DNA from: Halorubrum xinjiangense
Lineage (GTDB): Archaea; Halobacteriota; Halobacteria; Halobacteriales; Haloferacaceae
Direction: 5' to 3'
Length of the DNA: 64,000 nt
NCBI RefSeq assembly: GCF_900102375.1
Contig: NZ_FNBO01000009.1
Span: 1 to 64,000, forward strand
Shown: piece after piece, positions 1 to 64,000 of the stretch
Layout of the letters: every line of letters starts with the position of its first letter
Position numbering within the stretch: position 1 is the stretch's first letter
Program-made: the position numbers and the translations under genes
The notes under the pieces: model-generated
Database searches by the model: none
Told to the model about the DNA's origin: nothing
The model's input: only the letters and a program-made list of their open reading frames with translations

Positions 1-238
1 CGGCGTCCTCGGCGGCCACGACCTCGTCCGGGTCGAGGCTCGCGTGGGGGTCCGAGCTCGGTTCGGTATCCCCGTCGGACTCGTCGCCGTCCGGGCCCGG
101 ATCGGCGGCATCGGGGGCTCCCTCGTCGGACGCGCCGGGCTCGGACCCCTCGTCGACGGCGCCGTCGGTGTCGGCCTCGTCGGTCGACCCATCGGCGGCG
201 GCCGAGTCGTCGTCGCGCGACCGGTCCGAGTCGTCCAT
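1..238 (-). CDS. Probable TatC (single-domain type), N-terminal part only
   Basis: The gene runs off the left edge of the window, and only the first 79 residues are visible, starting from an ATG at 238. This part is almost entirely Asp, Glu, Ser, Pro and Gly with no membrane segment. Haloarchaeal single-domain TatC proteins (TatCo) carry a long acidic extension of this kind before the six-helix membrane domain. The gene is divergent from the fused double tatC at 415, and paired haloarchaeal tatC genes are known to be neighbours. The identification rests on context and composition, because no TatC core residue is inside the window. It could be another acidic protein. Confidence 0.55.
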   Translation of the reverse strand, partial: MDDSDRSRDDDSAAADGSTDEADTDGAVDEGSEPGASDEGAPDAADPGPDGDESDGDTEPSSDPHASLDPDEVVAAEDA

Positions 239-317
239 TCAGTTGCTGTACGCAACCGGGCGGTTATCAACCTTTTCGGATAGCGGCGACGCGCGGGGCC
301 GATCGCCGGAGCCTCCC

Positions 318-377
318 GGAGCGTCGCGGGCGGGAGCGTCGCAAGCGGGAGCGTCGCGGGCGGGAGCGCCCGCGGTC
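318..377. repeat. 15-bp tandem repeat in the tatC intergenic region
   Basis: About four head-to-tail 15-bp units starting ggagcgtcgcgggcg lie between the two divergent tatC genes; the last unit is degenerate. Only about 37 bases separate the array from the ATG at 415, so it lies where the promoter of the double tatC should be. It looks like simple slippage DNA. Confidence 0.6.
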
Positions 378-414
378 GAAAAGGTTGATAACGGCGACGG
401 CCTTCGCCCTCCGT

Positions 415-2652
415 ATGGCGAGCGCCCTCGACGAGGACACCCAACGGTCGATCGCAGAGGGCCAGGAGACGGCGAAGGCGTTCCTTCGGTCGATCCAGAA
501 GGACCTTCAGAAGGTGTTCGTCGTCTTCCTCATCGGCTTCCTCGCGACGTTCTGGGCGCTGCGCACGTACATCTGGGACCGGCTCAGGGAGGTCACCGAG
601 TCCAACATGAGCCCCGAGGTCGCCGCGGAGGCGGACGTCATCGCGACGACCCCGTTCGAGGTGATCCTCCTCCAGGCGAAGATCGGGCTGATCGTGGGCG
701 CGATCGTCGCGATCCCGCCGCTTATCTACGTCACCCGCGACGAGCTCCGCGCCCGCGGCATGTGGCCGCAGTCGCCGATCGCCCGGTGGAAGCTCGCGCT
801 CCTCGGGCTGCTCGCCGCCGGGCTGTTCGCCGCCGGCGTCGCCTACGGCGTCTTCGCCTTCTTCCCGCTGATGTTCGGCTTCCTCGCGGAATTCGGCCTG
901 GAGGCCGACATCCAGCCAACCTACGGGATCGTGATGTGGACGGAGTTCATCGTCTTCCTCTCGCTTTCGTTCGGCCTCGCCGGACAGATGCCGATGGTCA
1001 TCACCGGCCTGTCGTACGCCGAGATCGTCCCGTACGAGACGTTCCGCGACAAGTGGCGCTACGCGGTCGTCGCCATCTTCGTGTTCGGCGCCGTCTTCTC
1101 CCCGCCGGACCCGTTCACGCAGCTGCTGTGGGCGTTCCCGCTGGTCGCGCTGTACGGCTTCAGCCTCTACCTCGCGAAGCTCGTCGTCACGGCCAAGCGG
1201 AGCTCCGACCGGATCGACGTCCCCGGCGCGGTCCGGAACCACTGGAACGTCGTCGGGGGGGCGACCGTCCTCGGCGGCGCGCTCGTGTACGGCTTCTACG
1301 AGTACGGCGGCCGGACCGCGGTCAACGACCTCCTGCGGCTCGCGGGGAGCACCCGGCGCTTCCTCGAACCGGGCGCCGGGCTCGGCGTCGACCCGACGAC
1401 CGCGCTCGGGGTCTACGCCGCCGCGTGGGCGCTCGCGTTCGCCGCCGTCGCGACGCTGTGGGCGGTGTACACCGACCTCGACACAACGAGCGCGGGCTAC
1501 CAGTACGGCGACCCGACCGCCATCGACGTGGACGAACTCGACGCCGCGGGCGTGCGGGCGGCCCCCCCGGACGCGTTCGCTCAGATGGAGGAGGGGGAGT
1601 CGCTCGCGCTCGCGCAGGCCGCGATCGACGACGACGACCCGGAGAAGGCGCAGGCGATCCTCGACCGCTACGACGAGGTGAACGAGGGGAGCGACGGGGA
1701 CGGCGACGGCGACTCCGACGCGAGCGGCGCGGACGGCGCGAGCGCGGACAGCGGGGGCGGGGGCAGCGGCGGCGAGGGCGGTCTGGTCGGCTCCGTCCAG
1801 AACCGGACCTCCCGCGCGGGGTCGACGTTCCTCGCCGAGCTCACGGACGGCGACGAGGAGTCGGCCGAAGACGACATCGGCGGCTACTACAAGGACCTCA
1901 AGTTCATCTTCGACTCGCTGCGCTCGCGGTCGTTCCGGATCGTCGCCGTCTTCGGCGTCGTGATGGCGGCCGCGTTCACGTGGCTGTACCTCGGCGGCCT
2001 CGGCACCGTCCGCGGCGACCTCGAGCGGCGCGTCCCGGCGGAGATAGAGGGCGGGATCAACATCATCACGCTCCACCCGGTCGAGGCGCTCATCTTCATG
2101 GTGAAGTTCTCGGTGCTGCTCGGAATCGTCGCCGCGTTCCCCGTGGTCCTCTACTACGCGTGGCCCGCGCTCCGCGAGCGCGGCTTCGTCGCCGGGCGGA
2201 TATCGCAGGTGTACCTCTGGGCGGGCGCGCTCAGTGCCGGCATGGTCGGCGGCTTCGTGCTCGGCTACACGACCATCGCGCCCGGCCTCATCGGCTGGCT
2301 CGTCACCGACGCGCGCCTCGCCGACATGGTCATCACCTACCAGGTGAGCGACTTCCTCTGGCTCGTCATCTACACCACTATCGGGATCGGCTTCCTCGCT
2401 GACATCCCGATCGCGATGGTCCTCATGAACAACGCCGGCGTCCCGTACCGCGTGTTCCGGGAGCGCTGGCGGGAGGTGACGATCGGGATCCTGCTCGTCG
2501 CGGCCGTGTTCACCCCCGCCGACGTGATCACGATGTTCCTCGCGACGATCCCGCTGATGGCGGCGTACGGGCTCGGAGTCGGGGTCCTCTTCGTCGTCAC
2601 CCTCGGCGGCCGGCGGGACCTCTCGCCGCCCGCGGAGTTCGTGACGCGTTGA
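415..2652 (+). CDS. tatC: Sec-independent translocase, fused double TatC (TatCt type)
   Basis: Membrane receptor subunit of the twin-arginine translocase, which exports folded proteins. The protein is 745 residues, about three times a normal TatC. It contains two TatC domains (about 15-260 and 490-735), joined by extra hydrophobic segments and an Asp/Ser/Gly-rich linker near residues 425-458. Both halves show the family pattern of a conserved Phe-Val-Phe-Leu-rich first helix and a later Pro-Phe-Glu-Val cytoplasmic loop (Pro-Val-Glu-Ala in the second half). The ATG at 415 is chosen because it opens the typical Met-Ala-Ser-Ala-Leu-Asp-Glu start; an upstream TTG at 385 is in frame. Fused TatCt is characteristic of haloarchaea, which send most secreted proteins through Tat. 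Several Tat substrates occur in this window. Confidence 0.93.
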   Translation: MASALDEDTQRSIAEGQETAKAFLRSIQKDLQKVFVVFLIGFLATFWALRTYIWDRLREVTESNMSPEVAAEADVIATTPFEVILLQAKIGLIVGAIVAIPPLIYVTRDELRARGMWPQSPIARWKLALLGLLAAGLFAAGVAYGVFAFFPLMFGFLAEFGLEADIQPTYGIVMWTEFIVFLSLSFGLAGQMPMVITGLSYAEIVPYETFRDKWRYAVVAIFVFGAVFSPPDPFTQLLWAFPLVALYGFSLYLAKLVVTAKRSSDRIDVPGAVRNHWNVVGGATVLGGALVYGFYEYGGRTAVNDLLRLAGSTRRFLEPGAGLGVDPTTALGVYAAAWALAFAAVATLWAVYTDLDTTSAGYQYGDPTAIDVDELDAAGVRAAPPDAFAQMEEGESLALAQAAIDDDDPEKAQAILDRYDEVNEGSDGDGDGDSDASGADGASADSGGGGSGGEGGLVGSVQNRTSRAGSTFLAELTDGDEESAEDDIGGYYKDLKFIFDSLRSRSFRIVAVFGVVMAAAFTWLYLGGLGTVRGDLERRVPAEIEGGINIITLHPVEALIFMVKFSVLLGIVAAFPVVLYYAWPALRERGFVAGRISQVYLWAGALSAGMVGGFVLGYTTIAPGLIGWLVTDARLADMVITYQVSDFLWLVIYTTIGIGFLADIPIAMVLMNNAGVPYRVFRERWREVTIGILLVAAVFTPADVITMFLATIPLMAAYGLGVGVLFVVTLGGRRDLSPPAEFVTR

Positions 2653-2768
2653 GCCGTCCGGCGCGTGGTCCGGCGGACGCTGAGCCGTCCGGGGCGCGGC
2701 GCGGGCCTTGGTAGCCACCCGCGAGACCGACGAGTATTCCCGCGCGCGCCCGCAACGGAAGAACAGAA

Positions 2769-5720
2769 ATGAGCAAGGACTACATCGAGGTCCGCGGCGC
2801 CGAGGAACACAACCTCAAGGACCTCGACGTCCGGATCCCGCGCGAGGAGTTCACCGTCGTCACCGGCCTCTCCGGGTCGGGGAAGTCGTCGCTCGCGTTC
2901 GACACCGTCTACGCCGAGGGGCAGCGCCGCTACATCGAGTCGCTGTCGGCGTACGCCCGCAACTTCCTCGGGCAGATGGACAAACCGCAGGTGGAGTCCG
3001 TCGAGGGGCTCTCCCCGGCGATCTCCATCGACCAGAAGAACGCCGCGAACAACCCCCGGTCGACGGTGGGGACCGTCACGGAGCTCCACGACTACCTCCG
3101 CCTGCTGTACGCCCGGATCGGCACGCAGTACGACCCCGTCACCGGCGAGGAGGTCGGCGAGCAGTCCGCCCAGGACATGGTGAACCAGGTCCTCGAGCTT
3201 CCGGAGGGGACCCGCGCGAAGGTCGCGGCGCCGGTCGTCCGCGACCAGAAGGGCGCCTTCGAGGACTTATTCGAGGAGCTAGTGAGCGACGGGTACGCCC
3301 GCGTCGAGGTCGACGGCGAGCCGGTCGACCTGACCCTCGATTCCCCCGACCTCGACGAGAACTACGACCACACGATCGACGTGATCGTCGACCGCGTCCG
3401 GGTCTCGCCGGACGCGCGCTCGCGGATCACGGACTCCGTCGAGACCGCCCTCGAGGAGGCCGGCGGCGTCCTCAAGCTGATCGTCCCCGACCCGCCCGAG
3501 GACGTCCCCTTCGCGTCGAACGCGCGCTCGACGGGGTCGCTCGCGGCGGACGCCGACGGCGACGACCGGCTCGTCGTCGAGTTCTCCGAGGAGCTCGGTA
3601 ACCCCAACTCCGACGTACAGTTCTCGGCGCTCGAGACGCGCTCGTTCTCCTTTAACAGCCCGTACGGGGCCTGTCCCGAGTGCGAGGGGATCGGCTCGAC
3701 GAAGGAGGTCGACGAGGACCTCGTCGTCGAGGACCCCTCGAAGCCGCTGAAGCACGTGTTCGAGCCGTGGAGCTACGACCGCACCTACTACTCCCGGCAG
3801 CTCGACAACGTCGCTGACCACTTCGGCGTCGACCTCGACACCGCCTTCGAAGAGCTCGAGGAGTCGATTCAGCGGCAGTTCCTCTACGGCACCGACGACC
3901 TCGTCCACTTCGAGTGGACCACGAAGAACGGTACCCGCGAGAAGACCGAGCGGTTCGAGGGCGTGATCCCCAACTTGGAGCGCCGCCACGTCGAGACCGA
4001 CTCCGAGCGCGCCCGCGACCACATCGAGGAGTACATGGCCGTGACGACCTGCCCCGAGTGCGAGGGGACGCGCCTCAAGGAGCAGTCGCGGCACGTGCTC
4101 GTCGCCGGGACCTCGATCACCGAGGTGAACGAGCTGTCGATCGCCGAGGCGCGCGAGCACTTCGAGGGGATGGAAGACGAGCTGAACGAGCGTGAGACGA
4201 CGATCGCCGAGGAGATATTAAAGGAGATCCGCGCGCGGCTCGGCTTCATGGAGGAGGTCGGCTTAGAGTACCTCACGCTCGACCGCGAGGCGTCGACCCT
4301 CTCCGGCGGCGAGAGCCAGCGCATCCGGCTCGCGACCCAGGTCGGCTCCGGGCTGGTCGGCGTGCTGTACGTCCTAGACGAGCCCTCCATCGGGCTTCAC
4401 CAGCGCGACAACGACCGCCTGCTCGACACGCTAGAGGGGCTCCGCGACCTCGGAAACACGCTCATCGTCGTCGAGCACGACGAGGAGACGATGCGGCGCG
4501 CCGACGAAATCATCGACATGGGCCCCGGCCCCGGCAAGCGCGGCGGCGAGGTCGTCGCACAGGGCGACTTCGACGAGGTGGTCGCGACCGACGAGTCGGT
4601 GACCGCCGACTACCTCGCGGGCCGCAAGGAGATTCCGGTGCCCGGCGAGCGCCGCGAGCCGGACGGCGAGCTCGTGGTTCGGGGGGCCCGCCAGCACAAC
4701 CTGAAGGACCTCGACGTGCCGATCCCGCTCGGCACGCTGACGACTGTGACGGGCGTCTCCGGCTCCGGGAAGTCGACGCTCGTCAACGATATTCTTTATA
4801 AGGGACTCGCCCGCGAGATGAACGACAACACCTCCGTCGACCCCGGCGCACACGACGCGATCGAGGGGCTCGACGAGGTGGAGACGGTGCGGCTCATCGA
4901 CCAGTCGCCGATCGGGCGGACGCCGCGCTCGAACCCCGCCACGTACACGGACGTGTTCGACCACGTCCGCGAGCTGTTCGCGGAGACGAAGCTCTCGAAG
5001 CGCCGCGGCTACGAGAAGGGCCGGTTCTCGTTCAACGTGAAGGGCGGGCGCTGCGAGGAGTGCGGCGGGCAGGGCACCGTGAAGATCGAGATGAACTTCC
5101 TCTCTGACGTGTACGTCCCCTGCGAGGAGTGCGGCGGCGCCCGCTACAACGACGAGACGCTCGACGTCGAGTACAAGGGGAAGACCATCGCCGACGTGCT
5201 CGACATGAGCGTCGCGGAGGCCCACGAGTTCTTCGAGAGCCACCGCGGGCTCGAACGCCGCCTGAAGCTGCTGAAGGACGTCGGCCTCGGCTACATGGAG
5301 CTCGGCCAGCCCTCGACCACGCTCTCGGGGGGCGAGGCACAGCGCGTCAAGCTCGCCGAGGAGCTGGGCAAGCGCGCGACCGGCGACACGCTCTACCTCC
5401 TCGACGAGCCGACGACGGGGCTCCACAAGGAGGACGAGCGCAAGCTGATCGACGTGCTCCACCGGCTCGTCGACGCCGGCAACACCGTGGTCGTCATCGA
5501 ACACGAGCTCGACCTCGTGAAGAACGCCGACCACGTGATCGACCTCGGTCCCGAGGGTGGCGACGGCGGCGGCGAGCTCGTCGCGGGCGGCACGCCCGAG
5601 GAGATCGCCCGCGAGGACGCCTCGCACACGGGTCGCTACCTCCGGGACATGCTCCCGAAGGTCGACCTCGACGGGCCCCGCGACGACCGCCGGAAGCCCG
5701 CCGTGGCCGACGACGACTGA
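2769..5720 (+). CDS. uvrA: Excinuclease ABC subunit A
   Basis: DNA damage sensor of nucleotide excision repair; it loads UvrB at bulky lesions. The 983-residue length is normal. Two ABC ATPase modules are visible: Walker [10 protein letters not shown] at residues 33-41 and GVSGSGKST near residue 663, with signature motifs LSGGESQR and LSGGEAQR. Zinc-binding Cys pairs of the CPECEG/CEECGG type are present in the insertion domains. The start has nothing competing upstream except a longer frame lacking homology. uvrB and uvrC are not beside it in this window. Haloarchaea acquired uvrABC from bacteria, and the gene fits that family fully. Confidence 0.98.
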
Positions 5721-5884
5721 GGCAAGAGAGGGACGCGATCCGTCCAAATTCCGCGTTTTGACCGAACGGCAGCCAGACCGAAACGTCCGGTCGCCGAAGG
5801 CCGCTTGTCGAGTGAGAACGGGAGTGGATATCGCAGATCGGCAGCCACGACATAGTATTTAAAGAACCGTGAGCGGCGGCGACG

Positions 5885-6230
5885 AGTTTTAAAAAAGAGA
5901 GTGCGGTGGCGCGCCTGCGAGCGGCCGCCACCGGCGGCCGCGAGCCAGCCCGCGAGGGACGCCGCGAGCGAAGCGAGCGGCGAGGCTGGGGAGGTGTGAG
6001 GTGCGGGTGCTGTGCGGTGCGGGTGGGACTCAAAGGGGCAGTCGTTGAGGGCGGTGTAGCCGACGTAAGCACCGGAATGAGGGAGCGAAGCGACCGAATG
6101 AGGAGCGCAGCGAGGCTACACCGCCCTCAACGACTGGGGCTTTGGATGCCCTCACCGCAGCAGCGTCGATTACTTATAAGTAGTCGACAACGACACCGCA
6201 ATCCTCTTTATAAACAACCACGCCACCACA
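5885..6230 (+). repeat. Dispersed structured element, copy A
   Basis: One of four copies (also near 23.2-23.6, 28.9-29.15 and 42.35-42.78 kb). Order of parts: an A/T-rich TATA-like box, a gcggtggcgcg block, a gaggctggggagg block, ggactcaaaggggcag, a long stem, then cgactggggctttgg and one or two TATA-containing tail units. In this copy the arms 6039-6061 and 6114-6136 are perfectly complementary over 23 bases and enclose a 52-base loop. Reading frames over the element are not conserved between copies because of single-base length changes, so it is probably non-coding. The 5721-5884 stretch before it shows no gene. Confidence 0.75.
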
Positions 6231-6276
6231 CTGAGCAACGTACTACACGCACTCCTGCCATCGATCCCCGCTATCG

Positions 6277-6771
<495 letters not shown>

Positions 6772-6800
6772 GTAATGAGACAACCACGATTACTGGATCC

Positions 6801-8122
<1,322 letters not shown>

Positions 8123-8170
8123 TATGTATCTGGTGGAATATCGGGCGCGCTATGGTCGGTGGTTCGTGTT

Positions 8171-8217
<47 letters not shown>

Positions 8218-8294
8218 TGTACTTCCGTAAAAGATAGCAGAACGGGTTCTCGTGCCCAACGCTCAAGACGCGTCAACGTCAACGTTGACACGAG

Positions 8295-8540
8295 ATGGCG
8301 ACGGCAGACGAGCAGATTCGAGTGAGCGGTCGGGTGAAACGGCTCCTCGACCGGTATCGAAGCGGTGGGGAGAGTTACAACGACGTACTCGAACGGCTGC
8401 TTTCCGAGCGGAGCGAGGGCGACTTCGACGCCGGATTCGGGCTGTTATCGGACGATCAGGCCGAAAGGATTCGAGAGGAACGACGGCGGGCCAAGGCGGA
8501 GCGAAAGGATCGGATGCGGCGGCTCGGCGAGGACGCATGA
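8295..8540 (+). CDS. vapB: VapB-type antitoxin
   Basis: An 81-residue, highly charged protein with an N-terminal ribbon-helix-helix-like segment (about residues 8-40) and a basic, Arg-rich C-terminal helix that would wrap the toxin. Its stop overlaps the ATG of the vapC toxin gene (ATGA at 8537-8540), the usual antitoxin-toxin coupling. The antitoxin frame is intact although the toxin gene is split by a mobile element. The cell therefore keeps an antitoxin without its local toxin partner, which could still neutralise a related toxin elsewhere. Confidence 0.8.
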   Translation: MATADEQIRVSGRVKRLLDRYRSGGESYNDVLERLLSERSEGDFDAGFGLLSDDQAERIREERRRAKAERKDRMRRLGEDA

Positions 8541-8605
8541 GAGTCCTCGACGCGAATTTTCTCGTCGACTATTTGAACGGGGAACCGACCGCCAAGCGCT
8601 TTTAC
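8537..8605 (+). pseudogene. vapC: vapC toxin, 5' fragment, interrupted by an IS1341-type element
   Basis: This piece encodes 23 residues beginning MRVLDANFLVDYL, the first strand of a PIN-domain ribonuclease with its first catalytic Asp. The frame enters the inserted element at 8606 and stops after five foreign codons at 8623. Joining 8605 directly to 10172 restores one continuous 138-residue PIN protein, so the insertion is exact. VapC toxins cleave tRNA or rRNA; the interrupted gene should be inactive. Confidence 0.9.
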
Positions 8606-8748
8606 CTAAAATTCAGGCGCTAATGCCCCGTCCTCAAGGAGCAACGCAGGGAGCGCAGCGACCGAGTAGCGCAGTAGGGCGGGGATACAGCGCCGTCATC
8701 GTCTCACAGACACTCTACAACGACCGGTCCACAGGCCCACCAAAGTGT

Positions 8749-8756
8749 TTATACGT
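8749..8756 (+). promoter_or_regulatory. TATA box for the leaderless IS operon
   Basis: A gtttatac box lies about 28 bases before the ATG at 8781. That is the spacing expected for a leaderless haloarchaeal transcript starting at the DUF2080-like gene. Confidence 0.55.
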
Positions 8757-8780
8757 CCCTACAATGTATCTACACCGTAC

Positions 8781-8924
8781 ATGGGACAGTTCACAATCAA
8801 CGGCCACGAAGTCGTGGACGGCGACGTGAAAGCCACCGGCAACGGCGCTCACGTCTACGTCCCGAAACGATGGCGTGGCGCGGACGTGAAAATCGTCCGC
8901 ATATCCGACCCTACCGACGAATAG
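8781..8924 (+). CDS. DUF2080-like transposon-associated small protein
   Basis: This gene encodes 47 residues and ends directly before the tnpB start, with TAG at 8922-8924 followed by ATG at 8925. The central GNGAHVYVPKRWRGADVKI segment matches the small beta-rich DUF2080 proteins often found upstream of tnpB in haloarchaeal IS1341-type elements. The fold resembles AbrB-like antitoxin or DNA-binding swapped hairpins, but no function is proven. It is translated together with tnpB and may regulate the element. Confidence 0.75.
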   Translation: MGQFTINGHEVVDGDVKATGNGAHVYVPKRWRGADVKIVRISDPTDE

Positions 8925-10154
8925 ATGAACTACAACTACAGGTATCGACTGAACCCATCCGACGACCTCCGCGAACGGTTAGCGAGGACTGTCGATACCT
9001 GTAGGCAGGTCTACAACCATTTCCTCCACCGACTCAACCGACACGACGATACATCCTCGTACTCCGAGCAGAAGCGTCTGCCGGAGTTGAAAGACTGGTG
9101 GACCGACCTACGAGACGTTCACTCGAAGGCGTTACAGAAAGTCGTCCAGCGGTTGTACGACAACCTCTCGACGCTCAAAGCCCGGAAGAAAAACGGCTAC
9201 AACGTCGGAGAGTTGAAGTGGAAAGCACCAGGAGAGTACCAATCGTTCACCTACAGTCAATCCGGCTTCAAACTCAAAAACACGAGTGGTCGGACGCGAC
9301 TGTGGCTCTCGAAGATTGGTGACATTCCCATCACATTCCACCGCGATCTGCCTGACGACGCCACTATCAAGACCGTCACGATCAAACGCGAACCCACCGG
9401 CAAGTGGTACGCCATCCTCGGCGTCGAAACCCCTGACGACCCTCCCGAGAAGCCCGAGGAAGTGACTGCCGCAGTTGGGATCGACGTGGGTATCCTGAAA
9501 TACGTCCACGACAGCGACGGAACCGCCGTCGAGTCGCCGGACCTTTCCGATGAACGCGAGCGATTGGAACGCGCTCAACGTAACCTCTCGCGGAAGAAAC
9601 ACGGCTCGAACAATTGGGAGGAACAACGCAAGACGGTCGCTCGACGCCACGCCGACTTGAAACGCAAGCGGCGTGACTTCTTGCACAAACTCTCGGGGTA
9701 CTACGCCAGCGAATACGACCTTGTAGCGGTCGAGGACTTGGACACGGAGGGACTGGTCGAACTACCGGGCAACTCTCGGAATCGGGCCGGAGCCTCGTGG
9801 GGAACGTTCCTGCGGATGCTCGAATACAAGTGCGAACGGGAAGGGACGCACTTTGTCGCCGTGGACCCCCGAGGAACGACGAAAGAGTGTGCGTCATGTG
9901 GTGTCGAGACGGACAAGCCGTTGTGGGTACGCGAGCATTCGTGTCCGTCGTGTGGGTTCGAGGCGGACAGAGACGCGAATGCGGCGTGGAACATTCTTTC
10001 TCGCGGTCTCGAACAAGTAGGGACGGGCTGTCCCGAATCACCGCCTGTGGAGACTGCGCTCCCTACGGACACCGATTCGGTGTCTACAAAGCGCGTCATG
10101 GAAGCAGGAAGCCCCACCCTCAAGGAGCGAACCGCGTCACCCGTGAGCGAGTAG
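8925..10154 (+). CDS. tnpB: RNA-guided endonuclease TnpB, IS1341 type
   Basis: A 409-residue TnpB with an N-terminal helix-turn-helix region, RuvC residues Asp187 (AVGIDVGILK), Glu270 (AVEDLDTEG) and Asp350 (DRDANAAWN), and a zinc finger with Cys322, Cys325, Cys340 and Cys343. The catalytic set is complete. The final 40 codons overlap the right-end hairpin, so the message and the guide-RNA scaffold share DNA. The adjacent guide, if made, begins GAGGCGAAAGGCGGCGATCG. That is vapC sequence lying directly 3' of TTTAC in the empty site, so the enzyme could cut an uninterrupted vapC allele and favour element return. Confidence 0.95.
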   Translation: MNYNYRYRLNPSDDLRERLARTVDTCRQVYNHFLHRLNRHDDTSSYSEQKRLPELKDWWTDLRDVHSKALQKVVQRLYDNLSTLKARKKNGYNVGELKWKAPGEYQSFTYSQSGFKLKNTSGRTRLWLSKIGDIPITFHRDLPDDATIKTVTIKREPTGKWYAILGVETPDDPPEKPEEVTAAVGIDVGILKYVHDSDGTAVESPDLSDERERLERAQRNLSRKKHGSNNWEEQRKTVARRHADLKRKRRDFLHKLSGYYASEYDLVAVEDLDTEGLVELPGNSRNRAGASWGTFLRMLEYKCEREGTHFVAVDPRGTTKECASCGVETDKPLWVREHSCPSCGFEADRDANAAWNILSRGLEQVGTGCPESPPVETALPTDTDSVSTKRVMEAGSPTLKERTASPVSE

Positions 10155-10171
10155 GGTGGGGAGGAAGTCAC

Positions 10172-10519
10172 GAGGCGAAAGGCGGCGATCGCGAGGTGTG
10201 GATCGTTCCGGCTCCAGCGTACGCGGAGACGCTGGTCGGCGTGGGAAACCTCCCCGATGCGTCCGTCGAGGAAGCGATCGACGCGCTCGCCTGGACCGAG
10301 GTGTACGCGGTCGACGAAGCAGTGTCCGAGGAGGCGGGGTACGTCGCGGAAGCGGTCGGTTCCGAGGGGCCGTTCCTCGACGGCGTGGACGCGACGGTCG
10401 CCGCCGTCGGGCTCGAACTCGACGCGCCGGTGGTGTCCGCCGACGGCGACCTCACGCACGCCGAGACGCGGCGAGTGGTCGAGGTCGAGAACTACCGAAC
10501 TGCCGACGACGGCGAGTAG
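10172..10519 (+). pseudogene. vapC: vapC toxin, 3' fragment
   Basis: The fragment resumes at GAG (10172) exactly in frame with the 5' piece ending at 8605. It supplies 115 residues with the conserved PIN-domain acidic helix (around GVDATVAAVGLELDA) and the final Asp in VVSADGDLTH. The fragment has no start of its own. Repair by exact element excision would give a normal 138-residue VapC. Confidence 0.9.
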
Positions 10520-10542
10520 AATTGTCGGCGGACCGCCGCCTC

Positions 10543-12564
10543 TCAGAACTTCTCTAACAGGTCGCCGTAGAACTCGCCGCCGCGGTCGTCGGCGAGCTTC
10601 TCGACGATGAGCTCCGGCGTCGACCGCGCGAGGTGTCCCTTCTTTGGTGAGCGGTTCACCCGGAGCTCGCCGTCGACGAGCCCCGCGGCCTCGATGCCGT
10701 CGACCGCGACGTCGAAGTCGGCGGCGTCGCGGATCTCGCGGGCGAGGTGCGAGACGAAGACGGCGGTGGCATCTTGATCGTCGAGCGCCTCCAAGATGCC
10801 CGCGATGATCTTCGCAGAAGCGCCGGGCTCGGTGATCGACTCCAGCTCGTCGACTAAGACGAGCCGGCCGTCCGCGCCGTCGACGAGGTCGCCGAAGTCG
10901 CGGAGCGTCGCCTCGAACGCGCCCGCGTCGAGGGTCCCCTGCGACTTCGCGTAGTAGTGGATCTCCTCGAAGCGCTCGACGGTGGCCGACTCGGCGGGCA
11001 CCGGCATCCCCATCTGCGCGAGGACGACGACGAGGGCGACCAGATCGAGCGTGGAGGTCTTCCCGCCGGAGTTGACCCCGGAGAGCAGCGTCGCCCCCGA
11101 AACGGCGTAGTCGACCGGCTCGACCGCCGCGAAGTCCACGTCGAGCAGCGGGGAGCGCCCGCCCTCGATGCGGAACCCCCGATCGGACGATTCGGGGTCG
11201 ACCACCTCGGGCATCGCGCAGTCGAAGTCGCGGGCGAACCGCGCGATCGCGAGCTCCACGTCGAGTTCGAGCGCGTCGCGCACCAACCGTTCGACCGGCT
11301 CGCGGAGGTCGCCGAGGTCGCTCGCGAGGTCGGCCTTCAGCTTCGCCGCGCGGCGGTCGCGGGCCGCGGAGAGCTCTGTCCGGAGCCGCGAGACGGCGCT
11401 CTCGTCGTGATCGACCGGGAACGAGGGGTCGCCGCCGAAGACGCGCTCGGCCAGCTCCGCCTCCTCCGGCTCCAGGCGGAGCGCATCGGCGAGGTGCTCG
11501 CGGGCGGCGTCGACCGCCGCGTCGTACTCGTCGGCCAGCTCGCGGTCGAGCAGGGAGTCGACGCGGGCACCCTGCTCGACTAAGGAGAGGAAGTCGGTCC
11601 CCTCGATGGTGACGTCGCGCTCGCGGATCGCCTCGCGCAGGCGGTCGTCCGCCACCGAGGCCGCCGTCGACACCGCGGCGTCGAGGTCGTCGACGGCGGC
11701 CGTCAGCCGATCTAACTCGGCGTCGCCCGCGATGGTCCCGTCGTCGTCGAGCCGCGAGAGCGCGTCGCGCAGGCGGTCGAGGTCGACCGGGGGGTCGGCG
11801 TCGCCGTCGCCGCCCGAGACCGGATCGCCCGCCGCCGCGGCCGCCTCGTGGACCGCCGCAGCCGCCTCCAGCCGCTCGCGGTTCTCCGCGAAGAAGGCGA
11901 GCAGCCGCTCGGGGACGGTCTCCGCCGGCGTGTCGAGGGCGTCCGGCCGCACGCTCACGTCGCCCTCCACGTCGAGTCCGGCAAACGACTCGTCTAAGAC
12001 GATGACGGACGCGTACGATCGGCCGAGCTCGGAGACGTCGCGCGCGTCCTCGACGGTTTCCACGGAGAGCTCGGGCACCTCGGCCTCGGCGCGCGCGAGC
12101 GTCTCGGCGTCGGCGGTCGCGAGGCAGCGGTCGCGGACGCGGACGGTCGGGGGGTCAGAGAGGGGCGCGCAGTCGGCGAGCGCCTCGCGGACCGCCGGAT
12201 CGGGCTCTCTCGCAATCGCGTCGGTCGCGAACGCCTGCGCCTCCGCGATCCGCGAGGCGGACGCGCTCGGGTAGAACGTCTCCAGCCGCTTCGCCGCGTA
12301 GTCGGTGACGGTGCGCTCGCGCAGCAGGTCGATCGCCGCCCGGTACAGCTCGCGGGCGCGGTCGGTGGCCAGCACGCGCCCGTCGTCGTCGTGGCGGCGG
12401 CGGATCGCCCCGCGGGCGATGCGAGCCGCGCGGGCCTCGTTGACGCCCGGCGCGCGGGCGATGGCGGCCACGTCGCCGGACTCGACGGTCGCGGCCGGAT
12501 CGTCGAGCTCGCGCAAGGCCGCGGCCGTCTTGGCGCCGACGCCGGGGATCGCCTCCAGCTGCAT
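10543..12564 (-). CDS. MutS-family ATPase with N-terminal helix-hairpin-helix (archaeal MutS5-like)
   Basis: The protein is 673 residues. Residues 1-50 form a helix-hairpin-helix (IPGVGAKTAAALREL and APGVNEARAARIARG), a non-specific DNA-binding motif. The middle is a long charged, coiled-coil-like region. The C-terminal third is a MutS ATPase with Walker A GVNSGGKTSTL near residue 500 and Walker B LVLVDELES near residue 565. It lacks the mismatch-recognition domain, so it resembles haloarchaeal MutS5 or MutS2-like proteins rather than canonical MutS. A role in recombination or DNA junction handling is inferred. No mutL is beside it. Confidence 0.85.
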   Translation of the reverse strand: MQLEAIPGVGAKTAAALRELDDPAATVESGDVAAIARAPGVNEARAARIARGAIRRRHDDDGRVLATDRARELYRAAIDLLRERTVTDYAAKRLETFYPSASASRIAEAQAFATDAIAREPDPAVREALADCAPLSDPPTVRVRDRCLATADAETLARAEAEVPELSVETVEDARDVSELGRSYASVIVLDESFAGLDVEGDVSVRPDALDTPAETVPERLLAFFAENRERLEAAAAVHEAAAAAGDPVSGGDGDADPPVDLDRLRDALSRLDDDGTIAGDAELDRLTAAVDDLDAAVSTAASVADDRLREAIRERDVTIEGTDFLSLVEQGARVDSLLDRELADEYDAAVDAAREHLADALRLEPEEAELAERVFGGDPSFPVDHDESAVSRLRTELSAARDRRAAKLKADLASDLGDLREPVERLVRDALELDVELAIARFARDFDCAMPEVVDPESSDRGFRIEGGRSPLLDVDFAAVEPVDYAVSGATLLSGVNSGGKTSTLDLVALVVVLAQMGMPVPAESATVERFEEIHYYAKSQGTLDAGAFEATLRDFGDLVDGADGRLVLVDELESITEPGASAKIIAGILEALDDQDATAVFVSHLAREIRDAADFDVAVDGIEAAGLVDGELRVNRSPKKGHLARSTPELIVEKLADDRGGEFYGDLLEKF

Positions 12565-12693
12565 CTACCCGCCGGTATCGCGGCAACGATGTAAAGCGTG
12601 CGGGTCGATGGCGCGGAGCGGCGGTTCGGGGCCGAACGGGGAGCCCCGTGCCGCGTGCGACGCCCTTTTTCGCGCCCGTCGCCAACGCCGGCC

Positions 12694-13731
12694 ATGAGCC
12701 AGAACGCGCGAGCCGTCGGCGACGGGTCGCTCGACCCCGGAACGGCGGCGAAGGCGGCGAGCGCCCGCGACGCGCTCGCCGAGCGCGACGGGGTCCTCGT
12801 GGCGTTCTCGGGCGGCGTCGACTCCGCGGTGGTGGCTGCCCTCGCGGCGGACGCGCTCGGCGACGACGCCGTGGCGTGTACCGCCCGCAGCGAGACGCTC
12901 CCGGCGGCCGAACTCGACGACGCGAGGCGGGTCGCGTCGGAGATCGGGATCCGCCACGAGACGGTCACCTTCTCCGAGCTGGACGACCCCAACTTCGTCG
13001 TCAACGACGGCGATCGCTGTTACCACTGCCGCACGATGCGACTCGGCCGGATGTACGAGACGGCCACGGAGCTGGGGATAGACACCGTCTGCGACGGGAC
13101 GAACGCGGACGACCCGGGCGAGGGGCACCGCCCCGGCCTGCGGGCTGTCGAAGAGCTCGACGTGTTCTCGCCGCTGCTCGACGCCGGGATCGCGAAGGCC
13201 GAGGTCCGCGCGATCGCGGAGTCCTACGACCTCTCCGTGGCCGACAAGCCGTCGATGGCGTGTCTCTCCTCGCGGATCCCGACCGGCCTCGAAGTGACCG
13301 AGGAGCGGCTGACCCGCGTCGAGAAGGCCGAGCGGGTGCTCCGCGAGTGGGGCTTCGAGGGGTTCCGCGTGCGCGACCACGACGGCCTCGCGCGCGTCGA
13401 GATCGCGCCCGACGAGTTGGAGCGCGCGCTCGACCCCGCCTTCGCCGACGCCGTCCACGAACACCTCACCGACGTCGGCTTCGAGTACGTCACCCTCGAC
13501 ATGGCCGGCTACCGGACCGGGAGCGTGAGCCCGGGCGGCGAGGGTGACGGCGAGCCGAGCGACACGTGCGACGCCGACGCAGACGGCGACGATTCCGGCG
13601 ACGACACCGACGCGGACGCCGACGATTCCGACGACGACACCGATGCGGACGGCGACGATTCCGGCGACGCCGACGGCTCTGATGCCGACGGTACCAGCGG
13701 TGTCGACCTCGGCCGGAGCTACCCGCGCTGA
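12694..13731 (+). CDS. larE: LarE-like ATP-dependent sulfur transferase (PP-loop)
   Basis: 345 residues from the ATG at 12694. The PP-loop FSGGVDSA (residues 38-45) marks an N-type ATP pyrophosphatase. Cys190 in MACLSSRIPTG matches the cysteine that LarE sacrifices as sulfur donor when making the nickel-pincer nucleotide cofactor of lactate racemase. No larA, larB or larC gene is visible nearby, so the acceptor may differ. The last 60 residues are an unusual Asp/Gly/Ser tail built from imperfect repeats (13560-13700) lying outside the enzyme fold. This tail probably arose by slippage and adds negative charge. Confidence 0.85.
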   Translation: MSQNARAVGDGSLDPGTAAKAASARDALAERDGVLVAFSGGVDSAVVAALAADALGDDAVACTARSETLPAAELDDARRVASEIGIRHETVTFSELDDPNFVVNDGDRCYHCRTMRLGRMYETATELGIDTVCDGTNADDPGEGHRPGLRAVEELDVFSPLLDAGIAKAEVRAIAESYDLSVADKPSMACLSSRIPTGLEVTEERLTRVEKAERVLREWGFEGFRVRDHDGLARVEIAPDELERALDPAFADAVHEHLTDVGFEYVTLDMAGYRTGSVSPGGEGDGEPSDTCDADADGDDSGDDTDADADDSDDDTDADGDDSGDADGSDADGTSGVDLGRSYPR

Positions 13732-13792
13732 AGCCGGGTCGGACGGACTCGAACCTCTCGGCGTTATCACCCGAGAGAACCCGGCAGGAACG

Positions 13793-13800
13793 CTTATAAC
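13793..13800 (+). promoter_or_regulatory. TATA box for the small membrane protein gene
   Basis: A cttataac box centred about 27 bases before the ATG at 13823, consistent with leaderless transcription. Confidence 0.5.
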
Positions 13801-13822
13801 CCGTGTTATTAAATCGACACCT

Positions 13823-14026
13823 ATGCGTGACGCGCAGACGCTGGCGGTGATCGCCGGCGGCGTCGGCGGTGCCGTCGGGGCGTTCGTCGGCGTCGCAGTC
13901 GGCGGATCCGCGCTCTCGGTGACCCTGACGACGCTCGGCGTCGCGACCGTCGTCGGCGTCGGGGTCATTGCGAGCGCGGTCATCGCCGGCGACGTGGAGT
14001 TCCTCGCCGACGCGGACGGCGAGTGA
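13823..14026 (+). CDS. Small two-helix membrane protein
   Basis: 67 residues, mostly Gly, Val and Ala. Two hydrophobic segments (about 6-28 and 32-56) are joined by a short turn, followed by an acidic C-terminus. No known family is recognised. The gene lies alone between the larE-like gene and serB, with its own TATA box. It may be a glycine-zipper-type membrane protein; function unknown. Confidence 0.65.
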   Translation: MRDAQTLAVIAGGVGGAVGAFVGVAVGGSALSVTLTTLGVATVVGVGVIASAVIAGDVEFLADADGE

Positions 14027-14086
14027 CGCCGGTAGCACTCGCGGCCGACCGCGCGCTTCAAGGCCCCGCCGCGACGAGCGAGTGCC

Positions 14087-14737
14087 ATGAGTCTCATCGC
14101 GTTCGACTTCGACGGGACGCTCTCCGACTCCGAGATGACGGTCTTACTCGCCGAGCGGGCGGGCGTCGCCGACGAGGTCGCCGAGATCACGGAGCGGGCG
14201 ATGAACGACGAGCTCAGCTACGCCGAGAGCCTCTACCGGCGCGCGGCGCTCTTAGAGGGCCTCTCGGCGGCGGACGTCGACGACGCGTTCGGCGCGGTCC
14301 GGATCCGCCCCGGCGCCGCGCGACTCATCGAGCGCCTCCGGGAAGCGGGGCACCACGTCGCGGTGCTCACCGGGGGGTTCGAGCGCGGCGTCGAGGCGGC
14401 GCTCGCCCGCGAGGGCGTCGCGGTCGACACGATCGTCGCCAACCGGCTCCCGACCGGGCCGGACGGCGCGCTCACCGGCGAGGCCGAGGGGCCGCTCATC
14501 GAGGGGACGAAAGACGACGCGCTCGAAGCCCTCGCGGCCGAGGTCGGCGTGCCGCTGCGCGAGACGGTGGCGGTCGGCGACGGCGCGAACGACCTCCCGA
14601 TGCTGGAGGTCGCGGGGCTCGCCGTCGGCTTCGTGCCGAAGAACGCGGTGCGGCCCGTTTGCGATTCGGTCGTCGCCTCCATGTACCGGCTCGGGAAGGT
14701 GCTGGAGGCGCACGGCGTGCTCGCGGACGGAGAGTGA
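14087..14737 (+). CDS. serB: Phosphoserine phosphatase, HAD family
   Basis: This 216-residue HAD phosphatase hydrolyses phosphoserine in the last step of serine synthesis. The nucleophile motif is DFDGT, with Asp7 and Asp9. Motif II is LTGGF near residue 93, motif III contains GTKDD, and motif IV is VGDGANDLPML. The cap insert is of the SerB length. The start is supported because the DFDGT motif follows at the usual distance. It could instead act on a related phospho-metabolite, but SerB is the best fit. Confidence 0.88.
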   Translation: MSLIAFDFDGTLSDSEMTVLLAERAGVADEVAEITERAMNDELSYAESLYRRAALLEGLSAADVDDAFGAVRIRPGAARLIERLREAGHHVAVLTGGFERGVEAALAREGVAVDTIVANRLPTGPDGALTGEAEGPLIEGTKDDALEALAAEVGVPLRETVAVGDGANDLPMLEVAGLAVGFVPKNAVRPVCDSVVASMYRLGKVLEAHGVLADGE

Positions 14738-14903
14738 GGCGGAGCGCGAGGCGGAGCGCGAGGCGGGCGCGGGCAGGCCGAGGCGGCCGCGGGCAGTCCG
14801 AGGCGCTCACGGCGAGCGCCCGATACCTGACCACGTTGGGCTCAAGGGTTAATCAACGACGAACCGAACACTATCGTATGAGCGTCTCCGCCGGGGTGAT
14901 CCG

Positions 14904-15734
14904 ATGCTACCGACGCTGACGTATCTCCAGTTCCACCTCGTCTTCAGCCTCCCCGTGTTGGGGCTTCTGTGGTACCTCGCGCCCCGGTACGACGCCGTCC
15001 GGCAGCGGCGCGCGACGGTCGGCATCGCGATCCTCGTCGCCATCGCGTACCTCTACACGACGCCGTGGATCAGCTACATGATCCGGCAGGGGGCGTGGTG
15101 GTACGCCGACGGCGCGGTGCTCGTCCGGGCGCTGTCGATCCCCCTCGGCGAGTACCTCTTCTTCACCATTCAGACGGTCGTCACCGCGTTCGCGCTCCAC
15201 CTGATCGGGTTCGACCCGACGTTCCGCGAGGGCGACTTCGACCGCGCCCCCCGGATCGCCGGGGTCGTCGCGGGCGTCGCGATGGTCGGCGGCGGGCTCT
15301 GGCTCACGACCCTCGACCCCTCGTACCTCTACCTCGGCGGGCTGATCGCGTGGGTCGGCCCCGTCGTCGCGCTCCAGTGGGCGGTCGGCGGGGGGTACCT
15401 CGTCCGGACGCCCAAGATGTGGCTCGCGGCGACGCTGCTCCCGGCCGCGTACTTCTGGGTCGCCGACCGGATCGCGATCGCGATGGGGACGTGGCAGCTC
15501 TCGACCGAGTACACCACCGGAATCGCCGTGTTGGGGCTCCCGATCGAGGAGATGCTGTTCTTCGCCGCGGCCGGCGTGATGACCGTCAACGGCCTCGTCC
15601 TCTTCGAGTGGGTGCTCGACTGGAACGACCGCCGGGGCGCGGTCGCCGAGCCGTCGCCGTCGGCCGAGGCCGAGCGCGACGTCCCGTCCCCCGAGCCACC
15701 GACCGACCCGGACCCCGACGTGGTCGATGACTGA
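14904..15734 (+). CDS. crtY: Lycopene beta-cyclase, membrane type
   Basis: This integral membrane protein of 276 residues has about seven hydrophobic helices and belongs to the heterodimeric/CrtYc-CrtYd-derived lycopene cyclases of haloarchaea and fungi. Family signatures include the ExxFF-type motif in IPLGEYLFFTIQT and a second copy, LPIEEMLFFAAAG, showing the internal duplication. It cyclises lycopene to beta-carotene. The acidic C-terminal tail overlaps the next gene by 8 bases (15727-15734), so cyclase and carotene cleavage enzyme are translationally coupled and make retinal together. Confidence 0.93.
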   Translation: MLPTLTYLQFHLVFSLPVLGLLWYLAPRYDAVRQRRATVGIAILVAIAYLYTTPWISYMIRQGAWWYADGAVLVRALSIPLGEYLFFTIQTVVTAFALHLIGFDPTFREGDFDRAPRIAGVVAGVAMVGGGLWLTTLDPSYLYLGGLIAWVGPVVALQWAVGGGYLVRTPKMWLAATLLPAAYFWVADRIAIAMGTWQLSTEYTTGIAVLGLPIEEMLFFAAAGVMTVNGLVLFEWVLDWNDRRGAVAEPSPSAEAERDVPSPEPPTDPDPDVVDD

Positions 15735-16878
15735 GGCGTCCTCGGCGTCGACGAGCGCGGCCGAACCCGGTTCCGCCGAGGCCCGCGAGCGCGGGGTGAC
15801 GCCGCCGGCGGAGGAGGGCGGGAGTGGGGCCGAATTCGACGCCGCGAGCGAACGGGTCGACCGCTGGTTCGCGCGGCGCCCGGCGCTGGCGCTGGCCGCG
15901 CTGTTGCCGATCGGCGCCGTTACCCCCCTGTTTCCGGTCGAAGTCGGCGTCGCGACGTTCGCGCTCGGCACCCTCGTCGTCGGGATGGCCCACGGCGCGG
16001 TCGACCACCTCGTCCCCCTCCGGGCCGCGCCCGACGTGTCGCTCGGCCGGTCGATAGCGGTCGTCTCGGTCGTCTACGCGGTCCTCGGCGCCGCGGTCGT
16101 CGCCGCGTTCTTCGCCGCGCCCGTGGCCGCGTTCGTCGGGTTCATCGCGCTCACCTGGCTCCACTGGGGGCAGGGCGACGTGGCGACGCTCGCGATCGCG
16201 GGCGTCGACCACCTGCCCTCGTCGGCGGAGCGGTGGCTGGCGCTCGTCGTCCGCGGCGGGCTCCCGATGGGCGTGCCGCTCCTCTCGCACCCCGAGGAGT
16301 ACCGGCTGGTGGCCGAGTGGATCGTCGGGCTGTTCCTCGTCGACGCGGGCGCGGCCGCGACCGCGGTCGACCCGCTGTTCGCGCCCGCGGTCCGAATCGG
16401 GGTCGGCGTCGGGATGGCGGCCGCGACGCTGGCGTCGGTCGCCCTCGGCTACCGCCGGGTCCGAGACGGGCGCGACCCGGGCGGCTGGCGCCGCGACGTC
16501 GGCGAACTCGCGGTGCTGTGGGCGTGGTTCCTGCTCGCGGCGCCGGTGTTCGCGATCGGGGTGTACTTCGCCGTCTGGCACGCGCTTCGCCACGTCGGCC
16601 GCCTCGTCCTCGTCGACCCCGAGGCCGCGAGCGTGGCGTCCGCCGGCGACGCGGTCGGCGCGCTCGCCCGCTTCGGCCGCGACGCCGCGCCGCTCACCCT
16701 CGGCGGCTTCCTCGTCGTGGGCGCCGTCGGGATCTCGGTCCCCGCCGGCGTGGCGGCGCCCGGCGACCTGTTGGCCGTGTCGCTGGTCGCCATCGCCGCC
16801 ATGACGCTCCCGCACGTCGTCGTCGTCGCGTGGCTCGACCGGCGGCAGGGCGTCTGGCGGCCGGGCGTCGGCGGCTGA
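15727..16878 (+). CDS. blh: Brp/Blh-type beta-carotene 15,15'-dioxygenase
   Basis: The enzyme cleaves beta-carotene into two retinals, the chromophore of rhodopsins. It has 383 residues and many membrane helices. Iron-binding His motifs are present: AHGAVDHL (His89, His94), WLHWGQGD (His146) and WHALRHVGR (His285, His289). An acidic, Ser-rich N-terminal extension of about 45 residues precedes the core. It follows crtY with overlapping codons. No opsin gene is in this window, so retinal must serve a rhodopsin encoded elsewhere. Confidence 0.93.
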   Translation: MTEASSASTSAAEPGSAEARERGVTPPAEEGGSGAEFDAASERVDRWFARRPALALAALLPIGAVTPLFPVEVGVATFALGTLVVGMAHGAVDHLVPLRAAPDVSLGRSIAVVSVVYAVLGAAVVAAFFAAPVAAFVGFIALTWLHWGQGDVATLAIAGVDHLPSSAERWLALVVRGGLPMGVPLLSHPEEYRLVAEWIVGLFLVDAGAAATAVDPLFAPAVRIGVGVGMAAATLASVALGYRRVRDGRDPGGWRRDVGELAVLWAWFLLAAPVFAIGVYFAVWHALRHVGRLVLVDPEAASVASAGDAVGALARFGRDAAPLTLGGFLVVGAVGISVPAGVAAPGDLLAVSLVAIAAMTLPHVVVVAWLDRRQGVWRPGVGG

Positions 16879-16945
16879 GGGGCCCGGCAGCGCGGTCGGT
16901 TCCGACACCGCACCGCTCTTTGTCGGCGGCCGCGTCCCTCCGACA

Positions 16946-17647
16946 ATGGACGAGATCGCGATCCGCGACCCGCGGCCGGGCGACGCCGAGCCGCTGGAGG
17001 CGCTCATCACCTCGCACTTCAGCGAGGGGAGCTCCTACGGCGTCGACCTCGGGCTCGACGACCCGACGTACCACGTGCTGGTCGCGGTCGAGGGCGACGC
17101 TGCGGACGCGGGGGAAGACGGCGACGGGAGCGACGGCGAAGATATGGGGGAGGACGGTGACGGGAGCGACGGCGAAGATATGGGGGAGGACGGCGACGGG
17201 AGCGACCCCGACGATGCGATTCTCGGTGTGATGGCGCTCCGCGAGTTCGACGACCCGGCCGCCGTCGCCGACGAGATGTACTTCTTCGACGACTCCGACC
17301 TGCTCCCCGCGGCGGGGCTGTACGGCCACTTAGAGATGGGGTACGTCCGGGACGACGCGACCGGCCGAGGGATCGGGAGCCGACTGCTCGAACGGCTCCA
17401 CGCGGTCGGCACCGAGCGGGGCGTCGACCTGTTCCTCGCGGACTCGTGGTACCACGGCGGAGAGGACTCGCCGGAGAAGCTGTTCGACGCGCACGGGTAC
17501 GAGACGGTTCACCGCGACCCGATCGAGCGACCCGTCGCGGAGTGCCCGAAGTGCGAGGCGGAGTGCACTTGCGAGGGCGCGCTCGCGGTGCGACGCGTCG
17601 CGGACGTCGCGGGCAAGGAGAGCGACGCGGGGGCGAGTCGGCCGTGA
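16946..17647 (+). CDS. GNAT-family N-acetyltransferase with acidic repeat insert
   Basis: 233 residues. The acetyl-CoA site is in the segment MGYVRDDATGRGIGSRLLERL, with the R/Q-x-x-G-x-G/A signature present as RGIGSR. Residues 56-90 are an acidic insert of three near-identical 12-residue units (GEDGDGSDGEDM) made by 36-bp DNA repeats at 17112-17218. The insert splits the early beta strands of the fold and probably forms a surface loop. C-terminal Cys residues (CPKCEAECTC) could bind a metal. The substrate is unknown. Confidence 0.82.
   Translation: MDEIAIRDPRPGDAEPLEALITSHFSEGSSYGVDLGLDDPTYHVLVAVEGDAADAGEDGDGSDGEDMGEDGDGSDGEDMGEDGDGSDPDDAILGVMALREFDDPAAVADEMYFFDDSDLLPAAGLYGHLEMGYVRDDATGRGIGSRLLERLHAVGTERGVDLFLADSWYHGGEDSPEKLFDAHGYETVHRDPIERPVAECPKCEAECTCEGALAVRRVADVAGKESDAGASRP
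17112..17218. repeat. 36-bp tandem repeat inside the GNAT gene
   Basis: Three units starting ggggaagacggcgacgggag keep the reading frame and code for an Asp/Glu/Gly loop. The third unit diverges at its end. Confidence 0.8.
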
Positions 17648-17928
17648 ACCACGACCGCGTCCACGCCCGAGCGCCGTCGCATCACGTCGACCGCTGGTCG
17701 GTCGGCGTGATCGAGTCGATCGACGAGCGCGACGGCCACTGCGTCGTGACGGTTCGGCCGGGCGAACCGGATGAAACTGAAGGCGAAAACGAGGGATCGG
17801 ACGGCAGCGAGTCCGTCGAACTCACGATCACCTTCGCCGTCCGCGACCTGTTCGTGAGCCGACTGCCGATCGACGAGGGCGAGTCGCCGGTCGGCGAACG
17901 GGTCTGGTATCGGAAGCGAGGCGGGTGA
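17644..17928 (+). CDS. Small haloarchaeal protein of unknown function
   Basis: 94 residues from a GTG at 17644, which overlaps the stop of the acetyltransferase gene. The pattern is beta-strand rich (DRWSVGVIESID, HCVVTVRPG, VELTITFAVRDLF, GERVWYRKR) with an acidic loop in the middle, suggesting a small barrel like an OB or SH3 fold. Coupling with the GNAT gene suggests joint expression. No family assignment is made. Confidence 0.65.
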   Translation: MNHDRVHARAPSHHVDRWSVGVIESIDERDGHCVVTVRPGEPDETEGENEGSDGSESVELTITFAVRDLFVSRLPIDEGESPVGERVWYRKRGG

Positions 17929-17946
17929 GTCGGGGCGGTCGGCGGG

Positions 17947-19734
17947 CTACTCCAGCTGGTGGTAGTCCAGCTCGTGACCCTCGTCGAGCGCGGCCTGGAC
18001 GGCCTCGCTCGGGTCGTCGACCGGTTCGGTCCGGACCGTCATGCCGCCCACGTCGGCCGCGTCGAAGTAGACGTTCCGCCGCCAGTCGGGGTCCGTGTCG
18101 GGGTGATCGGTGCGGTAGTGAGCGCCGCGCGACTCCTCGCGTTCGAGCGCACCGCGGAGCACCGCCTCGGCGGCGACGAGGGTGAAGCCGACGTCGACCG
18201 CGAACTCGAACGACTCGCTCGTGACCGGGCCGACGCGCATGTCCGCGGCGCGGTCGCGGACGGCGGCGAGCCGGTCGAGGCCCTCCCTGAGCGACGGCTC
18301 GTCGCGGAGGATGCCCGCGTGGTCCCACATCAGCTCGCGGAGGTCGGCGAGCACCGCGTCGACGTCGTGGGCGCCGTCGTTGTTCGCCATGGCGCGTAGG
18401 TCGCCGAAGTGCGGCTCGACGAGGTCCTCGCGGAGCGAGTCGGGCACCTCGCCCGGGCCGTCGACGCGGTCGGCGATCCGCTCGCCGGCGACGACGCCGT
18501 ACGCGACGGTCTCGGCCAGCGAGTTGCCGCCGAGCCGGTTCGCACCGTGGACGCCGGCCATCGTCTCCCCGATGGCGAAGAGCCCGTCCACGTCGGTCTC
18601 GCCGCCGTCGTCGACGGCGACGCCGCCCATCCCGTAGTGAGAGGTCGGCGCCACCTCGACGGGCTCTTCGGCCATGTCCACGCCGAGGTCGTCGAAGCGC
18701 TCGTACATCCGGGGGAGCCGCTCGCGGATGAAGTCGGCGTCGCGGTGAGAGATGTCGAGGTAGACGCCGCCGTTCTCCGTGCCGCGCCCCTCGGCGACCT
18801 CCTGTGCGATCGCCCGAGCGACCACGTCGCGAGCGTCCAGCTCCATCTGGTCCGGGGAGTACCGCTCCATGAAGCGCTCGCCCTCACTGTTGAACAGCCG
18901 GCCGCCCTCGCCGCGGACCGCCTCGGTCACGAGGCGGCCGCTCCACGGCGCCCAGTCGGGGTCGCTCTCGTCGACGGCCATCCCGGTCGGGTGGAACTGC
19001 ATGAACTCCATGTCCATCAGCGACGCGCCGGCGTCGGACGCCAGCGCCGCCCCGTCGCCGTTGTTCTCGTCGTCTCTGGAGGTGTGCCGGTCGTAGATGG
19101 CGGCGTGGCCGCCGGCGGCGAGGACGACGGTGCCGGCGTTAAACAGGACGAACTCGCCGTCGTCCATGTCGAACCCGACGGCGCCGTACACCGCCTCGCC
19201 GTCGGAGACCAGCTTCGTGATCATCACGTTCTCGCGGTAGGGGACCGACAGCTCCTGTGCGCGGTCCACGAGGGTGTTCAAAAGCGACTCGCCCGTGTGG
19301 TCGCCGGCGAAGGCGGTCCGGCGGAACGACTGCGCGCCGAAGAAGCGCTGGTCTATCTCGCCGTCTTCGGTGCGGGAGTACTCCATCCCCCACTCGTCGA
19401 GCTCGCGGAGGCGTTCCGGCATCTGCTCGGTCACGGTCTCGACCTTCGCCGGGTCGTTGATCAGGTGGCCCTCGTTGAGGGTGTCCGCCGCGTGGATCGC
19501 CGGGGAGTCCTCCGGGTCGTGCGTGCCGAGGGCGCCGTTGATCCCGCCGCGGGCCCACGTGGTGTGGGCGTCGCCGTGACCTCGCTTGCCGAGCACGAGC
19601 ACGTCGTCGACTCCGCGCTCCGCCAGTTCGATCGCGGTTCGCGCTCCCGCCGCGCCCGCGCCGACGACGAGAACCGAGACGTCCTCGCGCTGATACGCTG
19701 CGGCCTGACCGTCGTCCGTCCGCTGTTCGACCAT
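17947..19734 (-). CDS. Fumarate reductase/succinate dehydrogenase-like flavoprotein
   Basis: 595 residues from the ATG at 19734. The FAD-binding Rossmann motif is VGAGAAGARTAIELA. Further landmarks are the FAD-linked segment THTTWARGGINGALG, the active-site region FMQFHPTGM and SHYGMGGVAVD. These place it in the SdhA/FrdA/NadB superfamily. It stands alone without an Fe-S or membrane subunit, so it may be a soluble fumarate reductase-like enzyme, or L-aspartate oxidase in a genome where nadA and nadC lie elsewhere. Family assignment is firm; the substrate is open. Confidence 0.8.
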   Translation of the reverse strand: MVEQRTDDGQAAAYQREDVSVLVVGAGAAGARTAIELAERGVDDVLVLGKRGHGDAHTTWARGGINGALGTHDPEDSPAIHAADTLNEGHLINDPAKVETVTEQMPERLRELDEWGMEYSRTEDGEIDQRFFGAQSFRRTAFAGDHTGESLLNTLVDRAQELSVPYRENVMITKLVSDGEAVYGAVGFDMDDGEFVLFNAGTVVLAAGGHAAIYDRHTSRDDENNGDGAALASDAGASLMDMEFMQFHPTGMAVDESDPDWAPWSGRLVTEAVRGEGGRLFNSEGERFMERYSPDQMELDARDVVARAIAQEVAEGRGTENGGVYLDISHRDADFIRERLPRMYERFDDLGVDMAEEPVEVAPTSHYGMGGVAVDDGGETDVDGLFAIGETMAGVHGANRLGGNSLAETVAYGVVAGERIADRVDGPGEVPDSLREDLVEPHFGDLRAMANNDGAHDVDAVLADLRELMWDHAGILRDEPSLREGLDRLAAVRDRAADMRVGPVTSESFEFAVDVGFTLVAAEAVLRGALEREESRGAHYRTDHPDTDPDWRRNVYFDAADVGGMTVRTEPVDDPSEAVQAALDEGHELDYHQLE

Positions 19735-19823
19735 ACGAATCCGAAGGGACCGCACACGGGTAAGCCTCACGCGCGTGCGCGCGAGAGGCGAAAACACGGG
19801 TGCGCCGCGGCTCCCGCGGTCGC

Positions 19824-20711
19824 TCAGTCCCAGCCCGGCGTGCCGGGCGCGCCCGCGTCGTCTTCCACCTCGCGAACGAGCCGGTCGCGGGCGTCGGCGC
19901 CGAGCGCGACACGGTCGCCGTCGGCGTCGGCACGCTCGGTCCACTCGCGGATCGACGTCCCGAGCCACGAGTCGGCCTCGCGGGCGCTGTCCCACGCTTC
20001 GGCCATGCGGTCGCGGTTCACCGACAGCGACCCCGGCCGAGATCCGACCGCGGCGCCGGCGAAGCGGGCGCGATCGTCGGCGGTGGCCTCGCCGTCGCGG
20101 AGTCGGGCGACGGCGCCGTCGAGCTCGGCCGGGTCGGGGTAGGCGAACACCGTCGCGCCGAGCGCCTGTGGGCCGAACGGCGGCGCCGAGAGGTCGTCGG
20201 GCGGCTCGTCGTCGAGGAGGCGGTCGCCGCCGCCAGCGGCCTCGACGCGCTCGCACTCCGTCTCGGCACCGAGTTCGAGGTTGTGGCCTGGGTAGCTCGA
20301 ACAGGTGCGCGGGTAGCGGTCGGTGTCGTGGATCCGGCACTGGAGCGTCGTCGGGTCGAGGAACGCGCAGGCGTCGAGCCAGCGCGGCTCGTCGGTCCCG
20401 ATCGGCGCGACCGGCTTCGGGGGTTTCCGGAGACCGACGACGAAGACGGGCCGGTCGTCGACGGCGGCGAGGTCGACCCCGTCGATCCGGACGCTGTCGT
20501 CGCGCTCGGCCGGCCTGAACAGTCGGGGGATCAGGGCGTCGCCGAGGCCGTCGTCGACGAACCGGGCGACCTCGTCGCGGGTGAGCGGGACGAGGTCGTA
20601 GGCGTCGTCGAGCGGGGGGCGGGGGCCGGTGCGGTCGGAGCCCGCCGCGGCGGGGTCGAGCGGGCGCCAGTCGATACAGCAGCCGGCACAGCCCTCGCAG
20701 TCGAGTTCCAT
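19824..20711 (-). CDS. YkgJ-family cysteine-cluster protein
   Basis: 295 residues beginning with the motif MELDCEGCAGCCIDW, typical of the YkgJ/FliB Zn- or Fe-chelating domain. Further Cys residues occur at CAFLDPTTLQC and in RTCSSYPGHN. The C-terminal half is a haloarchaeal extension. The substrate is unknown; such domains are suspected of metal-dependent protein modification. The start is at the first Met, directly before the Cys cluster. Confidence 0.8.
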   Translation of the reverse strand: MELDCEGCAGCCIDWRPLDPAAAGSDRTGPRPPLDDAYDLVPLTRDEVARFVDDGLGDALIPRLFRPAERDDSVRIDGVDLAAVDDRPVFVVGLRKPPKPVAPIGTDEPRWLDACAFLDPTTLQCRIHDTDRYPRTCSSYPGHNLELGAETECERVEAAGGGDRLLDDEPPDDLSAPPFGPQALGATVFAYPDPAELDGAVARLRDGEATADDRARFAGAAVGSRPGSLSVNRDRMAEAWDSAREADSWLGTSIREWTERADADGDRVALGADARDRLVREVEDDAGAPGTPGWD

Positions 20712-20826
20712 ACGCCCGTGCTAACGGTTCGCGCGGGCATAAGCGATCGGCGGGGATGGGGAGAGATACAGGGAGAGAAGCGGCGCAGGGGCGGAGCGAG
20801 AGCCGGAGGCGTCGCCGGTCGCCCGC

Positions 20827-21423
20827 TCAGAGTTCGCCCTTCGTGCTGGGCGTGTCGCTGCGGCGCTCGTCGAGGCGGGTGGCGTCGTCGAGCGCGCGCG
20901 CCAACGTCTTGAACAGCGCCTCGACCTCGTGGTGGGCGTTGTCGCCCGTCTCGACCGTCGCGTGGAGCGTCAGGCCGGCGTTGTGCGCGAGCGAGAGCGC
21001 GAAGTGGTCGGCCATGACGCTGGTGAACTCCCCGACCGAGTCCTGGGAGAACGCGCCGGAGAACTCGTAGTACGGGCGGCCCGCGACGTCGACGACGACG
21101 CTCGCGACCGCCTCGTCGAGGGGGACCCGGCGGTCGGCGTACCGCCGAATGCCGCGCTTGTCGCCGAGCGCCTCGTCGAACGCCTCGCCGAGGCAGATCG
21201 CCACGTCCTCGACGGTGTGGTGGTCGTCGATGTCGAGGTCGCCGTCACAGCGGACCGTGAGGTCGAAGAGGCCGTGTTTGGCGAACGACTCGAGCATGTG
21301 GTCGTAGAAGCCGATCCCCGTGTCGACCTCGCTGTCGCCGTCGCCGTCGACCGCGAGGGTGAGTTCGATCGTCGTCTCGCTCGTCTCGCGGGTGACCGCG
21401 GCCGTCCGGTCGTGGTCGCTCAT
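20827..21423 (-). CDS. hisB: Imidazoleglycerol-phosphate dehydratase
   Basis: Sixth enzyme of histidine synthesis: converts imidazoleglycerol phosphate to imidazoleacetol phosphate. It has 198 residues, single-function length (no HAD phosphatase domain). The Mn-binding motifs DDHHTVED and [12 protein letters not shown] are intact, and the characteristic [16 protein letters not shown] segment is present. The ATG at 21423 gives the normal archaeal N-terminus. hisA lies about 1 kb upstream on the same strand, separated by the HU-type gene. Confidence 0.97.
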
Positions 21424-21544
21424 ACCGGCTCGTCGCGGGGGATTCGTAAGTCGGTTGCGGGTGTGGCGGGATTCGAGTCCGAGAGGAGCGGACGTTGTAC
21501 GGGAGTCGAGAGTTTGCTTATCAACCGTCACACGCGCCTGGATT

Positions 21545-22288
21545 TCAGTTGACGGCCTTCGAGAGCTCGGCACCCGCCTTGAACTTGACCACGTTCTTCG
21601 CCGCGATCTGGATCTCCTTTCCGGTTTGCGGGTTCCGTCCGGTCCGAGCGGACCGCTTCGAGATGCTGAACGTGCCGAACCCCTCATCCTCGTCCTCTTC
21701 GCGACCCACCGAGATCCGATCTCCTTTTTTCAGGGCCTCCGTCGTCGTGTTGATGAACGCTTCGAGCGCCCGCTTCGCGTCCTCCTCCGATAGCCCCTCA
21801 TGGGAGCCTCCCGTTGCACTCGCGATGTACTCCGCGTCGATCACCACGTCGGCGTCTCGGCACTTGGCGCTGGCCTCGTCGCCCTTGCCGGGATTGAGAT
21901 CGAGGGCGGCCGCGAACTCCGGGCAGACGTCGAACGTCACCGGCGAGTCGTCTACTGGGGCGTTTCGGGACCGCGGATTTCGACCCGTCCGGGCGGAGCG
22001 CTTCGAGATACTGAACGACCCGAATCCGACCAGTACGGCGCTGTCGCCCTTCTCCAAGGCTTTCGTCGTCGCGTCGGTGAACCCGTCGAGCGCCTTCTTC
22101 GCGTCCGCCTTGCTCAGTCCGGAGTTACTCGCCATCGCCTCGATCAGTTCCGCTTTGTTCATCGCCGCGGCCTGACCGGTCATCGTTAACATGCCGAGTC
22201 CGAGGGCTGTCGAGAGGATAGCACCCCTCCGGAATACGGTTCGCCGCGCGAGATCGTTTTGAGACATGATACCTTTACTCACAGTCAT
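21545..22288 (-). CDS. Tandem HU-family DNA-binding protein with Tat-like signal peptide
   Basis: 247 residues. Residues 1-42 look like a Tat signal: Arg15-Arg16 and Arg20-Arg21, a hydrophobic stretch, then AAA before Met43. Residue 43 begins an HU domain ([20 protein letters not shown]) with [11 protein letters not shown], but its arm after GRNP is altered. The second HU domain (about 165-247) has a normal arm, [12 protein letters not shown], and ends [13 protein letters not shown] is a bacterial nucleoid protein; it is rare in haloarchaea and export is not expected. The base composition is visibly lower in GC than flanking his genes. If the first 42 residues were not translated, an ATG at 22162 would give a cytoplasmic protein. 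Its position between hisB and hisA suggests insertion. Confidence 0.85.
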
Positions 22289-22302
22289 CTGAGGCGCCGT
22301 GA

Positions 22303-22326
22303 GAATATAAATATATTTATAATTTC
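22303..22326 (-). promoter_or_regulatory. Promoter of the HU-type gene
   Basis: The minus strand reads a GTGAAA BRE-like hexamer followed by TTATAAATATATTTATA, a very strong archaeal TATA region. Spacing to the ATG at 22288 fits a leaderless transcript, which favours the long form with the signal peptide. Confidence 0.65.
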
Positions 22327-22367
22327 ACTTCTGTGTTATTTTGTGTCTTCCGTTTGTCTCAACCCTG

Positions 22368-23108
22368 CTAAACTCCGTCGGCCGCGTCCTGCGCCTCTCG
22401 CAGCGTGAACTCGCCCTCGTACAGCGCGGTGCCGACGACGACCGCGGCCGCGCCGGCCTTTTTTAACTCAACGACGTCCTCGACGGTCGCCACCCCACCG
22501 GAGGCGATCACGGGGATATCCACGGCCTCGACGACGCTCGCGACCGCCTCGCGGTCGATCCCCGCCAGCTGTCCCTCCACGTCGACGTTCGTGAATAAGA
22601 TTGCGCCCGCGCCCAGCTCCTCGTAGCGCGCCGCGGCCTCGGCAGGGTCGAGGCCGGTTCCCTCGGTCCACCCCGACACCACGACCTCGCCGTCCTTCGC
22701 GTCGAGGCTGACGACGACGCTCCCGGGGTGCGTCTCGTCGATCTCGGCGACGATCTCGGGCGTCTCGACCGCTGCGGTGCCTAAGATTACGCGGTCGAGA
22801 CCCAGATCGAGGAGGTCACGCGCGCCCTCGGCCGTGCGGATGCCGCCGCCCAGTTGGAGGCCGGTGTCGTCAGAGACGCTCTCGACGACCGACTCGATCG
22901 CCGCCGCGTTGACGCGCTCGCCCTCGAACGCGCCGTCGAGGTCGACGAGGTGGAGCGTGCCGGCGCCCGCCTCGATCCAGCGCTCGGCGGCCGCGACGGG
23001 GTCGCCGTAGCGCTTGCCCGTCCCGCGCTCGCCGCCGACCAACTGGACGACCTCGCCGTCCTGCACGTCGACGGCGGGGATCACCTCGAACTCGGGGAAG
23101 TCGCTCAT
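22368..23108 (-). CDS. hisA: ProFAR isomerase (HisA)
   Basis: TIM-barrel isomerase of histidine synthesis that converts ProFAR to PRFAR. It has 246 residues. The catalytic Asp is in IPAVDVQDGEVVQLVGG and its partner lies in DAKDGEVVVSGW; phosphate-binding loops GGGIRTAE and ASGGVATVEDV are intact. It lacks the hisF-type differences. The start ATG at 23108 is the only sensible one. Confidence 0.97.
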   Translation of the reverse strand: MSDFPEFEVIPAVDVQDGEVVQLVGGERGTGKRYGDPVAAAERWIEAGAGTLHLVDLDGAFEGERVNAAAIESVVESVSDDTGLQLGGGIRTAEGARDLLDLGLDRVILGTAAVETPEIVAEIDETHPGSVVVSLDAKDGEVVVSGWTEGTGLDPAEAAARYEELGAGAILFTNVDVEGQLAGIDREAVASVVEAVDIPVIASGGVATVEDVVELKKAGAAAVVVGTALYEGEFTLREAQDAADGV

Positions 23109-23189
23109 ACGGGAAGGGAGTCGCGGCCGGCGATTAAACCGGTCGGTTCGAGATGAAACGGAGGGTTGCCCGGTGAACTGAACGTCTCC

Positions 23190-23625
23190 AAATCTACAGT
23201 TGCTTAGTTATAAATGACTGAGACTGGATTACCGACGAACACCGCCAAAGCCCCAGTCGCTCGGTTATAAATATCCGACTGTAGATCGACGGGAAACACC
23301 TCCAAAGCCCCAGTCGCGACGGCTCGGTGCGCTCGCTGTCGTTCGAAAGGCGCGCAGCGCCTTTCGTGATGACGAGACGCCGAAGGCGTCTCGAACCACG
23401 GTCCTCGGCGCTCACTCCGTTCGCGCCTGCGGTCCTTGCGTCGCGCGCCTTCGCCCTCGCGACTGCCCCTTTGAGTCCCGCCCCGCACAGCACCGCAACC
23501 GCGCCTCACGCCTCCCCAGCCTCGCGGCTCCCTCCGCTTCGCTCCGGTCGCCGCGTCCCTCGCGCGTGCGACTCGCGGCCTGCGGCCGCTCATCGGCACG
23601 CGCCACCGCATTCCAGTTATAAATA
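23190..23625 (-). repeat. Dispersed structured element, copy B
   Basis: Minus-strand copy. Read 5' to 3' on that strand: TATA-like TTTATAAC near 23617, gcggtggcgcg, gaggctggggagg, ggactcaaaggggcag, a loop, then cgactggggctttgg. The outer pairing is shorter here (CAGTCGCGA with TCGCGACTG, 23312-23320 and 23457-23465), and the loop holds two extra perfect hairpins, one with CGAGACGCCTTCGGCGTCTCG-like arms. Two tail units each end in a TATA-like box and repeat the gactggggctttgg block (around 23245 and 23303). No frame is conserved with the other copies. This element fills the 23109-23657 gap. Confidence 0.75.
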
Positions 23626-23657
23626 GCAGAGCCAGAGATTCCCAATCCCCTACTCGC

Positions 23658-24476
23658 TCACTCCACCGAGATGAGCAGCTGCGAGACGTCCTCGTCGAAG
23701 GCCGCGGGATCGGTCGCGAGCGCCTCGGCGGTCTCGGCGTCCGTGAGCAGCGTTATGACGCTCTCGGCGTCGACCGAGTCGGGCAGCGCGTCGTCGAAGA
23801 CCTCGATGAGCGGGTCGGTCGGGTACGCGCCGCCGGCGACGATCACGTCGGTCCCGTCGTGCCAGACGCCGAGCCGGGCCTCGATCTCGAGGGGGCGGTC
23901 GATCTCCGCAGTGGACCCGGTCGGAAGCGGGATCCCCCCGTCGATCGGGTACTCGCCGGACAGCCGCCACGCGGTCGCGGTGTTGCCGGACCGGACGGTC
24001 GTACTCCCCTCCTCGACGACCTCGACGTTCTCGATGCCGGCGTTCCGGAGCTGCGCGCGGAATGCGTCGGTCGCGGCCGTCTCGACCTCGCTCATCACCC
24101 GATCCCGTCCGACGCCGGCCGGGAGCTGATCGATCGCGGGCCGGAGGTCGATCCGCGTCGCGAAGAAGATGACCGGCGACCCCGACGCGTCGATCGTCTC
24201 GGCGAGCGCGTCCGCGACGGGCGCGTACTCGAAGATCCGCGTGCGTTCGAGCGCCCGAACCGTGACGGGACCGTACGCCTGCTCGAACACCGTACTCTCG
24301 GACTCGTCGGTCTGTCGCCAGTCCTCGATCCGGTCGCTCGTCACCTCGGGGGCCGGGACCGGCCCGTCGCGGCCGCCGAGACAGCCGGCGAGGCCGACGA
24401 CCCCGACCGCCGCGCCGCCGGCTAGCAGCCGCCGCCGAGTCGTCCGCGTCGACCGCGCTCGGGAGTGCTCGTCCAT
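23658..24476 (-). CDS. Tat-exported lipoprotein, DUF6517-like
   Basis: 272 residues. The N-terminus has a twin-arginine motif (TTRRRLLAGGA) followed by the lipobox LAGC, so the protein is exported folded through Tat and anchored by lipid at the outer membrane face. The rest is a soluble domain with repeated beta strands, and no catalytic motif is recognised. It resembles haloarchaeal DUF6517 proteins. It is divergent from the thiamine-type transporter but there is no sign they work together. Confidence 0.75.
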   Translation of the reverse strand: MDEHSRARSTRTTRRRLLAGGAAVGVVGLAGCLGGRDGPVPAPEVTSDRIEDWRQTDESESTVFEQAYGPVTVRALERTRIFEYAPVADALAETIDASGSPVIFFATRIDLRPAIDQLPAGVGRDRVMSEVETAATDAFRAQLRNAGIENVEVVEEGSTTVRSGNTATAWRLSGEYPIDGGIPLPTGSTAEIDRPLEIEARLGVWHDGTDVIVAGGAYPTDPLIEVFDDALPDSVDAESVITLLTDAETAEALATDPAAFDEDVSQLLISVE

Positions 24477-24609
24477 GAGTCCGGGTGGTCGTCGCGGTGT
24501 AAATGGGTGTCGGCGGCCGGACGAGGGCGGTGAAGGGGGCCGCCAGTCGGCGACGATGTCGGGACGCGGACGGATCCCTTATGTAACCACCGAGTACAAC
24601 AACCGAGTG

Positions 24610-25830
24610 ATGACTACCGACGAGAGCGAGACGCGGCGGCGACGCGCCCGGCCACGCACCCGACGACGGTTCCTGACGGCGGCCGGGACGGCGGGCGCCG
24701 TCGCGCTCGCCGGCTGTAGCGCCGAGCGGACCGGCGACGGCGCCGGGAGCGACGGAAACGACACCGATGACGGCGACGGGGAGGGAGACGGCGGCGACGA
24801 CGAGACCCCGACGCTGACGGTGGCGACCTACACGAACTTCATCGACGCGCCCTCCGTGAGCCCCGGCGAGTGGCTCAAAGAGGAGTTCGAGAGCCGGTAC
24901 GACGCCGAGCTGGAGTGGGCGACCCCCGACAACGAGGTGAACTACTACGTCGAGCGCGCGGCCTCCGGCGCGGGTATCGACGCCGACCTCTACGTCGGTC
25001 TCACCACGGAGGACCTCGTACGCGTCGACGAGCGGCTCGACGACGACCTCTTCGCCGAGGCGGGCGAGGTCGACGGGCGCGACGCGGTCAAGGAGGGTCT
25101 CCGGTTCGACCCGTTCGACCGGGCGGTGCCGTTCGACACCGGATACGTGAGCCTCGTGTACGACAGCACGACGGCGGAGGCGCCCGAGACGTTCGACGGT
25201 CTCCTCGACGACGAGCACGCGGGCGCGCTCATCGCGCAGAACCCCGGCGCCTCCTCCACCGGACGCGCGTTCCTTCTCCACACGATCAGCCGCTTCGGGG
25301 ACGGCGGCGTCGCGAGCGACGGCGACGGGGAGGCGATCGAGGGCGCGGACGGCGACCCCGACTACGACTACCTCGACTACTGGACGGACCTCCAAGACAA
25401 CGACGTGCGCGTGCTGGGGAGCTGGGACGACGCGTACGCGGCCTGGAGCGAGGGGGAGGCGCCGATGGTCGTCTCCTACTCCACCGACCAGGTGTTCGCG
25501 GATATGGAGGACCAGGACCTCGAGAAACACCAGATCCGGTTCCTGAACGACCAAGCGTACGCGAACCCCGAGGGGATGGCCGTCTTCGCCGACGCCGACG
25601 AGCCCGACCTCGCCCGCGAGTTCATGTCGTTCATGCTGGAGCCCGACGTTCAAGGGCAGATCGCCCAGCGCAACGTCGCGTTCCCGGCCACCGACGGCGC
25701 CGAGCTGCCGAGCGACTACGCCGAGCTGGCACAGGAGCCGGCCGACCCGGTGACGTTCACCTACGACGAGCTTCAGGGCTCGGTCGACGCGTGGGTCGAG
25801 GCCTGGGAGCGGCAGTTCGCCGGGAACTAA
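24610..25830 (+). CDS. thiB: ABC transporter substrate-binding lipoprotein, thiamine type
   Basis: 406 residues from the ATG at 24610. It carries a Tat signal (RRRFLTAAG) and lipobox (LAGCS), then an Asp-rich spacer. The binding domain matches the ThiB/TbpA family, starting LTVATYTNFIDAPSVSPGEWL and containing the VPFDTGYVSLVYDSTT stretch. It captures its ligand outside the cell and delivers it to the permease encoded next. The closest ligand class is thiamine, but iron or other small ligands use related proteins. Confidence 0.85.
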   Translation: MTTDESETRRRRARPRTRRRFLTAAGTAGAVALAGCSAERTGDGAGSDGNDTDDGDGEGDGGDDETPTLTVATYTNFIDAPSVSPGEWLKEEFESRYDAELEWATPDNEVNYYVERAASGAGIDADLYVGLTTEDLVRVDERLDDDLFAEAGEVDGRDAVKEGLRFDPFDRAVPFDTGYVSLVYDSTTAEAPETFDGLLDDEHAGALIAQNPGASSTGRAFLLHTISRFGDGGVASDGDGEAIEGADGDPDYDYLDYWTDLQDNDVRVLGSWDDAYAAWSEGEAPMVVSYSTDQVFADMEDQDLEKHQIRFLNDQAYANPEGMAVFADADEPDLAREFMSFMLEPDVQGQIAQRNVAFPATDGAELPSDYAELAQEPADPVTFTYDELQGSVDAWVEAWERQFAGN

Positions 25831-25857
25831 GCGCGTGCCCGACGAGGGACCGAGCGC

Positions 25858-27687
25858 GTGACGCGAACCGACGGCGAGCGGGCAGCTGACCGCGGCGACC
25901 GCGCCGACCGGTTGGCCCGCCTCCGCGAGGGCGTCGAGTCGCACGCCCTGACGGCGCTCGCGGTCCTCACCAGCGCCGCGCTCGTCGTCGCCTTCTATTA
26001 TCCGACCGCGACCGTCCTGGTCGAGGCGGTCGTCGTCGACGGCGCCGTCACCCTCGGCGTCTTCGCGGAGGTCCTCACCGACCCATTCTACTTCGGGGAG
26101 TTCGCGCGGCTGCTGTCCGGCGAGTCGCCGGCCGCGGTCGCGCGGTCGCTCGCCTCGCCGGACCGCCGGCTGGGGATCGTCGGGTTCACCGCGTACCAGG
26201 CGGTCCTCTCGACTATCGCGAGCGTCGCCCTCGGGCTCCCGGCCGCCTACCTGCTCGCGCGCTTCGAGTTCCCCGGGCGGCGGACGCTGCGCTCGCTCAC
26301 CATCGTCCCGTTCGTCCTCCCGTCGATCATGGTCGCGGTGGGGTTCGTCGCCACGTTCGGCGAGAACGGCACTCTGAACGCCGCGCTGGGCGCGCTCGGG
26401 CTGCCGCCGGTCGACCTCCTCTTCACCCTCGAAGCGGTGGTGATCGCCCACGCGTTCTACAACGCGCCGCTCGTGGCGCGGGTGACGACCGCGGCGTGGG
26501 AGTCGGTGGACGCGAGCGCGGTCGAGACCGCCCGGAGCCTCGGCGCCGGTCCGCTCCGGGCGTTCGTCGACGTGGTGGCGCCGCAGGTGTACCCCGCCGT
26601 GCTGACGGGCGCGGCGCTCACCTTCGTGTTCACCTTCGGCACTTTCCCCATCGTCTTAGCGCTCGGCGGGTTCCAGCTGGCGACCGTCGAGGTGTTCGTC
26701 TACCGGCTGGTGCGCGACCTGAGCTACGCCGAGGCCGCCGCCCTGGCGATCGTCGAGCTCGTGATCACGCTCGGCGTCCTGCTGGCGTACCTCCGGTACG
26801 AGGCCCGCAACTCGACCAGCACCCGCGGGGCGCGACCGCTCCCGCGGCGCTCGCTGGTCCCGCCCGCGCCGACCCTCCGCGAACTGCTGCCGCGGGCGGG
26901 GCTGGCCGCCTACGTCGCCGTCGCCGGGATCGTCTTCCTCGCGCCGATCGCGTCGATGATCCTCGCGAGCCTCACGGGGGGCGACGGCGCGCTCACGCTC
27001 GACCACTACCGGTTTCTCGCCGAGCGCCAGCAGACCGGGGCGGCGTTTCAGGTGCGGCCGTGGCCCGCGATCCGGAACTCGCTCGCGTTCGCGGCGGCCG
27101 CGACCCTGCTCGCGCTTCCGATGGGTGTCGTCGTCGCGGTGCTGACCACGCGGCGGTACCGCGGGCGAACGCTGGTGGACGCGGCCGCGATGGCGCCGCT
27201 GGCGGTGTCGGGGATCATCGTCGGGCTCGGGCTCCTCCGGGGGCTCGTCTTCGGCATCGAGATCGCGGGGTGGCGGATCGCCGCGAGCGGCGCGGTCGCG
27301 ATCGTCGTCGCGCACGCGGTGTCGGGGTACCCGTTCGTCGTGCGCACCGTCTCGCCCGGGCTCGCCGGGTTAGACCGCTCGCTCGTCGAGTCGGCGCGGG
27401 CGCTCGGCGCCTCCCGTGCGCGGGTGATCCGGGACGTCGAGCTCCCCCTCGTCTGGCCCGCGGTCGTCGCGGGCGCGGCGTTCGCGTTCGCCATCTCGAT
27501 CGGGGAGTTCACCTCGACGGTCGTGTTAGCGACCGGTGCCGACGCGTACACGATGCCCGTCGCGATCGAACGCTTCATCGGGCGGCGGCTCGGACCGGCG
27601 ACCGCCATGGGCGTCGTCCTGCTGGTCGTCACCGGCCTCAGCTTCGTCGTCATCGAGCGGCTCGGAGGTGAGCACCGTGGGCTCTGA
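25858..27687 (+). CDS. ABC transporter permease, double-domain (ThiP type)
   Basis: 609 residues from a GTG at 25858, 27 bases after thiB. Two permease halves are fused, each with about six membrane helices and an EAA loop: ESVDASAVETARSLGAGPLRAF in the first and VESARALGASRARVIRDVELPL in the second. The fused arrangement is typical of ThiP and FbpB-type importers. It forms the membrane channel of the operon. Confidence 0.88.
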   Translation: MTRTDGERAADRGDRADRLARLREGVESHALTALAVLTSAALVVAFYYPTATVLVEAVVVDGAVTLGVFAEVLTDPFYFGEFARLLSGESPAAVARSLASPDRRLGIVGFTAYQAVLSTIASVALGLPAAYLLARFEFPGRRTLRSLTIVPFVLPSIMVAVGFVATFGENGTLNAALGALGLPPVDLLFTLEAVVIAHAFYNAPLVARVTTAAWESVDASAVETARSLGAGPLRAFVDVVAPQVYPAVLTGAALTFVFTFGTFPIVLALGGFQLATVEVFVYRLVRDLSYAEAAALAIVELVITLGVLLAYLRYEARNSTSTRGARPLPRRSLVPPAPTLRELLPRAGLAAYVAVAGIVFLAPIASMILASLTGGDGALTLDHYRFLAERQQTGAAFQVRPWPAIRNSLAFAAAATLLALPMGVVVAVLTTRRYRGRTLVDAAAMAPLAVSGIIVGLGLLRGLVFGIEIAGWRIAASGAVAIVVAHAVSGYPFVVRTVSPGLAGLDRSLVESARALGASRARVIRDVELPLVWPAVVAGAAFAFAISIGEFTSTVVLATGADAYTMPVAIERFIGRRLGPATAMGVVLLVVTGLSFVVIERLGGEHRGL

Positions 27688-28852
27688 GCCGCCAACGGGT
27701 TCTGCGAACGACCCCCCGGTCGCCGTCGAACTCGACGGCGTGACGAAGCGCTACGGCAAGACGGCCGCCGTCGACGACGTGACCCTCCGGGTGCGCGAGG
27801 GCGAGTTCTTCACGCTCGTCGGCCCCTCCGGCTGCGGGAAGACGACCACGCTCCGGCTGATCGCGGGGTTCGAAGAGCCGACGAGCGGGACGGTCAGGTT
27901 CGGCGGCGAGTCGATGGCGGGCGTTCCCCCCGAGGACCGCGACGTTGGCGTCGTCTTCCAGAGCTACGCGCTGTTCCCGCACATGACCGTCGGGGAGAAC
28001 GTCGCGTACGGGCTCAACTTCGCCGATCCGCCCGAGGGGACCACGCGCGACGAGCGCGTCGCGGACCTGCTCGAACTGGTCGACCTCCCAGACGCGGCCG
28101 ACCGCGACCCCGAGAACCTGTCGGGCGGGCAACAGCAACGGATCGCGATGGCGCGGGCGCTCGCGCCCGGGCCCGACGTGCTCCTCTTGGACGAGCCGAT
28201 GAGCGCGCTCGACGCGCGCCTCCGCGAGCGACTCCGCGCGCAGGTGAAACAGATTCAGTCCGAGCTGGGGATTACCACCATCTACGTCACCCACGACCAG
28301 GAGGAGGCGCTGGCCGTCTCCGACCGCGTCGCGGTGATGAACGACGGGACTCCTGAGCAGGTGGCACCCCCCAGAACGGTCTACCGCGAGCCCGCGACTC
28401 GGTTCGTCGCGGAGTTCGTCGGCGACAACAACACCTTCGCCGGAAGAGTGGTCGACGCGCCCGCCGAGGGAGCGATCGCGGTCGACGTCGACGGCGGCGA
28501 CGAGACGCTCCGCGTCGCGGTCGGGGGCGACGAAGAGAACGGAACCGAGCGGGACGCGACTGCGACGCGATCCGCCGAGGTCGGCGACCGGATCCACTTC
28601 TGTGTCCGCCCGGAACACCTCCGCGTCGCGAGCGCAGACGGAGAACCCGGCCCCGAAGCCGACGCTCCAGCCGGCGAGAACGCCCTCCGAGCGACCGTCG
28701 CCAGCGCGGAGTTCCTCGGCGAGACGACGCGCGTGACACTCGACTGGGGCGGCCGCGAACTGCTCGTCCGGGCCGTCGACCCCCTCGACGGCGCGGTCAC
28801 GGTCGGGTTCGACCCAAGCGATGCGCATGTGATCGAGGTCGAAACGCAGTGA
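27677..28852 (+). CDS. ABC transporter ATP-binding protein
   Basis: 391 residues starting at a GTG overlapping the permease stop; a slightly earlier GTG at 27668 is also possible. Walker A is GPSGCGKTT, the signature is NLSGGQQQRIAMARAL and Walker B is VLLLDEPMSAL. The C-terminal 130 residues form a TOBE/MOP-type regulatory domain, as in PotA and FbpC families. It powers the thiamine-type importer encoded just upstream. Repeat copy C follows the operon directly. Confidence 0.92.
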   Translation: MGSEPPTGSANDPPVAVELDGVTKRYGKTAAVDDVTLRVREGEFFTLVGPSGCGKTTTLRLIAGFEEPTSGTVRFGGESMAGVPPEDRDVGVVFQSYALFPHMTVGENVAYGLNFADPPEGTTRDERVADLLELVDLPDAADRDPENLSGGQQQRIAMARALAPGPDVLLLDEPMSALDARLRERLRAQVKQIQSELGITTIYVTHDQEEALAVSDRVAVMNDGTPEQVAPPRTVYREPATRFVAEFVGDNNTFAGRVVDAPAEGAIAVDVDGGDETLRVAVGGDEENGTERDATATRSAEVGDRIHFCVRPEHLRVASADGEPGPEADAPAGENALRATVASAEFLGETTRVTLDWGGRELLVRAVDPLDGAVTVGFDPSDAHVIEVETQ

Positions 28853-28859
28853 GCGACGA

Positions 28860-29150
28860 CGTTTATTTATAAATGCGGAGCGGTGGCGCGTGCCGACGAG
28901 CGGCCGACAGGCCGCGAGCCGTGAGCCGCGAGGTTGGGGAGGTGTGAGGCTGCGGTGCTGTGTGGGGCGGGACTCAAAGGGGCAGCCGTCGAGGCGGGCG
29001 CAGGCGACGTAAGCACCGAACGAGGGAGCGATAGCGACCGAGTGAGGCGCGCAGCGAGCCTGCGCCCGCCTCGCTGGCTGGGGCTTTGGAGGTGTCGTCC
29101 GTCAGTTTGCTAGCAGTCATTTATAAGTGAACGACTAGATTTTAAAAGGC
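28860..29150 (+). repeat. Dispersed structured element, copy C
   Basis: The TATA-like tttataaat at 28863 is followed by gcggtggcgcgtgcc, the gaggttggggagg block and ggactcaaaggggcag. Arms 28983-29005 and 29058-29080 pair at 21 of 23 positions. Their sequence differs from copy A on both sides in a matching way. Then ggctggggctttgg and a TATA-containing tail (ttataagtgaacgac). It occupies most of the 28853-29263 gap between the ABC operon and the next gene. Confidence 0.78.
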
Positions 29151-29263
29151 GTTCACCGACCAGTCCGCGACGACGAACGACCGAGTCACTCCGCCGAACC
29201 CGTCAAAGTCGGACGCGTATCGAGGCGACACGCCTTACCCCACGGACACAGTAAAACACGTAT

Positions 29264-29521
29264 ATGGCCTCCGAGGCGTGCGACGTCTGCGAGCGGTCCG
29301 TGCGGATCGCCGGCGGGATCGGCGACCTGTGGAACTTCGCGTTCGAGTCGACGCAGGGACTCACGCTCGAACTCACCGACGGCTCGGAGTTTTTCCTCTG
29401 TTTCGAGTGCATGGAGCGGCTCCCCGACGACCACGAGCCGACCGCCGAGGACGTCGCCGACCTCCGGGAGCGCACCGACCCGGTCGAGGAGGACGGCAAC
29501 CACTTCTGGCACTGGGGCTGA
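29264..29521 (+). CDS. Small zinc-finger-like protein of unknown function
   Basis: 85 residues with two Cys pairs, CDVC near the N-terminus and CFEC at about residue 47, which could bind one zinc. The C-terminal half is acidic and helical. A TATA-like sequence (acacgtatatgg) is close to the ATG. It resembles haloarchaeal small CPxCG-related proteins, whose targets are mostly unknown. Confidence 0.7.
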   Translation: MASEACDVCERSVRIAGGIGDLWNFAFESTQGLTLELTDGSEFFLCFECMERLPDDHEPTAEDVADLRERTDPVEEDGNHFWHWG

Positions 29522-29570
29522 GGGGAGCAGTTCGGGGACTTCTTCGGCTATTTAAAAAGAAGCCGTCGCG

Positions 29571-31946
29571 TCAGTCCGCCTTCCCTTCCTCGCCCGCGTC
29601 CGACTCCTCATCGAGTTCGGGCGTCGACGGCTCGGGCTCGACACCGGTGCCGGCGGGCGTCGCGGTCGCGTCGGTGACGTCGTTGTCTCGCGCGCCGCTC
29701 CCGAACAGCCGGTCGAAGAGGCCGCGGTCGCTGCGCTTCTCCGCGAGCAGCACGGAGCACTCCACGTCGTTGAGCACGTCCAAGACGAGCGAGCCGCGGA
29801 CCAGCCGCGAGAGCAGCCCCTTCTGGGTCGCGCCGATGATGAGCATCGTCGCGTCGCGGGCGGCGCGCTCGATGCTGTCCTCGACGTCGCCGGTCTCGAT
29901 CCGGAGCGTCGCGTCCGAGAGGTCGTGGTCGTCGGCCCACTCGGAGAGGAACGCGCGGCCCTCCTCCTCCTCGCCGCCCTCGGCGACGTGGAGCAGCGTC
30001 ACCTCGCCGTCGAACTCGGTCTGGAGCATCTTCGCGACGGCGCCGGAGAGGTCCGAGGCCGGACCGCCGGCGGTCGGCACGAGGATGCGCGAGGGGTCGA
30101 AGCCGCGGTCGCGGAAGACGAGGAAGTCGGAGGGGAGCGAGTACGCCAGCTCGTCGACGGCGGACTCGGCGCGCCCGGGCGCCCCGTGGGAGTCCTCGCC
30201 CCAGCCCATCACGGTCATGTCGGCGCCGTAGGTGCGCGCGGCGTCGAACACCTCCTCGAACACGCGGTGCGAGAGCACGACGTGGGTCTCCACGTCGACG
30301 TCGAACGTCTCCGCGTCCTCGCGGGCCTGGTCCAGCAGGCCGTGGGCCGCCTCGTGGGCGCCGCGGTCGCGCGCGGCCTCGAGGGAGGTCTGGTCGGGGA
30401 CGTTCGCGATGTTGACCGCGACGACCGTCCCGTTCCGCTGCTTGGCGATGGCCGAGGCGAGCGTGATCAGGTGCTCTTCGGTCTTCGGGTTCGCGAGCGG
30501 CACCATCACCCGGTAGTCGTCGCCGCTCGGCTGGACGGCGGTCGCCGCCGAGACGGCCTGCTCGGGCAGGTCCTCGGAACGGTCGAGGATCCACCGCCCG
30601 AGGAGGCCGGTGCGCTCGACCTTCCGGCGGGCGTACAGGAAGTACCACAGCACCGCGGCGACGATGAACGCCCCGGCGAGGGCGACCTCGACGGCGCCGA
30701 CGAACGGGAGGAGCCCGAGCGAGAAGACGATCCCCGCGATCGGGGTCAGCGGGTAGAGCGGGACCTCGAAGTCGGGGTCGTACTCGGCGATGTCCGCCTC
30801 GCGGAAGACGATGAGCGCGACGTTCATCAGCGCGTACACGACGAGGTGGAGCACGCTCGCGGCCTTCGAGAGGATCTCGACGTCCTGGCCGAGCGCCGCG
30901 ATGAAGACGATGATCATGATCCCGGTCACGAGGATCGACCGGTACGGCGTCGCGAACTGCGGGTGGATCTGGTTGAGCCAGTTCGTGACGATCTTGTCCC
31001 GGCCCATCGCGAAGTTGATCCGCGCCGACGCGAGGATCGACGCGTTCGCGCTGGAGGCGGTCGCGAGCAGGGCACCGCCCGTCACGATCGTCACCGCGGC
31101 CGCGGTGATCGCGGGGGAGTAGGCACCCGAGAAGGCGACGTCCGTCGCCTGCGTCAGCGGCGCGTCCGTGCTCAGCTCCGGCCACGGAACCACGCCGAGC
31201 ATGATCGACACGAGGATCGCGTAGATCACCGTGACGATCGCGACGCTCCCGATGACCGCCCGCGGGAGGTTCTTGCCGGGGTTCTTCAGCTCCTCGGCGA
31301 CGGTCGCGATCTTCGCGTACCCGAGGAAAGAGACGAACACCAGCGCCGTGCCGGGGAGGATCGCGCCGTATCCCTTCGGCGCGAGCCCGTCGGTCCCGGC
31401 GAGCGTCGCGTAGTCGAACGAGAGCCAGCCCTGTATCGCGAACAGCCCGAGGATAACCAACAGTCCCGTGACGATGACCGTCTGAACGCCGCCGGTCTCC
31501 TTGGCGCCGACGTAGTTCACGAAGACGAAGAGGCTGCCGGCGATCAGCGCGCCGATTTGGATGTCGGTGAGGAATAAGAATCCGGGGATCGGCGCGAGCG
31601 TCGCGAGGTACTGACCGAACCCGATGGAGTAGAACGCGGAGGCGAATGCGAGCCCCATCCAGTCGCCCATCCCGGCGATCGACCCGAACAGCGGGCCGAG
31701 CGCCCGGTTAACGTAGTAGTAGCCGCCGCCGGCCCGCGGCATGGCGGTCCCCAACTCCGAGACGGAGAACGCGTTCACCATCGCGATGATCCCGCCGACG
31801 ACGAACGAGACGACGACGATGGGACCCGCCTCGCGGGCCGCGAGGCCGGGGAGCACGAAGATCCCCGCGCCGATCATCGTCCCGATACCGATCGTCATCG
31901 CCGAGACGAGCCCGAGGTCCTTCGCGAGTTCCTCGTCGCCGCTCAC
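29571..31946 (-). CDS. APC-family amino acid permease fused to two UspA domains
   Basis: 791 residues. Residues 1-440 form a 12-helix APC transporter, with the motif [17 protein letters not shown] in helix 1 and [13 protein letters not shown]. Residues about 470-600 and 610-745 are two universal stress protein domains with the nucleotide-binding GxxxxG-type loops ([17 protein letters not shown]). Such fusions suggest transport controlled by ATP or energy state. It is common in haloarchaea. The C-terminal tail is disordered and acidic. Confidence 0.9.
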
Positions 31947-32009
31947 AGCGGCTCACCTCGTTCGGTTGTAACTCTCCGGGCGTCTGTCATACGCGCTTTC
32001 GCTCCCCCG

Positions 32010-32020
32010 TTGTTATAAAC
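32010..32020 (-). promoter_or_regulatory. TATA box for the APC-UspA gene
   Basis: The minus strand reads GGTTTATAACAAC about 60-70 bases before the start at 31946, implying a short leader. The rest of the 280-base gap to the aminotransferase gene shows nothing else clear. Confidence 0.45.
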
Positions 32021-32233
32021 CCGGTTGATCCGGGCGACGGCGCCGTTTCCGGAAGCGAGCGCGTGACCCGCAGGCGCGCGATCCGGCGGCCGTCGGTGCG
32101 AGGGCGACACGGCGGGGGCGGACCGGGTCGCGGCGCGAGGGGGCGGAATTCGGACCGGTCCGCGTCGCGCCTTTTGAACGGAACACAAGGACCATACCCC
32201 CGCGCGTCCCGGTACAAATCAAAGGTGGATCCC

Positions 32234-33343
32234 GTGACGAAGAAACGCGAATACCGCGACGACTACGACGAGAAGACGCTGTACATCCCCGGGCCGACCG
32301 AGGTCCGCGACGACGTCATCGAGGCGATGGCGGAGCCGATGTTCGGCCACCGGATGGACCGGATGACCGACCTCTACACCACCATCGTCGAGGACACGAA
32401 GGAGTTCCTCGGCACCGACCACGAGGTCGTAATCTTAACCGGCTCCGGCACGGAGTTCTGGGAGGCGACGACGCTCAACCTCGTCGACGAGCGCGTCCTC
32501 GTCCCGACCTGCGGCGCGTTCAGCGAGCGCTACGCCAACGTCGCCGAGCGCCTCGGCAAGGACGTCGACCGACTGGAGTACGAGTGGGGCGAGGCGGTCA
32601 AGCCCGAGGACGTCCGCGAGGCGATCGAGGCCGCGGACGCGGGGTACGACATGGTCGCCGGCGTGATGAACGAGTCCTCGACCGGGGTCCGGAACCCGAT
32701 CGAGGAGATCGGCGACGTACTCAAGGAGTACCCGGACACCTACTTCGCCGTCGACGCCGTCTCCTCGCTCGGCGGCGACTACGTCGACATCGACGACCAC
32801 GGCATCGACGTCATCTTCGCGTCCACCCAGAAGGCGTTCGCGATGCCCCCCGGACTCGCCGTCTGCGTCGTGAGCGACGACGCCTACGACCGCGAGGTCG
32901 AGAAGGGCGACTCCTCGTGGTACGGCGGCTTCCGCCGCACGATCGACTACTACGACCGGAAGGGACAGACCCACTCGACGCCCGCGATCCCGATCATGTT
33001 GGCGTACCGCAAGCAGATGAAACACATGCTCGACGAGGGCCACCGCGCCCGCGACGAGCGCCACCGCGAGATGACAGAGTACGTCCACGACTGGGCCGCC
33101 GAGCACTTCGCGATGTTCCCCGAGGAAGGGTACGAGTCCCAGACGGTCGCCTGCATCGAGAACACGCAGGGGATCGACGTGGCCGCGACCATCGAGGAAG
33201 TGAACGAGGAGTACGACATGGCCTTCTCGAACGGCTACGGCGACCTCGGCGAGGAGACGTTCCGGATCGGCCACATGGGCGAACACACCGTCGAGAGCGT
33301 GAAGGAGCTCACCGACGCCATCGAGGACGTCGCCGGACTCTAA
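32234..33343 (+). CDS. Class V PLP-dependent aminotransferase (alanine-glyoxylate/serine-pyruvate type)
   Basis: 369 residues from the GTG at 32234, which follows a GGTGGA ribosome-binding motif; another GTG at 32225 is possible. It opens with the family signature KTLYIPGPTEVRDDVIEAM. The cofactor Lys lies in the FASTQKAFAMPPG segment, and the Asp pairing with the pyridine nitrogen is in YFAVDAVSSLGGDYVD. The reaction is transfer of an amino group from Ser or Ala to glyoxylate or pyruvate. It may serve one-carbon or glycine metabolism; the exact pair is uncertain. Confidence 0.9.
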   Translation: MTKKREYRDDYDEKTLYIPGPTEVRDDVIEAMAEPMFGHRMDRMTDLYTTIVEDTKEFLGTDHEVVILTGSGTEFWEATTLNLVDERVLVPTCGAFSERYANVAERLGKDVDRLEYEWGEAVKPEDVREAIEAADAGYDMVAGVMNESSTGVRNPIEEIGDVLKEYPDTYFAVDAVSSLGGDYVDIDDHGIDVIFASTQKAFAMPPGLAVCVVSDDAYDREVEKGDSSWYGGFRRTIDYYDRKGQTHSTPAIPIMLAYRKQMKHMLDEGHRARDERHREMTEYVHDWAAEHFAMFPEEGYESQTVACIENTQGIDVAATIEEVNEEYDMAFSNGYGDLGEETFRIGHMGEHTVESVKELTDAIEDVAGL

Positions 33344-33380
33344 GGGGAGATTCTCCCCGCGAACCGGCCGGTCCGCCCGC

Positions 33381-33686
33381 TCAGCCCTCGTCGCGGTCGG
33401 CGACCAGCTCGATCCGGTAGATCCGGCCGCCGGCGTCGGTCCGCTCGGCGTCGACGACGACGAACGCGCGGTCGCCGACGTCGACGATGTCGCCCGTGTC
33501 GAGCGGTTCGACCGGTTCGTCGGCCGCGTCGGCCGCGCCCGGTTCGCTCTCCGCCTCGCCGCCGACGGCCTCCGCGCCGACGCCGAGCGCGGCCTCTCCC
33601 CGGTCGATCGCGCGCCGCCAGAAGGCGTCCGAGGGCGGCCGCGGCCCCACCCGCGACGCCAGTTCGCTCCGCGTGAGTCGTCTCAT
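33381..33686 (-). CDS. Small acidic haloarchaeal protein
   Basis: 101 residues from the ATG at 33686. The N-terminal 30 residues are basic and helical (MRRLTRSELASRVGPRPP), the middle is an acidic Ala/Glu/Asp linker, and the end has a beta-rich segment DTGDIVDVGDRAFVVVDAERTD. No known family is recognised with confidence. It is the last gene before the aminotransferase on the opposite strand. Confidence 0.6.
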   Translation of the reverse strand: MRRLTRSELASRVGPRPPSDAFWRRAIDRGEAALGVGAEAVGGEAESEPGAADAADEPVEPLDTGDIVDVGDRAFVVVDAERTDAGGRIYRIELVADRDEG

Positions 33687-33759
33687 CGAGTTCGCCTCGT
33701 CGCGCGCGCCCTTAGCCGGTTCGGAATCCGGCGAAATCGGAGCGGGCGCCGCACCGCTC

Positions 33760-34059
33760 TCACAGCCAGAGCAGCTGCGCGTGCCGCGTTCCCTCGAACT
33801 CCAGAACCGTCTCCTCGTCGACGAGCCCCGCCTCGACCGCGACGCCGACCGCCTCGGCGCCGACGATGTTCGCGACCTGCGCGCGCTGGAGGCCCGCGAT
33901 AACCTCCTCGGCGGTCGCCTCGACGGCGTCGTCACCGCCGTAGAACTCCTCGGTCACGGTGAGCGTCATCGAGCCGTTCTCGTACGTCTCGCCGAGACAG
34001 TCGGGGTCGCAGACGGAGACGAGCCGCCCCTCGGCGGTCTCGCGCTCGCGCAGCAGCAT
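33760..34059 (-). CDS. DUF424 family protein
   Basis: 99 residues with the family landmarks VSVCDPDCLGETYENG, EEFYGGDD and the final GTRHAQLLWL. DUF424 is a small archaeal domain found across the archaea and thought to bind RNA. Its start follows the TPR gene stop directly (34060), so the two are one transcription unit. Function is unproven. Confidence 0.85.
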   Translation of the reverse strand: MLLRERETAEGRLVSVCDPDCLGETYENGSMTLTVTEEFYGGDDAVEATAEEVIAGLQRAQVANIVGAEAVGVAVEAGLVDEETVLEFEGTRHAQLLWL

Positions 34060-35016
34060 TCAGAAGCCCTCGGGTCCCTCGCCCTGAAGCTCGCGCTCCG
34101 GACCCTCCGGCTCGCCGTCCTGCCCGGTTCGGCCCCCCTGCCCGCCGCGGCCGCCGGCACCGCCCTGCCCGCCGGGGGCGCCGCGACCGTCCTGTCCGCC
34201 GGGAGCGCCTCGCCCGCCGCGTCCGCCCTGTCCGCCGCGACCGCCCTGGCCGCCGGGGCCGGGCGCCTGCCCGGTCTGCTCTTCGATCAGCTGTTCTTCC
34301 GTCTCGCGGCGGAGCTCCTCGGCCTGATCGGCGACCTCCTCGGCCTGCTCGTGTTCGCCCGCCTCTTCGAGCGCACGGGCCTTCTCCTCTAAGACGCCGG
34401 CGTCGCGGTAGCCGAGGCGGATCGCGTTGTCGAAGCACGTGACCGCGTCCTCGGCGAGGCCGCGCTCGACCAGCAGGAACCCGCGGTTGTACCACGCTTC
34501 CGCGAAGCGCGGGTCGGTCTCGACGGCGCGCTCGGCGTGTTCGAGCGCCTGCTCGCTGCGGCCGGACTCCCAGAGCGCGTACGCGAGGTTCGTCTCCGCG
34601 GTCGCGGCGTGCTCGGACTCCTCGTCGATACGCAGTGCCTCCTGATAGGCGCCGATCGCCTGGTCGAACTCCTCCAGCTGGGCGTGGGCGGCCCCCTTGT
34701 TCACCCACGCCTCCTGGGCCTCCAGCGAGTCCTCCTCGGCGAAGGTGGCGGCGCGCTCGAACGTCTCCGTCGCCTCCTCGAAGCGGTTGATCCCCATGTA
34801 CGAGAGGCCGACGTCGATCAGCTGTTCGACGTCGACGTCCTCGCTGCCGATGTTCCGGCGGTCGAGCTCCTCGGTCAGCACGCGGGAGTCGACGGGGTCG
34901 ACGCGGCTCGGGTCCTCGCCCAGCTCGGGCGGGTCCAGCGTGAACGCGTCGTAGTCGGCGTCGACGCCCTGCCCCGAGGAGAACTCGTGGCCGTCGTCGT
35001 CGCGTTCGTCGGTCAT
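34060..35016 (-). CDS. TPR-repeat protein with Arg-Gly-Gly-type tail
   Basis: 318 residues from the ATG at 35016. At least four tetratricopeptide repeats (about residues 60-220) mediate protein contact, as in EEATETFERAATFAE and EQALEHAERAVETDP. After an acidic coil the last 80 residues are low complexity, with RGG, GGQ and APGG repeats, a class linked to RNA binding or phase separation in eukaryotes. It is co-transcribed with DUF424. A role in RNA or translation is inferred only from these features. Confidence 0.8.
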   Translation of the reverse strand: MTDERDDDGHEFSSGQGVDADYDAFTLDPPELGEDPSRVDPVDSRVLTEELDRRNIGSEDVDVEQLIDVGLSYMGINRFEEATETFERAATFAEEDSLEAQEAWVNKGAAHAQLEEFDQAIGAYQEALRIDEESEHAATAETNLAYALWESGRSEQALEHAERAVETDPRFAEAWYNRGFLLVERGLAEDAVTCFDNAIRLGYRDAGVLEEKARALEEAGEHEQAEEVADQAEELRRETEEQLIEEQTGQAPGPGGQGGRGGQGGRGGRGAPGGQDGRGAPGGQGGAGGRGGQGGRTGQDGEPEGPERELQGEGPEGF

Positions 35017-35126
35017 ACGCCCGGATTGGCGGTCACGACGCGTAAGGGTTGCGTCGCACCGGGTCCCACGGGTGACCTTCACACGGGAGGACATCTTTTA
35101 CCACTACGGAGCGTGTCTCCGCCCGC

Positions 35127-35840
35127 ATGCCCTCCCAGTCTAGACTCTCCACGCGGCTCCGGTTCGGCGTCGCCGCGCTCCTCGTCGCCGTCGGCGCCGC
35201 CGCCAGCCTCGCGGTCGCACCGGACCTCCCCGAGCAGATGGTGACGCGGTGGAACGCCGCCGGCGAGCCGACCGGGACGCTCTCTCGGACGGCCGGGATG
35301 TGGTTCGTGCCCGGGGTCGCGGCCGGGCTGATCGGCCTGTTCGCGCTGCTCCCGCGGATCGACCCGCTCCGTGAGAACGTCGCCGCGTTCCGAGTCCACT
35401 ACGACCGGTTCGTCGTCGTGCTCACGGCGTTCCTCGTCGCCGTCCACCTCGCCGTGCTCGCCGTCAACCTCGGCTACGCAGTCGACGTGACGACGGTCGC
35501 GGTCGCCGGCGGGGCCGCGCTGTTCTACTACCTCGGAACGCTGTTGCCCCACGTCGAGCCGAACTGGTTCGTCGGGATTCGGACGCCGTGGACGCTCAGC
35601 GACGAGACCGTCTGGGAGCGGACCCACGCGCTCGGCGCCCGGCTGTTCAAGCTCTCGGCCGCGCTCGCGGTCGCCGGCCTCTTCGCCGGCGAGTACGCGG
35701 CGTACTTCCTCGTCGGCCCGGCGCTCGCGACCGCCGCGATCACCGTCGCGTACTCGTACGTCCTGTACGCGCGGGGAGCGGGTGAGGGGGACGACAGCGA
35801 GAGAGCCGACGGCGACCGGACGACCCAGACCGCGAAGTAG
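35127..35840 (+). CDS. SdpI-like membrane protein (DUF1648/SdpI)
   Basis: 237 residues with about six membrane helices. Family features are the N-terminal DUF1648 box PEQMVTRWNAAGEPTG and the later SdpI pattern PNWFVGIRTPWTLSDETVWERTH. In Bacillus, SdpI protects against a toxic peptide, and many archaeal relatives have unknown substrates. The gene stands alone here, so immunity to a peptide is only a possibility. Confidence 0.88.
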   Translation: MPSQSRLSTRLRFGVAALLVAVGAAASLAVAPDLPEQMVTRWNAAGEPTGTLSRTAGMWFVPGVAAGLIGLFALLPRIDPLRENVAAFRVHYDRFVVVLTAFLVAVHLAVLAVNLGYAVDVTTVAVAGGAALFYYLGTLLPHVEPNWFVGIRTPWTLSDETVWERTHALGARLFKLSAALAVAGLFAGEYAAYFLVGPALATAAITVAYSYVLYARGAGEGDDSERADGDRTTQTAK

Positions 35841-35935
35841 GACGGGGCGCCGACGGCCGGCGGGGACCGTCCGTCGCTCGGGCGAATTCCGCCCCGGTGC
35901 CCGGCGTTTATACCTACGGCCCCGAAGACGTTGGT

Positions 35936-36601
35936 ATGACCGAGGAGTCACGCGCTGACCGGCGGTCTCCCGTCGGCGAGCCGGTGGTCCGGTCGGACCC
36001 GACGGTGACGGGCGACCGGGCCGCGGACGCGGTGGGGTTCGACCCGAACGAACCTGACAGCGTCGCCGAGGCGGGGGAGACGGTGGCCCGCTTCGCAGCC
36101 GGCGACGTCGGCGACGACGACAACGTCCTCATGTTGCGCGGCGCCGCCGCCTGCGCGGCGCTCGTCCGGGGCGTCGGCTCGTACAAGGAAGCCGCCGAGC
36201 GGGCGGGCGAGGACGTCTCCGTCGCGTTCATCCGCAAGTGGGCGCGGGTCCACGACCTCCCGCAGGCGATCCGCCGGCAGGTCGCCAACGGGCGGATCGC
36301 GCCGAGCGCCGCGAAACACGTCGCGCGGCTCGGCGGGCGGGACCGGTACCTGCTCGCGTGGGCGGCGATCGACGGCGACCTCACGGTGCGGGAGGTGCGC
36401 GCCATCGCGTCCGCGGTCAACGACGGCGCCGATATCGAGGCCGCCGTCCGCGAGGCGGGCGTCGAACTCGGCCGGCTTCAGGTCCGGCTCCCGGCCGAGA
36501 CGTACGTCGAGCTGCGCCGCCGCGCCTCGATGGAGAACGCCGCCCCCGGCGCGCTCGTCGCCGACGCGGTCGACGAGTACCTCGCTGACGACCGGGAGTG
36601 A
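35936..36601 (+). CDS. DUF7119-like DNA-binding-type protein
   Basis: 221 residues. Residues 75-180 are helical with HTH-like features (KEAAERAGEDVSVAFIRKWARV, IAPSAAKHVARLGG), resembling the ParB/KorB helix-turn-helix region. The C-terminus is a helix of the ribbon-helix-helix/CopG kind (LRRRASMENAAPGALVADAVDEYL). It resembles haloarchaeal DUF7119 proteins. DNA binding is inferred; no partner gene is nearby. Confidence 0.7.
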   Translation: MTEESRADRRSPVGEPVVRSDPTVTGDRAADAVGFDPNEPDSVAEAGETVARFAAGDVGDDDNVLMLRGAAACAALVRGVGSYKEAAERAGEDVSVAFIRKWARVHDLPQAIRRQVANGRIAPSAAKHVARLGGRDRYLLAWAAIDGDLTVREVRAIASAVNDGADIEAAVREAGVELGRLQVRLPAETYVELRRRASMENAAPGALVADAVDEYLADDRE

Positions 36602-36635
36602 CGGCAGCGGCGGGGCAGAGCGCCTCGACGACCGG

Positions 36636-38018
36636 TCACGCCGCGTGGTCGGTCGCGAACCGCGCCGCGGCGGCCGCGATCGCGTCCCGCGCCCGAACGA
36701 CCTGTTCCCACGCGATCGTCTCGTCCGGGTAGTGCGCCTCGTCGATGGTGCCGGGACCGAACAGCACCGCCGGGATCCCGGCCGCGACGAGGTGTCTCGA
36801 ATCGGCGCCGTACGTCGCGCCCCGCGGCTCGGCGTCCGGGAGGCCGGTCGCGACGAGGCCGGCGCGGACCGCCTCGACGACCGGCTCGTCGACGGCGATC
36901 TCCGCGGGCTCGAACTGGACCGAGAACCGCTCGAACCGAGGCAGGTGCTCGCGCAGCCAAGGATCGTCCGCGGCGACCGCGTCCAACCGCTCGCGGAACG
37001 CCGTCTCCACCTCGGCGACGGTCTCGCCTGGCGCCACGCCGATCCGGAACTCCGCCTCGAGCGTCGCCGGGACCGTCGACGCCCACGAGCCGGCCTCGAC
37101 CCGGCCGCAGACGACCGGCCACGGCACCGGGAACGCCCCGTATAAAGGGTGTTGGACCGACTCGCCGCGCTCCGCCTCCAACGCCGAGAACGCCTCCCGG
37201 ATCGCCTCGAACCGCGGGAGCACGTCCTCGCCGCGCCACCGGGTGGCCGCGTGCGCGCTCCGGCCGTCGATCTCCAGCCGGGCCATGAGCGACCCCTCGC
37301 AGGCGACGACCGGCCGCAGTTCGGTCGGCTCGGCGACGATCGCTGCGTCGCGCTCGAACGGATAGGGGCTCGCGAGGGCGGCGGTCGCCGCGCCGTAGCC
37401 GCCGTCCTCCTCGCCGGCGACGGCCTCGACCACGAGCCGCAAGCCGGACGGCGGGAGGTCGATCGACCCGTCCGCGACGCCCTCGCGGACGTCCACCGCG
37501 GCGCCGACGCAGGCCGCGAGCCCGGACTTCATGTCGGCCGCGCCGCGGGCGGTGAGACTCTCGCCGATCCCGTCGCCGCCGGCGTCGGCTCCCGCGTCCC
37601 CGTCCGCCCCTCCGTCCCCAGCGTCGCACCAGACCGGCTCGAAGGGGTCGCTCGACCACTCGGTCGGCTCGGCGGGGGCGACGTCGAGGTGGCCGTTCAA
37701 GACGAGCGTGGGGACCGGATCGCCGCCGCCGTTCTCGCCGACCGCGTCACCGGCGTCGGCCGCGTCGGCAGCGTCGCCGGCGCCGCCCAGTTCGAGGACG
37801 CCCGCGACGCTGCGCCGTCCCGCGACGGCCGCCGCGTCGAGGTTGTCCGGGAAGGAAGGGTGGTCGGCGAGGACCGCGGGGTCGGCGTCCCAGGCGTACG
37901 TCTCGAAGCCGAGGTCTGCGAGCCGCTCCGCGACGAACGCGGCCGCGGCCGCCTCCTCGCCGGCGGTCGAGCGGTAGCGGCAGAGGGCGGCCGCGAACGC
38001 GCGCATGTCGAATTCCAT
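36636..38018 (-). CDS. M20-family metallopeptidase (ArgE/DapE type)
   Basis: 460 residues. Metal-binding sites are NGHLDVAPAEP, the Asp in GAADMKSGLAACVGA and EAVAGEEDGGYG, with the late His in GADSRHLVAAGIPAVLFGPG. The bacterial-exopeptidase dimerisation domain occupies the middle. An acidic Ala/Asp/Gly insert in the N-terminal part (residues about 85-160) splits the metal-site loops and looks like haloarchaeal expansion. The substrate, acyl amino acid or dipeptide, cannot be told. Confidence 0.88.
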   Translation of the reverse strand: MEFDMRAFAAALCRYRSTAGEEAAAAAFVAERLADLGFETYAWDADPAVLADHPSFPDNLDAAAVAGRRSVAGVLELGGAGDAADAADAGDAVGENGGGDPVPTLVLNGHLDVAPAEPTEWSSDPFEPVWCDAGDGGADGDAGADAGGDGIGESLTARGAADMKSGLAACVGAAVDVREGVADGSIDLPPSGLRLVVEAVAGEEDGGYGAATAALASPYPFERDAAIVAEPTELRPVVACEGSLMARLEIDGRSAHAATRWRGEDVLPRFEAIREAFSALEAERGESVQHPLYGAFPVPWPVVCGRVEAGSWASTVPATLEAEFRIGVAPGETVAEVETAFRERLDAVAADDPWLREHLPRFERFSVQFEPAEIAVDEPVVEAVRAGLVATGLPDAEPRGATYGADSRHLVAAGIPAVLFGPGTIDEAHYPDETIAWEQVVRARDAIAAAAARFATDHAA

Positions 38019-38123
38019 GCTCGCGGCGACGGCGGGGGGCGGCAAACCGTTTCGGGTGCCGACGCCGACCCCTCCCGCGGTTCTAAACGTTTATCCGTCG
38101 GCTGACCTTACAGCGATTCACCT

Positions 38124-38197
38124 GGGCCGGTAGCTCAGTTAGGGAGAGCGTCCGGCTTTTAACCGGACGGTCGGGGGTTCGAATCCCTCCCGGCCCG
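38124..38197 (+). tRNA. tRNA-Lys (TTT)
   Basis: A cloverleaf folds from 74 bases: acceptor GGGCCGG/CCGGCCC with discriminator G, D-arm with TAGCTCAGTTAGG, anticodon stem TCCGG/CCGGA with loop CTTTTAA (anticodon TTT), and T-arm GGGTTCGAATCCC. CCA is not encoded. The 3' half is duplicated twice downstream. Confidence 0.97.
38176..38197 (+). repeat. tRNA-Lys 3' end, copy 1 (attachment-type direct repeat)
   Basis: The 22-base 3' end of the tRNA gene recurs identically at 38303-38324. Such duplication marks where tRNA-targeting integrases have acted. There is no integrase gene here. Confidence 0.7.
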
Positions 38198-38302
38198 CTG
38201 TACCGCCGCGAGCAATATCGCGAGCGGCGGCGCTGTGCTGAGGGAGGGATTCGAATCAGGGAACACGCAGCGCCGAGCGAAGCGAGGCGATCGTGTGACC
38301 GT

Positions 38303-38324
38303 GGTTCGAATCCCTCCCGGCCCG
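38303..38324 (+). repeat. tRNA-Lys 3' end, copy 2
   Basis: Exact 22-base copy of the tRNA 3' end, followed by non-tRNA sequence. It is too short to make a tRNA. It lies in a 380-base gap (38198-38576) with no gene. Confidence 0.75.
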
Positions 38325-38500
38325 TTTTCCTGCGACCAACGGGAGCAGTGAAAACGCCAGAGGGATTCGAAGAGACCGGTCGCGCGCAGCGAACGGAGTG
38401 AGCGAGCACGTCCGGGCGTAGTTTGAATCCCGTCGCGCCCGTTCCCCTCACTTCGTTCGGTCACGGGCGCGACTGACCCACGCTCGCTTCGCTCGCGTGG

Positions 38501-38563
38501 ATCCCTCCCGGCCCGCTGTACCGCCGCGAGCAATATCGCGAGCGGCGGTGCTGTGCGGAGGGA
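38501..38563 (+). repeat. tRNA-Lys 3' end and downstream hairpin, copy 3
   Basis: 63 bases that match 38183-38245 with two mismatches. The copy covers the last 15 tRNA bases and the downstream hairpin built from CCGCCGC and GCGGCGG. The copies are 318 bp apart. The hairpin may be a tRNA terminator; the duplication would then carry it too. Confidence 0.7.
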
Positions 38564-38576
38564 ATTTAAAAAGCGG

Positions 38577-39398
38577 TCACTCCGCGCCGCCGACCCACTC
38601 CAGCGCCGCCCGCCGCCGGTCGAGCAGCGTGCCGAGGTGATCGGCCTCGGCGGTCTCCAGCGTCCCGTCGACCGCGTCGACGAGCGTCTGGACGGGAGAA
38701 ATCGGCGTGTTCTCGTCGGTCGTCCCGTGCCACGCGCGGACCGGGACATCGAGTCGGCCCGGGTCGAGCGACGCGCTCGCGAACGCCCGGTTCTCGCGTT
38801 CGACCGCTCTCGCACCGCGATCGAGCGCTTCGTGGAAGTCGGCGGCGACCGCCTCGCCGACCGCGTCGGAGACGGACCGGTCCGTGTACTGCGAGACGAC
38901 CGCGTTCGGCCCGGAGAGCGACGCGACCGACTTCGAGAGCCGGAACATCGCGCGCAGCGCGAACGGGACCGACGCGAGCGTCGCGAGGGCGTTCTCGGCC
39001 GGGGGGACGACGCTGCTCACCAGCCCGACCCGAGCGACGCGGTCGTCGCTCGCGGCGGCGAGCGCGAACGGGCCGCCGCCGGAGAAGCCGAGCGCGCCCG
39101 CCCGGTCGACCGACTCCGCGTCGAGGAGTTCGGCGAGGTCGGCTGGCCACTCCTCCCACGACCACTCGGCCGGCGGCGCCGAGGAACGGCCGTATCCCGG
39201 GCGGTCGGGGACGAGGAGCCGAACGCCGGTCTCGGCCGCGGGGTCGGACAGCAACGCCCCGAACAGCCGCGATCCGGGCGTGCCGTGGTGGACGACGACC
39301 GGGCGACCGTCGGGGTCGCCGCCGGTCGCGTACGAGAGGGTGCGTCCGTCGGGGAGGGTACACGCGTCCGTCGAGAGATCCGCTGGATAGGGCGCCAT
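38577..39398 (-). CDS. Alpha/beta hydrolase
   Basis: 273 residues. The nucleophile motif GFSGGG (residues about 104-109) follows the beta-strand LGFSGGGPFALAAA, and the oxyanion HHGTPGSRLF box precedes it. The catalytic His is in the late EADHLGTLLD segment and the Asp in WHGTTDENTP. The fold is clear, but no substrate is indicated. It is oriented toward the tRNA-derived repeats. Confidence 0.88.
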   Translation of the reverse strand: MAPYPADLSTDACTLPDGRTLSYATGGDPDGRPVVVHHGTPGSRLFGALLSDPAAETGVRLLVPDRPGYGRSSAPPAEWSWEEWPADLAELLDAESVDRAGALGFSGGGPFALAAASDDRVARVGLVSSVVPPAENALATLASVPFALRAMFRLSKSVASLSGPNAVVSQYTDRSVSDAVGEAVAADFHEALDRGARAVERENRAFASASLDPGRLDVPVRAWHGTTDENTPISPVQTLVDAVDGTLETAEADHLGTLLDRRRAALEWVGGAE

Positions 39399-39551
39399 AG
39401 TGGGACCTACGGGCCGGTTCTCAAAGAAGGGGAAAACGGATTTCGGTTCGGGATCCCGAGATCGCGAGCGGCGCCGCTCGCGGTCGACGAAAGGGGGAAG
39501 AAAGCGTGTGTCGCGTCAGCGTGTGACGTGTCTTCGCGTCGTGCGACCCGC

Positions 39552-40208
39552 TCAGTAGCCGAGCTGCTCGCGCACGAGGACGACCGTCGTCCGGCCCTCC
39601 TCGGTCTCGCGCCGGTAGATCAGCTGCTTGGCGATCGCGGACTCGACGCCGTACGCCTCCTGTGCGCGCTCGTTCTCCAGCGGGTACGCGACCGACTCCA
39701 GCCGGTCGAGGGCGTCATCGAGCGTCGGGACGATCTTGTTGATCCCGGTGACGATGACGACGTTGCCCGCGGCGAACGGGTACGCGCCGATCCGGCTGCC
39801 GGAGAGATCGGCGGCGACGAGTTCGCCCGTCTGCGCGACCGCGTTGATCCCGCCGAGGAAGTAGTCCGCCGTCTGCGACTCTCGTCGCGCGGCCTGCCGC
39901 TCCGCGTCGTCGTCGATGCCCCAAATCTGGTCGGGGAGACTCTCCCACTCGTGATCGCCTTCGCTCAGGAACTCGTCGAACCCGATCTCTTCGAGCGTCG
40001 TCGAGTGCCCGTTCATCACCGAGACCCCCGCGGGGATCTGCGACGTCACCGTCTCCAGCGCCTCGTCGGCGTCGTCGACGACGATCACGTCGAAGCCGCG
40101 CTCCTCGAGATTGGCGACCGCCTCCTCGACGGTCTCGTCGTCCGGGAGTTTGTCCAGTTCCGCGTCGATCTCGGTGTCGTCTGCGTAGTCGGTCTTCTGC
40201 TGTGGCAT
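39552..40208 (-). CDS. LUD-domain protein (LutC/DUF162 type)
   Basis: 218 residues with the LUD core: GVSVMNGHSTTLEEIGFDEFL, SQTADYFLGGINAVAQTGELV and the late AYPFAAGNVVIVTGINKIVPT segment. LUD domains act in lactate-utilisation enzyme complexes (LutC). No lutA or lutB is beside it, so its partner is unknown. The gene has a haloarchaeal acidic start. Confidence 0.85.
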   Translation of the reverse strand: MPQQKTDYADDTEIDAELDKLPDDETVEEAVANLEERGFDVIVVDDADEALETVTSQIPAGVSVMNGHSTTLEEIGFDEFLSEGDHEWESLPDQIWGIDDDAERQAARRESQTADYFLGGINAVAQTGELVAADLSGSRIGAYPFAAGNVVIVTGINKIVPTLDDALDRLESVAYPLENERAQEAYGVESAIAKQLIYRRETEEGRTTVVLVREQLGY

Positions 40209-40519
40209 AGTGAACGTGAAAACCTCGTCGAGAGGTCAGAGGGCCGGGAGTCACTTAACCGCTCGCGGACACCGCCGTCCGGTGGTTACGCCGGTGTTAC
40301 CCTCGTGTCGTGAGAGGCGAATGTGGGTATCGGTAGCGTGCTACTCGGTCGGGTGAGAGCGAGAACCGCGATCGAGAGACGAGCGGGACGCTACGCGGTC
40401 GCGCCGTCGATAAAATCGCGTGTCGTCGGGGCCCGATGGGGCGCGCGACGGTCGGTCTGCGGACGGTTCGGTGAAGCGACTGCGGTCGGCGTGGGTGTGT
40501 GGTGTGGCCTACGCGAAGC

Positions 40520-42202
40520 TCACATCGCACCGCCCATACCGCCCATACCGCCCATGCCGCCCATGCCGCCGGCGCCGCCGGGCGCGCCGCCCTCGTCGCC
40601 GCCGTCGTCGGTGCCGCCGCCCTTGAGGTCGCCGGCCGCGATGACGTCGTCGATGCGGAGGATCATGACGGCCGCCTCGGTGGCGGACTCGATGGCCTGG
40701 GTCTTGACGCGGAGCGGCTCCACGACGCCCTCGGCCTCCATGTCGATCACGTCGCCCGTGTAGGCGTCGAGACCGGCGCCGAACTCGCCGCCGTCGTGGC
40801 GGGAGCGGAGGTCGACCAGCGAGTCGATGGGGTCGAGACCCGCGTTCTCGGCGAGGGTGCGCGGGACGACTTCTAAGGCGTCGGCGAACGCCTCGACGGC
40901 GAGCTGCTCGCGGCCGCCGACGGAGTCGGCGAAGTCGCGGAGCTGCAGCGCCAGCTCGGCCTCGGGGGCGCCGCCGCCGGGCAGCACCTTCCCGTCGAGC
41001 AGCGTCGTGCGGACGACGCCGAGCGAGTCGTCGATGGCGCGCTCGACCTCGTCGACGACGTGCTCGGTGCCGCCGCGGAGGATGAGGGTGACGGACTTCG
41101 CCTCTTCGACGTCCTCGACGAAGATGCGCTCGTCGCCGCCGATGTCCTTCTGGGCGACGGAGCCGGCGAAGCCGAGGTCGTCTGACTCGATGTCGTCGAG
41201 GTTGGAGACGACGCGGCCGCCGGTCGCGCGGGCGAGGCGCTTGAGGTCGTCGGACTTCGCGCGGCGGACGGCGAGGATGCCCTCCTGCGCGAGGTAGTGC
41301 TGGGCCATGTCGTCGATGCCGTCACCGACGAAGACGACGTCGGCGCCGATGTCGACGAGGTGGTCGACCATCTCGCGGAGCTGCTCTTCCTCCTGGTCGA
41401 GGAACTGCTGGAGCTGGTCGGGGTCCGTGACGTTGACCTCGGCGTCGATCTCCGTCTCCTTCACTTCGATGGCGCCGTCGAACAGCGCGACGTCGGCGTC
41501 CTCGACCGCGAAGGGCATGTTCTCGTCGACGCGCTCCTTGTCGACGATGACGCCCTCGACGAGCTCGGACTCGTCGATGGAGCTGCCGACGACCTTCTCG
41601 ACGGAGACGTTCTCCGTGTCGATGCCGTCGTCGTCCTGGACCGCGAGGACGGCGTCGACGACGAGCTCGGCGAGGAGGTCCTTGGAGTTCTCCGCGCCCT
41701 TGCCCGTCATCGCCGTCTCGGCGATCTCGACGAGCGTGTCGCGGTCGTCCGCGGAGACGTCGATGGCTTCCTCGTCGAGGATCTCCTTGGCCTTCTCGGC
41801 GGCCTGGCGGTACCCCTGCGCGAGGGTCGTCGCGTGGATGTCCTGATCGAGGAGCTCCTCGGCCTGGTCGAGGAGCTCACCGGCGACCACGACCGCGGAG
41901 GTGGTGCCGTCGCCGACCTCCTCCTCCTGCGTCTCGGAGACCTCGACGATCATGTTGGCCGCCGGGTGGTCGATGTCCATCTCTTTCAGGATGGTGACGC
42001 CGTCGTTCGTGACGACGACGGACCCGCCGTTGTCGACGAGCATCTTGTCCATCCCTTTCGGGCCGAGCGTGGTGCGGACGGACTCCGCGACCGCCTTGCC
42101 GGCCGTGATGTTCATGTTTTGGGCGTCCTTTCCGGAAGTTCGCTGCGACTCCTCAGAAAGTACGATCATGGGCTGATTGCCCATCCGCTGGCGCTGTGAC
42201 AT
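40520..42202 (-). CDS. Thermosome (type II chaperonin) subunit
   Basis: 560 residues from the ATG at 42202. Chaperonin signatures are [33 protein letters not shown] and [15 protein letters not shown], with the [11 protein letters not shown] loop near the C-terminus. The protein ends in a Gly-Gly-Met tail ([16 protein letters not shown]), which in haloarchaea lines the chamber. It folds proteins in an ATP-driven double ring. A heat-shock-like promoter lies just upstream. Confidence 0.98.
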
Positions 42203-42225
42203 TACAGCCATTGATTGATTGTGAT

Positions 42226-42236
42226 TCTATATAAAC
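42226..42236 (-). promoter_or_regulatory. Thermosome TATA box
   Basis: The minus strand reads GTTTATATAGA centred about 29 bases before the ATG at 42202, so the transcript is essentially leaderless. Confidence 0.65.
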
Positions 42237-42344
42237 CCTTTGCTCGTGTCGTGCGAAAACGCAACACGGTGGGGGAGTATCAGCCGGTATGCGGTGCGTT
42301 CACACGGGCCTTTATATAGAACGCTAGATCAACTGCCGGACGTT

Positions 42345-42785
42345 GATTGTTTATAAAAGAACCGCGGTGGCGCGTGCCGACGAACGCCCGCAGGGCGTGA
42401 GTCGCACGCGCGAGGGAGTCGGTGGTCCGGAGCGAAGCGGAGGACCATCGACGAGGCTGGGGAGGCGTGAGGCTGCGGTTGCTGTGCGGGTGGGGTGGGA
42501 CTCAAAGGGGCAGTCGGGAGGCGGGCGCAGGCGTTCACGAGAGCAAAGCTCTCGTGAGCCAATCAGAACGCGGAGCGTTCTGATGACGACGCAAGCACCG
42601 CAGCGAAGGAGCGGTAGCGACTGAGCGAGGCGCGCAGCGAGCGTGCGCCCGCCTCCCGACTGGGGCTTTGGCGGTGTTCGCCGTCGATCCGTCGACAGTC
42701 ACTTATAAACAAACGACTGGGGCGTTGGCAGTAGTCACGACACCGCTGGTGACAACAATTTATAAATAAACGGCGACGCCGACAG
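42345..42785 (+). repeat. Dispersed structured element, copy D
   Basis: TATA-like tttataaaag then gcggtggcgcgtgcc, the gaggctggggagg block and gggactcaaaggggcag. Arms 42511-42532 and 42641-42662 pair at 21 of 22 positions. The loop carries two more perfect hairpins, TCACGAGAG...CTCTCGTGA and ATCAGAACG...CGTTCTGAT. Three tail units follow, each with a TATA box (ttataaac, atttataaataaac). It fills the gap between the thermosome promoter and the KH gene. Confidence 0.78.
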
Positions 42786-42801
42786 TGATAGCAGATCCTG
42801 C

Positions 42802-43344
42802 TTACTGCGGCGCGTTGAAGCTCACGTCGTCGTCGAGCTCGTTCGACATGCGCTCTAGGTAGGAGTACACCGCGCCGTGCGGCGCCCCGTCGAGCAGCAT
42901 CCCGACCGCCCGCCGAACCACTTCCAGCTCCTCGGGCTGCCCAACGGCGCCCACGGTCGACCCGTAGACGACGACGTTCGCGCCCGACAGCTCCTCGATG
43001 AGCTCCCGAGTCCGGCCGTTCTCGCCGATGATCCGGCCCTTCTTGCGCTGGAGGTCGTTGTCGTTGCGGGTGTGCTCCGACAGGTCGATCAGATCGAGCG
43101 TCCGGAGGTCGTGGTCGAGGATCGACAGCGCCGTCTCCGGCTTGAAGCCGCGCCCGATCGCCTTGATAATGTCGGGAGCGACCATCGCTGCCACGGGGTC
43201 GTCGCGCTCCTCGATGGCGACGCTCCCCGACTCCGAGTCGATGTCGAGCCGCACGTTCGCCCGTTCTTCGATCTCCCGCATGGTCTCGCCGCCGGCGCCG
43301 ATGACGACGCCGATCCGGTCCTGCGGAACCGTCACGTGTTGCAT
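42802..43344 (-). CDS. KH-domain protein, Dim2/Pno1 family
   Basis: 180 residues with two KH domains: loop GVVIGAGGETMREIE (residues 12-26) and GRIIGENGRTRELIE (about residue 102). Archaeal Dim2 works with Rio1 in late small-subunit maturation near the 3' end of 16S rRNA. In many haloarchaea the gene directly follows rio1. Here rio1 lies 9.8 kb upstream on the same strand (53187-54188), so the usual pair is split. Confidence 0.93.
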   Translation of the reverse strand: MQHVTVPQDRIGVVIGAGGETMREIEERANVRLDIDSESGSVAIEERDDPVAAMVAPDIIKAIGRGFKPETALSILDHDLRTLDLIDLSEHTRNDNDLQRKKGRIIGENGRTRELIEELSGANVVVYGSTVGAVGQPEELEVVRRAVGMLLDGAPHGAVYSYLERMSNELDDDVSFNAPQ

Positions 43345-43373
43345 ACCACAGGATACCCGGCGAAGCCTTTTAA

Positions 43374-43425
43374 GCGTGTTCCGCCGCGGGCGGTGTGTGC
43401 CGCTATACCGGTTCTCGCCGCCGAT
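43374..43425. repeat. 52-bp direct repeat, left copy
   Basis: Begins gcgtgttccgccgcgggcgg and contains a nearly palindromic ccgctataccgg. It lies 30 bases upstream of the KH gene start. It matches 52510-52561 in 48 of 52 positions in the same orientation. Confidence 0.8.
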
Positions 43426-43516
43426 CTGTCTCTCGGTCCGAACACCGCCGGCCGCGGTGCCCGCGCCGGGACGGGGATCATCTCGCGGGACGAGCGTCGA
43501 AGTGGCGGCCACTCAC

Positions 43517-43834
43517 TTACACCGACTGTTCGGTGTCTTCCTCGGTGTCCGTGCTACTGCCGCGGTCCGAGTAGTGATCTCGGCCGATCGCCTCGTCGCT
43601 GACCATCCCGATGACGCTCCGGCGCACGTCGTCGACGGACTCGTAGGTGGTCTCGCCCTGCGCTTCTAACACTTTCTGGAGCGTCGTCGTGTCGCCTTCC
43701 AGCTCCAGTTCGCGGTCGCCGTACCGCTCCAGTAGCGCCTCCTTGTCGAACGGGTACTCCTCGTCTTCGAGCTCGTCCGCGAGCGGACCGAACTCCACGC
43801 CCTGCTCCCGGCTGTCCTCGTTCTGGTCGGTCAT
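43517..43834 (-). CDS. DUF5789 family protein
   Basis: 105 residues from the ATG at 43834; an upstream ATG at 43861 adds nine residues. Family landmarks are EEYPFDKEALLERYGDRELEL and TTYESVDDVRRSVIGMVSDEAIGRDHYSDRG. These small haloarchaeal proteins are of unknown function. It is the first gene inside the region bounded by the 52-bp direct repeats. Confidence 0.8.
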   Translation of the reverse strand: MTDQNEDSREQGVEFGPLADELEDEEYPFDKEALLERYGDRELELEGDTTTLQKVLEAQGETTYESVDDVRRSVIGMVSDEAIGRDHYSDRGSSTDTEEDTEQSV

Positions 43835-44168
43835 CGCCTCGAAGAGCCGCGCCGAAGCCATTTACTCCCTGTGCCGGCACTTGCCGGGTCAAGTCGTTGG
43901 GGTCAGTGACTCGGGAGGGATCCTGAGCGGTTCGCGCCCGACCGAACCGCGAGCTGCCGCGTTGGGCTTATAAATTACAGCAGCCGCTCAGAGGATAGCG
44001 ACCGCCTAACAATTCGACAGCAGTGCGAGGGGGAGATCGTGTCTCGAACGCCGATAGCCGCTCCGAACGGAACTGTCAGAGAACGTCGGGCTCCGCGATC
44101 GAACACCGAACGGGGAGGCGTTCGGAGTGATATCGCCGGGGCTTCCGCCACGTCCGACGGTGTGTAAG

Positions 44169-45077
44169 ATGGCGGGAACGGTGATCATTTACAACCCGCA
44201 GAGCGGAGGCGGCTCCCACGCCGACAAGGTCGAGGACAGGGCGGACCTGAGCGGGTATGCGGTCGAGCGGTCCGAACGAGCAGGCGAAGCGGTCCTCCTG
44301 ACGCGGGAGGCGATAGAGGCGGGATACGAGACGATCGTGGCCGCCGGCGGCGACGGGACGGTCAACGAGGTCGTACAGGGGCTCGACCGCGCCGACGCGT
44401 TCGACGACGTGACGTTCGGTATCCTTCCCCTCGGGACCGGCAACAACTTCGCGAAGCAGATCGGGATCACCGATCTCGAGACCGCGTTCGCCGCCCTCGA
44501 CGACGGGACCAGACGGACCGTCGACATCGGGATGGCGACCGATCGGCCCTTCGTGAACTCCTGTGTCGCAGGGCTGACCGCTGCGTCGGTCAGCGAGACG
44601 TCCAGCGCGTTGAAGTCTCGTATCGGCGGGGCGGCGTACGTGCTCACGACGCTGCGGACCGTGACGGAGTTCGAGCCGCTACGGCTGACCGTCGACGACG
44701 CGAGCGGCGGCGACACGCCAACTTGGCGCGGCGAGGCGCTCTGCGTGATGGTCGGGAACGGTCGTCAGTTCGCGGCGGACGGGACGACGCAGGCCAACAT
44801 GGAGGACGGCCGCTTCGAGGTGGCGATCGTCAAGGACGTGCCCAAGTTCGACCTGATGAGCGATGCGGTGTTCGAGCGGCTGTTCGGACGGGATTCGCCG
44901 CACATCGACCGATTCCGAGCCGAATCGGTGGACATCGAAAGCGGCTCGGGGGACCCCGTCAGATTCACCCTAGACGGAGAGATCATCGAGCGACGCGACA
45001 TCGCGCTCAGCGTTCGACCGCGAACGCTGCGACTCGTGGTCGGGGAGGGGTACGATCCCGAGCCGATGGACCCATGA
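44169..45077 (+). CDS. Diacylglycerol/lipid kinase family protein (YegS/BmrU-like)
   Basis: 302 residues. The nucleotide-binding signature is GGDGTVNEVVQGL (residues about 60-72), and GTGNNFAKQI follows. It phosphorylates a lipid such as diacylglycerol or a related diether. The 5' gap of 330 bases (43835-44168) shows a TATA-like box near 43968 but nothing else clear. The gene is followed at 55 bases by a PHP-domain gene, but no metabolic link is proven. Confidence 0.9.
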   Translation: MAGTVIIYNPQSGGGSHADKVEDRADLSGYAVERSERAGEAVLLTREAIEAGYETIVAAGGDGTVNEVVQGLDRADAFDDVTFGILPLGTGNNFAKQIGITDLETAFAALDDGTRRTVDIGMATDRPFVNSCVAGLTAASVSETSSALKSRIGGAAYVLTTLRTVTEFEPLRLTVDDASGGDTPTWRGEALCVMVGNGRQFAADGTTQANMEDGRFEVAIVKDVPKFDLMSDAVFERLFGRDSPHIDRFRAESVDIESGSGDPVRFTLDGEIIERRDIALSVRPRTLRLVVGEGYDPEPMDP

Positions 45078-45132
45078 GACGAAACGGTGCCGAAAACGAC
45101 CGTAAAACGGCTACGCAGCGCCCGAGAGTCCA

Positions 45133-45780
45133 ATGTTCACCGTAGACCTTCACGCCCACACGCGGTTCTTCCACGGCTTCGGAGCGGAGCCGACCCGCTA
45201 CGATCCGGTCGGAGCGCGGCTGCTGGCGCTGTGGGGGCGGCGCTCCGGGCTGGACGGCGTCGCGCTGACCAATCACGACTACTACCGCCCGTTCCACGGC
45301 GTGCCCGGGAGACCGCAGTTCGTCCCGGGCATCGAAGTGACGACGACCGCCGGCCACCTCCTGGTCGTCGGACCGGACCCGCCGCGTCGGACGGTCCCCG
45401 GCGAGCGGACCCCGGAGGCGGTCGTCTCGCAGGCGCACGACAACGGATGTGCCGCGATCGTCGCGCACCCGTACCGACGGAGCCGCGTCCGCGAGAGCGA
45501 GGCGGCGTTCGACGCCGTCGAGATAAACGGGAAACACCCCGAAAACGCCGAACGCGTGCGGGAGCTCGCCGAGTCGCTCGGCGTCCCGGTCGTGGGCGGG
45601 AGCGACGCCCACTTCCCCTTCGAGGTGGGGCGGACGGTGACCCGGATTGAGGCGACGGAACTCACACCCGAATCCGTGGTCACGGCGATTCAGGAGGGTG
45701 CGGTCGAGGTGGCGGTCCGCCGCTCGCCGCTCGACGAACTCGCGCGAACCGGCTACGAGTACACGCATCGGTACCTGTGA
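45133..45780 (+). CDS. PHP-domain phosphoesterase
   Basis: 215 residues with the PHP metal site: DLHAHTRF at the start, TNHDYYRPF, IVAHPYRRS and a late GGSDAHFPF motif. These bind divalent metals and hydrolyse phosphoesters of nucleotides or phosphosugars. The protein has the short, stand-alone PHP form. Its substrate is unknown; it may be co-transcribed with the lipid kinase. Confidence 0.88.
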   Translation: MFTVDLHAHTRFFHGFGAEPTRYDPVGARLLALWGRRSGLDGVALTNHDYYRPFHGVPGRPQFVPGIEVTTTAGHLLVVGPDPPRRTVPGERTPEAVVSQAHDNGCAAIVAHPYRRSRVRESEAAFDAVEINGKHPENAERVRELAESLGVPVVGGSDAHFPFEVGRTVTRIEATELTPESVVTAIQEGAVEVAVRRSPLDELARTGYEYTHRYL

Positions 45781-46003
45781 GGCGACCGGAGCGCGACGAC
45801 TGGACGCGTCACCGCCACCGACGTATCGGACCGCGAGCACGTCCGAAGGTCCCGATATCGGTCGTTATGGAATTTACAAGGCTAAAACCCCGCCCTTCAG
45901 GGCGGGGATACAGCCGACAATCCCTATACAATCCACCGCGATAGCAAGGTCGGATATTCCACGCTAACCGACACTATTAACAAAACACTGTTCATAACCA
46001 GTT

Positions 46004-47290
46004 ATGAAGCCAGAAATGAGTCGAACCGTCCGAACCTTCGAGGCAACGATTACGAACCAGCAACAGGTTCGTGACGACCTCGACCAACTCGGGTGGGCCG
46101 CCTCAAAACTCTGGAACGTCGGTCGCTACTACGCACAACAACAGTGGGACGAAACGGGCGAGATTCCCGGTGACGGGGAACTCAAAGCCGAACTCAAACG
46201 CCACGAACGCTACACGGACTTACATTCTCAATCCAGTCAGCGCGTTCTCGAAGAACTCGCTGAGGCGTTTAACGGCTGGTTCGGGAAGCGTCGGAACGGC
46301 GACGACCGTGCCCGACCGCCTGGCTACCGGAAGAACGGAGACTCCCACCCGCGTTCAACTGTGTCCTTCAAAGCGGCTGGCTTCAAGCACGACGCACAAT
46401 TCACCCGTGTTCGCCTCTCAAAAGGACGAAACCTCAAAGAACACCGTTCGGACTTCATCCTGTGCGAGTACCAGACTCGCCCGGATGTTGACCTGACCGA
46501 GTGGGACATCCAACAGGTTCGATCCGTCTACAGGCGCGACGAGTGGCGACTCCAATTCGTCTGTCGCACCACTATCGACCCGGAACCGCCGGGCGACAAC
46601 GTGGCTGGTGTTGACCTCGGGATCTGCAACTTCGCCGCCGTCTCCTTCGGCGATGAGTCGGTGTTGTATCCCGGTGGCGCACTCAAAGAGGACGAATACT
46701 ACTTCACGAAAAAGAAAGCCAAGTGCGACGATTCCTCATCCCGAGAGGCTACACGTCTCGACCGCAAGCGGACGGGGCGTCGAACGCACTTTTTGCACGC
46801 ACTCTCGAAAGCAATCGTGGAGGAGTGTGTCGAACGGGGTGTTGGAACGCTTGTCGTTGGCGACCTCGGCGGCATCCGAGAAGACGACGAGAACGGTGAC
46901 TCTCGGAATTGGGGCGATCACGGCAACCTCGACTTGCACGGGTGGGCGTTCGACCGCTTCACGACGCTTCTGGACTACAAGGCGGAAGCCGAAGGCATCG
47001 GCGTGGAGCTGGTGTCGGAACATGATACGTCGAAGTCGTGTTTAACGTGTGGCCACACAGACGAGAACCAGCGTGTGGAACGCGGACTATACGCGTGTGA
47101 GGAGTGCGACACGGTTGCGAACGCAGATGTGAATGGCGCTGAGAACATTCGGCAAAAGGTACTCCCGAGTCTCGCCACGGATGGCGGCGATAGGGATAAC
47201 GGCTGGTTGGCACAGCCAGCGGTTCACCTGTTCGACCGTAGTGAGGGCGTTTTCGCCCCACGAGAACAGGTCGTGAACCGCGAACCGTAA
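46004..47290 (+). CDS. tnpB: TnpB-like RNA-guided nuclease family protein, altered RuvC motif
   Basis: 428 residues. The first RuvC Asp204 is in AGVDLGICNF and Asp375 is in ANADVNGAEN, and the zinc finger uses Cys346, Cys349, Cys365 and Cys368. At the position of the second catalytic Glu the motif reads VVGDLGGIRED, with Gly286 where VED or MED occurs in the other two copies. Glu292 or nearby acids might substitute. It may be a divergent active form or a nuclease-impaired form. A TATA-like box lies about 27 bases before the ATG. Confidence 0.9.
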   Translation: MKPEMSRTVRTFEATITNQQQVRDDLDQLGWAASKLWNVGRYYAQQQWDETGEIPGDGELKAELKRHERYTDLHSQSSQRVLEELAEAFNGWFGKRRNGDDRARPPGYRKNGDSHPRSTVSFKAAGFKHDAQFTRVRLSKGRNLKEHRSDFILCEYQTRPDVDLTEWDIQQVRSVYRRDEWRLQFVCRTTIDPEPPGDNVAGVDLGICNFAAVSFGDESVLYPGGALKEDEYYFTKKKAKCDDSSSREATRLDRKRTGRRTHFLHALSKAIVEECVERGVGTLVVGDLGGIREDDENGDSRNWGDHGNLDLHGWAFDRFTTLLDYKAEAEGIGVELVSEHDTSKSCLTCGHTDENQRVERGLYACEECDTVANADVNGAENIRQKVLPSLATDGGDRDNGWLAQPAVHLFDRSEGVFAPREQVVNREP

Positions 47291-47341
47291 TATCCCAACG
47301 CGGTCGGGAATCCTCGCCCTTCAGGGCGGGGAGGATGTCAA
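47170..47341 (+). ncRNA. Candidate omega-RNA 3' scaffold of the element at 45878-47341
   Basis: The 3' end of tnpB plus the terminal hairpin CCTCGCCCTTCAGGGCGGGG is the expected scaffold. The guide just outside the right end begins TCGTAGACGTCTCCCGTTCG, sequence from the end of the neighbouring membrane-protein gene. The 5' limit is a guess. Confidence 0.4.
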
Positions 47342-47934
47342 TCGTAGACGTCTCCCGTTCGTTCCCGACTGCTGATCCACGTGCCGAGGGCCAGTCCGTA
47401 GATCGCGTGTCCGACGTGGAATATCACCGCTTCGTCCGGGTCGAGCTCCTCGTCGAGGAGGAACCGGAACACGAACCGCGTCCCGAACGCGGAGAGCCCG
47501 AGACCGTAGGCGAGGGCGAGTCCGATCCCGCCGAGCCTGCGTTCGCGTTCGCTCCGGAAGCTCAGCAGGCCGATCCCGACGCCGAACAGGCCGCCAGCGA
47601 CGCCGCCGTACAGGAAGTGGAGGAGGAGTCCGACGGCGGGGTACGTCTCCGCGTCGCCGCCCCCAACGTACGTCGCCCAGAAGTCGGCGGTCGGCGGCAG
47701 CGCGCGGAAGACGGGGAACCGGTACAGCGTCATGAGCACGGTGCCGACCACCCCACCGACGACGCCCCGAATCAGTCCGCGGAGGATGCGGGATCCGGAG
47801 CCGGAGATCGGCACGTTCCGGACGCCGATCCGTCGGTCGCTCGCGTCTGTGGCGGCGTCTCGATCGACGGACTCCGTCGGACGACCGTTCCGCCGATCTG
47901 ACTCCGTTGAACCACCGTTTTCTGTTGGATCCAT
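47338..47934 (-). CDS. Membrane protein of unknown function (DUF6789-like)
   Basis: 198 residues from the ATG at 47934. An acidic, Arg/Asp-rich N-terminal tail (about 45 residues) is followed by about four membrane segments, starting RGLIRGVVGGVVGTVLMTLYR. The last codon and stop come from the IS1341-type element (Asp then TGA); without it they would read Glu then TAA. The protein is therefore hardly changed by the insertion. Confidence 0.72.
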   Translation of the reverse strand: MDPTENGGSTESDRRNGRPTESVDRDAATDASDRRIGVRNVPISGSGSRILRGLIRGVVGGVVGTVLMTLYRFPVFRALPPTADFWATYVGGGDAETYPAVGLLLHFLYGGVAGGLFGVGIGLLSFRSERERRLGGIGLALAYGLGLSAFGTRFVFRFLLDEELDPDEAVIFHVGHAIYGLALGTWISSRERTGDVYD

Positions 47935-48001
47935 AGTAACCGGGTGAGTTTCGAACGGAGGACACAGATTCGACAGGGGCACGGGCGGGGACGACGTAGC
48001 G

Positions 48002-48244
48002 TTATCTGCGCAGGCGGATTTCGTTGTCAGAAACGGACTCGATGCTGGAGGCATCGAGCTGATAGTTGTCTTCGTCGGCGTCGCCCCAGCCGAGTTTGGA
48101 TCGGATCGTGTCCGCCAGTCCCGGGTCGGGATCGACGTGCGCTTTTCCGTGTTCCACGCTGGTGACGCGACCGACCGTGTCGCCGTCGGCGTTGACAACG
48201 TTCTTGCCCTCGTCGTCTTCGGTCAGTGTTACGTCGCTTCGCAT
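48002..48244 (-). CDS. PRC-barrel-like small protein
   Basis: 80 residues from the ATG at 48244; an upstream ATG at 48259 is possible. The centre, GKNVVNADGDTVGRVTSVEHGKAHVDPDP, is typical of PRC-barrel domains, which bind RNA or proteins in rRNA processing and photosynthesis. The acidic C-terminal end is haloarchaeal. The function is unknown. Confidence 0.7.
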   Translation of the reverse strand: MRSDVTLTEDDEGKNVVNADGDTVGRVTSVEHGKAHVDPDPGLADTIRSKLGWGDADEDNYQLDASSIESVSDNEIRLRR

Positions 48245-48731
48245 GGGTAGCGGATACACGGCGTTTCAGCCACTAACCGTTCTGCCTGCCCTTGCTGGGG
48301 GTATATCTGAACGTAGCCACCGAGCGGTCCGACATCGAAAGCGCTTGTAGTCACGAACGTACCCAGCACAAGAAATATAAGATATATGTTAGTACTACCA
48401 GCTTGCTATCGCAAGGCGATAATATTCTATGTCAGGTTAGCCCATAGGACCCTCAAAACCCGCTTTCACACAAGATTCAAGAAGATTGGTACCCAAATAT
48501 TAAATATGTTTGATGTATCATTTCGCTGTTCGATCGATCCGATCGGCGATTGCCGCCGAGTGACCGCCCGGCTGGATAGCCGCCGCAGGAACGGACCGTC
48601 CTCAACGCGGGTGGCAGTCCGGGGTGGCGGCGCGAAACCGTCATCCGGGTTCCCGGCCGCCCCCGAGACGGCGATCGGGCCGAAACCGGCGGTCGCCTCG
48701 CCGGCGCGGCACCCGTCACAGAGGCAGTGAG
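48245..48731. other. AT-rich intergenic region with no gene seen
   Basis: From about 48360 to 48530 the DNA is strikingly AT-rich for this chromosome, with runs such as aaatataagatatatg and aatattaaatatgttt. No convincing coding frame or hairpin repeat is present. It may hold promoters for the flanking divergent genes or be foreign DNA. Confidence 0.5.
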
Positions 48732-50060
48732 ATGGACCGATCCACGAGCGGACTCGAAGGCCGACTACCGACCCGCAGTCGAGCCGCCTGGTGGGCGTTC
48801 GTCCTCTTCCTCGGCGCGGTAGTCGCGTACGTCGTCGGCTCCTTTATCGGACTCGTCGTGTTGGGGCTGTTCGGCTACTACGCCACCCGGCCGATCTGCG
48901 TCCGCCTCCGGTCGGTGACCGGCTCGCGATCGCTCGCGGCGACGTTGACGGCGCTGTCCGTCATCGTACCGATCCTGCTGCTGTTCGGCATTGTCGGGCT
49001 CCGGCTGTTCCAGGCCGTCCGGAGCCAGTTCGGGGACGGAAACGTCGTCGGGACGCTCATCGCCCGGATCACCGGCGTCGACGCGCTCACGCCGGACCAG
49101 CGCGAGCAGTTGATCACGCTGCTGTCGAACCCCACCTCGGTCCTCGACGCCGGCGGATCGCTCTGGTCGAACCTGGGGACGGTCGTGACCACGCTACAGG
49201 GCGTCGTCGGCGGGCTGTTCCTGCTGGGGCTCGCCACGACGCTGGCGTACTTCCTGCTCGCCAACGACGACGACATCTCGACGGGACTGATCGAGCTGAT
49301 CGGGGGGCGCGACTCGACCGCGTACGCCTACGCGAGCGCGGTCGACAGCGACTTGGAGTCCGTGTTCTTCGGCAACCTGCTGTTCGTCGTCGCCTCGTCG
49401 ATCCTGGCGACGGCGGCGTACGCGGGGACGAACCTCGTGGCGCCGCCCGGACTCCAGGTGCCCATGGTTCTCGTGGCCGGGTTCCTGACCGGGATCGCGA
49501 GCCTGATCCCCGTCGTCGTCGGCAAGATCGTCTACATTCCCATCGTCGCGTCGCTCGGGTTTCAGGCCGTCAGCGGCGACGGGGGCGACGGGAGCCTCGT
49601 GTTCGTCGGCGCCGTGCTCGTTGCTTACGTGCTCCTCTTGGACATCCTGCCGCAGTCGTTCCTCCAGCCGTACCTCTCCGGGCGACGGATCGATCCGATC
49701 CTCCTGCTTTTCGCCTACCTGATCGGACCGATCCTGTTCGGGTGGTACGGCATCTTCCTCATGCCGATCCTGTTCGTGGTCGTCCTCGAGGCGATCCGGA
49801 TCGTCCTCCCCGAACTGCTCAGCGGAGAGCCGATCCGCCCCGAGGCGACCGTCGCGGGGGGCGTCGGGACGGACCCGAAAGACGCTCACGCGGAGGAGGA
49901 GGAGTTCCAGAACGGTGATTCCGAGCCGGAGTCCGGAGTCGATCCCGCGGCCGAATCCGATCCCAGTGCCGAATCCGATTCCGCGGCCGACTCCGAGTCC
50001 GATTCCGGATCCGATCGCGGTCCTGACTCCGATCGCGGTCCGAATTCAGACGAGAGCTGA
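48732..50060 (+). CDS. AI-2E transporter (PerM) family membrane protein
   Basis: 442 residues from the ATG at 48732. Around eight membrane helices include the family segment GLFLLGLATTLAYFLL and a late GIASLIPVVVGKIVYIPI, with DILPQSFLQPYLSGR near the end. Members act as exporters or Na+/H+ antiporters. The C-terminal 60 residues are low-complexity Ser/Asp/Glu repeats (for example SDSAADSESDSGSD), acidic and probably disordered. Confidence 0.88.
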   Translation: MDRSTSGLEGRLPTRSRAAWWAFVLFLGAVVAYVVGSFIGLVVLGLFGYYATRPICVRLRSVTGSRSLAATLTALSVIVPILLLFGIVGLRLFQAVRSQFGDGNVVGTLIARITGVDALTPDQREQLITLLSNPTSVLDAGGSLWSNLGTVVTTLQGVVGGLFLLGLATTLAYFLLANDDDISTGLIELIGGRDSTAYAYASAVDSDLESVFFGNLLFVVASSILATAAYAGTNLVAPPGLQVPMVLVAGFLTGIASLIPVVVGKIVYIPIVASLGFQAVSGDGGDGSLVFVGAVLVAYVLLLDILPQSFLQPYLSGRRIDPILLLFAYLIGPILFGWYGIFLMPILFVVVLEAIRIVLPELLSGEPIRPEATVAGGVGTDPKDAHAEEEEFQNGDSEPESGVDPAAESDPSAESDSAADSESDSGSDRGPDSDRGPNSDES

Positions 50061-50189
50061 GACCGCGAGGTCGGTTTCACGGCCCGCGTGTTTGTCGCGT
50101 CGGGCCATTGTCACCCGAAGAGACGGTAAAATCACCCGGCAGGCGCAGGCAGGACGCTTTTTGTCATCTCTGGCGGCTTGGATGGTGCC

Positions 50190-51002
50190 GTGTTCTACCA
50201 CGACGACGAACTTCAGTTCGAGGTCGAAGTCGAAGAGCCAGACCCGCGCTTCGCGAAGCTGCTCCAGCAGGCCATCGGCGGCGCCGAAGGAGAGATGCGC
50301 GTCGCGCTCCAGTACATGTTCCAGGCCTTCGCGGTTCCGGCCGAGAAAGACGAGATCAGGCGGTTCCTCATGGAGACCGCGACGGAGGAGCTCGGCCACA
50401 TCGAGATGCTCGCGACCGCGGTCTCGAAGAACCTCGAAGGGGCGTCCGAAGAGGCCCGCGAGTCAGCGCGCGAGGACCCCATCATCGACGAGATGATGCG
50501 CACCGGCCAGCCCCGACAGGCGCTCTCGGCGGGGCTACACGCCATGCCCGTCGACAGCAACGGCGCCCCGTTCACCGGCAACTACGTGGTCGCGTCGGGG
50601 AACCTGGCCGCCGACATGTACGCGAACGTCATGGCCGAGTCCACGGGACGCGTGCTCGCGACCCGACTGTACGAGTTCACCGACGACCCCGGCATGAAGG
50701 ACATGCTGGAGTACCTCATCGCCCGCGACACGATGCACCAGAACCAGTGGCACGCCGCGCTGGAGGACCTCGGCGAACACCGGCCCGTCCCGGCGAGCTT
50801 CGACCAGGAACAGGAGAACCAGGAGTACAACTACTCGTTCATGTCGACCGCCCGCGAGGAACGGGCGGATCCGAAACGGCCGTGGACGCAGGGCGAAGCG
50901 CCCGACGGAAAGGGCGAGTTCAGTTATACGCCCCAGCAGCCCGGTGGGGGAGCTCCCGATCTCAAAGAGACGATCGACGAGATGTACAACGAGGTACAGT
51001 GA
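50190..51002 (+). CDS. Manganese catalase
   Basis: 270 residues from a GTG at 50190, where the sequence begins with the family start (V)FYHDDELQFEV. Mn ligands are visible: Glu35 in GEMRVALQYM, Glu67 and His70 in TATEELGHIEML, and later Glu and His in VMAESTGRVLA and DTMHQNQWHAAL. The dimanganese enzyme converts hydrogen peroxide to water and oxygen. It is in the accessory region between rio1 and the KH gene. An in-frame TTG at 50178 is less likely as start. Confidence 0.92.
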   Translation: MFYHDDELQFEVEVEEPDPRFAKLLQQAIGGAEGEMRVALQYMFQAFAVPAEKDEIRRFLMETATEELGHIEMLATAVSKNLEGASEEARESAREDPIIDEMMRTGQPRQALSAGLHAMPVDSNGAPFTGNYVVASGNLAADMYANVMAESTGRVLATRLYEFTDDPGMKDMLEYLIARDTMHQNQWHAALEDLGEHRPVPASFDQEQENQEYNYSFMSTAREERADPKRPWTQGEAPDGKGEFSYTPQQPGGGAPDLKETIDEMYNEVQ

Positions 51003-51061
51003 ACGAGTCGGGGGCGGAGACGGTATCCCGTCGCGACCCCATTTCTCGCCCGCCGACCCCG

Positions 51062-51143
51062 CGGCGTACAGGTTTCCACCTTCGATCTCACCGGCGTACC
51101 GGTCTCCACCTTCGATCTCACCGGCGTACCGATCTCCACCTTC
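51062..51143. repeat. 30-bp tandem repeat downstream of the Mn catalase
   Basis: Two full and one partial unit starting cggcgtac and containing tccaccttcgatctca. It has no spacers, so it is not a CRISPR array. Cause is probably slippage. Confidence 0.75.
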
Positions 51144-51197
51144 CCCCGCACACGCAGGCAGCGGCGTTACCCGGCTGGTCGTCGTTCGTACGCAACC

Positions 51198-51785
51198 ATG
51201 AGCACCGTCGTCGCGATCGAGACGCCGACAGGAGTAGCCATCGCCGGGGACACCAGAGTCATCGACGGCGGGGCGGTGTCGTCGGACCAGTTCCAACGGG
51301 TGTTCGATCTCAGCGGCGTCGGCGTCGGCGTCGCCGGTGAGTCGGCGGCGGTTCGGGAGTTCTGGCGATCGTTCGAGATCGCCCTCCGGGATCGCGGGCT
51401 GGAGAGCGGCGACGCCCCCGGCGTCGACGCCGTGGCTCGCATGACGGCCCGAGAGACGGAGAACGCGGGCGTCGACGCCGTGGTCGGCGCGCTGGACGCC
51501 GACGGGGCCGCGAGCCTCCGGCGGGTCTCGGGCGACGGGCGCGTCCTCGAGGCCGACGCGGTCGCGCTTGGCACCGGAAGCCGAGTCGCGCTCGGACTGC
51601 TGGAGGCGCTCGACGAGGAGGAGGCGGCGAGCGACCCCGAGCGGGCGGTTCGGGACGTGCTGGAGACGGTGATAGCGAAGGACGTCGACACCGGTGGCGA
51701 CGTCGACGTCTGGACGCTCGGGAGCGCGGCCCGGATCGAGCGAGACGGCCGCGACCTCGAGAACGAGGAGGAGGCGGAGGAGTGA
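51198..51785 (+). CDS. Proteasome beta-subunit-like protein with altered active site
   Basis: 195 residues. The N-terminus after Met, STVVAIETPTGVAIAGDTRV, aligns gaplessly with archaeal proteasome beta subunits from memory: Ser2 takes the place of catalytic Thr1, Asp18 matches Asp17 and Arg34 replaces Lys33. The rest, including AGESAAVREFW and GTGSRVALGLLEAL, fits the Ntn-hydrolase fold. There is no propeptide. It is shorter and more acidic at the end than psmB. The altered residues suggest weak or no proteolysis, or another role. The canonical psmA/psmB genes are not in the window. Confidence 0.82.
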   Translation: MSTVVAIETPTGVAIAGDTRVIDGGAVSSDQFQRVFDLSGVGVGVAGESAAVREFWRSFEIALRDRGLESGDAPGVDAVARMTARETENAGVDAVVGALDADGAASLRRVSGDGRVLEADAVALGTGSRVALGLLEALDEEEAASDPERAVRDVLETVIAKDVDTGGDVDVWTLGSAARIERDGRDLENEEEAEE

Positions 51786-51894
51786 CCGACGGCTGTGCCG
51801 CGAGCCGGGGGAATGTCTCCCCGGCACGCCTCGACGTGCCACCGAGAGGACGCTCCGCGCAGGGCGAGTCAGTCGCCTCGGGGGTGTCGCTCGG

Positions 51895-52434
51895 ATGGTA
51901 GACGTGAGCGGCCACTTGGGGATGGCGCTGCTCTGGCTCGCGCCGGCTTGGTTCCTCCTCGACCATCGGAAAACGGCCGCGACGTTCGTCGCGTCGGGCG
52001 TCCTCTTCGGAATGCTGCCGGACGTCGACCTCGTCCTCGAGGGGCTTATTCCGACCGTCAAACACCACGGGGTGTTCCACACCGTCCTCGCGGTGACGAT
52101 CTTCGCCGCGGTCCTCGGGCCGCTCGTCGGGAAGGCGGTCGAGGCGGTTGCCGGTGACACGGAGTGGCTGTCCCCGGAGGCGGCGGCCCGCAGCCTCCGG
52201 TTCGGCTTCCTGGCGGTCTGGGTCCCCGGACTCGCGCACGTCTTCGCGGACATGCTCTCGGCGCCGGACATCGCCGACTCCATCGAACCGATCTGGCCGC
52301 TCTACGGCGGGTCTATCGGCGTCGACCTGGTCTGGTACAACAACCCCGTGGTCAACTGGGGACTCCTCGTCGCCGGCGTCCTCGTCAACGTCGGGCTGTT
52401 CCTGTATCTCGGTCGGCGACCCGCGTCGGACTGA
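51895..52434 (+). CDS. DUF457-like membrane-bound metal-dependent hydrolase
   Basis: 179 residues. The His/Asp motif VDVSGHLGMALLW at the start, SGVLFGMLPDVDLVLEG, and HHGVFHTVLA are the metal-site pattern of the YdjM/DUF457 family. Five or so membrane segments follow. The family is a putative metal-dependent hydrolase of unknown substrate. It is the last gene before the right 52-bp direct repeat. Confidence 0.85.
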   Translation: MVDVSGHLGMALLWLAPAWFLLDHRKTAATFVASGVLFGMLPDVDLVLEGLIPTVKHHGVFHTVLAVTIFAAVLGPLVGKAVEAVAGDTEWLSPEAAARSLRFGFLAVWVPGLAHVFADMLSAPDIADSIEPIWPLYGGSIGVDLVWYNNPVVNWGLLVAGVLVNVGLFLYLGRRPASD

Positions 52435-52509
52435 GCGGACCGACGGCGTATCGCTCGGGCAAGGGGCTCGGGCGAGGCGCCTGGGGTGACGGCCGCGGTC
52501 GCGGTGACG

Positions 52510-52561
52510 GCGTGTTTCGCCGCGGGCGGCGTGTGCCGGTATACCGGTTTTCGCCGCCGAT
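52510..52561. repeat. 52-bp direct repeat, right copy
   Basis: Begins gcgtgtttcgccgcgggcgg and holds the perfect palindrome ccggtataccgg. It matches 43374-43425 with four substitutions in the same orientation. It lies before the GNAT gene. Confidence 0.8.
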
Positions 52562-52637
52562 TTAGGGGATTACGTCGGTTCAACACACGCTGTCACACCC
52601 GCGGGGGATTTTTGTAATCGTTCGCCGATCCCCGGGT

Positions 52638-53156
52638 ATGGAGATCCGCCCTCCCGAGACCGACCCGGAGATACGGGAACTGATCCGGGCGCACGGCCTG
52701 TCGTGGCGCGAGGCGTACGACAATATCCTGCCCGAGCCGGTGCTCGACGCGATGACGGTCGACCCAACGCCGGAGGAGGTCGAGGGATGGGCGGAGGGAT
52801 TCGGTGACGACGACAGCGCCGTCTTCGTCGCCGTCGTCGACGGAACGGTCAGGGGGTTCGTCGACGTCCGCTGGGGTGAGGAGAACACGAAGTCGTTCGT
52901 CGGCCCTGACGAGGCCGACGTGAAGGCGATCTACGTCCATCCCGACTGGTGGGGCGAGGGAGTCGGGACGGCGCTGCTCGACCGCGGCCTCGACGCGCTC
53001 CCGGACCGCGTGGAGGCGGTCCGACTCGAAGCGTTCGCCGACAACGACGTCGGCGCCGGCTTCTACGAGGCGCGAGGGTTCGAACGGGTGGAGACGGACG
53101 AGACCGAGATCGCGGGCGAGACGTATCCGACCGCGATCTACGCCCGCGAGGTCTGA
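52638..53156 (+). CDS. GNAT-family N-acetyltransferase
   Basis: 172 residues. The acetyl-CoA loop is in VHPDWWGEGVGTALLDRGL, and FYEARGFERVETDETEI is the usual beta-strand after the core. Substrate unknown. Its promoter region directly follows the right 52-bp repeat. It is convergent with rio1. Confidence 0.88.
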   Translation: MEIRPPETDPEIRELIRAHGLSWREAYDNILPEPVLDAMTVDPTPEEVEGWAEGFGDDDSAVFVAVVDGTVRGFVDVRWGEENTKSFVGPDEADVKAIYVHPDWWGEGVGTALLDRGLDALPDRVEAVRLEAFADNDVGAGFYEARGFERVETDETEIAGETYPTAIYAREV

Positions 53157-53186
53157 CCCGAACGCGTGGCCGGAGCGCAGACCGTG

Positions 53187-54188
53187 TTATACTCCGTCCG
53201 CTCCCGACCCCTCGTTCGCCCCCGCGCCTGGCTCCCCGCCCGACTCCGGCTCTTCGCTCGGCTCCGGCTCCCCGCTCGGGTCGGGCTCGGGCTCCGTCAC
53301 GTACGCGCGGAGGTCGTCGGGGTCGACGTCGATCCCCTGTCGCGTGAAAAAGGTCGCCACGTTCTCGCAGTCACGCGCTAAGAACTCCCCGGCGTTGGGG
53401 TGATGAACCGTCACCGCCTGCCCGAGGTCGATGATCACCAGCTCGCCCTCGTGGATGATCATGTTGTACTCCGAGAGGTCGCCGTGGATCAGCCCGGCGC
53501 CGTACAGCCGGCGCATGTACTCGCGGACGACCTCGTAGGCGGTCTCCGGGTTCTCCACGTCGACCTCGCTCAGCCGCCGAGCGCGCTCTTCGGCGTGACC
53601 GACCAGCTCCATCACGAGGACGTTGCGCTGGACCGCGATCGGTTCGGGCACCCGAACGCCGGCCTTCCGCGCGCGTTCGAGGTTCGCGAACTCCTTCCGG
53701 GTCCACGCCAGCACGACCGCCTTCTTGTCGCTCGCGATCCCCTCGAAGCGCGGGTCGCCCTCCAGGTAGTCGCGCATCTGCCGGAAGTTCGAGGAGTTGA
53801 TCCGGTACACCTTCACCGCGACCTCGCGCTCCGGCGTGACGCCCTCGGGGCCGCCGCCCGCGGCCTCCGACCCCGGCTCCGGCCGCTCGCCCGCCTGCCC
53901 GCCGAGCGCCTCGAAGACGCTCGCCTCCTTCCCGGTCGACACCGGCCCGCCGAACGCGTCGACGTAGCCGTCTTGGACCAGCTTGTAGACGGCTGCCAGC
54001 GTCGCGTCGTCGAACACCGACTCCTGCAGCTTGAACTGCTCGGTGTCTTTGATCCGCTTGCGGAACTCGTCGAACTCGCGGTCCTGCCGCCGGGCGATCC
54101 GGTCGGCCTCGGTGTCGGAGACGTCGAGCTGCTCCCACTCGTCGCCGGGCTGGTCCGCGGGTTCGAGCAGGCCGAAGTCCTCGCTCAT
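53187..54188 (-). CDS. rio1: Rio1-type serine protein kinase
   Basis: 333 residues. Kinase landmarks are PVSTGKEASVFEAL (ATP-binding loop), AVKVYRINSSNF with the catalytic Lys, LIHGDLSEYNMIIHEG and VIIDLGQAV. An N-terminal winged-helix-like region precedes the kinase domain. Rio1 is a ribosome small-subunit maturation factor. Residues about 90-115 are an acidic insert, and the C-terminal tail is a Glu/Pro/Gly-rich repeat. It usually sits with a KH gene and eIF1A; here the KH gene is 9.8 kb downstream and eIF1A is absent from the window. Confidence 0.96.
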   Translation of the reverse strand: MSEDFGLLEPADQPGDEWEQLDVSDTEADRIARRQDREFDEFRKRIKDTEQFKLQESVFDDATLAAVYKLVQDGYVDAFGGPVSTGKEASVFEALGGQAGERPEPGSEAAGGGPEGVTPEREVAVKVYRINSSNFRQMRDYLEGDPRFEGIASDKKAVVLAWTRKEFANLERARKAGVRVPEPIAVQRNVLVMELVGHAEERARRLSEVDVENPETAYEVVREYMRRLYGAGLIHGDLSEYNMIIHEGELVIIDLGQAVTVHHPNAGEFLARDCENVATFFTRQGIDVDPDDLRAYVTEPEPDPSGEPEPSEEPESGGEPGAGANEGSGADGV

Positions 54189-54266
54189 TCGTGGCAGGGT
54201 TCGGCGCCGCGAGGGATAAGCGAGGGGGTCGGCGACGGCGACGGAGTCCTCCTTGGGATCCCGCAG

Positions 54267-55565
54267 TCAGTCGTCCGCGACGGGCGCTCCGTCGCTCTCG
54301 CCCACGAAGCCGTCGTCGGTCGCGCGTTCGGCGATCCTCGGTTGGAACACCCACGCGGCCAGCAACACGATCGGGATCATCGAGGCCCCGACGATCGCGT
54401 ACCCGGTGTGGAGGTTCGGGAGGAACGGGGCGGCGTACACCAGCGGGTAGACGATCCCGCCGACCGTCCCGACGCCGCCGACGACGCCGGCCACGGCACC
54501 GGAGCTGTCCGGGAACATCGCGGGCACCTGCGCGAAGATGGCCCCCTCGGAGAACGCACAGCCCATGCCGACGAGGAACCCGGCGCCCACGGCGACGAGC
54601 ACCCGGCCGGAGAGCCCCGCGAGCGTCATCCCGAACATCGCGAGGACGACGAAACACAGCGAGACGAACGTCCACTGCTCGCGGTAGCGGCCCGTGAACA
54701 GCGGAATGATGTTCCGTTCAGCCCGCGCCAGCCGGTCGCTGACGTAGCCGCCGATCGGCCGCAGCAGCCCGGCGGCGACCGAGAACGTCGCGGCAAACGT
54801 CGACGCCAGCACGAGGTTCTGCGTGTCGAACCCCTCGCGGTAGTAGGTGGCCAGCCAGCCGTTCATCGACAGCTCCAGCCCGAACGTCATCACGTACGCG
54901 AGCGCCAGGACCACGGTGCCGTACCTGGTCGCGGTGAAGATCCACTCCCGCAGCCCGGCCTTCTCCTTCGTCGCCGCGCGCTTCTCGCTGCTCTTTGCGG
55001 CCTCGCCGAACGCGTAGTAGACGCCCGCCAGCAGGATCGACACCACGCCGGTGTAGAAGAACGCGGCGCGCCAGTTCGTGTCGAAGATCGGTCCGCTCCA
55101 CCCCGAGGAGAACACCCGCGGGAGTACGAGCGCCCCGCCGGCAGCGCCAGCGTTGCCGATCCCGGCGTAGATCCCCTCAGCGGTCCCGAGTTCGCCCGCC
55201 TCGAACCATTCGGAGACGTGCTGGATCCCGATCACGAAGGTGATCCCGGCCGTGGCCACGATCAGCCGCGTGGCGAAGAACGTCGCGTACGACTCGGCGA
55301 ACGCGCTCCAGATCGAGAAGACGCCGACGTACGCCAACACGATGGCGAATATCGTCGGCGCCCCGAACCGGTCCGAGAGCCACCCCGTGAGGATGCGCCC
55401 GAACGGCGCCAGCCAGATCGCCGCGCTCGCGAGGACCCCGATCTCGGCCAGCGACAGCTCGAACTCCTCGGCCATCGGCCCGGTGAAGGGCGCGAACGAG
55501 AACCAGATTAGAAACGAGAAGTTGAACCCGACCGTCGCGAGCAGCAGCGTCCGGTACTTCGTCAT
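54267..55565 (-). CDS. narK: Nitrate/nitrite transporter, NarK-type (MFS)
   Basis: 432 residues from the ATG at 55565. Twelve membrane helices. Two nitrate-signature-like segments are [19 protein letters not shown] and [19 protein letters not shown], rich in Gly and Ala. The gene supplies nitrate to the adjacent assimilation enzymes. It stands on the same strand as nasA upstream, with a 476-base gap. It resembles the nasB/narK genes of the Haloferax assimilatory cluster. Confidence 0.92.
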
Positions 55566-56041
55566 CCGGATCGGACTGTTCACGCGCACCACCCCGCGGC
55601 GCCGTCCGCAACGCGGCGATCCGCTCCGCTCGTCTGTGAAGTCGACGAGGTGGACCGAGTCGCGGCCGTCGACGCGATCGCCGCCCACGCGTGCGAGTAT
55701 TCCGCGCCGAACGTTGCTTTTTCACCCAAGATCGCCCTGATACTTCCGAACGTGTGTTTATTCACGTTTCGAGACCATGAACGCGGGGTTAATAAGATAA
55801 CTGATGAACATATGTCTGCTAATAGCCGGTGAAATGAGTAATAGCGCGATCGATTCTCCGAGCCCACTTTATTGCCCTTCTCCAGACAAGAAGTTTATTT
55901 CTAAGAGATGAATCTACGTCGTAATTCATAAATTGAAATAATATACCAGATCATTGTTCATTATATGTTCTAAGGATGGGGTCGAGCGGCCGTGAATCGC
56001 GTCGAGGAGGCCGAAAATTTCCGGAAAACGTCGCCCGCGAG
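55566..56041. other. AT-rich intergenic region before narK
   Basis: The 476 bases show several TATA-like stretches (gttaataagataac, aaataatatacc, ttcattatatgtt) but no clear gene. They are expected to carry the narK promoter and possibly nitrate-responsive sites. Composition falls well below the chromosome average from about 55780 to 55970. Confidence 0.5.
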
Positions 56042-58126
56042 TCACTCGGAGGCGACCGGCTCGTAGTCGCGTCGCTCCGGCCGGTCCGGCGCCGAGATCC
56101 GCACCGCGCACTGCTTGAGGTTCGGTTCGGTGGAGTCCGGGTCGACCGCGGACAGCGTGAGCTCGTTGATCGCCCCGTAGTGGATCGGCAGCCACACCAT
56201 CCCGGGCGGGACGTCGTCGTTCGGGCTGACCGCGACTCGCACCTCGGACCGGCGGGACCCGATCACCGTCTCTCCCCGGTCGAACGCCGCCAGGTGCCGG
56301 GCGATCGTCTCCGGGTGGATCCGCGCCGTCGGAAGCGCTCCCCCGTCGTCTCCCGTCCGGACGCCCGTGTTGTAGACGCCGTCCGCGCGCCCCGTCGTCA
56401 GCGTGAGCGGGTACTCCCCGTCGACCGGTTCGGGCACCTCGCAGTGCGTTCCGGTCGAGAACCGGGCGCGGCCGGAGGGCGTCCGGAACGACCATTCACC
56501 GTCGTCGTAGTACCGGTAGCCGCCCTCCGCGTCGGCGGTCGGCGCGGGCCAGCGGACCGCCAGTTCGTCCGCCAGCCGCTCGTACGAGATCCCGGACAGG
56601 TCAGCCGTCGTGCCGGCGGTGAGGTCGCGAATCTCGTCGAAGGTCGTGGCCGGGTCCAGCGGCGGCTCGTCGAACAGGCCGGAATGAATTCGGTTGCCGA
56701 TCGCCGCGATGACGTCGAGGTCCTGCCGGGCCTCCCCCGGGGGATCGGTCGCCGCGGTGACCCGCGAGACACGCCGCTCCATGTTCGTCGTCGTCCCCTC
56801 GGACTCGCCCCACGTCGCCGCCGGGAGGACGACGTCCGCCAGCTCGACGGTGTCCGACCGGAACGCGTCCTGAACGATCAGGAACGCGTCGTCGAGCGCG
56901 TGCTCGACGTGGCCCGCGTCGGGCATCCCGGCGACCGGGTTCGTCGCGACCGTCCAGCAGACGTCGACGTTGTCGCGGGCGAGCTCGTCGACGATGCGCA
57001 CGAACCCCGGACCGGGGGCGTCGGGGAGCCGCCCGAGCGGCACGTCCCACGCGTCGGCGACGTCGCGCCGGGCGGCCGAGTCGTCGAACGGGCGGTAGCC
57101 GGGCCAGGTCCGCTTCGAGGCGCAGACGCGGTTCCCCATCGAGTTGGCCTGGCCGGTCAGCGAGAAGGGCCCGCTCCCCGGACCCATATTCCCCGTGGCG
57201 AGACAGAGGTCGATGAGCGCCCGCGCCGTCCCGGTGCCCTGAACGCTTTGGTTGACGCCCATCCCCCAGTAGATCAGCGAGTCCGCGACCAGCGCGTCGG
57301 CTATTTCGCGGACGCGCTCGGGCGAGACGTCCGCGGTCGCCGCAGCGTCGGCGACGCTCGGGAGCGACTCGACGGTCGCGGCGTACCCCTCCGTGTGTCG
57401 GTCGACGAACCGGTCGTCGACCGCGCCGGTGTCGACGACCCGCGCGAGGACGGCCCGCGCCAGCGCGAGGTCGGTCCCGGGCTCCGGCCGGACGTGACGG
57501 TCGGCGTCGGCCGCCGTCCGCGTCTCGACGGGGTCGACGACGATCAGTTCGCCGTCGCCCGCGGCGGCGCTGTTCTCGATCCACGAGTGTAACACCGGGT
57601 GCGCGACGGCGGGGTTCGCGCCCCAGACGACGTGGGTGTCGGCGGCGGGAATATCGTCGTACGTCGGCGGGGGCGCGTCGCTCCCGAACGCCTGGGCGTA
57701 CGCCGCGACGGCCGAGGCCATACACAGCGTCGTGTTCGCGTCGTAGTGTCGCGTCCCGACCGCGCCGCGGGCGACCTTTCCGAGCGCGTATGCGGCCTCG
57801 TTCGTTTGCTGCCCGCTCCCCAGCACGGCGACGTTGTCCGGATCCTCGCGGATGGCCTCGATGAGCCGCGTCGTCACGACGCCGAGCGCGGTGTCCCAGT
57901 CCGTCGGTCGGAGCGACCCGCCGCGGCGGATGAGCGGCCGCGTCAGCCGCTCCGCGCCCGGGTCGACGGTCTCGCTGACCCCGCGCTGGCAGTTGCGGCC
58001 GGCGGTCGCCGGATGATCCGGGTCCCCGGAGACGTCGACGAGACGGCCGTCGTCGGCCGACTCCGCCTGGAGGTAGCCGCACCCGACCGCGCACCGCATA
58101 CAGGTGGTCGGTTTCCGGTCGCTCAT
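56042..58126 (-). CDS. nasA: Assimilatory nitrate reductase, molybdopterin oxidoreductase
   Basis: 694 residues. An N-terminal 4Fe-4S motif has Cys9, Cys12, Cys16 and Cys46 (TTCMRCAVGCGY and NCQRG). Mo-bis-MGD binding parts include LGSGQQTNEAAYALGK and DANTTLCMASAV, plus the Cys-containing WGANPAVAHPVL segment, and the C-terminal MopB domain (TLTTGRADGVYNTGVR). It reduces nitrate to nitrite in the cytoplasm and lacks a Tat signal. Its own divergent gene cluster begins 370 bases upstream with nirA. Confidence 0.93.
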   Translation of the reverse strand: MSDRKPTTCMRCAVGCGYLQAESADDGRLVDVSGDPDHPATAGRNCQRGVSETVDPGAERLTRPLIRRGGSLRPTDWDTALGVVTTRLIEAIREDPDNVAVLGSGQQTNEAAYALGKVARGAVGTRHYDANTTLCMASAVAAYAQAFGSDAPPPTYDDIPAADTHVVWGANPAVAHPVLHSWIENSAAAGDGELIVVDPVETRTAADADRHVRPEPGTDLALARAVLARVVDTGAVDDRFVDRHTEGYAATVESLPSVADAAATADVSPERVREIADALVADSLIYWGMGVNQSVQGTGTARALIDLCLATGNMGPGSGPFSLTGQANSMGNRVCASKRTWPGYRPFDDSAARRDVADAWDVPLGRLPDAPGPGFVRIVDELARDNVDVCWTVATNPVAGMPDAGHVEHALDDAFLIVQDAFRSDTVELADVVLPAATWGESEGTTTNMERRVSRVTAATDPPGEARQDLDVIAAIGNRIHSGLFDEPPLDPATTFDEIRDLTAGTTADLSGISYERLADELAVRWPAPTADAEGGYRYYDDGEWSFRTPSGRARFSTGTHCEVPEPVDGEYPLTLTTGRADGVYNTGVRTGDDGGALPTARIHPETIARHLAAFDRGETVIGSRRSEVRVAVSPNDDVPPGMVWLPIHYGAINELTLSAVDPDSTEPNLKQCAVRISAPDRPERRDYEPVASE

Positions 58127-58587
58127 GCGCGGTCTGGCGCCGACAGAACTGATCGATCGTCGTTTCCATGAGCGTCGTGGTCAGGGAACATTTCGGCTGG
58201 ATACACGGTCGTCCGTATGACTGATAACTGTTGTTTGTAATCAAAGACCACAGTATATCGGATATATGGGGAGTTTCGCGCGGTAGAGATGGAACTGATC
58301 CCCATCCATTAGATGCCCTTAACCAATATCTCGCTGCGAGCTGGCGGTTCCGATACGAAAGTCTCGCTCGATATCACTGTCAAGAATATAAATTCTCTGT
58401 CGAGGGGTAGAAATTATCCCGGGCGAAACGATCGAGTTCCGCTCTATGGAGATCGAGCGTACTATTTCCGTATTTATTAAAGAGACAACACTTTATGGCG
58501 CAATCTCTATGCGATATTCAGACAAATGAGCCAGATAATCGAAAAAGCAGCGACAACGATCGGGCTCGACAACTCGGGTGGGACCGC
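58127..58587. other. Divergent nasA/nirA regulatory region
   Basis: This AT-rich gap lies between nasA (minus) and nirA (plus). For nirA a tatttattaa box lies at 58471-58480. Likely nasA promoter elements include the ccacagtatatcg and ggatatatggg stretches around 58250-58270. Such a shared region fits joint nitrate control. A start at 58495 lies too close to the TATA box to be leaderless. Confidence 0.55.
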
Positions 58588-60363
58588 GTGACGAACAAGA
58601 AGGAGACGTGGAAGGAGGGGATGTACGGCGACGAGGTCAGGGAGAAGATCCTGGAGTTCGCGGAGTCCGGCTGGGAGTCGATCCCGGAGGACGAACGCGA
58701 CATGTGGTTCTCCCGGTTCAAGTTCTGGGGCGTCTTCCACCAGCGCTCGGGCCAGGAGAGCTACTTCATGCTCCGGCTGGCGAACGCGAACGGACTCCTC
58801 ACGGCCGAACAGCTGCGCGCCGTCGGCGAGGTCGCCGCGGAGTACGCCAGGGGACCGGTCTCGAACCCCGAGTTCGGCGACGCGTGGATCGACCTCACCA
58901 CCCGCCAGTCGATCCAGCTCCACTGGCTCAAGCTGGAGGACATCCCGGCGATCTGGGAGAAGCTGGAAGGTGTCGGCCTCTCGTCGCGCTCCTCGGGCGG
59001 CGACACGATGCGGAACATCTCCGGCTGCCCGGTGGCCGGTCGCGACAAGCACGAGTTCGTCGACGCGCAGCCGGTGCTGGACGAGATCACGGCGAAGCTC
59101 CGGGCCGACGACGACCTCGCGAACATGCCCCGGAAGTTCAACATCAGCGTGACGGGCTGCCGCGAGGGGTGCGCGCAGGACTCGATCAACGGGATCGGCC
59201 TCGAACCCGCCGAGAAGGCGATCGACGGCGAGGACGTGCGCGGGTTCAACGTCCGCGTCGGCGGCGGCCTCGGCGGCCGCGAGCCCCGGCGGGCGCGGAG
59301 CCTCGACGTGTACGTCACGCCGGAGAACGCCTACGACGTCGTCAGGGGGTTCGTCGAGCTGTACCACGAGCACGGGGACCGGGAGAACCGCCAGAAGAAC
59401 CGGAGCCGGTTCTTCGTCGACGACTGGGGCACGGAGGAGATCCGCGACCGCCTCGGCGAGTCGTACGTCGACTTCGACCTCCGGCGCGCGGGCGAGGACC
59501 TCCGCGACGAGTACACGTACAACGCCGGGAAGGCACCGTCGGCGGGCAAACACGACCACGTCGGCGTCCACGAGCAGGCCGACGGCGACTACTACGTCGG
59601 CCTGACGGTCCCGATCGGCCGGCTGACCGCCGCCGAGACCGTTCAGCTGGCCGACCTCGCGGCGACGCACGGCTCGGGCGAGATGCGGCTCACTCGGCGG
59701 CAGAACCCGCTCATCCTCGACGTCCCCGAGTCGGAGCTCGACGACCTCCTCGACGCCGACCTGCTCGACACGCACAGCCCCGAGCCGAGCGTGTTCACGC
59801 GCGGCGCGATGGCGTGTACGGGCACGGAGTTCTGCTCGCTGGCGCTGACGGAGACGAAGGCGCGGACGGCGGCGATGCTGCGCTGGCTGCGCGCGAACGT
59901 GGACCTCCCGGACGACGTCGAGCAGATCAAGATCCACTACTCCGGCTGCACGGCCGACTGCGGACAGGCGATGACCGCCGACATCGGCTTCCAGGGGATG
60001 CGCGCGCGGAAGGACGGCGAGATGGTGGAGGCCATCGACGTCGGCGTCGGCGGCGGGATCGGCCCGGAACCCTCCTTCGTCGAGTGGATCAGACAGCGCG
60101 TCCCGGCCGACGAGGTGCCCGGCCTCCTGCGGAACCTCCTGAACGCGTTCGCGGCGGGCCGCGAGGAGGGACAGACGTTCAGGGAGTGGGTCGAGGCGAC
60201 CGGCGAGGAAGCGCTCGTCGAGCTCGCCGAGCCCGAGGAGACGGACTACGAAGACCCCTGTCTCACCGACGCGAAGCGGTCCTGGTACCCGTTTGCCGAC
60301 GGCGAGGGGCCCGCGCCGACCGACGCCGACGGGACGCCGATGGCGACGGAGAGCGATGACTGA
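58588..60363 (+). CDS. nirA: Ferredoxin-nitrite reductase
   Basis: 591 residues from the GTG at 58588, which follows GGTGGGA and gives the usual N-terminal NKKETWKEGMYGDEVREKI. An in-frame ATG at 58495 would add 31 residues. The siroheme/4Fe-4S site is Cys410-x5-Cys416 and Cys454-x3-Cys458 (CTGTEFCSL and SGCTADCG). The nitrite/sulfite half-domains are duplicated, with parallel NISGCPVAGRDKHE and VTGCREGC motifs. It reduces nitrite to ammonium with ferredoxin electrons. Its stop overlaps the ATG of a small gene. Confidence 0.95.
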   Translation: MTNKKETWKEGMYGDEVREKILEFAESGWESIPEDERDMWFSRFKFWGVFHQRSGQESYFMLRLANANGLLTAEQLRAVGEVAAEYARGPVSNPEFGDAWIDLTTRQSIQLHWLKLEDIPAIWEKLEGVGLSSRSSGGDTMRNISGCPVAGRDKHEFVDAQPVLDEITAKLRADDDLANMPRKFNISVTGCREGCAQDSINGIGLEPAEKAIDGEDVRGFNVRVGGGLGGREPRRARSLDVYVTPENAYDVVRGFVELYHEHGDRENRQKNRSRFFVDDWGTEEIRDRLGESYVDFDLRRAGEDLRDEYTYNAGKAPSAGKHDHVGVHEQADGDYYVGLTVPIGRLTAAETVQLADLAATHGSGEMRLTRRQNPLILDVPESELDDLLDADLLDTHSPEPSVFTRGAMACTGTEFCSLALTETKARTAAMLRWLRANVDLPDDVEQIKIHYSGCTADCGQAMTADIGFQGMRARKDGEMVEAIDVGVGGGIGPEPSFVEWIRQRVPADEVPGLLRNLLNAFAAGREEGQTFREWVEATGEEALVELAEPEETDYEDPCLTDAKRSWYPFADGEGPAPTDADGTPMATESDD

Positions 60364-60541
60364 CCGGAGCGCCGAGGCGACGCCCGAGCGGGTCCGCGAC
60401 CGCGCCGGCGAGGAGGTCCGTGCGGGCGCCGGCGAGGAGGCGACCGTTCCCGTGGCGTCGATGGACGTCGCCCCCGAGCTGTTCCCGGCGGACGCGACCG
60501 GAGACGCGGCCGGCGACGCGACGGAGCGGGGTGCGGAGTGA
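60356..60541 (+). CDS. Small acidic protein in the nitrate operon
   Basis: 61 residues. The ATG at 60356 overlaps the nirA stop, and its stop overlaps the GTG of the next nasA (60538), so all three are coupled. Highly charged, mostly helical and rich in Ala, Glu and Asp; no cofactor motif is seen. It could be a chaperone or assembly helper, but there is no direct evidence. Confidence 0.55.
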   Translation: MTDRSAEATPERVRDRAGEEVRAGAGEEATVPVASMDVAPELFPADATGDAAGDATERGAE

Positions 60542-62658
60542 ACGACCCCGTCCCGACCACCTGTATGCGGTGCGCGGTCGGGTGCGGTCACCTCACCGGG
60601 CGGGTCGACTCCGGGTACGGGATCGACGGCGTCCGCGGGGACGTCGCACATCCGACGAACCGCGGGCTCGCGTGTTCACGCGGCGTCGAGGAGACGCAGG
60701 ACCCCGACGGCGAGTGGCTGACGCGGCCACACGTCCGGCGGGGGGGCGAACTGCGCCGGACCACGTGGGACGTCGCGCTCTCGCGGGTCGTCGACGAGTT
60801 CCGCGACGCGCTCGACCGGGACCGCGACGGCCTCGCGGTGCTCGGGAGCGGCCAACAGACGAACGAGGCCGCCTACGCCCTCGGGAAGCTGGCCCGGGGC
60901 GGCTTCGGGACGCGACACTACGACGCGAACACGACGCTGTGCATGGCGAGCGCCGTGACGGCGTACAACGAGGCGTTCGGGAGCGACGCGCCCCCGCCGA
61001 CCTACGACGACATCGGGGACGCGGCGACCCACGTCGTCTGGGGCGCGAATCCGGCCGTGGCCCATCCGGTGCTGTTCCGGTGGATCGCCGAGAGCGCGGG
61101 CGAGGACGGGAGCCGACTGATAGTCGTCGACCCCGTCGAGACGAAGACCGCGAAAGCGGGCGACCGCCACGTCGCGCCCGACCCGGGGACCGACCTCGCG
61201 CTGGCGCGGGCCGTCCTCGCCCGAGCTATCGAGCGCGGCGACGTCGACGAGGCGTTCGTGGAGGCGGCGACGACCGGTTTCGAGGCGCTCCGGGAGTCGC
61301 TGCCGGAGCCGGAGTCCGCGGCGGCGACCGCGGGCGTCTCCCCCGCGACCGTGGACGCGCTCGCGGACGCGCTCCGTGATCCGACGCTCGTCTACTGGGG
61401 AATGGGCGTCAACCAGAGCGCGCAGGGGACCGACACGGCCGGCGCGCTGATCGACCTCTGTCTCGCCACGGGGAACATGGGACCGGGAAGCGGCCCCTTC
61501 TCGCTGACCGGCCAAGCGAACTCGATGGGGACCCGCGTCTGCTCGTCGAAAGGGTCGTGGCCGGGGATGCGGTCGTTCGGTGACCCGGCCGAGCGGCGGA
61601 CGATCGCCGAGGCGTGGGGCGTGCCCGTCGAGCGCCTCCCGGATGACTCCGGCCCCGGACCGGTCGGGATCTGCGAGGCGATAGACGGCGGCCCCGTCGA
61701 AGCGGTGTGGGCCGTCGCGACGAACCCGGCCGCGGGCCTGCCCGACGCGTCGGCCGCCCGCGAGCGCCTCCGGGAGACGTTCCTCGTCGTTCAGGACGCC
61801 TTCCACACCGACACGACCGAGCTGGCGGACGTCGTCCTCCCGGCGGCGACGTGGGGCGAGTCCGAGGGCACGGCGATGAACATGGAGCGACGGATCTCCC
61901 GCGTCCGCGCCGCGTCGGACCTCGCGCCGGCCGTCCGGACCGACCTGGACATCATCACGGCGATCGGCGAGGCGATCGCGCCCGGGCTGTTCCCGGCGAC
62001 CGAGCCGGCGGCCGTGTTCGACGAGTTCGCCGCGCTGACCGCCGGCACCGACGCCGACTGCTCCGGCGTCTCGTACGACCGGCTCCGGGAGGAGCGGGCC
62101 GTCCGCTGGCCCGCCCCGTCCGCGAAGTCGGCGGGCGGCTACCGGTACTACGACGACGGCGAGTGGTCGTTCCGGACGCCCTCCGGCCGCGCCCGGTTCT
62201 CGACCGGAACGCACGGCGAGGTCCCGGAGCCGACAGACGAGTCGTATCCGCTCACGCTGACGACGGGCCGCGAGCCCGACGGGTACAACACCGGGATCCG
62301 GTCGCGGGACGAGGGGGCGGACCCCGCGGTTGTCGCACGGGTGAACCCGGACACGATCGCGGACCTGAACGGCGGGCACGCGTTGGGCGACGAGGCGGCC
62401 GTCGAACCCGGCGAGACGGCGCGTCTCTCCTCCCGCCGCGGGTCGATCGCCGTCCGCGTCGCGACCGACACAGCTGTCCCCGCGGAAATGGTCTGGCTGC
62501 CGATCCACCGCGCCGCGACGAACGACCTGACGCTTCCGGCCACCGACCCGCGCTCGAACGAACCGAACTACAAGCAGTGCGCGGTCGCACTGGCGCCGGC
62601 AACCGGCGAGACCGCCGCGGAGGAGCCGCATCGAAGCAAGCCGACCGCCGACGACTGA
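60538..62658 (+). CDS. nasA: Second assimilatory nitrate reductase-like molybdopterin oxidoreductase
   Basis: 706 residues from a GTG at 60538. Cys9, Cys12, Cys16 and Cys46 form the Fe-S site. It shares long stretches with the other NasA at 56042-58126, including SGQQTNEAAYALGK and SDAPPPTYDDI. The pair looks like an old duplication flanking nirA, one copy on each strand. Both keep their Cys and Mo-site motifs, so both may be active. Confidence 0.92.
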   Translation: MNDPVPTTCMRCAVGCGHLTGRVDSGYGIDGVRGDVAHPTNRGLACSRGVEETQDPDGEWLTRPHVRRGGELRRTTWDVALSRVVDEFRDALDRDRDGLAVLGSGQQTNEAAYALGKLARGGFGTRHYDANTTLCMASAVTAYNEAFGSDAPPPTYDDIGDAATHVVWGANPAVAHPVLFRWIAESAGEDGSRLIVVDPVETKTAKAGDRHVAPDPGTDLALARAVLARAIERGDVDEAFVEAATTGFEALRESLPEPESAAATAGVSPATVDALADALRDPTLVYWGMGVNQSAQGTDTAGALIDLCLATGNMGPGSGPFSLTGQANSMGTRVCSSKGSWPGMRSFGDPAERRTIAEAWGVPVERLPDDSGPGPVGICEAIDGGPVEAVWAVATNPAAGLPDASAARERLRETFLVVQDAFHTDTTELADVVLPAATWGESEGTAMNMERRISRVRAASDLAPAVRTDLDIITAIGEAIAPGLFPATEPAAVFDEFAALTAGTDADCSGVSYDRLREERAVRWPAPSAKSAGGYRYYDDGEWSFRTPSGRARFSTGTHGEVPEPTDESYPLTLTTGREPDGYNTGIRSRDEGADPAVVARVNPDTIADLNGGHALGDEAAVEPGETARLSSRRGSIAVRVATDTAVPAEMVWLPIHRAATNDLTLPATDPRSNEPNYKQCAVALAPATGETAAEEPHRSKPTADD

Positions 62659-62685
62659 ACGCGGAGCCGCCACACCACGCAACCC

Positions 62686-62967
62686 ATGTCAAACCGAATC
62701 ACGACCGTGAACGCGTACACGACGCTCGACCTCGTCGCCGCCCGGGTCGAGACCCACGAGACGACCCTGTCGCTCGACGGGGTGGTCGACGTCGCCGTCG
62801 CGGACGACTCGCCGGATCGCGTCGTCTTGAGCGTCGAGTTGGACACCGTCGGCGTCGACGAGATACCGCCGCACGCCGACCGCGTCGAGTTGACCCCAGA
62901 ACAGGCGGAGACGCTGGCCGACGACTTACGGGAGTACGCCGATGACGCGAGGGGCGAGTCCGACTGA
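62686..62967 (+). CDS. DUF6360-like small protein
   Basis: 93 residues. It begins MSNRITTVNAYTTLDLVAARVETHE, then a VVLSVELDTVGVDEIPPHADRVELTPEQAETLADDL pattern typical of haloarchaeal DUF6360 proteins. It follows the second nasA at 27 bases and may be in the same operon. No function is known. Confidence 0.65.
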   Translation: MSNRITTVNAYTTLDLVAARVETHETTLSLDGVVDVAVADDSPDRVVLSVELDTVGVDEIPPHADRVELTPEQAETLADDLREYADDARGESD

Positions 62968-63021
62968 GAACCATGCCGCTCCGGCGGTCACGTCACAGCG
63001 AGAACCGAGCCGATCCGGCGG

Positions 63022-63570
63022 TCAGAGCACGTCGAGTGCGTCCTCGACCGGCATGTGGCCGTCGCGGACGGCCTCTAAGATCGTTCGGCGCTCCTCGGTC
63101 TCCGGGTCGGTCGCGTCCGCGTCGTCGCCGTCTCCGCCCACCTCCGCGAGCGTCACCTTCTCCGTCTCGCCGACGAACTCGGGAAAGTCGGTGCCGTCGG
63201 CCAGCGCTTTCTCCTTCTTCACACGATACGAGCCGGCGTCGGTGGTGTAGAGGTCACCCGGGTGGAAGAAGAACCAGTCCTCGCGGTCGAACCGCACCGC
63301 GATCCGCGCTTTCGCGCCGAAGTTCCGCGCGAAGAACAAAAGCGCCTCCACCTCCTCGCCGGTGAGGTAGATGGGGTCGCCCGCGCTCGATTTCGCCTCG
63401 ATGGCGTAGAACGTCTCGCCGTCGCCCGCGAGCACGTCGGGGAGCTCCCGCTCCGTGGCGGAGCCGCTGGCCGGCGCGCGCATCACGGCGAACCCCGCCT
63501 CGTCCAAGGCGTTTACCAGCTCGCGCTCGCGGCGGTCCCCCTTCCGGTTAGCGGACACGGTCGTCGTCAC
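63022..63570 (-). CDS. hjc: Holliday junction resolvase Hjc
   Basis: 182 residues. The nuclease motifs are an early Glu in [11 protein letters not shown], Asp in [11 protein letters not shown] and the E-x-K in [11 protein letters not shown]. It cuts four-way DNA junctions symmetrically in recombination. The acidic C-terminal 50 residues are a haloarchaeal extension. A perfect GCCGGGC/GCCCGGC hairpin lies 31 bases upstream (63601-63618). Confidence 0.95.
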
Positions 63571-63646
63571 CCGGTTCGGTCATGGGGGTCGTAGACGGGA
63601 GCCGGGCAAAAGCCCGGCGGGTCGGCTGTCCACCGGTCGCCGGGTA

Positions 63647-63747
63647 GTCCCCTTCGCGCAGCGCCGTCGCGGGTCGGTCCCCCTCGCGCAGCGCCGTCGC
63701 AGGGCGGTCCCCCTCGCGCAGCGCCGTCGCAGGGCGGTCCCCCTCGC
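63647..63747. repeat. 30-bp tandem repeat between hjc and the rhodanese gene
   Basis: Three full units starting gtccccctcgcgcagcgccg and one partial. There are no spacers, so it is not CRISPR. It lies just downstream of the rhodanese-domain gene on the minus strand. Confidence 0.75.
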
Positions 63748-63773
63748 ACCTCGCGTCACTCGCGTTACTCGCG

Positions 63774-64000
63774 TCACTCGCGCAGCCGCCACCACAGCGA
63801 CCGGATCCGGTAGCCGAGCGACCCGCGCTCGTACCCGTTCCAGCCGCTCATCCCGCCGGCGAGCGTCGACGCCTCGTAGCCCGACTCGTCGAGCACGCGG
63901 GTCGCGCGCTTGGCGACGATCCCCATCTTGCAGACGGTGACGACCTCGCGGTCGTCGGGCACCTCGTCGAGCCGGCGACGGAGCGCGGCGTCGTCGCCGC
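63774..64000 (-). CDS. Rhodanese-domain protein, C-terminal part only
   Basis: About 75 residues are visible; the gene continues past the right edge. The active-site loop VCKMGIVAKRAT contains the catalytic Cys, and the closing LAGGMSGWNGYERGS pattern is standard for rhodanese domains. Some members transfer sulfur in thiamine or molybdenum cofactor synthesis. The full length and partners cannot be seen. Confidence 0.85.
   Translation of the reverse strand, partial: GDDAALRRRLDEVPDDREVVTVCKMGIVAKRATRVLDESGYEASTLAGGMSGWNGYERGSLGYRIRSLWWRLRE

Follow-up and report, generated by a model that had tools for sequence, protein, structure and literature searches.

A dispersed, folded intergenic element with covarying hairpins and conserved G runs in Halorubrum xinjiangense and other haloarchaea

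Copies of the element in the window and in the genome

The analysed stretch of the Halorubrum xinjiangense genome (positions 1 to 64,000 of contig NZ_FNBO01000009.1, hereafter the window) contains near its beginning a sequence with two distant arms that differ between copies but remain complementary, which raises the question of what kind of element this is and whether it acts as RNA or as DNA. All four copies reported in the initial annotation are present in the window (Table 1), and the conserved blocks and arms quoted for them are exact; in copy A, TTGAGGGCGGTGTAGCC (6045-6061) pairs with GGCTACACCGCCCTCAA (6114-6130). The element is thus real, yet it is more numerous than these four copies and modular, consisting of three hairpins (P1, P2 and P3), tail repeats and optional double-hairpin inserts. 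It represents a dispersed, folded, intergenic element of approximately 250 bases with about 150 copies in its own genome, where ACTCAAAGGGGCAG at up to one mismatch yields 153 matches in 3.26 Mb compared to three with a reversed control. The predicted folding energy of copy A is -140.6 kcal/mol (z -6.0). For the comparisons below, 96-98 copies from the own genome and about 150 from relatives were read.

Table 1. Copies of the element in the window and features of copy A
Feature	Position	Strand	Remarks
Copy A	5903-6145	+	tail beyond
Copy B	23609-23305; with tail 23180..23635	-	module M1 in apical P3, repeated tail units
Copy C	28880-29089; with tail 28862..29165	+	tail beyond
Copy D	42364-42671; with tail 42345..42780	+	module M2 in P3, repeated tail units
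Copy A, pair of AT-rich boxes: ATTTAAA (5857-5863) and TTTTAAAA (5887-5894)	5857..5894	+	30 bases apart
Copy A, conserved start GCGGTGG, then hairpin P1 containing a CGAG/CGAG tandem G-A motif	5903..5955	+	
Copy A, P2 hairpin; arms vary fully among copies	5959..5982	+	65 different stems
Copy A, invariant block GAGGCTGGGGAGG	5982..5994	+	invariant alignment columns
Copy A, GGG-T-GGG-ACTCAAAG-GGG-C, comprising G runs 1-3 and the P3a 5' strand	6021..6039	+	
Copy A, P3b: long covarying stem, apical domain GACGTAAGCACCG..GAGGAGCGCAGCGAGG	6040..6135	+	98-99% paired
Copy A, 3' strand of P3a, consisting of G run 4 with CTTTGG	6137..6145	+	
Copy A, tail with AT boxes: one degenerate unit	6146..6220	+	

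Two further features of the window were observed. Just 3' of copy A, direct repeats (6273-6445 and 6797-6969; 79% identical) carry IS605/IS1341-like hairpin ends (CATCCTCCCCGCGCTAAAGCGCGAGGATTCC). Two long inverted stretches (56103-57860 and 60804-62585), which are 76-81% complementary, are probably facing paralogous gene clusters.

Architecture of the element

In Halorubrum, the 5' part of the element consists of an AT box, GCGGTGG, the hairpins P1 and P2, the invariant GAGGCTGGGGAGG and a G/T-rich joint, and is followed by a 3' part comprising GGG-Y-GGG-ACTCAAAG-GGG-C, the long hairpin P3, GGGG-CTTTGG and at least one tail unit. Most of P2 is missing from copy C. The tail units (~64 bases), each of which contains an AT box and repeats the 3' arm foot CGRCTGGGGCTTTGG, are arranged in tandem with up to several units per copy, and are near identical inside one locus and different between loci.

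The AT box of Halorubrum copies is centred 8-14 bases 5' of GCGGTGG, and about a quarter of the copies possess a second box, which lies 30-34 bases further 5' in 18 of 21 two-box copies. The proposed function of the box just before the conserved start as a TATA box is doubtful, since a box 11-15 bases before GCGGTGG would place a normal archaeal transcript start inside P1; the upstream second AT box would fit better.

Double-hairpin inserts of 45-65 bases (M1-M4), the stems of which vary jointly (e.g. L219, L226, L036, L042 and L212), occur at fixed places in the element. M1 and M2 are located on the 3' and 5' sides of the P3 apex, respectively, M3 lies between P1 and P2, and M4 is situated within P1 or the P3 foot. 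Module M2 of copy D is the double hairpin TTCACGAGAGC..GATGAC, and M1 was identified at the identical place in another family of the order (L337). These inserts may be optional RNA domains or, by analogy with the SMRs of Haloquadratum, tiny mobile repeats.

The apical domains of P3 fall into two classes, GACGYAAGCACCGCA..GAGGAGCGCAGCGAG and GUCGUCUCAGCGACCCCUAUCC..GGAUAUGUCGCUGAGCGAC. The optional 5' partners of the core also differ, with P1-P2 in Halorubrum, hairpin repeats in Halorussus and a second core in head-to-head orientation in another family. Head-to-head core pairs, ~33-60 bases apart, were found in one other family and one further genus. The arms of these pairs (L327-L337; G060, G176) differ, and the spacer is bordered by CCCACC and GGTGGG, like REPIN pairs. 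In Halorussus genome G104 (L275-L294), tandem hairpin repeats flank the core (CGGTGACACARTCCACCG on the 5' and GTAGCGAGCGGGCGGGGGCTTTCGAGG on the 3' side), and the 3' repeat units match the 3' arm of P3.

Covariation and the distinction between RNA and DNA

The covariation between the arms, which had been claimed from four copies, holds across 87 distinct copies: 97.7% of the covariation cells, which count sequences (related copies included) rather than independent events, are paired, and two-sided compensatory change was found in 28 of 43 pairs, a level that 0 of 500 shuffles reach. The covariation score of 0.384 compares to 0.136±0.005 for shuffled alignments and to at most 0.056 for slid partners. 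P1 (helices 1 and 2) is 95-97% paired with two-sided change in 10 of 13 pairs, and helices 4-7 of P3 are 98-99% paired. The most conserved helix, the P3a base (SAAAG/CTTTS), also changes jointly from CAAAG/CTTTG to CGAAG/CTTCG, and its Halobaculum version is GAAAG/CTTTC. The variable Y-R foot pair of P3 is represented by C-G (112), T-A (59), T-G (37) and C-A (4).

G-T and A-C are equal with respect to DNA pairing, whereas RNA tolerates G-U alone. Over unique stems, G-T exceeds A-C in P1 (40 vs 10) and P3 (36 vs 15), which is not predicted by DNA pairing and favours the reading of the element strand as RNA, while P2 exhibits no excess (4 vs 3) and copies outside Halorubrum only a weak one (10 vs 4). 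This excess does not amount to proof of RNA, as the relatedness of the copies and a strand-specific pull towards G could both play a part. The original proposal of a structured RNA or a hairpin-forming DNA element is nevertheless supported, as the covariation passes both the shuffled and the slid controls and the G-T excess favours the former. No Rfam 15 family matches the element at or above its gathering threshold, and plant miRNA hairpins are the sole matches of copy A at E<=5.

Conserved G runs at the foot of P3

The foot of P3 forms a symmetric GGG/GGG internal loop, directly 5' of which GGG-Y-GGG is located. All four G runs are present in 286 of 338 copies, including 246 of 293 in Halorubrum and 40 of 45 in other genera, compared to a frequency of 3% for the upstream GGG pair in shuffled sequence. 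Of 20 further Halorussus copies, however, 11 have just GG as the second run. Outside Halorubrum, the bases beside the G runs are C- and A-rich, so general G-richness is not the cause. Based on their sequence and position, it is plausible that the four runs form a helix-clamped G-quadruplex between the two parts of P3. ViennaRNA with its G4 option predicted no quadruplex; to our knowledge, quadruplexes that span a helix lie outside its model.

Distribution among haloarchaea

Nearly all other Halorubrum genomes tested contain 4-176 copies each, and one Halorubrum species is without any motif match. In a pattern scan of GTDB genomes, the named matches listed were Halorubrum and one MAG labelled uncultured archaeon. 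The confinement to this genus suggested by the Halorubrum motif was overturned by a distant DNA search and by order-wide scans. Across the order, 92 of 155 genomes, belonging to 36 of 57 genera, contain a 17-base motif that allows C or G in the helix. A covariance model of the P3 core recovered the element from 47 of 89 genomes within the order, with copy numbers per genome that are lower bounds, and from none of 53 genomes in other parts of the phylum. Carriers identified by name are Halobaculum, Halorussus (g17; a label taken from plasmid matches rather than from genome labels), Haloarcula, Haladaptatus and Salinibaculum plasmids, with a partial match only in Natrinema. Apart from two 'hypothetical protein' calls, the plasmid regions that matched are free of annotation. 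A strong patchiness within Halorussus by motif count is not trusted, because genomes with 0-1 motif matches hold many copies by DNA similarity. Phage carriage was rejected, as phage records contained no match. The core motif is present on nine IMG/VR contigs (L200-L208), which may be viral or host DNA. A search of the literature outside subscription sources retrieved no description of the element. The family is real, abundant, structured and apparently undescribed.

Site occupancy and exchange between copies

At locus B, 12 of 20 Halorubrum species lack the element and have 14-63 bases in its place, and the remaining species contain it. Locus C is filled (intact or interrupted) in most of the 20 species, and close relatives have locus-specific tails in common there with different P1 and P2 hairpins. 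In genome G022 (L216), a transposon-like insertion interrupts the locus C element inside module M3. A Halorussus site between permease and ABC ATPase genes, the names of which were judged from reading frames alone, is filled in 10 of 12 species and empty in two.

At one orthologous locus with flanks of 90-91% identity, two Halorussus species encode different apical domains, class 1 in one and class 2 in the other. Within the own genome, the types of P1, P2 and P3 are unlinked, and the arms of P3 are strongly linked (MI 1.29 vs 0.30). The CGAAG/CTTCG pair is present in 23 of 24 sampled copies of genome G016 and in 4 of 96 copies of the own genome, 88 of which contain CAAAG and CTTTG, which shows homogenisation within a species. 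Such patterns reveal an exchange of entire hairpins between copies and fit gene conversion as its mechanism. Paralogues in the own genome reach an identity of at most 92.5% with no recent identical copies, thus recent jumps are not seen. Target duplication, a feature of MITEs, was not seen at two polymorphic loci, where flank divergence prevents a base-level placement of the ends, and no enzyme for moving the element was found.

The retention of the locus C site in most species could reflect a function. One alternative explanation holds that the copies are small RNA genes beneficial to the host, with a shared core that acts as binding site for one protein or for the ribosome and a copy number that sets the dose. 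The invariance of the unpaired blocks, the long retention at locus C and at one Halorussus locus, and the compensated change throughout a species, as though it followed a binding partner, would be in agreement with this function. We consider it unlikely in view of copy numbers ranging from 4 to 176 in one genus with one species lacking a motif match, the many sites that are empty in relatives, and the lack of a consistent promoter position.

Genomic context

Among the 149 copies for which both neighbours were called, by codon usage in the flanks rather than by annotation, 57 are flanked by convergent, 74 by tandem and 18 by divergent genes. Copies between tandem genes show no orientation bias (31 in the direction of the genes vs 43 opposite), and a role as 3'-UTR of the upstream gene was rejected on this ground. 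Gaps between copies along the genome are near random (CV 0.83). Such a context would be expected from insertions that are tolerated away from promoters.

The independence of placement from orientation, the enrichment between convergent genes and the head-to-head pairs in other families are also compatible with an element that operates at the level of DNA, with cruciform and G-quadruplex sites organising the chromosome or stopping replication or transcription and no RNA being involved. Given the excess of G-T over A-C in two of the three hairpins and the near-random spacing, this explanation also appears unlikely.

Relationship to transposable elements and guide RNAs

A derivation from IS200/IS605 elements by deletion, in the manner of PATEs or MITEs moved by a Y1 transposase, is suggested by the transposase-free palindromic repeats of this kind in Haloquadratum (PMC3119063) and by the IS605-type remnants adjoining copy A. 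Contrastingly, no Y1-type transposase is present in seven Halorubrum genomes that contain 10-100 copies each (G002, G004, G005, G016, G018, G019 and G028), the numbers of element and transposase do not track each other, and the hairpin sequences are variable, which makes such an origin very unlikely. A role of the IS200/IS605 Y1 transposase as helper was likewise rejected on account of its distribution. GUGGGACUGAAAG resembles the end of a CRISPR repeat, but an origin of the element as the remnant of a guide-like RNA, either a CRISPR handle or the scaffold of an OMEGA RNA, is extremely unlikely. No linkage to cas, tnpB or iscB was seen at the annotated plasmid loci, and the Rfam TnpB RNA family sot0042 (sense overlapping transcripts characteristic of TnpB genes) has its match at positions 47157-47332 of the window (158.9 bits) and not in the element.

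Proposed explanation and significance

The explanation we favour, with a probability of roughly 0.55, is a non-coding, intergenic family of structured repeats that recombine, are transcribed and are largely selfish, resembling REP/BIME in their working and belonging to no tested family. Transcription of the element strand into RNA is likely, and its four G runs may stack as a G-quadruplex that the two parts of P3 enclose and that the high K+ of the cells stabilises. The family would represent a non-autonomous, largely selfish repeat, whose insertion between genes would be rare and helped by a trans-acting factor recognising the folded RNA or a single strand. After insertion, copies would be reshuffled by gene conversion. 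More tentatively, and with considerable doubt, the element could belong to a family of transcribed and mobile RNA elements that extends across this archaeal class, reaches hundreds of copies at most and forms an archaeal counterpart of SINE-like RNA repeats. Its core would be a natural helix-clamped G-quadruplex, stable owing to the molar K+ of haloarchaea, and its uniformity would be maintained by gene conversion with compensatory change.

With approximately 35-40 kb of the genome and no entry in Rfam, the family would be among the most abundant structured elements of archaea. It would provide a natural test case for G-quadruplex RNA at molar K+, a case in which compensatory evolution can be seen directly as it spreads through ~70 dispersed copies of one species, and a marker for ectopic gene conversion in polyploid archaea. 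It also serves as a warning that haloarchaeal intergenic regions hold conserved structure unseen by gene annotation.

Comparison with known systems

In Spinach-type aptamers, a G-quadruplex RNA is clamped between helices. Like them, the element places its G runs within an internal loop that has a helix on either side, but it is natural and dispersed, and its quadruplex is putative. The streptococcal BOX and Bacillus bcr elements are modular, structured, non-autonomous repeats with internal units that vary in number; the element is likewise modular with variable unit numbers, whereas its sequence is unrelated and its tail units duplicate the 3' arm and a G run.

Within haloarchaea, the PATEs of Haloquadratum are transposase-free palindromic repeats with IS605-like ends (PMC3119063). 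The element is also a transposase-free palindromic repeat, and its double-hairpin inserts resemble the SMRs that hit PATEs (PMC3119063). Unlike PATEs, it has no IS605 end recognisable in an unsystematic comparison, and its inserts occupy fixed structural places.

Bacterial REP, BIME and REPIN sequences (PMC2817692, PMC3733652) agree with the element in several features, including more than 100 extragenic hairpin repeats per genome, few copies at divergent promoters, inverted pairs in some lineages and exchange between copies. In contrast to REP/BIME, the element is archaeal, 250 bases long and built of three hairpins with conserved G runs and tail repeats. As the RAYT/Y1 transposase that defines REP/BIME is missing in seven carrier genomes, we do not file it under REP/BIME. 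By analogy, REP/BIME nonetheless appears to be the nearest mode of life, and our best guess is that the element leads a selfish or BIME-like one.
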